A stretch of DNA of 33,831 nt. Source: Candidatus Moraniibacteriota bacterium (GTDB lineage: Bacteria > Patescibacteriota > Minisyncoccia > Moranbacterales > GWC2-37-73). The notes beneath the pieces were generated by a model. It ran no database searches. It had not been told where the DNA came from and saw only the letters and a program-made list of their open reading frames with translations. Shown one piece after another: positions 1 through 33,831 of the stretch. Both the position numbers and the translations under genes were made by a program. Within the stretch, counting starts at the first letter, position 1, and each line of letters starts with the position of its first letter. Location of the stretch: NCBI GenBank assembly GCA_013336225.1, contig JAAXUC010000011.1:1-33831 (forward strand), written 5' to 3'.

Positions 1-822
1 GATTCCAGCTCATGGACCAGTCCGCCCTATGACGGAATAGCTGGTATTAATTGCACTAATTGCACTACGGTAGATAGATTTCAACATTTATTTTATATCA
101 GTAATCGTTCCGGGACTAGAGTTAATGTCTATGAAATTGGGTGGGGTCACTTTGCTGATAATCCCATTCTTGAGGGTTTGCATGTTTATGATGTTGGCGT
201 GGGAAATGGTTGGATAGGAACAATTAAGCTACATGATAATGTAGTAAAAAATCAACGCGGGGGTTGCATTGATTTGTCATATGAAGACAACTCTCCAATA
301 GCTATTTACAACAACCTTTTAATATCAGATGTCGACAGTCCTTATACTGGACCTGCAATCAGGGATGCTGGAACGGGGGGATCAACAGTTAAGATATATA
401 ATAATACTATATATGGATTTAGCGAACCAAGTGATAGTCCGACAGGCACACTACAGGATGTGCGAAATAATATTCAAATCGACAACAGGGGTAAAGCTTT
501 TATTTCACGAGAACCTTCTGTTCATAGTAATAATCTATTTCATAGTTTGGTGGGAACAGCGCAGCCGTTATGGGCAGGTTCCGAACTGGGCCACATAATT
601 GGTGATCCACTTTTCTCCAATGTCGCAATTTATGATTTTTCTTTGCAAGCAACTAGTCCTGCAAAAAGTGCGGGCTCAGACGCAACACTTGCAACTGCAC
701 CCACTGATTTCTATGGACAACCAAGGCCAATTGGCAGCGTGAGCATTGGAGCGATTCAATATGTTTCTGCTGAAACAGATCTTGCTGCGCCCAGTGCACC
801 AGCAAATCTTTCCGTGCTATAA
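1..822 (+). CDS. Secreted beta-helix protein, choice-of-anchor Q type (5' partial)
   Basis: The frame is open from the first base, so the N-terminus lies outside the window; 273 residues are visible. The repeated short Asn/Gly-rich strands (for example KLHDNVVKNQRGGCIDLSY and NNTIYGF) are typical of a right-handed parallel beta-helix. The C-terminal section (GDPLFSN, FSLQATSPAKSAG, DFYGQPRP, SIGAIQY) matches the choice-of-anchor Q pattern known from exported bacterial proteins. The protein ends in DLAAPSAPANLSVL, a tail shared with the next two genes. A role in surface carbohydrate binding or cleavage is plausible, but no catalytic residues can be assigned. The ATG-like starts inside this frame (around 178) are not the true start, because the beta-helix continues upstream of them. 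Confidence 0.85.
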   Translation, partial: DSSSWTSPPYDGIAGINCTNCTTVDRFQHLFYISNRSGTRVNVYEIGWGHFADNPILEGLHVYDVGVGNGWIGTIKLHDNVVKNQRGGCIDLSYEDNSPIAIYNNLLISDVDSPYTGPAIRDAGTGGSTVKIYNNTIYGFSEPSDSPTGTLQDVRNNIQIDNRGKAFISREPSVHSNNLFHSLVGTAQPLWAGSELGHIIGDPLFSNVAIYDFSLQATSPAKSAGSDATLATAPTDFYGQPRPIGSVSIGAIQYVSAETDLAAPSAPANLSVL

Positions 823-823
823 T
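815..823 (+). promoter_or_regulatory. Extended -10 promoter for the 833 gene
   Basis: TGCTATAAT is an extended -10 box (TGnTATAAT). It overlaps the last codons and stop of the preceding gene. Only 9 bases separate it from the ATG at 833, so the transcript would have almost no 5' leader. No -35 element is obvious. Confidence 0.55.
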
Positions 824-832
824 TAACGCAAG

Positions 833-2089
833 ATGAATAAAAATCTTTTCAAAATATTTTTTACGTTGGCAGTCTTTTTAATCTTGCCTAATTTCGCCAA
901 GGCTGAAGTTATTTTTGAAGACAATTTTGATGCACAATCAGATTGGCAGCCAAAACCAGCAGGATTGATTGACGATTGTTTTCCTGGCGGCACAGCTGCA
1001 CATGACTTCACTGATGCCACTGATCCATATAACACTCCATCAAACTGGAGCTTCTTCAGAAGCACTGGAATATGGTATGGACCGACTTATCAAGAAACGA
1101 TTCGCATCACTGATCATGCAGGTCACGGCGTTGGCTCGGCCGATGGCAATGGCAAGTCTTTCATAGTCTATAATGAAGCACATATTGGAGCATCTGGAGA
1201 TGGATGGGGAGCTGATGGAATGCTATCAAAACTTTTTGATCAAGATTATCCTGAACTATATGCCAGGATTTGGCTCAGAACGCAAGCTGACTGGAAATGG
1301 GCAAACAATAATGACATGCTTATTAAAATGTTTCGCATCAAGCATTTCGATCGAAGCGGCAGTATTTTTCTTAATTTTACTGGTGGAAACAATTCGCCAC
1401 TATTTCTTTGGCAGTTCAAGCATTCAAATTCCTGGGGAACAAGATGGGTTAACAGTATAACTTGCGACCCTCAAGCAACTGATTATTATTGCACAACAAA
1501 TGTGTCAGGAGACCATCTTTTTGTGGCTGGAGATATGAATGTTGAACCAAATTCTCCAGGGATGGTTGCTGATACTGCTTGGCATCAACTTGATTTCCAT
1601 TTGAAGATGAACACCTATGAACCAACGAATCAAGCATGTATTGATAATGGACTTGGTGGTTGGTGTTCCAATGGAATTTATCAATTCAGTTATGATGGTG
1701 TCATGGGTGAAAATCACAGCGATGTCGCTTGGAAGAGAACGGGATCAGATGAATCAGTGGGCTGGAACACAGTTGATCTGGGTGGCAATGCTTTTAATAA
1801 TTATAATAATGAGTGGGTGACGAATCATGCTTATAATATTGACGATATTGTCGTGCAAAATTCATATACCTTTAAAGTGGTACAAGCCCATCTTTCTGGC
1901 GAATTAAATAGGCCTGGCTTCACAACTAATGCATATTGGCAAAACACGGGATTGATTTCTGGTCAAAAAGAACAATGGTACGCCATGGATGACGTGGTGG
2001 TTTCAACAACAGCCATTCCTGAGGATTATGTGATCGGAGGAATTGATGTGATTGCTCCAGCTGGGCCAACTGGATTGAGTGTGTTATGA
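833..2089 (+). CDS. Secreted lectin/lyase-like protein with nested CBM5/12-like module
   Basis: 418 residues. Residues 1-24 form a signal peptide (FKIFFTLAVFLILPNFAKA, cleavage before EV). The body begins with IFEDNFD and contains YARIWLRTQADWKW and EQWYAMDDVVVST, a pattern seen in concanavalin A-like jelly-roll proteins related to polysaccharide lyases and lectins. Residues about 325-372 (W..nhaYniDDIVVQ...TFKV...W) look like a CBM5/12 chitin-binding-type module inserted just before the last jelly-roll strand. The C-terminus VIAPAGPTGLSVL matches its two neighbours. There is no Shine-Dalgarno site; the start is supported by the signal peptide and the -10 box just upstream. It probably binds or cleaves an extracellular polysaccharide; the substrate is unknown. 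Confidence 0.8.
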   Translation: MNKNLFKIFFTLAVFLILPNFAKAEVIFEDNFDAQSDWQPKPAGLIDDCFPGGTAAHDFTDATDPYNTPSNWSFFRSTGIWYGPTYQETIRITDHAGHGVGSADGNGKSFIVYNEAHIGASGDGWGADGMLSKLFDQDYPELYARIWLRTQADWKWANNNDMLIKMFRIKHFDRSGSIFLNFTGGNNSPLFLWQFKHSNSWGTRWVNSITCDPQATDYYCTTNVSGDHLFVAGDMNVEPNSPGMVADTAWHQLDFHLKMNTYEPTNQACIDNGLGGWCSNGIYQFSYDGVMGENHSDVAWKRTGSDESVGWNTVDLGGNAFNNYNNEWVTNHAYNIDDIVVQNSYTFKVVQAHLSGELNRPGFTTNAYWQNTGLISGQKEQWYAMDDVVVSTTAIPEDYVIGGIDVIAPAGPTGLSVL

Positions 2090-2093
2090 GAAC

Positions 2094-2119
2094 GATGTAC
2101 GTTGATATGTACGTACATC
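2094..2119. repeat. Hairpin in the 833/2201 spacer
   Basis: GATGTACGT (2094-2102) and ACGTACATC (2111-2119) form a perfect 9-bp stem with an 8-base loop, just after the stop at 2089. A weaker ACAC/GTGT hairpin follows. There is no T-tract, so it is not a classical terminator; it may protect the 3' end or be a decayed repeat. Confidence 0.5.
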
Positions 2120-2185
2120 TACACGCTTAAATGTGTGGATACATCGAAAATTATTAAAAATTTAATCCGCTAGCTGGCGAAAAAG

Positions 2186-2194
2186 TGATATACT
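2186..2194 (+). promoter_or_regulatory. Extended -10 promoter for the 2201 gene
   Basis: TGATATACT fits TGnTATAAT with one change and ends 6 bases before the ATG at 2201. Transcription would therefore start at or next to the start codon (leaderless). A decayed copy of the TCCGCCAGCTGGCGGA palindrome lies directly upstream at 2166-2181. Confidence 0.6.
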
Positions 2195-2200
2195 ATAGAA

Positions 2201-4186
2201 ATGCAAAAACAAATTCCAAAATTTATTCTTGTCGCAGCGATCTTTTTAATGCTGCCTGATTTTGCGAGTGCTGATGTTAATACAATTATTGCTGATCCTT
2301 CCAATGTGGCTGACTGCGGAACGCTCAATCAACCAAATACAACATATACATTGCGAAATGATGTTAGTTCTGTTGGCAGTTGTTTTGCTGTTATTGCTGG
2401 TGGCGTGACTTTGGATCTGAATGGTTTCACTGCAACCTATGACAATGGAGCTTCGATTGTGGTGCCAAATGGAGATTTTGAAAATGGCAGTGGCGCGAGC
2501 GTTGACAATTGGGATGTGTCACTTGCTCCAAACATACAGAGAACTGCTGGAACTTATGTTCAGCCAGCATCTTTGTATTCAGGAAATTACGCCCTAAAAA
2601 TTGCTGTGCCGGCCGCTGATCAACAGGTACGTAGTGTTGGGCAAGTCACGTTGGAGCCTAACACGACATATTCCATTTCTGCCATGCTATATAATAATTA
2701 TCAAAATGCTGGATATCAATCTGAGGCGGTCACTCTCTTTGTTGGTCTCGATGATGGAACTGCTAGCAAAACCGCTTCAGGGACTGGTATTAATTGGCGA
2801 GGTTTTCAATATACATATAAAACATTCTCAACTGGCCCAACACCAGAATCATATAATGTGATTGCTGGAATTTCAGGAGCGGCTGGAGCCGCGACTGGAA
2901 GTGTTTATATTGATGATATCAAAATCCAGAAACATTATTTGTCTGGAGTTTTCGTGGGACCTGCAAGCTGGAATCCGCTTCGCTATCCAGATGTCACCAG
3001 ATATGGAAATGCAGTTGGAACAGTGATTAAAAATGGCCAAATTGTTCAAGGACAAGGATTATCAGATTATTCAGATGCAATTTATGTGGCGGAAAATAGT
3101 GGGACTGCTTTTGATTTCAATCATTTGGAAATAACAACCAAGGGTGCAAGTTCGCATTCTATTTTTTCCTATAATATGGTGGGTGGAAAAATAAATGACA
3201 ACCTCATTCATCACGAAGTCAGCACGATAACTTCGCGAGATGGCTATAATGGAGCTGCTATTAAAATTGAATATGGCGGGGATGGCGGATTTATACAAAA
3301 CAATGTTATTGATAAAAACATACAAACTGCAATACATGCACCAACAAAAGGCAGTTGTACATTGGCAACACCCATCATATGCGATGCTGTGTCAAATGAA
3401 ATAAGCGGGAACACTTTAACCTTGCAAACAAAGTATACGAATGATTTTGCAATTGTGGCCAGCGGATCAATTATTCACGATAATATTGTGAACTGTGGAA
3501 GCGGAAACAATTCCTGTCGAGGAATTGGTATCGGAGGCAATAGAACAGAGGCTTATAATAATGCTATTTCGGTTCAGCAGTTGCCAAGAAATCAGGAATA
3601 CGATGGATGTCAAGCTGCTGGCGCCTATGGAATGCAGCTAGAATCAAACACTCACAATGTAAAGGTTTATGGTAACACTGTGACTGCAAACGCTGGTGTG
3701 TGTGAAGCATATGCATTTCGGGCCAATCCATATGCGGAAGGTGGCGTGGATAGCTCAAATAATTTGGTGCACGACAACACGTTCATTGCCATGCAAAATG
3801 GTGCTTCAAGAGCGGCAACTATTAAATATTCCCAACTTGATTTAGATGACGTTGCTCTTGAGAATAATACGTTTATAGCCAACTATAGATGGATTTATGT
3901 TGATGGCGGCGGTCCAGTGGTAAACCCAACCTTTGTTGGCAATAGATGGGAAACGACTGGAACACTACCAGATCCATTCAGGCCGTTTGAAGTGTATACT
4001 TGGGCTTCATCATATTTTGCAGGAACTTTTCTAGATAATACCTACGGAAGCCCAGAAGATAAAATTAGATTTGAAGGAGAGGTGTTCAGAACATCTAATG
4101 GAAATCCTGAACCAAATTCAAGTTTTGCAATTTCAGTTTCTGATATGATTGCACCAAGTGCGCCACTGGGACTGAATGTGTTATGA
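2201..4186 (+). CDS. Secreted beta-helix protein with nested carbohydrate-binding module
   Basis: 661 residues. The signal peptide at 1-25 (ILVAAIFLMLPDFASA) closely resembles that of the upstream gene. Residues 27-85 begin a right-handed beta-helix (GGVTLDLNGF). Residues about 86-243 (VPNGDFENGSG ... VYIDDIKI) look like a CBM4/9-type carbohydrate-binding jelly roll inserted into the helix. From about 260 the beta-helix resumes with many N-N turns (NDNLIHH, IQNNVIDKN, HDNTF, LENNTF). The C-terminal tail MIAPSAPLGLNVL matches both upstream proteins. Paired cysteines suggest an extracytoplasmic, oxidised protein. Likely surface polysaccharide binding or lyase-like; no active site can be named. 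Confidence 0.82.
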   Translation: MQKQIPKFILVAAIFLMLPDFASADVNTIIADPSNVADCGTLNQPNTTYTLRNDVSSVGSCFAVIAGGVTLDLNGFTATYDNGASIVVPNGDFENGSGASVDNWDVSLAPNIQRTAGTYVQPASLYSGNYALKIAVPAADQQVRSVGQVTLEPNTTYSISAMLYNNYQNAGYQSEAVTLFVGLDDGTASKTASGTGINWRGFQYTYKTFSTGPTPESYNVIAGISGAAGAATGSVYIDDIKIQKHYLSGVFVGPASWNPLRYPDVTRYGNAVGTVIKNGQIVQGQGLSDYSDAIYVAENSGTAFDFNHLEITTKGASSHSIFSYNMVGGKINDNLIHHEVSTITSRDGYNGAAIKIEYGGDGGFIQNNVIDKNIQTAIHAPTKGSCTLATPIICDAVSNEISGNTLTLQTKYTNDFAIVASGSIIHDNIVNCGSGNNSCRGIGIGGNRTEAYNNAISVQQLPRNQEYDGCQAAGAYGMQLESNTHNVKVYGNTVTANAGVCEAYAFRANPYAEGGVDSSNNLVHDNTFIAMQNGASRAATIKYSQLDLDDVALENNTFIANYRWIYVDGGGPVVNPTFVGNRWETTGTLPDPFRPFEVYTWASSYFAGTFLDNTYGSPEDKIRFEGEVFRTSNGNPEPNSSFAISVSDMIAPSAPLGLNVL

Positions 4187-4187
4187 T
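4179..4187 (+). promoter_or_regulatory. Extended -10 promoter for the ABC permease gene
   Basis: TGTTATGAT overlaps the stop codon of the 2201 gene and ends 6 bases before the ATG at 4194. No Shine-Dalgarno is present, which suits a leaderless mRNA. The permease could also be read through from upstream. Confidence 0.5.
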
Positions 4188-4193
4188 ATATAA

Positions 4194-5447
4194 ATGAAAA
4201 GATTTTTACTTTCAATTAAATTGGCTTTTGGAAACCTGCGCAACAATAAGGGCAGGACTGTTTTGACGTTAGTAGGAATCGTGATTGGAATCATGAGTGT
4301 GATCGTGGTTTCTTCCAGCGGGCAGGGGCTTAAAAATTATGTGTTGGGGCAATTTGACAGTTTTGGCACTGATGTGATTCAAATTGAAACCAAAGTTCCA
4401 GCCACTGGCAAAACATCCACTGCAAATGCCACAGGGCAAGCGCAAGGAATTCAGATCACAAGTTTAAAGGTGGCTGATGGAGAAGTCCTAAGTAAAATTC
4501 CAAACGTTCTCAATTATTCAGCTGGAACGATTGGACAGGAATTGATCAGTCATGGCAGTGAGAATAAGAGAGCGATGATTTTTGGAGTGGGAGCAAATTA
4601 TCCAAGCGTCGACACTGCGGTGAAAGTTGAAGAGGGAGTTTTTTATGAGCAGTCACAAGATGACAGCTTGAGTCAGGTGGCAGTGATTGGCCCAGACATC
4701 AAAGAAACTCTTTTCGGAACAAGTGATGCCGTTGGCAAATCAATCAAAATAAAAGGGATGGATTTTCGCGTGATTGGGGTGCTGGAAAAAAGAGGTGCAG
4801 TGACATTTTTCAACTATGATGAACTAATCTATCTTCCAGTACAAACATTGCAAAAGAAAATTTTGGGAATTGATTATGTGCGATTTATCACAGTTAAGGT
4901 TGAAGATGAAAACTTGATTGATGTGACAGTGGCTGACATTAATGACACCATGAAAAGATTGCACAGAACTCCAAAACCTGAACAGGAAGATTATTCCATC
5001 ACCACCATCAAGGAGGCGCAGAGCTTAGTGGAAGATGTTTTTGGCACTATCAATATTTTATTGTTGGCGCTAACTTCAATTTCCTTGCTGGTTGGTGGGG
5101 TGGGAATCATGAATGTGATGTATGTGGCGGTGGTAGAACGAACTTTTGAAATTGGTCTTCGAAAAGCAGTTGGCGCCAAGTCAAATGACATTCGCAATCA
5201 GTTTTTGTTTGAAGCAATCTTTTTGACAATTGCTGGGGGAATTGTGGGGATTGTGTTGGGATATCTTTCTGCATTGGGCTTTTCCTATGTCATCAGTTTG
5301 CTTGGTTATAAGCTTAATTTTTCTCTCACTTTAAATTCAATCGTGATTGCTGTCGGTTTCTCAGCTGCTACGGGAATTATTTTTGGATATTATCCAGCTT
5401 GGAAAGCTTCTAAACTTTCACCCATGGAGGCATTGCGAAAAGAGTAG
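4194..5447 (+). CDS. MacB/FtsX-family ABC transporter permease
   Basis: 417 residues. The layout is that of MacB/LolC-type permeases: a cytoplasmic start (KLAFGNLRNNKGRTVLTLVG), TM1 at about 20-42, a large extracytoplasmic MacB periplasmic-core domain (about 45-275), then three helices near 280-305, 330-360 and 370-400 with the motifs VGGVGIMNVMYV, ERTFEIGLRKAVGA and YYPAWKASKLSPMEALRKE. Such permeases couple a cytoplasmic ATPase to export or extraction of peptides or lipoproteins by mechanotransmission. No ATP-binding partner is adjacent; it may lie elsewhere in the genome. The start 7 bases after three secreted-protein genes suggests, without proving, a link to their export or surface handling. 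Confidence 0.9.
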   Translation: MKRFLLSIKLAFGNLRNNKGRTVLTLVGIVIGIMSVIVVSSSGQGLKNYVLGQFDSFGTDVIQIETKVPATGKTSTANATGQAQGIQITSLKVADGEVLSKIPNVLNYSAGTIGQELISHGSENKRAMIFGVGANYPSVDTAVKVEEGVFYEQSQDDSLSQVAVIGPDIKETLFGTSDAVGKSIKIKGMDFRVIGVLEKRGAVTFFNYDELIYLPVQTLQKKILGIDYVRFITVKVEDENLIDVTVADINDTMKRLHRTPKPEQEDYSITTIKEAQSLVEDVFGTINILLLALTSISLLVGGVGIMNVMYVAVVERTFEIGLRKAVGAKSNDIRNQFLFEAIFLTIAGGIVGIVLGYLSALGFSYVISLLGYKLNFSLTLNSIVIAVGFSAATGIIFGYYPAWKASKLSPMEALRKE

Positions 5448-5452
5448 CCAGT

Positions 5453-5472
5453 AAAATATTACACAATATTTT
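5453..5472 (+). terminator. Weak terminator after the permease gene
   Basis: AAAATATT and AATATTTT form an 8-bp stem around ACAC, followed by a T-run. The stem has no G-C pairs, so its strength is doubtful. Confidence 0.4.
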
Positions 5473-5549
5473 TTGTAACCTCGCAAGTTGTAGGTTTTAT
5501 GCGGTTGTGGTAATCTATGTTAGTAAATTAACCAGTAAAAAACAGGCCT

Positions 5550-5942
5550 ATGCAACAAGATAAAAAAGCGGCAGAGCTTGAAGAAATAAAAGCACTCGAA
5601 GAAGAAAAAGTGATCGAGCAGATAGAAGAACTCGAAAAAGAGAAAGAAATTGAAGTGGAGGAAGTTGAATTTGAAACTCAAGAAATTCTTGAGAAGAAAA
5701 AAAGAAGGGAAGCTATTTTTGAAATGGCATTATTTTTTGTGCTCGGAGTATTGTTGGGCATAACAATGAAAACCGAGGCAGTGAAAAGAATCACAATTGG
5801 ATTTAATGATTATTTGATTGCCAAGCCAACTCAAAGCTATGACATCACCGCAATTAAAAAAGGTCTTGATGCTCAAATGGCTGAGCAACAAGCAGCTCAG
5901 CAAGCAGCGCAAACTCAACCGCAAACTCAAAAAGCTAATTAA
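5550..5942 (+). CDS. Small coiled-coil single-pass membrane protein, unknown function
   Basis: 130 residues. Residues 1-52 are almost all Glu, Lys, Ile and Leu (ELEKEKEIEVEEVEF), a probable coiled coil. One membrane helix follows at about 55-74 (IFEMALFFVLGVLLGITM). The C-terminal part ends in a Gln/Ala-rich tail (QMAEQQAAQQAAQTQPQ). The family is not recognised. The next gene also has an acidic N-terminal tail followed by one membrane helix, so the two may be related in topology or function. There is no Shine-Dalgarno before the ATG. Confidence 0.75.
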   Translation: MQQDKKAAELEEIKALEEEKVIEQIEELEKEKEIEVEEVEFETQEILEKKKRREAIFEMALFFVLGVLLGITMKTEAVKRITIGFNDYLIAKPTQSYDITAIKKGLDAQMAEQQAAQQAAQTQPQTQKAN

Positions 5943-5965
5943 GTAAATATTAAAGAGCAATAAAA

Positions 5966-6085
5966 GGGTATTAATACCCCAGGGCAAGCCCTGGACCCTT
6001 TGGGCTCACGAGGCAAGCCTCGAAGTATTAAACCTTTTGGTATCGTCGCTCACTCGGAAATGCTTGTCTGCTGACAAATCATTTC
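5966..6085. repeat. Cluster of short palindromes between 5942 and 6128
   Basis: Three perfect palindromes lie nearly end to end: GGGTATTAATACCC (5966-5979), CCAGGGCAAGCCCTGG (5979-5994) and CGAGGCAAGCCTCG (6009-6022). The last two share the core GGCAAGCC with a 2-base centre. A further hairpin at 6057-6085 nests GAAATG/CATTTC around TTGTC/GACAA. The GTCGCTCACTCGG stretch before it resembles part of the foldback elements seen elsewhere in the window. Confidence 0.6.
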
Positions 6086-6112
6086 GCTCGTTTCGCTAGA
6101 TAATAAATAACT

Positions 6113-6118
6113 TATAAT
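6113..6118 (+). promoter_or_regulatory. -10 box for the thioredoxin-fold gene
   Basis: TATAAT ends 9 bases before the ATG at 6128 and no Shine-Dalgarno follows. This fits a nearly leaderless mRNA like several others in the window. Confidence 0.5.
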
Positions 6119-6127
6119 TAAAACAAT

Positions 6128-7234
6128 ATGATTGAAGAAAAAAAAGAAATTCAAGATGCTTCTATTGAAGAAGTTGTTGAAGAAATCACTGAAGAAACTG
6201 CTCCAGAAACTGAAGAAGAAAAAAAGGACAAGAAAATTAAGAATCTCATTTCAGCTGTGATCTTACTGGCTGGTTTGTTTGGAGGTAGTTTGTTTGTGGA
6301 TGCAATTCAAATGGTGAGAGGTGGCGGATTTTCTCAGCACGCTCTCGACAAAGCTGATGTTTTTGAGGCAAATGGAAAAACTTGGGTTGCTTTTACGCAG
6401 CCAATGGTGAAAGTTCAGGTGGTTTCTGATGATACTTGTGAGGCTTGCAAGCCAGATGAGGTTCTGGTTGGACTCAAGCAAGCTTTGCCAACAATTTCAA
6501 ACGAAAAAATTGATGTAAATTCTGCTCAAGGAAAAAAACTTGTTGCTCAATTTGGTCTTAAGACCATCCCAGCTTTCATTTTCTCAAAAGAAATTGAAAA
6601 AACTGAATTGTTTGCAAAAGCTGAGCCTTTCTTGGACAAGCAAGGTGATTCATATGCAATCAAAAGCGCTGAAGCAGGATTTCCAGTTGGAAAATATATC
6701 AATGCGCCAGCAATTTCAGATAATGACATTTCAATTGGCTCAACTGACGCAACTGCAAAAGTGGTGGCTTTCGGAAACTTCCAAAGTCCAACTGACAAAA
6801 AAGTGTACACTGACATCATCACTCCAATGCTGAAGGATTACGGTGACAAGATTCAATTCGTGTTCAAAGGTTATGTGCCAGCAACCGCAGTTCAGGGAAA
6901 TAGCGCTGCTTTGGCAGCAATGTGTGCCAATGAGCAAGGAAAATTTGTGGTCTTTGCTGATAAACTTTTCGCAACGCAAGATACTTGGGGTAAAGCAAAA
7001 GATGCTGTGCCGGTTTTGAAAGGCTATGCTGCAACCTTGGGACTTAAGGCTGCTGACTTCAACACTTGTTTGGATGGAAAGAAATTTGCAGCTCAAATCA
7101 CTGAAAATTTGACTGAAGGACAAAGTTTTGGTGTGCAAGCAACTCCTGCAATTTTCATCGGAACTGATTTGCAAACCACAGCTGCAAAATATGACGATGT
7201 GAAAAAAGCTCTTGACGCGCAACTCACTAAGTAG
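6128..7234 (+). CDS. Membrane-anchored double thioredoxin-fold (DsbA-like) protein
   Basis: 368 residues. An acidic cytoplasmic tail (1-35) is followed by one membrane helix (about 39-60), placing the rest outside. The first thioredoxin-like domain (about 85-165) carries the redox pair C104-E-A-C107 and a cis-proline at TIP148. The second, DsbA/Thioredoxin_4-like domain (about 195-365) keeps the fold motifs FGNFQ and the cis-proline at ATP340, but its CxxC position reads SPTD (220-223). C266 and C314 remain. The protein probably acts in extracytoplasmic thiol-disulfide exchange, with the first domain catalytic and the second structural or substrate-binding. A strong terminator follows, so it is likely monocistronic. 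Confidence 0.82.
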   Translation: MIEEKKEIQDASIEEVVEEITEETAPETEEEKKDKKIKNLISAVILLAGLFGGSLFVDAIQMVRGGGFSQHALDKADVFEANGKTWVAFTQPMVKVQVVSDDTCEACKPDEVLVGLKQALPTISNEKIDVNSAQGKKLVAQFGLKTIPAFIFSKEIEKTELFAKAEPFLDKQGDSYAIKSAEAGFPVGKYINAPAISDNDISIGSTDATAKVVAFGNFQSPTDKKVYTDIITPMLKDYGDKIQFVFKGYVPATAVQGNSAALAAMCANEQGKFVVFADKLFATQDTWGKAKDAVPVLKGYAATLGLKAADFNTCLDGKKFAAQITENLTEGQSFGVQATPAIFIGTDLQTTAAKYDDVKKALDAQLTK

Positions 7235-7250
7235 CTTATTAGGCATTAGC

Positions 7251-7266
7251 TCCGCCAGCTGGCGGA
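7251..7266. repeat. 16-bp palindrome TCCGCCAGCTGGCGGA
   Basis: A perfect palindrome flanked on both sides by TTAGC, which could be a short target duplication. A decayed version lies at 2166-2181. It is placed between the stop at 7234 and the terminator. Confidence 0.65.
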
Positions 7267-7300
7267 TTAGCTTCTTAGGTTTATCAAAACAATAAAAAAA

Positions 7301-7323
7301 CGAGGCTTTATGCCTCGTTTTTT
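7301..7323 (+). terminator. Intrinsic terminator after the thioredoxin-fold gene
   Basis: CGAGGC / GCCTCG stem with loop TTTAT and TTTTTT directly after it. An A-run precedes the stem, so it could also act on the other strand. Confidence 0.9.
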
Positions 7324-7332
7324 ATTGAAAAT

Positions 7333-7360
7333 TTGACAAGAAGAACATTTCTGATAGTAT
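7333..7360 (+). promoter_or_regulatory. Promoter TTGACA-16-TAGTAT of the leader transcript
   Basis: A consensus -35 (7333-7338) is separated by 16 bases from TAGTAT (7355-7360), which has an upstream TG (extended -10). The expected start is around 7367, giving a transcript of about 140 bases to the terminator at 7482-7505. Confidence 0.75.
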
Positions 7361-7372
7361 GAATATAAACTT

Positions 7373-7453
7373 ATGCAAAAACAATCCTATACATTTTTTA
7401 TGTTTTGGTTTACTGGCCTCCAAGGTCGGTTTGTTTTTGCGAAGAATGAATAA
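7373..7453 (+). CDS. Putative aromatic-rich leader peptide (26 aa)
   Basis: A short ORF beginning about 6 bases after the predicted transcription start. It encodes a peptide containing SYTFFMFWFTGLQGRFVF, with 6 Phe, 1 Trp and 1 Tyr in 26 residues. This resembles phe/trp leader peptides, whose translation senses charged tRNA levels. The last third of the ORF overlaps a segment that can pair with the downstream terminator. No Shine-Dalgarno is present. That it is translated is inferred from promoter, ORF and RNA geometry; it is not recognised as a named leader. Confidence 0.55.
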   Translation: MQKQSYTFFMFWFTGLQGRFVFAKNE

Positions 7454-7505
7454 ACGAGAAATTTCATTGACCGCAGACATAAACTGACCTTGGGTCAGTT
7501 TTTTT
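7420..7505 (+). promoter_or_regulatory. Candidate attenuator: antiterminator versus terminator
   Basis: CCAAGGTCGGTTT (7420-7432) can pair with AAACTGACCTTGG (7481-7493) over 13 bp including one G-U. That pairing consumes the 5' arm of the terminator AACTGACC / GGTCAGTT (7482-7489, 7493-7500). A ribosome stalled on the Phe/Trp codons at 7394-7411 would leave 7420-7432 free, while one reaching the stop at 7453 would cover it. This is the classic attenuation geometry. The controlled gene would be the one at 7730, about 225 bases downstream. Confidence 0.5.
7482..7505 (+). terminator. Intrinsic terminator of the leader transcript
   Basis: An 8-bp perfect stem AACTGACC / GGTCAGTT with loop TTG and a run of seven T. 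Confidence 0.85.
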
Positions 7506-7564
7506 ATTGTTATTTAAAAATCAAGTGCACATCGTTTGCTTTGTTTGTTTCCTTTTTAGGCACA

Positions 7565-7680
7565 TTTTTGTTTCACCTGCTTTCTCTTGAGAGCACATTC
7601 GTAGCCGAAAATCTATGGCTACTCACTCGGACCTCGCTCTCGCTCGCTACGGCTTCAATAAAAAACAGGTGAAACAAAAA
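7565..7680. repeat. Foldback element A (family of five)
   Basis: A perfect 15-bp terminal inverted repeat (TTTTTGTTTCACCTG at 7565-7579 with its complement at 7666-7680) encloses an inner hairpin GTAGCC / GGCTAC (7601-7606, 7617-7622) with loop GAAAATCTAT. GTTTCCTTTTTAGGCACA at 7547-7564, just before it, matches the left end of the other members, so this may be one element nested beside a fragment of another. It lies between the leader terminator and the 7730 gene. Most similar to element E at 28861. Confidence 0.75.
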
Positions 7681-7729
7681 CCGTGTAGTGCATGTGACTA
7701 ATCAAATACATTGCCAAAAGGAGGCAAAA

Positions 7730-8056
7730 ATGAATGAGGAAAAAACAAGATTCATGGAGTTTAGGGCACTGGGGAATAATTGTTTGGATTGTGGTTTCAG
7801 CTTGTCTGGCCGTATGCACACAGTTGGCAGCGAAATTTGCTTGAAAATTGAGCAGGAACTTCGCGGAGGGACTTTAGATATTGATATTCAAAATGACAGA
7901 ATTCATTTTGTTTTCGGGGGAGTCACTATTGGTTTCTCTGAAAGACCAGAAAGGCTCTCAGCCATTAAGCAAATGCTTGAGATGGGAAGGCAGCTTCTTT
8001 GTCAGCCATACCAGGACGCCAACTCAAGCGGTTTTGCCTTAATGGTGAGAGATTGA
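7730..8056 (+). CDS. Small soluble protein of unknown function with strong SD
   Basis: 108 residues. The ATG at 7730 is chosen because AAAAGGAGG (7716-7724) lies 5 bases upstream; a longer in-frame start at 7688 would ignore this site. The protein has a CLDC pair near its N-terminus (NNCLDCGFSLSG), a central beta-rich part (TLDIDIQNDRIHFVFGG) and a helical C-terminal part. There is no signal peptide or membrane helix. The family is not recognised. It sits downstream of the aromatic leader and terminator, so its expression might depend on attenuation, and a strong terminator follows it. A strong Shine-Dalgarno is unusual among its neighbours. Confidence 0.7.
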   Translation: MNEEKTRFMEFRALGNNCLDCGFSLSGRMHTVGSEICLKIEQELRGGTLDIDIQNDRIHFVFGGVTIGFSERPERLSAIKQMLEMGRQLLCQPYQDANSSGFALMVRD

Positions 8057-8081
8057 TCTTGAAAAAAATGGGACAAAAAAC

Positions 8082-8113
8082 AAAAAGGGGTTTGAAAATT
8101 CAAACCCCTTTTT
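8082..8113 (+). terminator. Intrinsic terminator after the 7730 gene
   Basis: AAAAAGGGGTTTG pairs with CAAACCCCTTTTT across AAAATT, ending in a T-run. Symmetric enough to work in both directions. Confidence 0.9.
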
Positions 8114-8134
8114 TCTATGCTTTTTTGATGGATA

Positions 8135-8143
8135 TGATATAAT
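8135..8143 (+). promoter_or_regulatory. Extended -10 promoter of the por cluster
   Basis: TGATATAAT upstream of porG, with a predicted leader of about 25 bases before the ATG at 8176. Confidence 0.6.
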
Positions 8144-8175
8144 GATGGATATGAATTTGATAATAAAATACATAC

Positions 8176-8748
8176 ATGAAACTAAACAAAAATACTTTTG
8201 AAATAATTTTCTTTGCGCGAGGTGGACAGGGAGCCAAGACTGCTTCTGAACTTATTGCGCATGCAGCTGTGCGTGAGGGAAAATTTGTGAAAGCCTTCCC
8301 ATTTTTTGGGCCTGAAAGATCTGGCGCGCCGACCAAAATGTTTTTGCGGGTGTCTGACAAAGAAATCAGAACGCAGGAACCAGTGACTGATCCTGATGTG
8401 GTGGTGGTGCTGGATGAAACAGTTATGGACTCTCAGGATGTGGCCAAAAATTTGGATCAGCATGAAGTGCTCATTGTAAATTCAACCAATGACAAAGAAA
8501 CAATCAGAAAAAGAGTGCCACATTTTGAAGGTTCAATTCACGCTGTTGATGGTAATGGAATTTCCGCTGACATCATTGGAAAACCAAATCCAAATATGGT
8601 GCTCATTGGTCATTTGATCAAGATTTCAGAAATTGTTTCCCTGGAAAGTGCAGCAGAAATTTTTCGCGAAGTTTTCACGGAAAAAATCGGCAAAGATCTG
8701 ACCGAAAAAAACATCAAAGCCATGGAAGCTGGATACGACTCGTTGTAG
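8176..8748 (+). CDS. porG: 2-oxoacid:ferredoxin oxidoreductase, gamma subunit
   Basis: 190 residues, the usual length of PorG. The start FEIIFFARGGQGAKTASELIA is the family hallmark (GRGGQG-type), followed by GPERSGAPTKMFLRVSD and DPDVVVVLDE. The gamma subunit helps form the CoA-binding face of the four-subunit pyruvate/ketoisovalerate:ferredoxin oxidoreductase, which decarboxylates a 2-oxoacid to acyl-CoA with reduction of ferredoxin. It is first in the order G-D-A-B, as in the archaeal and Thermotoga-type enzymes. Pyruvate versus branched 2-oxoacid specificity cannot be settled from sequence. No Shine-Dalgarno. Confidence 0.93.
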   Translation: MKLNKNTFEIIFFARGGQGAKTASELIAHAAVREGKFVKAFPFFGPERSGAPTKMFLRVSDKEIRTQEPVTDPDVVVVLDETVMDSQDVAKNLDQHEVLIVNSTNDKETIRKRVPHFEGSIHAVDGNGISADIIGKPNPNMVLIGHLIKISEIVSLESAAEIFREVFTEKIGKDLTEKNIKAMEAGYDSL

Positions 8749-8759
8749 AACAACGAGAA

Positions 8760-8890
8760 TGTCAAAATCCAAATGACAAATTTCAAATAAATGTCTTAAT
8801 GATTCAGCGAATGAGAATTAAGATTTAGGATTTTAGATTTTATTTGATATTGAGATTTTGGAATTTGGATTTAAAATCTGAAATTATTCG
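8760..8890. repeat. AT-rich dispersed repeat, copy 1
   Basis: The spacer between porG and porD. It contains AAAATCCAAATGAC (8764-8777), whose exact complement occurs in copy 3 at 12476-12489. AATTTGGATTT near its right end gives it an internal inverted repeat. No ORF is supported here. Confidence 0.6.
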
Positions 8891-8917
8891 TGAAATTAAA
8901 TAAATAAGAAAACCAAT

Positions 8918-9178
8918 ATGGAGAAAGGCGGTATAATTAAACACGATTTAAGCAAGTCACCTAAGACGGGAGATTGGGCATATGCAAAGCCTGAAGTTGA
9001 TAAGGACAAATGCATTGGCTGCGAGACATGTGCAATGTATTGTCCAGATGGTTGCATTGAAATGATCAAACATAAAGAAGATGCAAAAAATAAAGCTGAC
9101 ATTGACTATGAATTTTGCAAAGGCTGTGGAGTTTGCGAGCAAGTCTGCCCCGTCAAAGCAATTTCCATGCGGAAATAA
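8918..9178 (+). CDS. porD: 2-oxoacid:ferredoxin oxidoreductase, delta (2[4Fe-4S]) subunit
   Basis: 86 residues. Two ferredoxin motifs are complete: CIGCETCAMYCP and CKGCGVCEQVCP, each CxxCxxCxxxCP, binding two [4Fe-4S] clusters. The N-terminal GDWAYAKPEVD is typical of PorD rather than of free ferredoxins. The subunit passes electrons from the catalytic A/B core to external ferredoxin. It lies between porG and porA but is separated from both by AT-rich spacers of 160-170 bases, unusual for genes of one enzyme. Confidence 0.93.
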   Translation: MEKGGIIKHDLSKSPKTGDWAYAKPEVDKDKCIGCETCAMYCPDGCIEMIKHKEDAKNKADIDYEFCKGCGVCEQVCPVKAISMRK

Positions 9179-9180
9179 CC

Positions 9181-9320
9181 TTGAAATTTTGAATTCTGAA
9201 TTTCGAATTTTGAATAAAATAAGAATGACATAATGTTTTAAACATTTGAAAATTAAATAATTAAAAATTGATTAAAAATTCAAAATTCAAAATTAAAAAT
9301 TAAAAATTTGATAGACTTAA
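9181..9320. repeat. AT-rich dispersed repeat, copy 2
   Basis: The spacer between porD and porA, made of iterations of AAAATTC-like units. In reverse complement it aligns with copy 3 through a TTTTTAATCAATTTT core and the spaced motifs AAATGTTT, TGTCATT and ATTTTATT. No coding potential is seen. Confidence 0.6.
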
Positions 9321-9339
9321 TTTATATCATCTTGAAATA

Positions 9340-10518
9340 ATGAATAACAAAACCATAAAAAACAAAACAAACATTAAGGCCTTGAATGGTGGTTATGCGA
9401 TGGCGGAAGCTCTGCGTCAGATTCATCCTGATGTGATGGCGGTATATCCAATAACCCCGCAAACCACAATCATTGAAACATATGCCAAGATGAAAGCGGA
9501 TGGTTTGGTCACAACTGAAATCATTCAAACTGAATCTGAGCATTCTGCCATGAGTGCAACCATCGGCGCTTGCAGCGCTGGAGCGCGCGCGGTGACTGCT
9601 TCCAGTTCGCAAGGACTTTTGCATATGGCTGAAACTTTGCCGGTTGTCAGTGGCTTAGGACTTCCAATTGTGATGTGTGTTTCTTCAAGAGCACTTTCTG
9701 CTCCACTTAACATTCACGGGGAACACGGCGATGTGATGGCAATTCGCGATTTTGGATGGGTGCAAATCTTCAGTGAACAAGCTCAGGATGCCTATGACAA
9801 CACCATAATTGCCCTCAGACTGGCCGAAATGGCGGGGGTGCCAGTTATGCCCATTATGGATGGTTTTCACACCTCGCACACCACAGAGCGCGTGGAAGTG
9901 CTTGAGGATGAAATTGTGGCCTCTTTTGTCGGGGAAAGGCAGGCTGAAAATGCTTTGACTGATCAAGAAAATCCTGTAACCATCGGAACTTTGGCTCTGC
10001 AGAACACATATTTCGACTTCAAGATTGATCAGGAGAAAAACATGCAAAAAACCAAGACTTTATACAAAAAAATCTGTGCTGAATATGGCAAAATTTCAGG
10101 CAGAAAGCACGGTCTCTTTGAAGCATATAAAATGAAAGATGCTGAAAACGTGATTGTGATGATGGGCGCCACAGCTGGCACAGTCAAAGACACGGTTGAT
10201 GCACTGCGCGCTGAAGGTAAGAAAGTTGGACTTTTGAAAATAAATTTATTCAGACCATTTCCATATAGGGAAGTGGGCGCCGAGCTTTCACATGCCAAAA
10301 ACATTGCTGTGCTTGATCGCGCCATGGCCTTCGGATCATTCCCACCACTATTCCAAGATATCTTGACCAGCATGCAAAGTGCCGGCAGCAAAAAGCATGA
10401 CATCGCCAGCTATATCTATGGCATCGGCGGTCGCGACACCATGCAAGCGCACATCGAAAAAGTTTTCAAAGATTTGGAGGATGGAGAGATTTCAAATAAA
10501 ATAAAATACTTGCAATAA
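9340..10518 (+). CDS. porA: 2-oxoacid:ferredoxin oxidoreductase, alpha subunit
   Basis: 392 residues, the normal length for PorA. The N-terminal domain carries GGYAMAEALRQIHPD, YPITPQTTIIE and TESEHSAMSATIGA, the motifs that contact the thiamine diphosphate pyrimidine and form the active-site channel; ASSSQGLLHMAE follows. The middle and C-terminal domain has VIVMMGATAGTVKD and INLFRPFPYREV, as in the transketolase C-terminal fold. Together with the beta subunit it makes the catalytic centre. The stop lies 5 bases before porB, so these two are certainly co-transcribed. Confidence 0.95.
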   Translation: MNNKTIKNKTNIKALNGGYAMAEALRQIHPDVMAVYPITPQTTIIETYAKMKADGLVTTEIIQTESEHSAMSATIGACSAGARAVTASSSQGLLHMAETLPVVSGLGLPIVMCVSSRALSAPLNIHGEHGDVMAIRDFGWVQIFSEQAQDAYDNTIIALRLAEMAGVPVMPIMDGFHTSHTTERVEVLEDEIVASFVGERQAENALTDQENPVTIGTLALQNTYFDFKIDQEKNMQKTKTLYKKICAEYGKISGRKHGLFEAYKMKDAENVIVMMGATAGTVKDTVDALRAEGKKVGLLKINLFRPFPYREVGAELSHAKNIAVLDRAMAFGSFPPLFQDILTSMQSAGSKKHDIASYIYGIGGRDTMQAHIEKVFKDLEDGEISNKIKYLQ

Positions 10519-10523
10519 AAAAT

Positions 10524-11426
10524 ATGAATAAAGAACTTACAAAAAAATTATCAGCGGGACATGCGACTTGTCAGGGATGTGGAATTCCGGCAATTGTGCG
10601 AGCAGTGCTTGGGGCAACTGACGAGCCAGTGATTGTGGCCAATGCCACTGGTTGTCTTGAAGTGACCACCACCATCTATCCATACACGGCCTGGAAAGTT
10701 CCATATGTGCACAGTGTGTTTGGAAATGCAGCGGCCACAGCTGCCGGGATTGATGCAGCGCAAAATGCACTTGTCAGAAGTGGAAAGATAAAAAAGAAAG
10801 CGAAAGTTGTCGTTTTTGGAGGAGATGGTGGAACATATGACATTGGACTGCAAGCACTTTCTGGCGCGCTGGAACGTGGACATGATTTCTTGTATGTGTG
10901 TTATGACAATGAAGGATATATGAACACTGGCGGACAGCGCTCTGGCGCAACTCCATATGGAGCTAACACGGAAACTGCTCCAGCTGGCGAAACTTCTTTT
11001 GGAAAAGCGCAACAAAGAAAAGATTTAATGGAAATTGTAAACGCTCATGGCATCAAATATTTGGCGCAATCAAATGTGGCATTTATTCATGATCTCAAAA
11101 AGAAAGCCAAAAAAGCTTTGGAAACAGAAGGTCCATCATTCTTGCTGGTGTTGCAACCGTGCACTCAACTTTGGAAATTTCCAACTTCGCAGTATGTGGC
11201 AGTGGGGAAATTGGCCACCGAAACAAACTTTTGGCCACTCTATGAAATTGAAGATAGAAAATATACAATCAACAACATTGTCAAAACTCCCAAGCCAATC
11301 GAGGAATTTCTAAAGACGCAAGGACGCTTCAAGCATCTTTTTAGCGATAAGAATAAAGAGGTGATTTCGAAAATACAATCTGAGGTCGATAAAAACTGGG
11401 AAAAATTGCAGAAGAAATGTATCTAG
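10524..11426 (+). CDS. porB: 2-oxoacid:ferredoxin oxidoreductase, beta (TPP-binding) subunit
   Basis: 300 residues. Cysteines C16, C19, C44 and C213 (TCQGC, TGC, QPC) fit the four ligands of the proximal [4Fe-4S] cluster. The thiamine diphosphate/Mg2+ motif is GGDGG (99-103) through DNEGYMNTGGQ (128-138). ATPYG and the Lys-rich C-terminal extension are as in archaeal-type PorB. All four subunits appear intact, so a functional enzyme is expected in a strictly or largely anaerobic cell. Confidence 0.95.
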   Translation: MNKELTKKLSAGHATCQGCGIPAIVRAVLGATDEPVIVANATGCLEVTTTIYPYTAWKVPYVHSVFGNAAATAAGIDAAQNALVRSGKIKKKAKVVVFGGDGGTYDIGLQALSGALERGHDFLYVCYDNEGYMNTGGQRSGATPYGANTETAPAGETSFGKAQQRKDLMEIVNAHGIKYLAQSNVAFIHDLKKKAKKALETEGPSFLLVLQPCTQLWKFPTSQYVAVGKLATETNFWPLYEIEDRKYTINNIVKTPKPIEEFLKTQGRFKHLFSDKNKEVISKIQSEVDKNWEKLQKKCI

Positions 11427-11498
11427 TATTTCGTATTTTGTATGAATGCAAAAAACCTTTATATTATACTTTATACATAATACAAAATACATAATACT
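11425..11498. repeat. Inverted repeat after porB
   Basis: AGTATTTCGTATTTTGTAT (11425-11443) pairs with ATACAAAATACATAATACT (11480-11498) at 17 of 19 positions, and the left arm starts at the porB stop. No T-tract follows; it may act as a weak terminator or mRNA stabiliser. Confidence 0.55.
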
Positions 11499-11509
11499 AA
11501 TCCGGATGC

Positions 11510-11538
11510 TTGTCAAAAAGGCTCAATAAAGGTATTAT
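11510..11538 (+). promoter_or_regulatory. Promoter TTGTCA-17-TATTAT upstream of tRNA-Thr
   Basis: Good -35 and -10 boxes with 17-base spacing. The transcript would run through the foldback at 11596-11670 before reaching the tRNA at 11721, giving a long 5' leader. Confidence 0.5.
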
Positions 11539-11595
11539 AAAGGTGTATCATAAATCAAAGAATGAAAATTTTTCTGCGAAATTAAACTCGAACTT

Positions 11596-11670
11596 AATAT
11601 TTTTTTAACTGAAATTTTTTGTGGTCACGCGAGTCCCGCGCAAGGAACAAAAAATTTCAGAAAAAATATT
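11596..11670. repeat. Long AT-rich foldback before tRNA-Thr
   Basis: The left arm 11596-11622 and right arm 11647-11670 are complementary over 24 bp with one 3-base bulge. The loop holds a smaller CGCG/CGCG hairpin. It does not carry the loop motif of the five-member family, so it is listed separately. Confidence 0.6.
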
Positions 11671-11720
11671 AGTTCTCAGACAGTAATTTCTTGAAAAATT
11701 TTATTCTTCGATTTACTTTT

Positions 11721-11793
11721 GCCGTCTTAGCTCAGTTGGTAGAGCGGTACACTCGTAACGTACAGGCCATCGGTTCAATCCCGGTAGACGGCT
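11721..11793 (+). tRNA. tRNA-Thr (anticodon CGT)
   Basis: A complete cloverleaf of 73 bases: acceptor GCCGTCT/AGACGGC, D arm GCTC/GAGC with GTTGGTA, anticodon loop CTCGTAA, T arm ATCGG/CCGGT with TTCAATC. The CGT anticodon reads ACG (Thr). The closing pair of the anticodon stem is an A-C mismatch (positions 31-39). CCA is not encoded. Confidence 0.93.
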
Positions 11794-11843
11794 CAGCATT
11801 TGTGTGGGATGTTTCGTGTATTCCATACGTAATACAAGATACT

Positions 11844-11867
11844 AAATACATAATACATAATACATAA
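11844..11867. repeat. TAATACA tandem repeat before the rubrerythrin gene
   Basis: About three copies of the 7-base unit TAATACA, ending 5 bases before the ATG at 11873. They fill the position where a Shine-Dalgarno would be expected. Confidence 0.6.
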
Positions 11868-11872
11868 CCAAT

Positions 11873-12394
11873 ATGAAAACTTGGATTTGTGAAATTTGTG
11901 GAGATGCGTACATTGGAGAAGGAAAACCAACCAGTTGTCCTTTTTGTGGAGCGCGACATGCTTTTATTAAAGAGGGAAATGTTGCTCATCCTGTGGTTGA
12001 AGTGAAGGAAGCCCTTTCTGAGCTTACGGTGAAAAATTTGCAAGAGACTTTGCAATTGGAGCTTGAAGCCAATGCAATCTATTTATGCATGGCTGGTAAA
12101 ACTGATTCCTATGAAATCATGAAGATGTATAAGCGTTTGGCAAAAGTTGAAATGGAACATGCCATCATTTGCACTAAGATCATGCAAATTCCAATGCCAG
12201 AAACTCAGACGAAAGAATGCAGCGACGATGACATTGCAAATTTTCAAAAAACTCTGCAGCTTGAAGATCACGCTGCAAATTTATATGCTGAATTTGCAAA
12301 AACTTCAGTTGAAAAACATGTGAAAATCATGTTCACCGCCCTTAATCAAGTGGAAACTGATCACATAACCCTGATAAAAAATTATCTTCAATAA
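11873..12394 (+). CDS. Rubrerythrin-like protein, rubredoxin domain first
   Basis: 173 residues. The N-terminal rubredoxin-like knuckle has C6xxC9 and C22xxC25 (CEIC, CPFC). A ferritin-like four-helix domain follows (about 50-172) with diiron ligands in the expected places: E63/E65 in LELEANAIY, E93xxH96 in VEMEH, E131 in LEDHAANLY and E161xxH164 in VETDH. Classical rubrerythrin has the domains in the opposite order; this reversed order is known in other anaerobes. It reduces hydrogen peroxide using electrons from NAD(P)H or rubredoxin and would protect iron-sulfur enzymes such as the neighbouring oxidoreductase. Confidence 0.9.
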   Translation: MKTWICEICGDAYIGEGKPTSCPFCGARHAFIKEGNVAHPVVEVKEALSELTVKNLQETLQLELEANAIYLCMAGKTDSYEIMKMYKRLAKVEMEHAIICTKIMQIPMPETQTKECSDDDIANFQKTLQLEDHAANLYAEFAKTSVEKHVKIMFTALNQVETDHITLIKNYLQ

Positions 12395-12404
12395 TTTTTT
12401 ACAG

Positions 12405-12521
12405 GAATTTTTAATTTATAATTTGAAATTTTTAATCAATTTTAAATTAGTAAATGTTTTAATTTTTAAAATTTTGTCATTTGGATTTTATTAAAAATTT
12501 CAAATTTCAAATTTCAAATTA
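12405..12521. repeat. AT-rich dispersed repeat, copy 3
   Basis: Shares TTTGTCATTTGGATTTT with the complement of copy 1 and its overall order with the complement of copy 2. It ends in three tandem AAATTTC units (12495-12515) that run up to the ATG of the next gene. Confidence 0.6.
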
Positions 12522-13268
12522 ATGTCAGTTTGGATTTATACTATTGCAAGTGTTTTGTTGGTAAGTGCTGTGTCATTGATCGGTGTCGTGACGATTTTTT
12601 TTGGCGAAAAGAAGCTGAACAGCATTCTGCGTCTTTTTGTTAGTTTTTCAGTCGGCGCACTTTTGGGCGACGCCTTCATTCACCTCATCCCGGAAGCGTT
12701 TGAAAGTGGAAGTTTGCTTGTCTCAGCTTCCATTTTGGGTGGAATCTTGTCATTTTTTGTGCTCGAAAGATTCATTCATTGGAGGCATTGTCATGAGGTT
12801 GGATGTGAAGAGCATGGGCATGCTTTGCCATATGTCATTCTGTTTGGAGATGGCTTGCATAATCTTATTGATGGTGTCATTATCGGAGCCAGTTATTTGG
12901 TGAGCATTCCAGTTGGAATTGCAACAACGCTGGCAGTTGTCTTTCATGAAATTCCACAGGAAATTGGGGATTTTGGAACTCTTTTGTATAGTGGTTTTTC
13001 CAAGACCAAGGCTTTGCTTTGGAATTTTGCAAGCGCGCTGACGGCGGTTGTTGGCGCAGTCATGGTGCTGCTTGTCAGTTCGCAATTTGAGTCAGTGACG
13101 AAAATATTGATTCCTTTTGCAGCTGGGGGCTTTATTTATATCGCAACAGCTGATATGATTCCAGAGCTTCATAAGCACAAGGCTCACAAGCTTTCGGAAA
13201 CGATAAAACAAGTCTTCTTTTTCGTTCTCGGAATTGCAATCATGTATGCCTTGCTTGCGCTTGAATAA
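12522..13268 (+). CDS. ZIP-family divalent metal transporter
   Basis: 248 residues with about eight membrane helices. The metal-binding motifs of TM4 and TM5 are present: H113-N114-LID117-G and H142-E143-IPQE147. A cytoplasmic loop between TM3 and TM4 is rich in His and Cys (HWRHCHEVGCEEHGH, 86-100), as in many ZIP importers that buffer or sense Zn or Fe. It likely imports Zn2+ or Fe2+. Its position after rubrerythrin suggests iron supply, but this is only context. There is no Shine-Dalgarno; the upstream sequence is a 7-base tandem repeat. Confidence 0.9.
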   Translation: MSVWIYTIASVLLVSAVSLIGVVTIFFGEKKLNSILRLFVSFSVGALLGDAFIHLIPEAFESGSLLVSASILGGILSFFVLERFIHWRHCHEVGCEEHGHALPYVILFGDGLHNLIDGVIIGASYLVSIPVGIATTLAVVFHEIPQEIGDFGTLLYSGFSKTKALLWNFASALTAVVGAVMVLLVSSQFESVTKILIPFAAGGFIYIATADMIPELHKHKAHKLSETIKQVFFFVLGIAIMYALLALE

Positions 13269-13283
13269 TATTGGAGTTCTATT

Positions 13284-14385
13284 ATGAAAGAAATCATTGA
13301 ACAACTTGAAATCATAAAAAATAAGCTCCCGCTGCTGCGGGACTATCTTTGACGTTGCCCAGAAAACAAAAAAAATTGCCCAGCTGGAAAAGAAAACTTT
13401 CGAAGAAGGTTTTTGGAATGACAATCAAAAGGCGGCCAAAATTTCTCAAGAACTTGAACTTTTGAAGAATGAAGTTGCTGCGCTTGAAAATATCGAAAAA
13501 AAGACCACTGAACTTTCAGAATTGATTGAGCTTTTTGAAGTGCCTGAAGAACAAGAAAAACAACAAATTGAAAAACAATTCAGTGAACTCCAAAAAGAAT
13601 TTGAAGCGTTGGAGTTTAAATCCTTATTGGGAGGTGAATATGATCAAAATGATGTCATCTTGGCAATTCGCTCTGGCGCTGGCGGCGTGGACGCGCAGGA
13701 TTGGGCACAAATGTTGGAAAGAATGTATTTGAAATGGGCTGAAAAAAATGGTTTCAAGGCGGTGATGGTGGAAGAAACCAAGGGCGCTGAAGCAGGCATC
13801 AAAAGTGCAACCATGGAAATTTCTGGCGCCTATGCTTATGGATATTTGCAAAGTGAAGCAGGTGTGCATCGACTGGTGAGACTTTCGCCATTCAATTCTG
13901 ACAATTTGCGTCAAACATCTTTTGCGATTGTGGAAATTTTGCCAGTGATTGAAGAAATCGCTGAGGTTGTCATATCCGCTCAAGATTTAGTGATTGACAC
14001 CTATCGAGCCTCGGGGGCTGGCGGGCAGCATGTGAACACCACTGACAGTGCGGTGCGCATCACACACACCCCGACCAATATTGTGGTGACCTGCCAAAGC
14101 GAACGCTCACAATTGCAAAACAAAGAGCAAGCGATGAAAGTTTTGAAAGCGCGCATTCATCAACGCTATTTGGAAGAGCAAAAAGCTGAAAAAGAAAAAT
14201 TGCGCGGCGAATATAAAAGTGCGGAATGGGGAAGCCAGATCAGGTCATATGTGATTCATCCATATAAGATGGTGAAAGATCATCGCACAAAATTTGAAAC
14301 CAGCGACGCGGAAAAAGTGTTGGAAGGGGATTTGCAAGGATTTATGGAAAGTTTTTTGCGTTGGCAAGCAAGCAATGACAAATAA
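13284..14385 (+). CDS. prfB: Peptide chain release factor 2 with programmed +1 frameshift
   Basis: The product is 366 residues, like the E. coli protein, made from 13284-13349 and 13351-14385. It starts at ATG 13284 with a weak TGGAG site 8 bases upstream. The first 22 codons end at CTT followed by an in-frame TGA; skipping one T continues as GACGTTGCC into the long frame. The SPF stop-recognition tripeptide (VRLSPFNSD) identifies an RF2 that reads UGA/UAA, and GAGGQHVN is the universal peptidyl-tRNA hydrolysis loop. Because RF2 ends translation at UGA, low RF2 favours the frameshift, giving autoregulation. Active RF2 argues against the UGA-as-glycine code of some CPR lineages. Confidence 0.95.
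13341..13353 (+). other. prfB programmed +1 frameshift site
   Basis: GACTATCTTTGAC holds the canonical slippery CTT-TGA-C. The E. coli stimulator AGGGGG just before it is replaced here by GCGGGAC, a weaker anti-SD match. Confidence 0.9.
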
Positions 14386-14394
14386 GAATTCTTG

Positions 14395-14403
14395 TGCTAT
14401 AAT
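14395..14403 (+). promoter_or_regulatory. Extended -10 promoter upstream of ftsE
   Basis: TGCTATAAT, starting 10 bases after the prfB stop. It would give ftsE its own transcript with a leader of about 120 bases. Confidence 0.5.
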
Positions 14404-14458
14404 AAAAAAAGATAAGCATTGTTATGGTGCTTGAAATTTCATCGCTTGCTTCAAGTGA

Positions 14459-14504
14459 AAGATTACTTTCGCTTGCGGACTCGCTAGAAATTATAAGTAA
14501 TCTT
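14459..14504. repeat. Inverted repeat in the ftsE leader
   Basis: AAGATTACTT (14459-14468) pairs perfectly with AAGTAATCTT (14495-14504). The enclosed TTCGCTTGCGGACTCGCTAG resembles the GC-rich part of the foldback elements, so this may be a decayed relative. Confidence 0.55.
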
Positions 14505-14529
14505 GCCGAGAAATAAAAAACAAAAAAAT

Positions 14530-15216
14530 ATGCCGATGTTAAAATTCGAAAATGTTTCAAAAATATATCCTGGAAACTTTGTTGCCTTGGAAGAAATTAA
14601 TCTTGTGATTGAAAAAGGGGAGTTTCTGTCGATTGTTGGGCACAGTGGCTCAGGAAAATCGACTTTGCTGAAACTCATCTATGCCGAAGAACAGGCAACT
14701 GACGGTCGCGTTTTTTTCAATGATCGCGCAATAGATTCAATCAACCATAAACATTTGCCATATTTCCGACGCAACATTGGAACGGTTTTTCAGGATTTCA
14801 AATTGCTTCCGCAAAAAACAGCTTTTGAAAATGTGGCATATGCTTTGGAAGTTTCAGATGAATCGCCTGAGGAAATCGCTGAACTTGTGCCTGAAATTTT
14901 GGAAATTGTGGGCATGGCTGACAAGGCACAAAAATTTCCGCGACAGCTTTCAGGAGGAGAACAGCAAAAGATTTGTTTGGCTCGCGCCTTGGTGCGAAAA
15001 CCTTTGGTGATCATTGCGGATGAACCGACAGGAAATCTTGATCCAGTGGCAACTTGGGAAATCGTGCAACTCTTGATGAAAATAAACAGCATGGGAACAA
15101 CGATCATTCTGGCCACGCACAACAAGGACATTGTGGACAAGTTGAATCGTCGAGTGATTGCACTTGATAAGGGCAGGGTAATCAGGGATCATCAAAAAGG
15201 ACGATACGCCATCTAG
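14530..15216 (+). CDS. ftsE: Cell division ABC ATPase FtsE
   Basis: 228 residues, the usual FtsE size. Walker A GHSGSGKST (37-45), Q-loop FQDFKLLP, signature LSGGEQQK, Walker B VIIADEPTGNLD and the switch His in ATHNKD are all intact. ATG 14530 is preferred over the in-frame TTG at 14503 because the protein then begins directly with MLKFENVSK. FtsE powers FtsX, which activates peptidoglycan hydrolases at the division site. ftsX follows after 101 bases, an unusually wide gap holding a palindromic repeat. Confidence 0.93.
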   Translation: MPMLKFENVSKIYPGNFVALEEINLVIEKGEFLSIVGHSGSGKSTLLKLIYAEEQATDGRVFFNDRAIDSINHKHLPYFRRNIGTVFQDFKLLPQKTAFENVAYALEVSDESPEEIAELVPEILEIVGMADKAQKFPRQLSGGEQQKICLARALVRKPLVIIADEPTGNLDPVATWEIVQLLMKINSMGTTIILATHNKDIVDKLNRRVIALDKGRVIRDHQKGRYAI

Positions 15217-15235
15217 TAATTTCTTCCATGTCATT

Positions 15236-15269
15236 CTCTCCTTAGATAAGGAGAGATGCCCGTAGGGCA
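15236..15269. repeat. Palindromic repeat between ftsE and ftsX
   Basis: CTCTCCTTA-GA-TAAGGAGAG (15236-15255) is followed by the hairpin TGCCC-GTA-GGGCA (15257-15269). It looks like a REP-type mobile palindrome. It might give partial termination or mRNA processing between the two genes. Confidence 0.7.
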
Positions 15270-15317
15270 GAGAGGTTTGAGCTTTGCCTAGCAAAAATTA
15301 GTTAATAAAATTTGATT

Positions 15318-16229
15318 ATGAAATCTACCAAACTCAAAAGAACATTCAGAGAGGGCATGGATAATTTTCGGCGCAATGGCTGGCTCAGTTTTGCGACTGT
15401 CAGCGTGCTGGCAATTTCTCTCTATGTTATCAGTGTCACAATAATCCTGGGAATCACCGCAAATATGGTGCTGAGAAACATTCAGGAAAAGATCAACGTC
15501 AGCATGTATTTTAATTCCGATGTGTCCGAAAGCAGAATCTTGGAAATCAAAGATAAATTGATTGGCTATCAAGAAATTCAATCCATCGACTATGTTTCCA
15601 AGGAGGTTGCACTTGAGCAATTCAAAAAGATGGGGGACAAGAATCCTTCGATAACGCAAGCTCTGGATGAAATCGGAGAAAATCCCTTGCTTTCTGCTTT
15701 GGTAGTGAAAGCAAAAAATCCAAGTCAATATGACATCATCACGAAAGCCATTTCCAATGCAAGTTTTTCAGATGACATCAGTCGCATTGATTATGAGGAG
15801 AATAAGAGCGCCATTGATCGTCTGACAAACATTATGAAGTTGGTTGAGCAAGTCGGACTCACTCTCGGAGTTGTCTTTGTGTTCATTGGTGTGCTGATCA
15901 CTTTCAATGCGATTCGCCTCACCATGTATGCGCACAAACAGGAATTTGAAATCATGAGATTGGTTGGCGCATCAAACACTTACATTAAAATGCCATTTGT
16001 TTTTGAAGGAATTTTCTATGGAGCAGTTTCGGCAGTGGTGGTGATGATTTCACTTTTTGTCACTTCGAAATTTCTTGCACCACTCACACAAGGCAGCATT
16101 GGCGGCGGAGATCTCACTTCATTCTATCTTGGAAATTTCTTCACCATTTTCGGAGGATTGTTGCTTGCTGGAATATTCTTGGGAACAATCAGTGGCGTGA
16201 TTGCAATCAGGAGATATCTCAAGGTTTAG
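15318..16229 (+). CDS. ftsX: Cell division membrane protein FtsX
   Basis: 303 residues. ATG 15318 is used; the TTG at 15312 adds only two residues. The cytoplasmic start KRTFREGMDNFRRNGWLSFATV is typical. TM1 (about 22-46) is followed by an extracytoplasmic domain (about 50-165), then three helices near 175-198, 225-247 and 265-290. The motif AHKQEFEIMRLVGASNTYIKMPF is the conserved FtsX coupling region contacting FtsE, and the protein ends in VIAIRRYLKV. It transmits FtsE ATPase cycles to an external cell-wall hydrolase. No partner hydrolase lies directly next to it; the 3D-domain protein at 18275 is the nearest wall-related gene. Confidence 0.92.
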   Translation: MKSTKLKRTFREGMDNFRRNGWLSFATVSVLAISLYVISVTIILGITANMVLRNIQEKINVSMYFNSDVSESRILEIKDKLIGYQEIQSIDYVSKEVALEQFKKMGDKNPSITQALDEIGENPLLSALVVKAKNPSQYDIITKAISNASFSDDISRIDYEENKSAIDRLTNIMKLVEQVGLTLGVVFVFIGVLITFNAIRLTMYAHKQEFEIMRLVGASNTYIKMPFVFEGIFYGAVSAVVVMISLFVTSKFLAPLTQGSIGGGDLTSFYLGNFFTIFGGLLLAGIFLGTISGVIAIRRYLKV

Positions 16230-16250
16230 TACTTCACATTTTGAATATAT

Positions 16251-16279
16251 AAAAAGTCATCTGCAAAAGATGACTTTTT
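16251..16279 (+). terminator. Intrinsic terminator after ftsX
   Basis: AAAAAGTCATCT / AGATGACTTTTT, a 12-bp stem with loop GCAAA and a terminal T-run. Confidence 0.9.
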
Positions 16280-16360
16280 GTGTTATTGGGGCTATGGGAC
16301 GAAGTTGGAACTTATTTATTTTCTGAATTTGCTGAAAATTAGCCCCATTGTAGTTTATTT

Positions 16361-16377
16361 TGATATAATAGTATAAT
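16361..16377 (+). promoter_or_regulatory. Twin -10 boxes before the 16405 gene
   Basis: TGATATAAT (16361-16369) and a second TATAAT (16372-16377), followed by about 27 bases to the ATG at 16405. Confidence 0.6.
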
Positions 16378-16404
16378 TAATTGTGTAATAATAAGCTTAA
16401 TTTT

Positions 16405-16869
16405 ATGAACTACAAACACACTCAAATTGGTTACCCAATGCTGTCTGTTACGCTGGCTGTGCTGGTGCTTTTCGCACGAATTCATGTTATGTCAGCCGCC
16501 GAGCCACCCTCAGTTGATTCAGGTACAAATCTTCTTGTTACCTCCATTATGGTATTAATTCTATTTGTTCTTGCTTCCTTTGGATTACTTCAAGTAATTA
16601 TTGATGGAAAATATTTACGAATCAAATTTGGCTGTGGTGTTTATAAGAAAAAGTTTTTGCTTAATGAAATAGTGTCCGCTAAAACCGTAAAGAATCATTG
16701 GTATTATGGATGGGGGATAAGGGTGTGGTTTTGGCCTAAGATGTGGATTTACAATGTGTCTGGTTTTGATGTAGTTGAAATCAAACTGAAAAATGGTAAA
16801 ACTTATAGGATAGGCACTGATGAGCCTGAAAAATTAGAACAAGCAATGCTAAATTCGATTAAAAAATAA
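16405..16869 (+). CDS. PH-domain-like small membrane protein
   Basis: 154 residues. ATG 16405 is preferred over the in-frame TTG at 16381. Two membrane helices (about 9-28 and 43-63) are followed by a cytoplasmic beta-rich domain with KYLRIKFGCGVYKKKFLLNE and VEIKLKNGKTYRIGTDEP, which resembles bacterial PH-like (YdbT/YvbH-type) domains. These often sit next to membrane proteins, but their ligands are mostly unknown. The gene stands alone between two terminators. The domain assignment is by pattern and moderately certain. Confidence 0.7.
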   Translation: MNYKHTQIGYPMLSVTLAVLVLFARIHVMSAAEPPSVDSGTNLLVTSIMVLILFVLASFGLLQVIIDGKYLRIKFGCGVYKKKFLLNEIVSAKTVKNHWYYGWGIRVWFWPKMWIYNVSGFDVVEIKLKNGKTYRIGTDEPEKLEQAMLNSIKK

Positions 16870-16885
16870 AAGGCAACAACTAATT

Positions 16886-16909
16886 AAAAGACACCCTAGG
16901 GTGTCTTTT
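16886..16909. terminator. Bidirectional terminator
   Basis: A perfect 24-base palindrome with arms AAAAGACACC and GGTGTCTTTT. It ends both the 16405 gene on the plus strand and tRNA-Gln on the minus strand. Confidence 0.85.
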
Positions 16910-16919
16910 AAAATATCGG

Positions 16920-16991
16920 TTGGAGTGCCAGGATTCGAACCTAGGAATGGCGGTACCAGAAACCGCTGCCTTACCGCTTGGCTACACTCCA
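16920..16991 (-). tRNA. tRNA-Gln (anticodon CTG)
   Basis: On the minus strand: acceptor TGGAGTG/CACTCCA, D arm GCC/GGC, anticodon stem GCGGT/ACCGC with loop TTCTGGT, T arm CTAGG/CCTGG with TTCGAAT. Anticodon CTG reads CAG (Gln). The fold is regular, and the 3' CCA is not encoded. Confidence 0.93.
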
Positions 16992-17057
16992 AAACATTAG
17001 TTTCAAACAAGATTTAGTATAGCATTTTTAATCAGAAAATCAAGGCTGGCCCAAAGC

Positions 17058-17086
17058 TTGACATTTTCTGATTTTGTCTTTATAAT
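17058..17086 (+). promoter_or_regulatory. Consensus promoter TTGACA-17-TATAAT
   Basis: Both boxes match consensus exactly with ideal 17-base spacing, the best promoter in the window. It drives the short unit ending at 17271. Confidence 0.85.
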
Positions 17087-17127
17087 AATTCAACAAGTGG
17101 TAAATACTACAAAGGAGGAACATGCCA

Positions 17128-17184
17128 ATGTGGACTGCAAGATTCAGGATTCGCCCAGTGTCGCACTGCAAAGAAGGTTGCTGA
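17128..17184 (+). CDS. Possible 18-aa peptide with strong SD
   Basis: AAAGGAGG (17111-17118) lies 9 bases before ATG 17128, ideal spacing; an earlier in-frame ATG at 17122 has only 3 bases. The peptide MWTARFRIRPVSHCKEGC is basic and has two Cys. It matches nothing I recognise. The ORF is short, so it may be a real small protein, a leader peptide or simply part of a small RNA. Confidence 0.4.
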   Translation: MWTARFRIRPVSHCKEGC

Positions 17185-17189
17185 CTGTT

Positions 17190-17214
17190 GGCCTCATGCA
17201 GCTGAAATGAGGCC
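17190..17214 (+). ncRNA. Hairpin of the small 17093-17271 transcript
   Basis: GGCCTCAT / ATGAGGCC forms an 8-bp stem with a 9-base loop just after the peptide stop. With the terminator it gives a structured transcript of about 180 bases, which could be a small RNA. No known RNA family is recognised. Confidence 0.45.
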
Positions 17215-17235
17215 TGGCCCAGGCCCAAGCGCGAC

Positions 17236-17271
17236 GAGCGGCATCTCATCGAGATGCCGCTCAAATTTTTT
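17236..17271 (+). terminator. Strong terminator upstream of the pseudouridine synthase gene
   Basis: GAGCGGCATCTC / GAGATGCCGCTC, a perfect 12-bp stem with loop ATC, then AAATTTTTT. It ends 67 bases before the ATG at 17339 and could also attenuate that gene. Confidence 0.85.
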
Positions 17272-17304
17272 CCAAAAACTTAAGATATTTATATAACTCA
17301 GATC

Positions 17305-17321
17305 TCTCGACAAGCTCGAGA
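17305..17321. repeat. Short palindromic repeat TCTCGA-CAAGC-TCGAGA
   Basis: A 6-bp stem around CAAGC, followed by TGACA. The pattern resembles common dispersed intergenic palindromes. It sits in the leader of the 17339 gene. Confidence 0.5.
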
Positions 17322-17338
17322 TGACATGAATAACAATT

Positions 17339-18055
17339 ATGGACGAATTGACATATCCAATCAGACTTAATCGCTATTTGGCATTGAACAACATTTGTTC
17401 TCGCCGAGAAGGGGACGCTTTGATTGAAAAAGGCGTGGTTTTGATTAATGGTAAAAAAGCCAAAATAGGGGATAGGGTCAACGAAACTGATAAAGTGACA
17501 GTGAATTCCAAAGCAACTGATGTGATGAAAAAATATGTCTATTTTGCTTTCAATAAACCTCGAGGCATTGTGACCAATTCTCCCAAGGATGGACAAAAAA
17601 GCATCAAAGACATCACCTATTCTGCTGATGACGTTTTTCCAGTGGGGCGTTTGGACAAGAATTCCCGCGGACTGATCATTTTGACCAATGATGGACGCAT
17701 CAATGACAAGCTTTTAAATCCTGAGCGCAATCATGAGAAAGAATATGTGGTTGAGGTCAACAAACCAATCACAAACATTTTTCTCAAAGTGATGCGCCAA
17801 GGTGTGCAATTGGAAGATTTCAAAACCAAGCCAGCCATTGTTGAACAAAAAGGTGAAGCAACTTTCCACATCACTTTGACTGAAGGCAAGAAGCATCAAA
17901 TTCGTCGCATGTGCACGAATCTTGGTTGGGAAGTGGTTGATTTGAAACGTGTGCGCGTGATGGGCATCAAACTTGGAACTCTTGGCTCAGGCCAACAACG
18001 AAAAATTCAAAACAAAGAACTTGAGGACTTGCTTGCAAGTCTCGGAATAAACTAA
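17339..18055 (+). CDS. rRNA pseudouridine synthase, RsuA/RluB/E/F family
   Basis: 238 residues. An N-terminal S4 RNA-binding domain (about 8-60; IRLNRYLALNNICSRREGD, VLINGKKA) precedes the catalytic domain. The active-site aspartate is D106 in PVGRLDKNSRGLIILTNDG. KKHQIRRMC and RVRVMGIKLG are further family motifs. Enzymes of this family convert a specific uridine in 16S or 23S rRNA to pseudouridine. Which site is modified cannot be read from sequence; the S4 plus RluB/F-like pattern favours 23S. No Shine-Dalgarno is visible. Confidence 0.92.
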   Translation: MDELTYPIRLNRYLALNNICSRREGDALIEKGVVLINGKKAKIGDRVNETDKVTVNSKATDVMKKYVYFAFNKPRGIVTNSPKDGQKSIKDITYSADDVFPVGRLDKNSRGLIILTNDGRINDKLLNPERNHEKEYVVEVNKPITNIFLKVMRQGVQLEDFKTKPAIVEQKGEATFHITLTEGKKHQIRRMCTNLGWEVVDLKRVRVMGIKLGTLGSGQQRKIQNKELEDLLASLGIN

Positions 18056-18072
18056 GCAATTTTTATGCCGTA

Positions 18073-18182
18073 TTTTGTTTCGCCCGTTTTCTTTTTTAGG
18101 CACACTCTTAGTCCAGAACTATGACTAAGAGCTCAGAGCTGCTGTCGCAGCAATGGCCAAAAAAGAAAACGGGCTCACAAAA
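18073..18182. repeat. Foldback element B (family of five)
   Basis: The outer stem GCCCGTTTTCTTTTTT (18082-18097) pairs perfectly with 18159-18174, flanked by TTTTGT/ACAAAA. Inner hairpin CTCTTAGTC / GACTAAGAG (18105-18113, 18123-18131) has loop CAGAACTAT. A third hairpin GCTGC-TGTC-GCAGC lies at 18138-18151. This is the most regular copy, folding into a three-stem structure. It lies just after the stop at 18055. Confidence 0.8.
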
Positions 18183-18211
18183 TTTCTCAACAAATAGAAA
18201 AAGAAAATGAA

Positions 18212-18244
18212 AAAGGGCAACGAAAGTTTTTTTCGTTGCCCTTT
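18212..18244 (-). terminator. Terminator between convergent genes
   Basis: AAAGGGCAACGAAA / TTTCGTTGCCCTTT, a 14-bp stem. Read on the minus strand it is followed by a T-rich run, so it mainly serves the 18275-18934 gene. Confidence 0.85.
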
Positions 18245-18274
18245 GTTTTGCTGTGTGTGTGCGTAATTTGCGTA

Positions 18275-18934
18275 TTAGGATCTTTTTTGTGAAGGCCGAA
18301 TGACTTTCACTAAAATTTCTCTACTTTTGCGCTGGATTAGGCGTACCTTTCTTAAGCCTTCAATACCAACACCGGCAAAGATATCGATCTTTAATCCTTT
18401 GATTGCCGACCCTCTATCTTTGGCTATGTAAGTTTTTTCTTTTCCCGTAAGTGGATCCTCCATGATTATCTTAGTGCCACAGGGGAATATTTTTGGATCT
18501 GTTGCTATCGTGTTTTCATCTGGAGGATGTCCTTTGCAAGCCGTTTCATAACCAGGACCATTTATCGCAACATCCTTCTTGAAGGTTTTGTGATAATAGT
18601 CTCCCTGATTTTTTCTTGGCCCGTAATAAGCTGTGAAACTTATTCTTTCAAGCTTATATGGTTGGACTTTTTCTTCGCCCAATATGAGTGTTTCCATTGT
18701 GGACTCAAAATCCATGTTAATTTCTGGATCTTGATTTGGTTCTGAGATTAGTTTAAAATCAGAAACCTGGTTGAGAGCATTATTCAGCTCCGCCTTTAAG
18801 GCTTTATCCAATTCGGGCGCCCCCGATTTGGATATTTTTTCATCAGCCTTTTGGTTGAAATACGCACTGGATTTTTGCTCTTTCACACACAGCAGTGTAA
18901 TCATTGTAAGAATGATAAACACCACTTTCCTCAT
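18275..18934 (-). CDS. Secreted 3D-domain (RlpA/MltA-like barrel) protein
   Basis: 219 residues. An N-terminal signal peptide (VVFIILTMITLLC, cleavage around residue 24) or anchor is followed by a helical region (about 30-90). The C-terminal part is a 3D domain: FTAYYGP, TIATD146PKIFPCGTKI, YIAKD173RGSAIKG and LKID184IF supply the three aspartates that name the family. Such double-psi barrels act on or bind peptidoglycan (lytic transglycosylase or Rpf-like proteins). A strong AAAGGAGA lies 6 bases upstream of the ATG, unlike most genes here. It is probably a cell-wall remodelling protein; the cysteines C133 and C152 may form a disulfide. Confidence 0.85.
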   Translation of the reverse strand: MRKVVFIILTMITLLCVKEQKSSAYFNQKADEKISKSGAPELDKALKAELNNALNQVSDFKLISEPNQDPEINMDFESTMETLILGEEKVQPYKLERISFTAYYGPRKNQGDYYHKTFKKDVAINGPGYETACKGHPPDENTIATDPKIFPCGTKIIMEDPLTGKEKTYIAKDRGSAIKGLKIDIFAGVGIEGLRKVRLIQRKSREILVKVIRPSQKRS

Positions 18935-19120
18935 GTCTTCTCTCCTTTGAATTTTTAAACAACGATTTTAAACCCCTCTCCTTTATATTAAACAAAAAAC
19001 ATGTCCTCACAGGAACAAGTTTTTTGTAAACACTCATCGGCCGATTTGAATTGCCTAGAGCTACCAATTAATACGCAATAAAAGCAAGTTTATTTCAAGT
19101 TTTTGCTTTTGATTCAAAGC

Positions 19121-19129
19121 TGATATAAT
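19121..19129 (+). promoter_or_regulatory. Extended -10 promoter before the 19210 gene
   Basis: TGATATAAT with about 80 bases to the ATG at 19210. The remaining spacer 18935-19209 shows only AT-rich sequence and no supported ORF. Confidence 0.5.
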
Positions 19130-19209
19130 AAAATTATCCAGACTTTGAGCATCTTGGTAGGGAACATTGTTAACTTCGTTTGCACGAGCTTAGATAGTAA
19201 CACACATTT

Positions 19210-20334
19210 ATGAAAATAGCAATACATGCCGCTGATTTGGATCATGAGCGCATTGATGGCACCCGGGTGTATCTCTTGAATATGCTGAAAAACTTCGGTT
19301 TATTGAGCAAAAATGACGTTTTTGTCATCTATCATCGGGCTGATTTTAATCCAAATCTAACTCCGCCCACATTTGTCAATTATGAAGTCAAAAAAGCTTC
19401 TTTCCCTTGGCTTTGGACTCAAACCTGCTTTGCCTGGCGGCTGTGGTGGGACAAACCAGACGTGCTTTGGATGCCAGTGCACAACATGCCAATTTTGCGC
19501 AGAAAAAATTTAAAAACAGTGGTGACGATTCATGATTTGGCTTTCAAGATTTTTCCTGAATATTTTCCTAAAAAAGATTTGGTGAAATTAAACAGGCTCA
19601 GTGATTTGGCAATCTGTAATGCCAATCGCATCATTGCGGTTTCGCAGGCGACCAAAAATGACATTTTGAAGTTCTATCCTCAAATTGCCGGGGAAAAAAT
19701 CTCAGTGATTCATCACGGCTTTGATGTTGAACTGTTTTCACAAGTTTCTTCTGAAAAAGAAAAAAATCAAATACTTTCAAAATTCAAAATTCAAAATTCA
19801 AAATTCATTTTATATGTCGGGGCAATTCAGCCTCGAAAAAATCTGGGCGTGCTGATTGAAGCTTTTGAAAAAATAAAAGCCGCTGGCTCGCAAGCTGATT
19901 TGAAATTGGTTTTTGCCGGTGCGCCTGCTTGGCAATTCGAAAGCACTTTGGAAAAAATTGCTGGCAGCCAGTTTGCAAAAGACATCATCATCACAGGCAC
20001 AATTCCATTTGCACTTTTGCCGACGCTCTATCAAAATGCGCAGGCCTTTGTTTTTCCATCTTTATATGAAGGTTTTGGCATTCCAGTGCTCGAAGCGATG
20101 GCTTCTGGCACTCCTGTGGTTTTGGCCGACAATTCCAGCTTGCCTGAAGTGGCAGGGGACAGCGCACTATATTTTAAAACTAATGACTCTGCAAGCTTGG
20201 TTGGTTGTCTGGAGCGCATTTTGAAAGATTCGGAGTTGAGAGCCGTATTAGTTGGCGAAGGTCAAAAGCGTGCAGCTGGTTTTTCTTGGGAAAAATGCGC
20301 CAAGCAAACGCTTGACGTAATTGAAAAAATGTGA
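19210..20334 (+). CDS. GT4-family glycosyltransferase
   Basis: 374 residues in a GT-B fold. The N-terminal domain has IHDLAFKIFPEYF and VSQATKNDI; the C-terminal nucleotide-sugar domain has YVGAIQPRKNLGVLIEAF and the EX7E motif E287-GFGIPVL-E295. This is the pattern of mannosyl/rhamnosyl-type transferases of family GT4, which use an activated sugar to extend surface glycans. At about residues 190-199 the protein carries KFKIQNSKF, encoded by a 7-base tandem repeat that falls between the two domains. The stop codon overlaps a promoter for the next gene. Confidence 0.9.
   Translation: MKIAIHAADLDHERIDGTRVYLLNMLKNFGLLSKNDVFVIYHRADFNPNLTPPTFVNYEVKKASFPWLWTQTCFAWRLWWDKPDVLWMPVHNMPILRRKNLKTVVTIHDLAFKIFPEYFPKKDLVKLNRLSDLAICNANRIIAVSQATKNDILKFYPQIAGEKISVIHHGFDVELFSQVSSEKEKNQILSKFKIQNSKFILYVGAIQPRKNLGVLIEAFEKIKAAGSQADLKLVFAGAPAWQFESTLEKIAGSQFAKDIIITGTIPFALLPTLYQNAQAFVFPSLYEGFGIPVLEAMASGTPVVLADNSSLPEVAGDSALYFKTNDSASLVGCLERILKDSELRAVLVGEGQKRAAGFSWEKCAKQTLDVIEKM
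19776..19807 (+). repeat. Heptanucleotide tandem repeat inside the glycosyltransferase gene
   Basis: TTCAAAA is repeated four times plus a partial copy. Because the unit is 7 bases, gain or loss of one copy shifts the reading frame; three units restore it. It resembles the intergenic AT-rich repeats at 9181-9320. Confidence 0.85.
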
Positions 20335-20340
20335 TATAAT
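20332..20340 (+). promoter_or_regulatory. Extended -10 promoter before the 20422 gene
   Basis: TGATATAAT overlapping the stop codon of the glycosyltransferase gene. The leader to the ATG at 20422 is about 75 bases. Confidence 0.55.
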
Positions 20341-20421
20341 TAAAGATATAAGAGAAGTTAGTTCCTTGAGAACTGCTTGTTGATTGCAACACATTCCATA
20401 TGTCTCAAAAGGGGGCGCTAA

Positions 20422-20628
20422 ATGGAAAAGACGATCAAGTCTTTGGATCCAAAAAGATTGGCTGTTGATATTGTTGACCATCGCATAGAAAGCGATTTTG
20501 ATGTGCAGGACAGACTGGGTGAAGGTTGCGGATTTTTTGCTCTGGTGTCGAAAAATCCAGTTGGAGAAATGTCAATATCAATAACAGCCATTTCTCCAAA
20601 CAATTTGAAAGGAGAAACCTTTCACTAG
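20422..20628 (+). CDS. Small protein of unknown function with strong SD
   Basis: 68 residues. AAAAGGGGG (20407-20415) lies 6 bases before the ATG. The protein is soluble and acidic at its start, with a C-terminal beta-rich half (GCGFFALVSKNPVGEMSISI). No family is recognised. It has its own promoter and a strong terminator, so it is a complete independent transcription unit like the 7730 gene. Confidence 0.65.
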   Translation: MEKTIKSLDPKRLAVDIVDHRIESDFDVQDRLGEGCGFFALVSKNPVGEMSISITAISPNNLKGETFH

Positions 20629-20638
20629 CCGATAAAAG

Positions 20639-20675
20639 AAAAGGTTGATGCGTAGATATGCATCAACCTTTTTTC
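20639..20675 (+). terminator. Intrinsic terminator after the 20422 gene
   Basis: AAGGTTGATGC / GCATCAACCTT with loop GTAGATAT, followed by a T-run. Confidence 0.9.
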
Positions 20676-20717
20676 TTTGTCGTGGGTCATACGCAATATA
20701 TAGGTTTTTATCTGATA

Positions 20718-20832
20718 TTTTTGTTCCGCCCGTTTCCTTTTTCGGCACACTTCGCAATCGGGAACTATGATTGCTCACTAAAAGTTCGCTGTCGCTCTCT
20801 ATTGCCTCAAAAGAAAACAGTCAGAACAAAAA
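20718..20832. repeat. Foldback element C (family of five)
   Basis: The outer arm TTTTTGTTC (20718-20726) pairs with GAACAAAAA (20824-20832). The stem continues imperfectly through GTTTCCTTTTTCGGCA. Inner hairpin GCAATC / GATTGC (20754-20759, 20769-20774) has loop GGGAACTAT. It lies between a plus-strand terminator and the end of a minus-strand gene. Confidence 0.75.
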
Positions 20833-20874
20833 AGTGAATGTTTATTTTTGAAGTCATGAATCGTGCATGATCCA

Positions 20875-21279
20875 TTATTCGGCTTCAGCAGTAAAAATTA
20901 ATTCATAGAGCAAGAAAAAAACAAACAGTGTTGCCAGGGTGATGACAAAGTTTTCCCAAAGAGAAAATTTCAACAGGGAATTTCCGATCAGCAAAAATGA
21001 AAACAACACAAATATCGGCAAGGTCTTGTTTTTGTGAATGTTGATTTCGCGGTAAGTAATGTCCAAATTTTTTCCAAGATATAAAAGTGGAATCAAGATT
21101 GTCACAATTGTGATGATTATTTTCAGCAAGCTGATTTTGCTGGTGATTAATCCTGGCAAAATGCTTTCAGCCACCAGCACGCTGGCAAAACCGAATAGTG
21201 CCAGAAAAAGAGCGTCATACAGGAGTTTGTAGACGAGCAGGAAAGTGTTTTTGTCGATTGCTATTTTTTTTATGGACAT
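20875..21279 (-). CDS. Four-helix membrane protein, unknown function
   Basis: 134 residues. Four hydrophobic segments are visible (about 14-38, 49-68, 86-104 and 108-130), with basic loops (KNLDITYREINIHKNK). No conserved catalytic motif is seen. The gene starts 4 bases after the stop of the upstream repeat-protein gene, so both are in one operon with the GT-C gene. A role as an accessory membrane subunit of surface-glycan assembly is possible but unproven. Confidence 0.7.
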   Translation of the reverse strand: MSIKKIAIDKNTFLLVYKLLYDALFLALFGFASVLVAESILPGLITSKISLLKIIITIVTILIPLLYLGKNLDITYREINIHKNKTLPIFVLFSFLLIGNSLLKFSLWENFVITLATLFVFFLLYELIFTAEAE

Positions 21280-21283
21280 TTTT

Positions 21284-22612
21284 TTATCGGTTAATTATCT
21301 TAGCTTTTATCTTTCCAAGAGAAATCATCATGTTGTTTGGGGTGACTGGAGTTGAAAATGTCAGACTGATTGTGTTTAGGGTTGTGTCCACTGGCGAGGT
21401 CATTTTTATTTGATAGTCATTGCCGGGGAAAGTTGTCATTTCATCCAGTGGCAAACTGCAGGTGAAGGAGTTTGCATTGAAAAGTTGTTTTTTTAGTGTG
21501 CAAGAGGTGCCTTTTTCCAATCCTTCCAAATTTGCAAGCACAGGTTTTTGTTTGGAATAGGTTTTCACAATTGGGTCGCTCAAAATTGGACGCTTGGTTT
21601 CATTTTCGACTATGAAATGCTGGCTTGTTTTTTGATCGACAAAAATTGTTCCATTGGGATGCGGATCATCATGAGTGAATTGTTTTTGTTTCTCATAGAT
21701 GCTGATTTCATTTTGATTGATGGCAATGATGTCATCCCAATTGAAGCCCATGGCCACAAAGGTCTCAGGATTCATAACTGGATATTTCTTGAGTTCGCTC
21801 ACGATGTATACGGCAAAATCAATTGAAACTAAGGTGCCATCTGCAAAACCGAGCATTTGCTCAGAGGCTGGATAGCTGGCAAAAAAATCATCGTTTTTTG
21901 CGATAGCAGCCACATTGTCAAAGTTGGTCAAAAACGCTTGCGTGCTGACAAAGGGGAGAAGTTTGCCATCTTGCAGTTGATAATGGTTATTATTGATGAC
22001 AAAGAGTGTGTCAGCAGGGTAGGTGTCATTGTTGGTGATTGCTGCGCCAAGCTGATTGTATTTGAGATCACTTGCTTGCACAGTAATGAAAGCATCTTTA
22101 GGATAGCCGAATTTCAAGATGATGTCAGTGTTTGAGAATTTGCGTAGTTTCCCATCTGAAACTATATAATAAGCACCATCGGTTGCAGTGGTCAGCAAAG
22201 TGCCGTCCTTGAAGCCCACAGGCTCTCCTAGGGGATATCTGAATGCTTGATATGATCTGCTTATTTCAACTTTTGCATTGTCGATACTTTTGCCATTTTT
22301 TCCTTTGACCAGTGTGACATCAGCTTTTGCAAACTGTCCAATGGGGTTGGCATTGTCCAGCAACGTGTCATTTGCAAGCAACTTGCCGTTTTCAGGGAAA
22401 GCATTGGTGCGAGTGATCACTGGCATGATGAGATTATTTGTTTTGGAAGTGGGATTATCAAGCGAGAAGGTTAGGGATACAATTGGGAATAATATCTCAT
22501 AGGCAATAAAGACGATGATGAATAGGAAAAAAAGATGCAAGATTGCTCGCGCAACTTGATATTTTTTTTGCAATGAATTTGGGAGGATGACTTGTTTGGT
22601 GAAATCGAACAT
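21284..22612 (-). CDS. Membrane-anchored extracytoplasmic repeat protein
   Basis: 442 residues. One membrane helix at about 23-45 (AILHLFFLFIIVFIAYEILF) anchors a large outer part. Residues about 130-365 hold four degenerate repeats of about 50 residues; each pairs a G-T-L/Y-x-I-x-D/N-G-K-x-R-P-like strand with a V/F..GF or GY segment (YYIVSDGKLRKF, HYQLQDGKLLPF, VYIVSELKKYPV, HFIVENETKRPI). Similar repeats occur in surface proteins of Patescibacteria and Gram-positives. The C-terminal domain (about 380-442) is beta-rich. Likely a surface-display or glycan-binding protein; the function is unknown. Confidence 0.75.
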   Translation of the reverse strand: MFDFTKQVILPNSLQKKYQVARAILHLFFLFIIVFIAYEILFPIVSLTFSLDNPTSKTNNLIMPVITRTNAFPENGKLLANDTLLDNANPIGQFAKADVTLVKGKNGKSIDNAKVEISRSYQAFRYPLGEPVGFKDGTLLTTATDGAYYIVSDGKLRKFSNTDIILKFGYPKDAFITVQASDLKYNQLGAAITNNDTYPADTLFVINNNHYQLQDGKLLPFVSTQAFLTNFDNVAAIAKNDDFFASYPASEQMLGFADGTLVSIDFAVYIVSELKKYPVMNPETFVAMGFNWDDIIAINQNEISIYEKQKQFTHDDPHPNGTIFVDQKTSQHFIVENETKRPILSDPIVKTYSKQKPVLANLEGLEKGTSCTLKKQLFNANSFTCSLPLDEMTTFPGNDYQIKMTSPVDTTLNTISLTFSTPVTPNNMMISLGKIKAKIINR

Positions 22613-22642
22613 AAATATGTAAAAATCTTTTTTACGGGATTA

Positions 22643-24442
22643 CTATTTTGTCACTTTGAATATTTCTCCGGTGATGTTGATGTCTTTTCTCTCTGGCAAA
22701 GTTATGCCATCAAGCGTGTTGCTTTGTTTTGCTTCCAGTCGCGTGGTGCTTAATTTGTAGTTGTAGGCTGGTTTTAATTTTTCTCCAATAGTACTGCTCT
22801 GATAAAACGGAACTTTGCTGCTTGGGGCAATTAAATAGACGTTGGAAAAATTTTTAGTGTCGAGTCTTGCCAAATCTTGATTGTTGAAGAAATAGACGGC
22901 ATTTTTCCCGTAGAGTGAATTCATGGGGCCAGCGAGCATTGACCAACCATCGCCAGATGCTTGTTGATCAATCAAGATCAAATCATTGTCGGAAAATTTG
23001 TTGCTAAGTGTTTGAACTTGAGTTAGCAAGTTTGCATTTTCACTGTAGGCAAAATATTTCAGAAATGCTGGCAAGTTCATGGCAAGCAATGCTGCGAAAA
23101 TGAAACCAGCCAAAACTCTCGGCGCACTCAATTTTTTTTCATGTGGGGCAATTTCAAACAATTTTCCAAAAACAAGGCCAGTATAAAAAATTGCTGCAGG
23201 AAACAGTGAAAAAGCAAAACGTCTGAGCATCCATGGATGATCAGGGGAGATTTGGGAATCAAAGAAATAGATCAAGGTTGGTAGGATTACAAAAAATGGA
23301 ACAAGTTTGTGCAGATTTTTTTTCCAGGAAGTGAAGGCGGCACCAACGGCGCCAAAAATGAAAAAACCCAGCAGGCCATAGAGATAGAAAATTTTTCCAG
23401 TATAAAAAGCAGGCAGCGCATTGTTTTTGATTTCTCCGAGATATTTGGCTTGGGGCATTGAAACTGTCGGCATGATGGCTTTGAGAATTTCTTTATAGAA
23501 ATAGACATCAACATAGATGTTGGCGATGAATACGCCTAGTAAAATGAGCATTGGTAAGAAAAAGCGCAGCCAAATGTGTTCTTGAAAAAAAGCGCGAGCT
23601 TCTTTGTTGAGCGAAATGATGATGACGGTGGCAATGAGAAAGGCGATTCCTTCAATGCGCGTAAAGCAAAGCAGGAAAAGAGAAAAGAGCAGCACGAGAT
23701 AATATAGTTTGCGTTGGTTTTTCAAAAAAAGCATCAGGGCCAAGATGGAAGTCCACAAAACAGCCAGTGCCATGTTTTCGCTGAGGGTGAATTTGGAAAA
23801 CCACATGAAGGTGGATGAGGTCACTGTGAGCAGCATCATGGGCCAAGCCGAAGATGTTTTCAAAAATAATCGCAGGAGTAAATAAAAGGAAAGAAAGAAG
23901 GTATATAGGAGTAGACCATTTGCGATAGCAAAACCGGTCACGCCAAAGATGGCAAAAAACAAAGCTAGCCAGGCAATGTATACCAGTGAAAATTGAGTGA
24001 CGAGTTCACCACTTTTCGTGTAATAGAAACCAGGAAAATTGAGGGCGCGTCCAGATTCATGCAATTTGAAAAATGCGTCCGAAGTTGGGGTTGAAAATTT
24101 CAATTGATGATTTTGTGCAAGTGAAATGGCGGCTGTGCTGAATGATCCTTGGTCTCTGCCAGTGAAAACTGAGGGTGTGGAAAATGCTGAAAAGCTGATT
24201 ACCACCACAAGAAGAACAATGCTGACAGTTAGCAATTCGCGAGAAATTCGAATTGGCAGCCCAATGTCTAAAGCTTTCTTAGTGAAATAGATGGCTGCAG
24301 CTCCAAAAAGCACCCAGATGAGTGAGGCATAAAAAAAACCCACCAGTGCGAAAGCAAAACCGCCCCATGCAAGACCGAGCCACAAGAGTGCTTTCAGCAG
24401 GAAAATTTGATAGTCCTCATGAGATAATTTGATATTTTTCAT
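22643..24442 (-). CDS. GT-C-type membrane glycosyltransferase-like protein
   Basis: 599 residues with about a dozen membrane helices. The first outer loop contains TGRDQGSFSTAAISLAQNH, where the Asp resembles the catalytic acidic motif of GT-C enzymes (PMT/ArnT-like) that use lipid-linked sugars. A soluble C-terminal domain (about 465-599) ends the protein. A longer in-frame start at 24469 exists, but TATAAT lies 7 bases before ATG 24442, so the shorter form is preferred. It heads a minus-strand operon with the repeat protein and the four-helix membrane protein. It probably glycosylates surface proteins or glycans; donor and acceptor are unknown. Confidence 0.78.
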   Translation of the reverse strand: MKNIKLSHEDYQIFLLKALLWLGLAWGGFAFALVGFFYASLIWVLFGAAAIYFTKKALDIGLPIRISRELLTVSIVLLVVVISFSAFSTPSVFTGRDQGSFSTAAISLAQNHQLKFSTPTSDAFFKLHESGRALNFPGFYYTKSGELVTQFSLVYIAWLALFFAIFGVTGFAIANGLLLYTFFLSFYLLLRLFLKTSSAWPMMLLTVTSSTFMWFSKFTLSENMALAVLWTSILALMLFLKNQRKLYYLVLLFSLFLLCFTRIEGIAFLIATVIIISLNKEARAFFQEHIWLRFFLPMLILLGVFIANIYVDVYFYKEILKAIMPTVSMPQAKYLGEIKNNALPAFYTGKIFYLYGLLGFFIFGAVGAAFTSWKKNLHKLVPFFVILPTLIYFFDSQISPDHPWMLRRFAFSLFPAAIFYTGLVFGKLFEIAPHEKKLSAPRVLAGFIFAALLAMNLPAFLKYFAYSENANLLTQVQTLSNKFSDNDLILIDQQASGDGWSMLAGPMNSLYGKNAVYFFNNQDLARLDTKNFSNVYLIAPSSKVPFYQSSTIGEKLKPAYNYKLSTTRLEAKQSNTLDGITLPERKDINITGEIFKVTK

Positions 24443-24449
24443 ATTTCTA

Positions 24450-24455
24450 ATTATA
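24450..24455 (-). promoter_or_regulatory. -10 box of the minus-strand envelope operon
   Basis: TATAAT on the minus strand, 7 bases before ATG 24442. This defines the start of the GT-C gene and implies a leaderless mRNA. Confidence 0.6.
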
Positions 24456-24611
24456 CCGACTATTTGCATATTTGCAAAGCACTTTTCAATGATGTAAACT
24501 TAGGGAAGATGAATTGTCTTCGGCAAACGCGTAAGTTCTATTTATACAAAAACAAAAAAACAAAAAAAATTTATCCAAGCAGTGAAATTCAAAAAAATTA
24601 AACGCACTGAC

Positions 24612-24639
24612 TTGAAATAAATACAAATATAAATATAAA
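24612..24639 (+). promoter_or_regulatory. Possible promoter TTGAAA-16-TATAAA for the Clp-like gene
   Basis: A reasonable sigma-70-type pair in the AT-rich divergent spacer 24443-24684, which otherwise contains only A-rich tracts. Confidence 0.45.
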
Positions 24640-24684
24640 AAAGAGATTTGTCTGGCAAAAGGCCATTTGAATTTCTACTGCAGG

Positions 24685-27135
24685 ATGAAGAGGCCTAATT
24701 TCATATATTGGTATTATAATCAGGGCGTGCATGAATTGTTGGAAATTTGGAAAAATTTTCTGCTCTTCACTTTGCGCTATTTTTCAATCTTTGAACTTTT
24801 CAAGACCTTATTGTCTCCGTGGCGGCGCGACGTGGTTTTCTCAAGCTCAAGAGGCTTTCATCCGATCGAGCAGCTCACAATTTTAGCTGAAAATGTCATT
24901 TCGCGCATGTTGGGTGCAATTGTGCGGGCATGCGTGATTGCAGTGGGATTGATTTTTCTTGCAATTGTTTTTGTCTTGGGTCTTGCGATCAATTTTATCT
25001 GGATCGCGGCACCTTTTTTGCTGCCATTTCTGTTTGTATATGCTTTCAAATTTGCAATCCAACCAGCATATGTCATGGTTTTGGGCATGATGTGGATTTT
25101 AATTGTTGGCGCGCTATATATTGAAGACACCAAAAAACAGATGCTTTTGATGGAATTTGGCGAATTGTTGAAACTTGGTGTTTTTGGCAGAATATGTGGC
25201 CGCCTTGGAATTGCGCGTAAACGTTTCCCGAATGAAATTTTTGGAAATCAAGAATTGTTCAAGGAATTTTTGCGTGTGAGAAATCTGACAGAGAAAGATT
25301 ATTTATTGCTCACTTCAAATGAACTCAAAAGGCAGCAGCAAAAATTGGATGCTTCTAAATTTTGGCGCTCGGAATATTTAAAAAAAATTCCAGCCATTGG
25401 CATGCAGTGGCGCTATGCCTACACTGTGCATCTTGATCGCTATTGCTCTGATTTGTCGCAAGGTGATTGGTCGGAATATTCCTCAGCTGGGCTGGTTGGT
25501 CGCAGCGATGAATATGATGTGCTCAAATTGATTTTGGAGCGACCAGATCAAAACTGCGCCTTGATGGTTGGGGATGCTGGAATTGGCAAAAAAACTTTGA
25601 TTCATTCACTGGCTCGCAATGTGCGCCTCAATGACGAAGACAACATTTTGTCCAACAAGCGAATGTTGTTGCTTGATCTGGGCAGAGTGATTTCAGACGC
25701 AATCAATCGAGGTGAAGATGTGGAGAATTCACTGCGCAATCTTTTTTTTGAGGCAAGCTATGCTGGCAATGTCATTTTGATCATTGAGCATTTTGAATAT
25801 TTCTTGGGAAAAGAAAGTGGCTCACTTCATTCTGACATCTCAGCGGTGTTGGGAGAATTTTTGCACATTCCAACTTTTCAGATCATTGCTTCATCAACGC
25901 CAAGGGAATATCATCAATTGATTGAAAAGCAAAAAGATTTGGCAAAATATTTTGAAGTCATTGAAATGCGGCAACCGACAAATGAAGAAACGATGATAAT
26001 CCTGCTCAATCAATTGGAGAAATATGAGAGCAAGCGAGTTTTGTTCACCTATAAAGCGTTGGAAAAAATTGTGCGCGACAGCGAGAAGCACAATTGGGAA
26101 TTTCCTTTGCCTGAGCGGGCAATTGATTTGGCGATGGGTGTGCTGATGTTTTGGGAGAAAAAATCGGATGAGCAATTTGTCAGCGAAAAAACTGTGGCAG
26201 ATTATTTGTCACTCAAAACCGGGGTGCCACAAGGTGACATTGAAGGTGGCGAGAGAAAGAAATTGTTGAATTTGGAAGCGATGTTGCATCGCCAAGTCAT
26301 TGGACAGGAAGAAGCGATCAGTCAGGTTTCGCAGGCCATGCGCAGAGCGCGCAGTGGAATTTCCAATTCCAAAAAACCGGTGGGCAGCTTTTTGTTCCTG
26401 GGACCAACTGGAGTTGGCAAGACTGAAACGGCCAAGGCGCTAGCTAAAACATATTTCGGCGATGAAAGCAAGATGATTCGTTTGGACATGAGCGAATTTC
26501 AAACCCCAAGTTCCATTGACAGATTGCTCGGTTCAAGCCAGCTCAATCAACCAGGACGCTTGATCACGCAAATCAAAGACAACCCATATTCCTTGCTGCT
26601 TTTGGATGAAATTGAAAAAGCATATCCTGAAATTCTGGACATTTTTTTGCAGATCTTGGATGAAGGCTATGTGAACGATGCTTTTGGAGAAAAAATAAAT
26701 TTCAGAAACACTATGATCATTGCAACGTCCAATGCTGGGGCAGCGTTGATCAAGAAAATGGTGGAGCAGGGAAAGGCAGCTGAAGAAATCAAGCAAGCTG
26801 TCATCGACAACGCCATTGAAAACAACATTTTCCGCACAGAATTTTTGAATCGTTTTGAAGGCGTCATTTTCTTCAGGCCGCTGAATGACAATGAGCTTAA
26901 AAGCGTCGTGCGCTTGCAACTGCAGAAATTCATCCGCAGACTTGCCAAAGAAAAAAACATTGAAGTCGCCTATGAGGAAAGCTTGGTGGATCAAATCATC
27001 CAAAAGGGTTACAATCCGATTTTTGGCGCTAGGTCGCTGAACAGATTCATTGAAGATGAAGTTGAAAGTCTGGTGGCCAGGCAGATAATTTCCGGCGAAA
27101 CACGCAGCGGCGAGAAAATTATGCTTTCAATGTAG
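24685..27135 (+). CDS. Membrane-tethered Clp-type double AAA+ ATPase
   Basis: 816 residues. ATG 24685 is preferred over the in-frame TTG at 24667. In place of a Clp N-domain, residues about 80-150 form two or three membrane helices. The first AAA+ domain (about 270-500) has a degenerate Walker A, GDAGIGKKT (296-304), and E368-H369 where Walker B normally has D-E, so it is probably inactive. The second (about 540-816) is intact: GPTGVGKT (573-580), LLLLD641E642 and arginine finger R723 in FLNRF. The LGF/IGF-type ClpP-docking loop is not seen. It likely unfolds or disaggregates proteins at the membrane; partners are unknown. Confidence 0.85.
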   Translation: MKRPNFIYWYYNQGVHELLEIWKNFLLFTLRYFSIFELFKTLLSPWRRDVVFSSSRGFHPIEQLTILAENVISRMLGAIVRACVIAVGLIFLAIVFVLGLAINFIWIAAPFLLPFLFVYAFKFAIQPAYVMVLGMMWILIVGALYIEDTKKQMLLMEFGELLKLGVFGRICGRLGIARKRFPNEIFGNQELFKEFLRVRNLTEKDYLLLTSNELKRQQQKLDASKFWRSEYLKKIPAIGMQWRYAYTVHLDRYCSDLSQGDWSEYSSAGLVGRSDEYDVLKLILERPDQNCALMVGDAGIGKKTLIHSLARNVRLNDEDNILSNKRMLLLDLGRVISDAINRGEDVENSLRNLFFEASYAGNVILIIEHFEYFLGKESGSLHSDISAVLGEFLHIPTFQIIASSTPREYHQLIEKQKDLAKYFEVIEMRQPTNEETMIILLNQLEKYESKRVLFTYKALEKIVRDSEKHNWEFPLPERAIDLAMGVLMFWEKKSDEQFVSEKTVADYLSLKTGVPQGDIEGGERKKLLNLEAMLHRQVIGQEEAISQVSQAMRRARSGISNSKKPVGSFLFLGPTGVGKTETAKALAKTYFGDESKMIRLDMSEFQTPSSIDRLLGSSQLNQPGRLITQIKDNPYSLLLLDEIEKAYPEILDIFLQILDEGYVNDAFGEKINFRNTMIIATSNAGAALIKKMVEQGKAAEEIKQAVIDNAIENNIFRTEFLNRFEGVIFFRPLNDNELKSVVRLQLQKFIRRLAKEKNIEVAYEESLVDQIIQKGYNPIFGARSLNRFIEDEVESLVARQIISGETRSGEKIMLSM

Positions 27136-27172
27136 TTTTTATTTTTTTAGTCAAACGGTTTTTTGTTGGTTA

Positions 27173-27282
27173 TTTTGCTTTCTTATTTCCTTTTTAGGAA
27201 CATTTTTGACTGAAATTTATAGTCAAAAAACTTGACGCGCTCTCGCTGCGTAGGTCCTAAAAAGAAAATAAGTAAATCAAAA
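27173..27282. repeat. Foldback element D (family of five)
   Basis: The outer stem CTTATTTCCTTTTTAGGA (27182-27199) pairs with 27255-27272 with one mismatch, extended by TTTTG/CAAAA. Inner hairpin TTTTTGACT / AGTCAAAAA (27203-27211, 27221-27229) has loop GAAATTTAT. It lies between the Clp-like gene and the DUF4012 gene. Confidence 0.8.
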
Positions 27283-27386
27283 TTGCGAGTTAATTTTTGA
27301 AAGTAATTCTGGCGTATACTTTTTGTTGATAATGTTATATATTGAAGGCTGGCAGATTAAATCATTTTTTTAAAAAAACAATAACA

Positions 27387-28808
27387 ATGAGCGATCATCT
27401 TATTAAAGATATTTTCAATAAAGATAAATTTACAAAAAGAAAAATAATCAAAATTACAATCAGTGTCGGGCTCTTAATCGGAGCTTTTTTTGCTGTGTCA
27501 TATGTTTTGAGCAATAAGCGCATGCTGGCTTTTTCTTCCTTGGCTGTGCTCAACAAAGTTTCCAATTTTTTGCCTATCGGACAAGATGAGAAGAAAGAGC
27601 TTGATGTGGTGAATAAAATTGTTGGCGAGATGACAAAAAATGACGATATTGAAAAAACTTTTCTTATCTTGCTCCAAAATGAGGCTGAGCTGCGTCCAGG
27701 TGGCGGCTTTTTGGGTCAATATGCCATTGTGAAGATCAAAAACGGTCAAGTGCTTTCAACTTTCGTGGAAGATGCAAATTTGCTGGATCAGAGGATATCA
27801 ACAAAAATTCCAACCCCTTTTCCTTTTGAAAGAATGATGCAATTGAAAAGATGGAAGTTTCGCGACAGCAATTTTTCACCTGATTTTCCAACCAACGTTG
27901 AGAAGGCCAAATATTTCATGCGGCTGGCTGGCAAAAGTTCAAACGGTTTTGATGGTGTGATTGCAGTGAATTCGCAAGTTTTCAATGATGTGCTCGGCTT
28001 GACTGGACCGATAACTGTGCCAGGCTATTCAGGCGAATATAACGAAGAGAATGGTTCTCGCAAATTGGAGGAGCAGGTGGAAAAAGCCTACATCATGAAT
28101 CCAGACATTGATACGCAGAATCGAAAAGCGATTTTGAAAAAAATGGCTCCGATTATTTTGGATAAATTGATGACTATTGGAAATGTGACCAAATTGGCCG
28201 AGCTTTTCCATCGCGAGATGAAAAACAAAAATGTGATGCTCAATTTCACGGATCCAGCCCTTCAAAGTGCGGTGGAAAGTGTGTTTTGGGATGGCACAGT
28301 CACCAAAGATTGGTCTGGGGACTATTTAATGATGGTTGATGCAAACATGGGAGCGCTCAAGACGGATTTTTTCATCAAACGAGAAATGCACTATAATCTT
28401 GATCTGACTTTGCCTAAGCCCTTGGTGACTTTGGATATTAAATACAAAAACACTGCACCATATGGAGATTGGCGCACAAGTGACTATCACTCATATTTGC
28501 GACTCTATGTACCAAAAGGCTCAAATTTCCTCGAAAGTCACATGGTGAGCCGTATTGCCACTTCGGAAGATTTTGACAAGACATATTTTGGTTTTATGTG
28601 CCATGTGCTCATCAATGGAGAAACTGATGCCCAAATCAAATATGAACTTCCTGAATCATTCAGCAATATGGAAGATTATAAATTGCTCATCCAGAAACAA
28701 TCAGGCGTGGGAGATGTGCCAGTCACTGTGCACATCAAAACAAAAGACGGGGAATTTGATCAACAGCAAACCTTGCTGAGCGATCTGAATTTCAAATACC
28801 AGAAATAA
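27387..28808 (+). CDS. DUF4012-family membrane-anchored protein
   Basis: 473 residues. ATG 27387 is used; a TTG 15 codons upstream is in frame but less likely. A basic start and one membrane helix (about 19-39) are followed by an outer domain with the family signature LLQNEAELRPGGGFLGQY and then DANLLDQR, FSPDFPTNVEKAKYF and DVLGLTGPITVPGY. DUF4012 proteins are frequent in polysaccharide loci of Patescibacteria and Actinobacteria and are thought to be related to the LytR-CpsA-Psr fold, but no activity is proven. Foldback elements flank the gene on both sides. It precedes a glycosyltransferase and an epimerase, consistent with surface-glycan attachment. Confidence 0.88.
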   Translation: MSDHLIKDIFNKDKFTKRKIIKITISVGLLIGAFFAVSYVLSNKRMLAFSSLAVLNKVSNFLPIGQDEKKELDVVNKIVGEMTKNDDIEKTFLILLQNEAELRPGGGFLGQYAIVKIKNGQVLSTFVEDANLLDQRISTKIPTPFPFERMMQLKRWKFRDSNFSPDFPTNVEKAKYFMRLAGKSSNGFDGVIAVNSQVFNDVLGLTGPITVPGYSGEYNEENGSRKLEEQVEKAYIMNPDIDTQNRKAILKKMAPIILDKLMTIGNVTKLAELFHREMKNKNVMLNFTDPALQSAVESVFWDGTVTKDWSGDYLMMVDANMGALKTDFFIKREMHYNLDLTLPKPLVTLDIKYKNTAPYGDWRTSDYHSYLRLYVPKGSNFLESHMVSRIATSEDFDKTYFGFMCHVLINGETDAQIKYELPESFSNMEDYKLLIQKQSGVGDVPVTVHIKTKDGEFDQQQTLLSDLNFKYQK

Positions 28809-28860
28809 GGGTACTTGAAAGATCATACTTAATATATGGCTTTAGGAATAAAAGAAAACC

Positions 28861-28978
28861 ATTTTTGTTTCGCCTGCTTTCTCTTGAGAGTACGTTTCGC
28901 AGCCGAAATTCATGGCTGCTCACTCGGACCTCACTGTCGTTCGCTACGGCTTCAAGAAAAAACAGGTTTAACAAAAAT
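28861..28978. repeat. Foldback element E (family of five)
   Basis: The outer arm 28861-28876 pairs with 28963-28978 with a 3-base mismatch. Inner hairpin GCAGCC / GGCTGC (28899-28904, 28914-28919) has loop GAAATTCAT. It is the closest relative of element A, from which its inner stem differs by a compensatory A-T to G-C change. Confidence 0.8.
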
Positions 28979-29043
28979 CCTGTAGCAGAACAATCTTTTT
29001 TGCTAACCCATTTTACTTGAGCGTGCTAAATATGCGGCATGTG

Positions 29044-29052
29044 TGATATAAT
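29044..29052 (+). promoter_or_regulatory. Extended -10 promoter for the 29059 gene
   Basis: TGATATAAT ends 6 bases before the ATG, giving a leaderless transcript. Confidence 0.65.
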
Positions 29053-29058
29053 GATTGT

Positions 29059-30246
29059 ATGAAATTATTACTGATTAAAGTTGGAAAAGCAATTGAAGTG
29101 CTCAAGCGAGAGGGTATTTTTAGTGGTGGAAAACGCGTGTTTTCAGCCTTTTTTGCACTTTTTCGTTTTGTCGGCAAAGGTCAGATTTTGTTTGTGACTG
29201 GCGGAGTTGGGGACAGTGCGCGCTATCGGACTGGCCATGTCAGTGAAGAATTGGAGCTAAACGGCTTTAAGTGTTCAATCACGGTGCAAGACAATCCTTG
29301 GCTGATCAGCTATGTGGATAAATTTGAAATTTTTGTTTTTCATCGAGTTTTATACACGCCAAAGGTGAAAGAGCTGCTTGAAAAAATTAAAGCTGCAGGC
29401 AAAGAAATCATTTTTGAAACTGATGATTTGGTGTATGACGCAAAATATTTGGAACACATGGACTATTTTAAAGTCATGAATTCGTTTGAAAAAAAATTAT
29501 ATGAAAATGGAGTGGGCGGAGAGATTTTGGCTGATCCAGCTGTGAAAGTTTGCACCACCACCACGAAATTTTTGGCCGAGAAATTGCGCGAACACAACAA
29601 GGAAGTTTTCATCGTGCCAAACAGACTTTCCAAAAAAGATGTTGAAATTGCAGAAGCAATTCTTAAAGCTAAAAAGCTAATGCCTGAAAAGCTACAAGCT
29701 GTTAAGATCGGCTATTTTTCCGGCGCGCTTTCTCACAACAAGGATTTTGCCACCATCACTGAGGTGCTGATGCTGCTGATGGAAAAACATGAAAATCTGG
29801 AATTGTTTTTGGTGGGACCGTTGGACATTGAAAGCAAATTGCAAAAATTTGCTGACAGGATCAAACAATTTCCATATACTGCACGTGAAAAGCATTTTGC
29901 CAATGTTGCGTCAGTTGACATCAACATTGCACCGCTTGAAATTGGCAATCCATTTTGCGAATCAAAATCAGAACTCAAATTTTTTGAAGCAGGAATTGTG
30001 GGCGTGCCAACAGTGGCAACAGCCACGCAGCCATTTTTTGACGCAATTTCTGATGGCGAGGATGGCTTTGTCGCCAATGACACGGAGCAGTGGACTCTAA
30101 AATTGGAGAAACTGATTTCAGACAAGGATTTGAGAGCTGCAATGGGAAAGAAAGCTAGAGAAAAGTCTTTGGAGCGATACACAACAGCAAATGCGAGCAA
30201 CGTCGAATATTATGGTTATCTTAAATCAAAATTAAAGAATTTATAA
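29059..30246 (+). CDS. Glycosyltransferase, GT-B fold (group 1-like)
   Basis: 395 residues. An N-terminal basic and hydrophobic stretch is followed by a domain with GGVGDSARYRTGHVSEEL and FETDDLVYD. The C-terminal domain carries IGYFSGALSHNKDF, LVGPLD and CESKSELKFFEAGIVGVPTVA, the usual nucleotide-sugar site. The pattern suits transferases that build or modify surface polysaccharides; the sugar is unknown. The gene lies 64 bases before the epimerase and is likely co-transcribed with it. Its own -10 box lies 6 bases upstream of the ATG. Confidence 0.87.
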   Translation: MKLLLIKVGKAIEVLKREGIFSGGKRVFSAFFALFRFVGKGQILFVTGGVGDSARYRTGHVSEELELNGFKCSITVQDNPWLISYVDKFEIFVFHRVLYTPKVKELLEKIKAAGKEIIFETDDLVYDAKYLEHMDYFKVMNSFEKKLYENGVGGEILADPAVKVCTTTTKFLAEKLREHNKEVFIVPNRLSKKDVEIAEAILKAKKLMPEKLQAVKIGYFSGALSHNKDFATITEVLMLLMEKHENLELFLVGPLDIESKLQKFADRIKQFPYTAREKHFANVASVDINIAPLEIGNPFCESKSELKFFEAGIVGVPTVATATQPFFDAISDGEDGFVANDTEQWTLKLEKLISDKDLRAAMGKKAREKSLERYTTANASNVEYYGYLKSKLKNL

Positions 30247-30266
30247 TTAATAATGAATTTGTGAAT

Positions 30267-30298
30267 TTAATGCGTTAATGCGTTAATTCGTTAATGAG
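30267..30298. repeat. 8-base tandem repeat between glycosyltransferase and epimerase
   Basis: Four units: TTAATGCG, TTAATGCG, TTAATTCG and TTAATGAG. They fill most of the 64-base gap. Confidence 0.8.
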
Positions 30299-30310
30299 TA
30301 ATAAAAAATT

Positions 30311-31261
30311 ATGCGTATTCTTGTGACTGGTGGTGCTGGATTTATTGGATCAAATCTGACCAAGAAATTGATTGATCGCGGTGATGAGGTGGTGATCGTG
30401 GACAATTTCAATGACTACTATGATCCGCAATTGAAAGAGGATCGCATCAAAAAATTCCTCAAAGGATATAAATTTAAATTGTATCGAGGAGACATTCGCG
30501 ATGAAAAGTTTTTGGAAAAGATTTTCAAAAAAGAAAAAATTGACAAAGTGGTGCATTTGGCTGCCATGGCTGGGGTTCGCTATGCGCTGCAAAATCCAAA
30601 TTTGTATTACGAAGTAAATGTGTTGGGCACGCAAAACATGCTGAACATGGCTGTGAAATATAAAATCAAAAATTTTGTGTATGCGTCGTCTTCTTCAGTG
30701 TATGGGAACAACAAAAAGTTGCCATTTTCGGAAACTGACAGTGTGGACAATCCAATTTCTCCCTATGCCGCTTCCAAGAAGGCCAATGAGCTGCAGGCGC
30801 ATGTCTATTCGCATGTCTACAAATTGCCGACCACGGGCCTCAGATTTTTCACAGTATATGGTCCATGGGGACGACCTGACATGGCCTTATTTCTCTTTAC
30901 GGATGCAATCATCAAAGGTGAAACAATAAATGTATACAACAGGGGAAAGATGTCGAGAAATTTCACCTACGTGGACGACATTGCTTCTGGTATTATGACA
31001 GTGCTCGACAAAAATGCTGCCTATGACATTGTGAACATTGGCGGAGACAAAGAAGAGAAACTAACCCGTTTCATCGAAGTCATTGAACAGAATGTTGGAA
31101 AAAAAGCCAAAAAGAAATTGCTGCCAATGCAGCCAGGAGATGTGCCAGCAACGGTGGCTGACATCAAAAAGCTCCGCAAACTCGGCTGGAAACCGACCAC
31201 CAGAATCGAGCAGGGAATTGAGAATTTCGTCGCTTGGTACAAGGAATATTACAAAATTTAG
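30311..31261 (+). CDS. NAD-dependent sugar-nucleotide epimerase (UDP-glucuronate 4-epimerase-like)
   Basis: 316 residues, an extended short-chain dehydrogenase. The NAD-binding loop is TGGAGFIG (6-13), the catalytic pair is Y152 and K156 in SPYAASKKANE, and the Ser is in YASSSSVYGN. NFNDYYDPQLKEDR after the first domain strand is a hallmark of UDP-glucuronate 4-epimerases (CapI/GAE type) and some UDP-GlcNAc/Glc epimerases. It probably supplies UDP-galacturonate or a related sugar to the neighbouring glycosyltransferases. A strong terminator follows. Confidence 0.9.
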   Translation: MRILVTGGAGFIGSNLTKKLIDRGDEVVIVDNFNDYYDPQLKEDRIKKFLKGYKFKLYRGDIRDEKFLEKIFKKEKIDKVVHLAAMAGVRYALQNPNLYYEVNVLGTQNMLNMAVKYKIKNFVYASSSSVYGNNKKLPFSETDSVDNPISPYAASKKANELQAHVYSHVYKLPTTGLRFFTVYGPWGRPDMALFLFTDAIIKGETINVYNRGKMSRNFTYVDDIASGIMTVLDKNAAYDIVNIGGDKEEKLTRFIEVIEQNVGKKAKKKLLPMQPGDVPATVADIKKLRKLGWKPTTRIEQGIENFVAWYKEYYKI

Positions 31262-31266
31262 AGCTT

Positions 31267-31300
31267 AAAGAGCAGGCTTTCAAGTGAAAGCCTGCTCTTT
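31267..31300 (+). terminator. Terminator after the epimerase gene
   Basis: A perfect 15-bp stem AAAGAGCAGGCTTTC / GAAAGCCTGCTCTTT with loop AAGT. The T-tract is short. Confidence 0.75.
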
Positions 31301-31334
31301 ATTACCATTAAACTTTACAGGTTTTTTGTATGTA

Positions 31335-31343
31335 TGATATAAT
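31335..31343 (+). promoter_or_regulatory. Extended -10 promoter for the 31377 gene pair
   Basis: TGATATAAT with a leader of about 30 bases before the ATG at 31377. Confidence 0.6.
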
Positions 31344-31376
31344 ATCAATATTAATAAATTTAAAATAATAAAAAAT

Positions 31377-31655
31377 ATGCTTAGCGATCTATCAGTACCA
31401 TCAGATGTTGGAATTTTAATTGCTGTATTTTTAATCAGTATTGTTTTTTTTATTTTAATATTATTAATAAAAAAAAGTTTCTTAAATGCTTTGTTGAGTA
31501 TTTCATTGCTGAATAATTTAATTTTCATATTCCTTATCATTTCTCACTCTTTGATTTTTGTTGAATATAGAATTCAATGGCTTCAATACTTTTCGATATT
31601 TATTTGGCCTGTTATTAATATTTACTTAATAATTAAGCTATTTCTAAAAAAATGA
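31377..31655 (+). CDS. Small hydrophobic membrane protein, unknown
   Basis: 92 residues with three predicted membrane helices (about 11-32, 36-60 and 65-88) and almost no soluble part. No family is recognised. Its stop codon overlaps the start of the next gene (ATGA), so the two are translationally coupled. It may help export or anchor the following secreted protein. Confidence 0.7.
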   Translation: MLSDLSVPSDVGILIAVFLISIVFFILILLIKKSFLNALLSISLLNNLIFIFLIISHSLIFVEYRIQWLQYFSIFIWPVINIYLIIKLFLKK

Positions 31656-33831
31656 AAATAAAGCGTAAATTGGCAATCATATTGCTGATTTTTTTTATCA
31701 ATTTATCTCCAATATCGTTATCGTCCTTATTTAATAATTCGCAGGCAGTGGTTTCTCAGGACATTAATTTTGATCAAGAATGGACAACTGATCAGGTGAT
31801 TGACAAGGTCGTTACAATAAGAGCGGGAGTTACATTGACAGTCAGAAGCGGTGTGACATTGACTTTTGATTCTGGCAGCATCAATGTTTTGGGAAAAATG
31901 GTCATAAGTGGAACATCGGAAAATCCTGTCAAAATGAGAAGAAGTGAAAATTCCGCATCCTATTCAGTTGCAGTTTCGCCAGGTGGAAATTTGGTGATGA
32001 GAAATGTTGATATGAGCGGTGCGGGCGCAGGTGTTTTTCAAGTGCAAAACAAAACATATCTAAATACAGCATATGCTGCTTATCAAGGTGGAATACATAT
32101 GAAGGGTGGATCACTGGATGCGCAAGGTTGCAATTTTCATGACAACGATGTTGCGATATATGTGAATAATAATAGCACTGGAAAAGTTGTTGTGAATAGG
32201 TCAAAATTTTCAAACAACAAGCTGTTGGATGTTGCTTTCGAAGACAGACTTCAGAGTGACATCATAAACTTTAAATATAATTGGTGGGGAAATGCAAGCG
32301 GTCCTCAAGAAACATGCGAAGTTTATGGAACAGAGAAATATTGCTATTATGACAAAATCGGAGGTAGTGTTGATTTTTCTGATTGGCTTAGGGAGGAAAA
32401 TTTTCATGACCCTGTTATCATAGTGCCGGGAATTATGGGTTCTTGGAAATTGACAAATGGTGGAGAGTTGAAACTCGACCCAATTTTTGGAACATATGAT
32501 GATTTGGTTGAGATTTTTGAAAAAAATGGTTATGAAAAAGGAAAAGATTTGTTTGAATTTCCGTATCAATGGAGGGATAGCAATGTCAATAATGCAAAGT
32601 TACTGCACGATAAGATAGCAGAGATAAAGCAAGAAAAAAATTGGCCCAAGGTTGATCTTGTGGCACATTCAATGGGTGGACTCATGGCAAGAGAATATAT
32701 CGAATCAAGTTATTATAAAAACGACATTGATCAGTTGGTGACAATGGGAACTCCGCATGCCGGATCGCCGGAGGATTATCTTATTTGGGATGGAGGTTCT
32801 ATGCCTCCTTCAAGTTCTGCGATAATTGGATATATATCAAAATTGGTATTCAAACAAGAAGCTGAGGAAGCGGGCTATGACAATATTTTTGATTATCTTC
32901 ACAAAATGCCGATAAAATCAGTGCAAGAACTGCTGCCGACATATGACTATCTTTATGATGTTGAGTCAAATAAGTTGCGCTCATATCTTAATGGTGAATC
33001 TTATCCCAAAAATATTTTTTTGGATAATTTGAATTTGCCTTCCAATAAAAACAAATTAGGCAATGTGGAGGTTACCAATATTACCGGTAAACTGAAAAGC
33101 AATAAGACTATAAATAAAATAAGGGTCGAGAGGCCTTCATCTTCGGAAGATGATATTTGGGCACATGGCAAACCAGAAAATTATGATTCTTTATTTGGTG
33201 ATCATGGGTTAGAATATGGATCTGGTGACGGCACTGTTCCAGCGGAGTCAGCAGAAAAAATTTCATCTGACAGGAAAATTGAACTGGCGGCTGCGCATAG
33301 TGAATTACCATCAGAGGGTGCTGCAACAGCATATTCTATATTAGCTGGAAAAAATCCTCAGGTCAGTGTCAATAAAACATTAATAGGAAACATGTTGGCA
33401 ATTTTCGGTTTTTCACCTATTGATATTCAGGTAATTTCTCCAAGTGGTCTTAAGTATGGTAAGGATTTTGAAAATGATAAATCTTTTAAGAATATTAATG
33501 GATCATATTACACAGGTTTCGACACCGAAAATGAATTTATAACCATTCCAAATCCAGAAGAAGGAAAATATAGAATCGTAACACAAGGAACTGAAGAGGG
33601 TGGAGATTATCGTATTGAGGTTAGTAATGTCTCACGAAATGATGATGCTGGCCAAGTAACCGCGTCAACAGTTGCAATCAGTGGCATTGCAACTCCAGAA
33701 AAAATTGAGGAATCAAAAGTTGAAGTAAGTGGCGATCTGGTTGTCAAAGAAAATCTCGATATTTTGGCGCCCAGCACAAGCAATTCTCTTGAAGGAATTC
33801 TTGGAACAAATGATTGGCACACGAGCGATGT
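31652..33831 (+). CDS. Secreted beta-helix/lipase fusion, LCAT/PGAP1-like (3' partial)
   Basis: 726 residues are visible; the frame is open to the window end. A signal peptide (residues 1 to about 33) is followed by a short beta-helix domain (about 45-230; GVTLTVRSGVTLTF, NWWGNASGP). Residues about 250-560 form an alpha/beta hydrolase: oxyanion segment PVIIVPGIMGS, nucleophile S340 in VAHSMGGLMARE, then GTPHAGSP, with D526 in GSGDGTVP and H549 in AAHSELP completing the triad. This matches the lecithin:cholesterol acyltransferase/PGAP1-like lipase group. The C-terminal part (about 575 onward) is beta-rich. Its likely role is an extracellular or surface esterase/lipase, perhaps acting on host-cell lipids. 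It overlaps the upstream membrane-protein gene by 4 bases. Confidence 0.85.
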   Translation, partial: MKIKRKLAIILLIFFINLSPISLSSLFNNSQAVVSQDINFDQEWTTDQVIDKVVTIRAGVTLTVRSGVTLTFDSGSINVLGKMVISGTSENPVKMRRSENSASYSVAVSPGGNLVMRNVDMSGAGAGVFQVQNKTYLNTAYAAYQGGIHMKGGSLDAQGCNFHDNDVAIYVNNNSTGKVVVNRSKFSNNKLLDVAFEDRLQSDIINFKYNWWGNASGPQETCEVYGTEKYCYYDKIGGSVDFSDWLREENFHDPVIIVPGIMGSWKLTNGGELKLDPIFGTYDDLVEIFEKNGYEKGKDLFEFPYQWRDSNVNNAKLLHDKIAEIKQEKNWPKVDLVAHSMGGLMAREYIESSYYKNDIDQLVTMGTPHAGSPEDYLIWDGGSMPPSSSAIIGYISKLVFKQEAEEAGYDNIFDYLHKMPIKSVQELLPTYDYLYDVESNKLRSYLNGESYPKNIFLDNLNLPSNKNKLGNVEVTNITGKLKSNKTINKIRVERPSSSEDDIWAHGKPENYDSLFGDHGLEYGSGDGTVPAESAEKISSDRKIELAAAHSELPSEGAATAYSILAGKNPQVSVNKTLIGNMLAIFGFSPIDIQVISPSGLKYGKDFENDKSFKNINGSYYTGFDTENEFITIPNPEEGKYRIVTQGTEEGGDYRIEVSNVSRNDDAGQVTASTVAISGIATPEKIEESKVEVSGDLVVKENLDILAPSTSNSLEGILGTNDWHTSD

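Follow-up and report, generated by a model that had tools for sequence, protein, structure and literature searches.

Coordinates refer to the forward strand of the window, which is the whole 33,831-nt stretch of DNA analyzed here (contig JAAXUC010000011.1, from a Candidatus Moraniibacteriota genome of 1.11 Mb). The region under study contains the following features, given with the evidence for them where this is specific.

7333–7360, plus strand: sigma-70-type promoter, TTGACA-16-TAGTAT, with an extended −10 (TG) (from sequence)
7373–7453, plus strand: leader ORF of 26 codons, MQKQSYTFFMFWFTGLQGRFVFAKNE* (from sequence; conserved in 12 genomes of the taxonomic family)
7375–7384, plus strand: strand 0, GCAAAAACAA, a perfect complement to 7431–7440 (from sequence)
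7394–7411, plus strand: regulatory codons FFMFWF (from sequence; the modelled switch boundary lies directly 3′ of them)
7412–7419, plus strand: strand 1, predicted by folding to pair with 7423–7430 (−8.7 kcal/mol)
7420–7450, plus strand: strand 2, the 5′ arm of the antiterminator (covariation, folding)
7463–7493, plus strand: strand 3, the 3′ arm of the antiterminator, whose distal end doubles as the 5′ arm of the terminator
7481–7505, plus strand: intrinsic terminator 3:4, with stem 7481–7501 and T tract 7499–7505 (−10.2 kcal/mol)
7563–7681, plus strand: 119-nt dispersed repeat with inverted ends, between attenuator and gene and outside the conserved element
7730–8056, plus strand: presumed target gene, encoding an uncharacterized 108-aa protein, with a strong Shine-Dalgarno sequence (AGGAGG)
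8082–8113, no strand assigned: bidirectional terminator closing the presumed regulated unit (terminator prediction)

A first-pass annotation, made from the letters of this DNA alone, had described a strong promoter, a 26-codon ORF with FFMFWF, a 13-bp alternative pairing (7420–7432 with 7481–7493) and a strong terminator in the arrangement of ribosome-mediated attenuation. All four parts were found where described, and the arrangement is supported by the conservation, covariation and modelled switching given below. The RNA 5′ end is predicted at ∼7366–7368, ∼6 nt upstream of the leader ATG, and inspection of the sequence revealed no Shine-Dalgarno motif in front of this codon. The antiterminator pairing from 7420 to 7493 extends well beyond the 13 bp first noted, to 27 pairs (15+6+6), and the 2:3 hairpin has a predicted energy of −34.3 kcal/mol, with the leader stop codon (7451–7453) in its apical loop. 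The element is a quasi-palindrome; RNA from 7366 to 7508 folds at −45 kcal/mol (z = −5.9), and none of 200 shuffled sequences was as stable. From its complementarity, strand 0 is a possible anti-antiterminator, and the minimum-energy fold in genomes G002, G003 and G005 is a pairing of the 0:2 type.

The gene at 7730 had been described as encoding an unknown 108-residue protein and as being neither an aromatic biosynthesis nor a tRNA-synthetase gene; the protein has no Pfam match at thresholds as loose as E≤1. Homologues occur within the genus at 62–23% identity. Its AlphaFold2 model, a confident one (pLDDT 85.7, pTM 0.78), matched no fold in the PDB at E≤0.001, and a sequence search of the PDB gave nothing usable. 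The repeat upstream of the gene has ∼17 other full-length or near-full-length copies in the genome (∼18 in total) at 85–97% identity, including a second copy in the window at 28860–28985. It is MITE-like, with inverted ends (TTTTTGTTTCACCTG...CAGGTGAAACAAAAA); it carries no plus-strand terminator, and it is absent between element and gene in genome G004. The terminator at 8082–8113 parts the 108-aa gene from genes resembling 2-oxoacid:ferredoxin oxidoreductase (8176–11426), the first of which retains the attenuator neighbourhood in several relatives.

Relatives were searched for the element at increasing taxonomic distance. Strong-scoring copies with covarying pairs were found in 12 of 19 genomes of the family; all five genomes of the same genus and six further family genomes carry it with high scores, and no copy was detected in several others. 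A pattern scan recovered the same element in relatives from Candidatus Moraniibacteriota/Moranbacteria and the Parcubacteria group. Aligned leaders include MQKQLQKFYTFSFFWFTGRQGLFVFANNE, MSINKPNHNLIQFMYFWFTGLHGRFVFANCE, MQKQIQKFAYSFFWFTGSADRFVFANNG and MQKHYQKFYFFFFWFTAALAGKFVFANNN. Tryptophan is invariant (12/12), and the pattern F/Y-x-F/Y-F-W-F is present in nearly all 12 copies, one of which reads AWL. The first-pass annotation had named, as results that would count against its reading, leader codons that are not aromatic in relatives and the loss there of the alternative stem. Aromatic residues are retained in nearly all 12 copies, and the stem is present and covaries, with 19 double-changed cells in the antiterminator versus 7.3 after shuffling; the terminator covaries too.

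A covariance model built from the 12 family copies (R1) matches 59 of 131 genomes of the order, and one built from 81 copies (R2) matches 79 of the 131. R2 also matches 50 of 384 genomes in a sample of the class (order included), where other families carry the element, and 26 of 333 in a sample of the phylum, 24 of them outside the class. Matches to the opposite strand (60–148 only) were discarded. Paired positions amount to 87% across the 81 copies versus 68% after shuffling; because the alignment was fitted to the structure being tested, slid controls were also scored, and these fall to 34–51%. Each of the 34 pairs shows covariation (522 double-changed cells versus 171 shuffled), and pairs of the upper stem exchange among G-C, A-U and U-A. 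The attenuator family is not in Rfam: neither the window nor 12 loci of the family contain an Rfam sRNA or amino-acid leader that attains gathering score, and scans at gathering and relaxed thresholds yielded sRNA matches at chance level only. Within the paper library searched, nothing relevant on attenuation or leader peptides in Patescibacteria/CPR came up.

The near-leaderless start is common to most copies. In 149 of 160 leaders from relatives, a −10-like box ends 2–25 nt upstream of the ATG, with 6 nt the commonest spacing, and a Shine-Dalgarno-like motif precedes only seven of the 160.

In more distant copies the RNA frame is constant and the leader amino acids differ. One isoleucine leader reads NIITISIIMICDII, and other runs include leucine (LLLLLL), valine (VVVVV), cysteine (CCCC) and asparagine/aspartate (NDNNDNDD), among others; several genomes carry tandem copies with differing residues. 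Copies mostly precede uncharacterized genes and often genes that make the cognate amino acid, which were identified with Pfam and NCBIfam. Isoleucine leaders precede citramalate synthase (L055; TIGR00977 equivalog, 752 bits) and a homologue of it scoring below the cutoff (L061), and a leucine leader precedes 2-isopropylmalate synthase (leuA; L178). The cysteine leaders CCCC (L199) and CCMC (L202) precede pyridoxal-phosphate enzymes interpreted as cysteine synthase, the assignment being by Pfam PALP only. Asparagine/aspartate leaders precede an Mqo-family oxidase (mqo; L072, L106 and L108), followed at L072 by a class I/II aminotransferase gene. Aromatic leaders precede prephenate dehydratase (pheA), prephenate dehydrogenase (tyrA) or DAHP synthase, as at L074, L091, L172, L183, L188, L198, L200, L208 and L212. 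L180, labelled tyrA-like from N-terminal sequence, has no Pfam match.

The match between leader codons and next gene was assessed by permutation, using 19 dereplicated loci and a background of 108 leader clusters. The mean cognate-residue fraction was 0.286, a value not reached in any of 100,000 permutations under either of two nulls (p≤1e-5), where gene labels were given after the leaders had been seen and cognate residues were set by biochemistry. The test included two serine loci (L192 and L211) and left out a proline locus (L196, with its gene 762 nt away); specificity for serine and for proline is only weakly indicated. Phylum loci outside the test include four aromatic leaders located 7–174 nt before biosynthetic genes, namely two DAHP synthases and two chorismate mutase/prephenate dehydratases. 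Synonymous codons vary inside the residue runs. Relative to long ORFs from the same loci, the leaders over-use CTA for leucine and GTC for valine, the former also being the codon that PMC1183508 describes as preferred in leu attenuators.

Several other neighbourhoods deserve mention. A ∼320-aa uncharacterized family (first gene at L083, L112, L157 and L158) and a ∼300-aa uncharacterized family (first gene at L056, L071 and L075) directly follow leaders of branched-chain or aromatic type, and in most cases the next gene is an M28 or an M20 peptidase, respectively; each pair is possibly a starvation-induced peptide-scavenging unit. Families of ∼370 and ∼430 aa without a Pfam match follow mixed or leucine-type leaders (L058, L066, L077 and L062), and some of these genes adjoin N-formylglutamate amidohydrolase genes. 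At L175 (7130–7271), a VWWWR leader with three successive tryptophan codons precedes a small uncharacterized protein with CxxC motifs and a 645-aa gene, and may be a tryptophan-specific member of the attenuator family. Extension of this family to histidine and tryptophan biosynthesis genes was considered and rejected: hisG occurs in 1 of 238 genomes, without the element, and two trp operons are preceded by T-box-like sequence.

To model the switch, terminator probability was calculated by equilibrium folding as a function of the point where RNA emerges from the ribosome, which was taken to cover 15 nt past the start of the P-site codon. With any FFMFWF codon of the window leader in the A-site, the predicted probability of the antiterminator is 0.83–1.00 (0.83 for F13) and that of the terminator 0.00. 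Thr14 gives a mixed state, and from Gly15 onward the terminator has a probability of 0.84–0.96 (0.84 for Gly15 itself), such that in thermodynamic terms it takes over two codons past the FFMFWF stall. A switch is predicted in 90 of 99 element clusters; the nine without one in this simple equilibrium model include the leuA leader. Among the 90, the switch boundary falls where the residue run stops (median 0.17 codon), and the stop codon lies past the boundary in every case. Run ends fall within three codons of the boundary in 70%, versus 53% after shuffling, and 0 of 5000 shuffles did as well. If no ribosome is present, the window RNA is predicted to settle into the antiterminator at equilibrium, and so termination must depend on translation or on co-transcriptional kinetics. 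The off state would then require either a ribosome translating across strand 2 or 0:2 and 1:2 pairs that form early.

From these data, all of which are computational, we conclude with a probability of roughly 0.9 that the region acts as a ribosome-mediated transcription attenuator sensing aromatic aminoacyl-tRNA. It would read charging of tRNA for phenylalanine first, with tryptophan and tyrosine codons also in the family consensus. Transcription would begin just 5′ of the leader ATG and the ribosome would load at the near-leaderless start. When aromatic aminoacyl-tRNA is scarce, the ribosome is predicted to pause on FFMFWF and mask strand 1, leaving strand 2 to pair with strand 3 once this is made. 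The terminator would then be blocked and RNA polymerase would continue into the gene at 7730. When supply is good, the ribosome would go on translating strand 2 until it meets the stop codon, which lies in the apical loop; its presence there would prevent 2:3 pairing, allowing 3:4 to fold and transcription to end at ∼7505. The analysis demonstrates the anatomy, its conservation and covariation, the placement of the codons and their match to adjacent genes; translation of the leader, switching in vivo, readthrough into 7730 and any role of the 108-aa protein are what we infer from the sequence and the models.

Three other explanations were weighed. The leader could encode a nascent-chain arrest peptide of the SecM/TnaC type, with FFWFTGLQGRFVFA itself jamming the ribosome on another signal. 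Within the family the peptide varies little, GRFVFA included, and its W...QG spacing is reminiscent of SecM. However, GRFVFA is encoded by strand 2 and would be untranslated at the predicted stall, the middle residues become runs of Ile, Leu, Val, Cys or Asn/Asp that match the downstream gene, and the codons within the runs vary synonymously; we consider arrest very improbable. A stand-alone sRNA of ∼140 nt that terminates at 7505, in which the ORF either has no role or specifies a small membrane peptide, would account for the separate promoter, the strong terminator and a repeat insertion that parts the element from the next gene. Counting against it are the copies located before cognate biosynthetic genes, the retention of reading frame and codon runs, covariation of the alternative 2:3 and 3:4 pairings, and the lack of any Rfam sRNA at gathering score in the window or at 12 loci of the family; it is judged a shade less probable still. 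Strands 1–2 and 3–4 are alike, both following ACTGRCC...GGTCRGT, as expected if the locus held two tandem decayed terminators, similar palindromes between which 2:3 complementarity arises incidentally. The 27-pair stem exceeds these palindromes, however, and covariation in its upper part among the 81 copies contradicts this explanation, which we regard as the least credible of all.

Two facts count against attenuation by aromatic supply at this locus: the presumed target has no aromatic function, and prephenate dehydratase was detected neither in this genome nor in the genus. The ribosome-free fold, the nine clusters with no predicted switch, the family genomes in which no copy was detected and the failed extension to tryptophan and histidine also weigh against the attenuator reading. 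The first-pass annotation had called such a target odd. At the level of the attenuator family it is explained, because other copies with aromatic leaders precede pheA, tyrA and DAHP synthase. Since prephenate dehydratase was not found, the switch in the window probably helps an auxotroph to respond to a lack of aromatic amino acids and does not control biosynthesis, and in this tiny, probably host-dependent bacterium it probably activates the next gene under such shortage. On our best reading, the element belongs to a modular family of attenuators that are mostly leaderless and extend across the phylum. We lean towards the broader view that this family is a main amino-acid sensor of Patescibacteria, controlling biosynthesis where it is retained and, in auxotrophic host-dependent lineages, uncharacterized small proteins, peptidase operons and other genes of scavenging or host interaction. 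If so, leader codons name the starvation signal of otherwise uncharacterized genes. Gene regulation in Patescibacteria is almost unstudied, and the codon run is a readable label of the inducing shortage, including for many small proteins without a known family. Sensing of nutrient shortage in reduced, auxotrophic cells thereby becomes directly testable.

As in other ribosome-mediated attenuators (principle in PMC1183508), the regulatory codons of the attenuator family are cognate to the regulated gene where this is known. The element shares with the attenuators of E. coli and Salmonella, of which pheL-pheA is nearest, a leader ORF, regulatory codons, protector, antiterminator and terminator strands, and a U tract. 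When R2 was run on six E. coli attenuator loci, its sole match was a marginal one to pheL/pheA (L261, 2579–2721; 24.4 bits, E=0.025), possibly reflecting common origin or convergence; the thr, leu, trp, his and ilv attenuators gave none. The Rfam Phe leader and other amino-acid leaders did not reach gathering score in the window or at 12 loci of the family. Unlike in E. coli, the ORF extends across strand 2, its stop codon falls within the apical loop, the antiterminator is much longer, leaders mostly lack a Shine-Dalgarno sequence and start at the RNA 5′ end, and one recognizable RNA frame serves many amino acids, with most targets uncharacterized.

The nearest leaderless parallel is that of the mycobacterial poly-cysteine short ORFs (PMC9031893, citing Canestrari et al. 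2020), which are amino-acid-responsive attenuators and likewise combine a leaderless short ORF with contiguous regulatory codons. Cysteine leaders are shared between the two, in our case those before cysteine synthase (CCCC and CCMC). According to PMC9031893, the mycobacterial ORFs act on translation of downstream genes, whereas the Patescibacteria element is a transcription terminator switch, found in another phylum and used for many amino acids.

Retuning of one attenuator frame among amino acids is usually considered a property of T-box riboswitches, which are also modular, with the amino acid set by the reading codon or codons. T-boxes bind tRNA directly, whereas the Patescibacteria element would use a translated ORF; neither a Rfam T-box match nor T-box sequence (AGGTGG...CGCGGG) was found in the window or at 12 loci of the family. 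By eye only, T-box-like AGGTGG...CCGCGGG was seen before two unrelated trp operons (L223, 1000–1560; L224, 4900–5550) in two other genomes of the class (G183 and G243), that of G183 including a trpS-like gene. Both systems therefore appear to coexist in the class.
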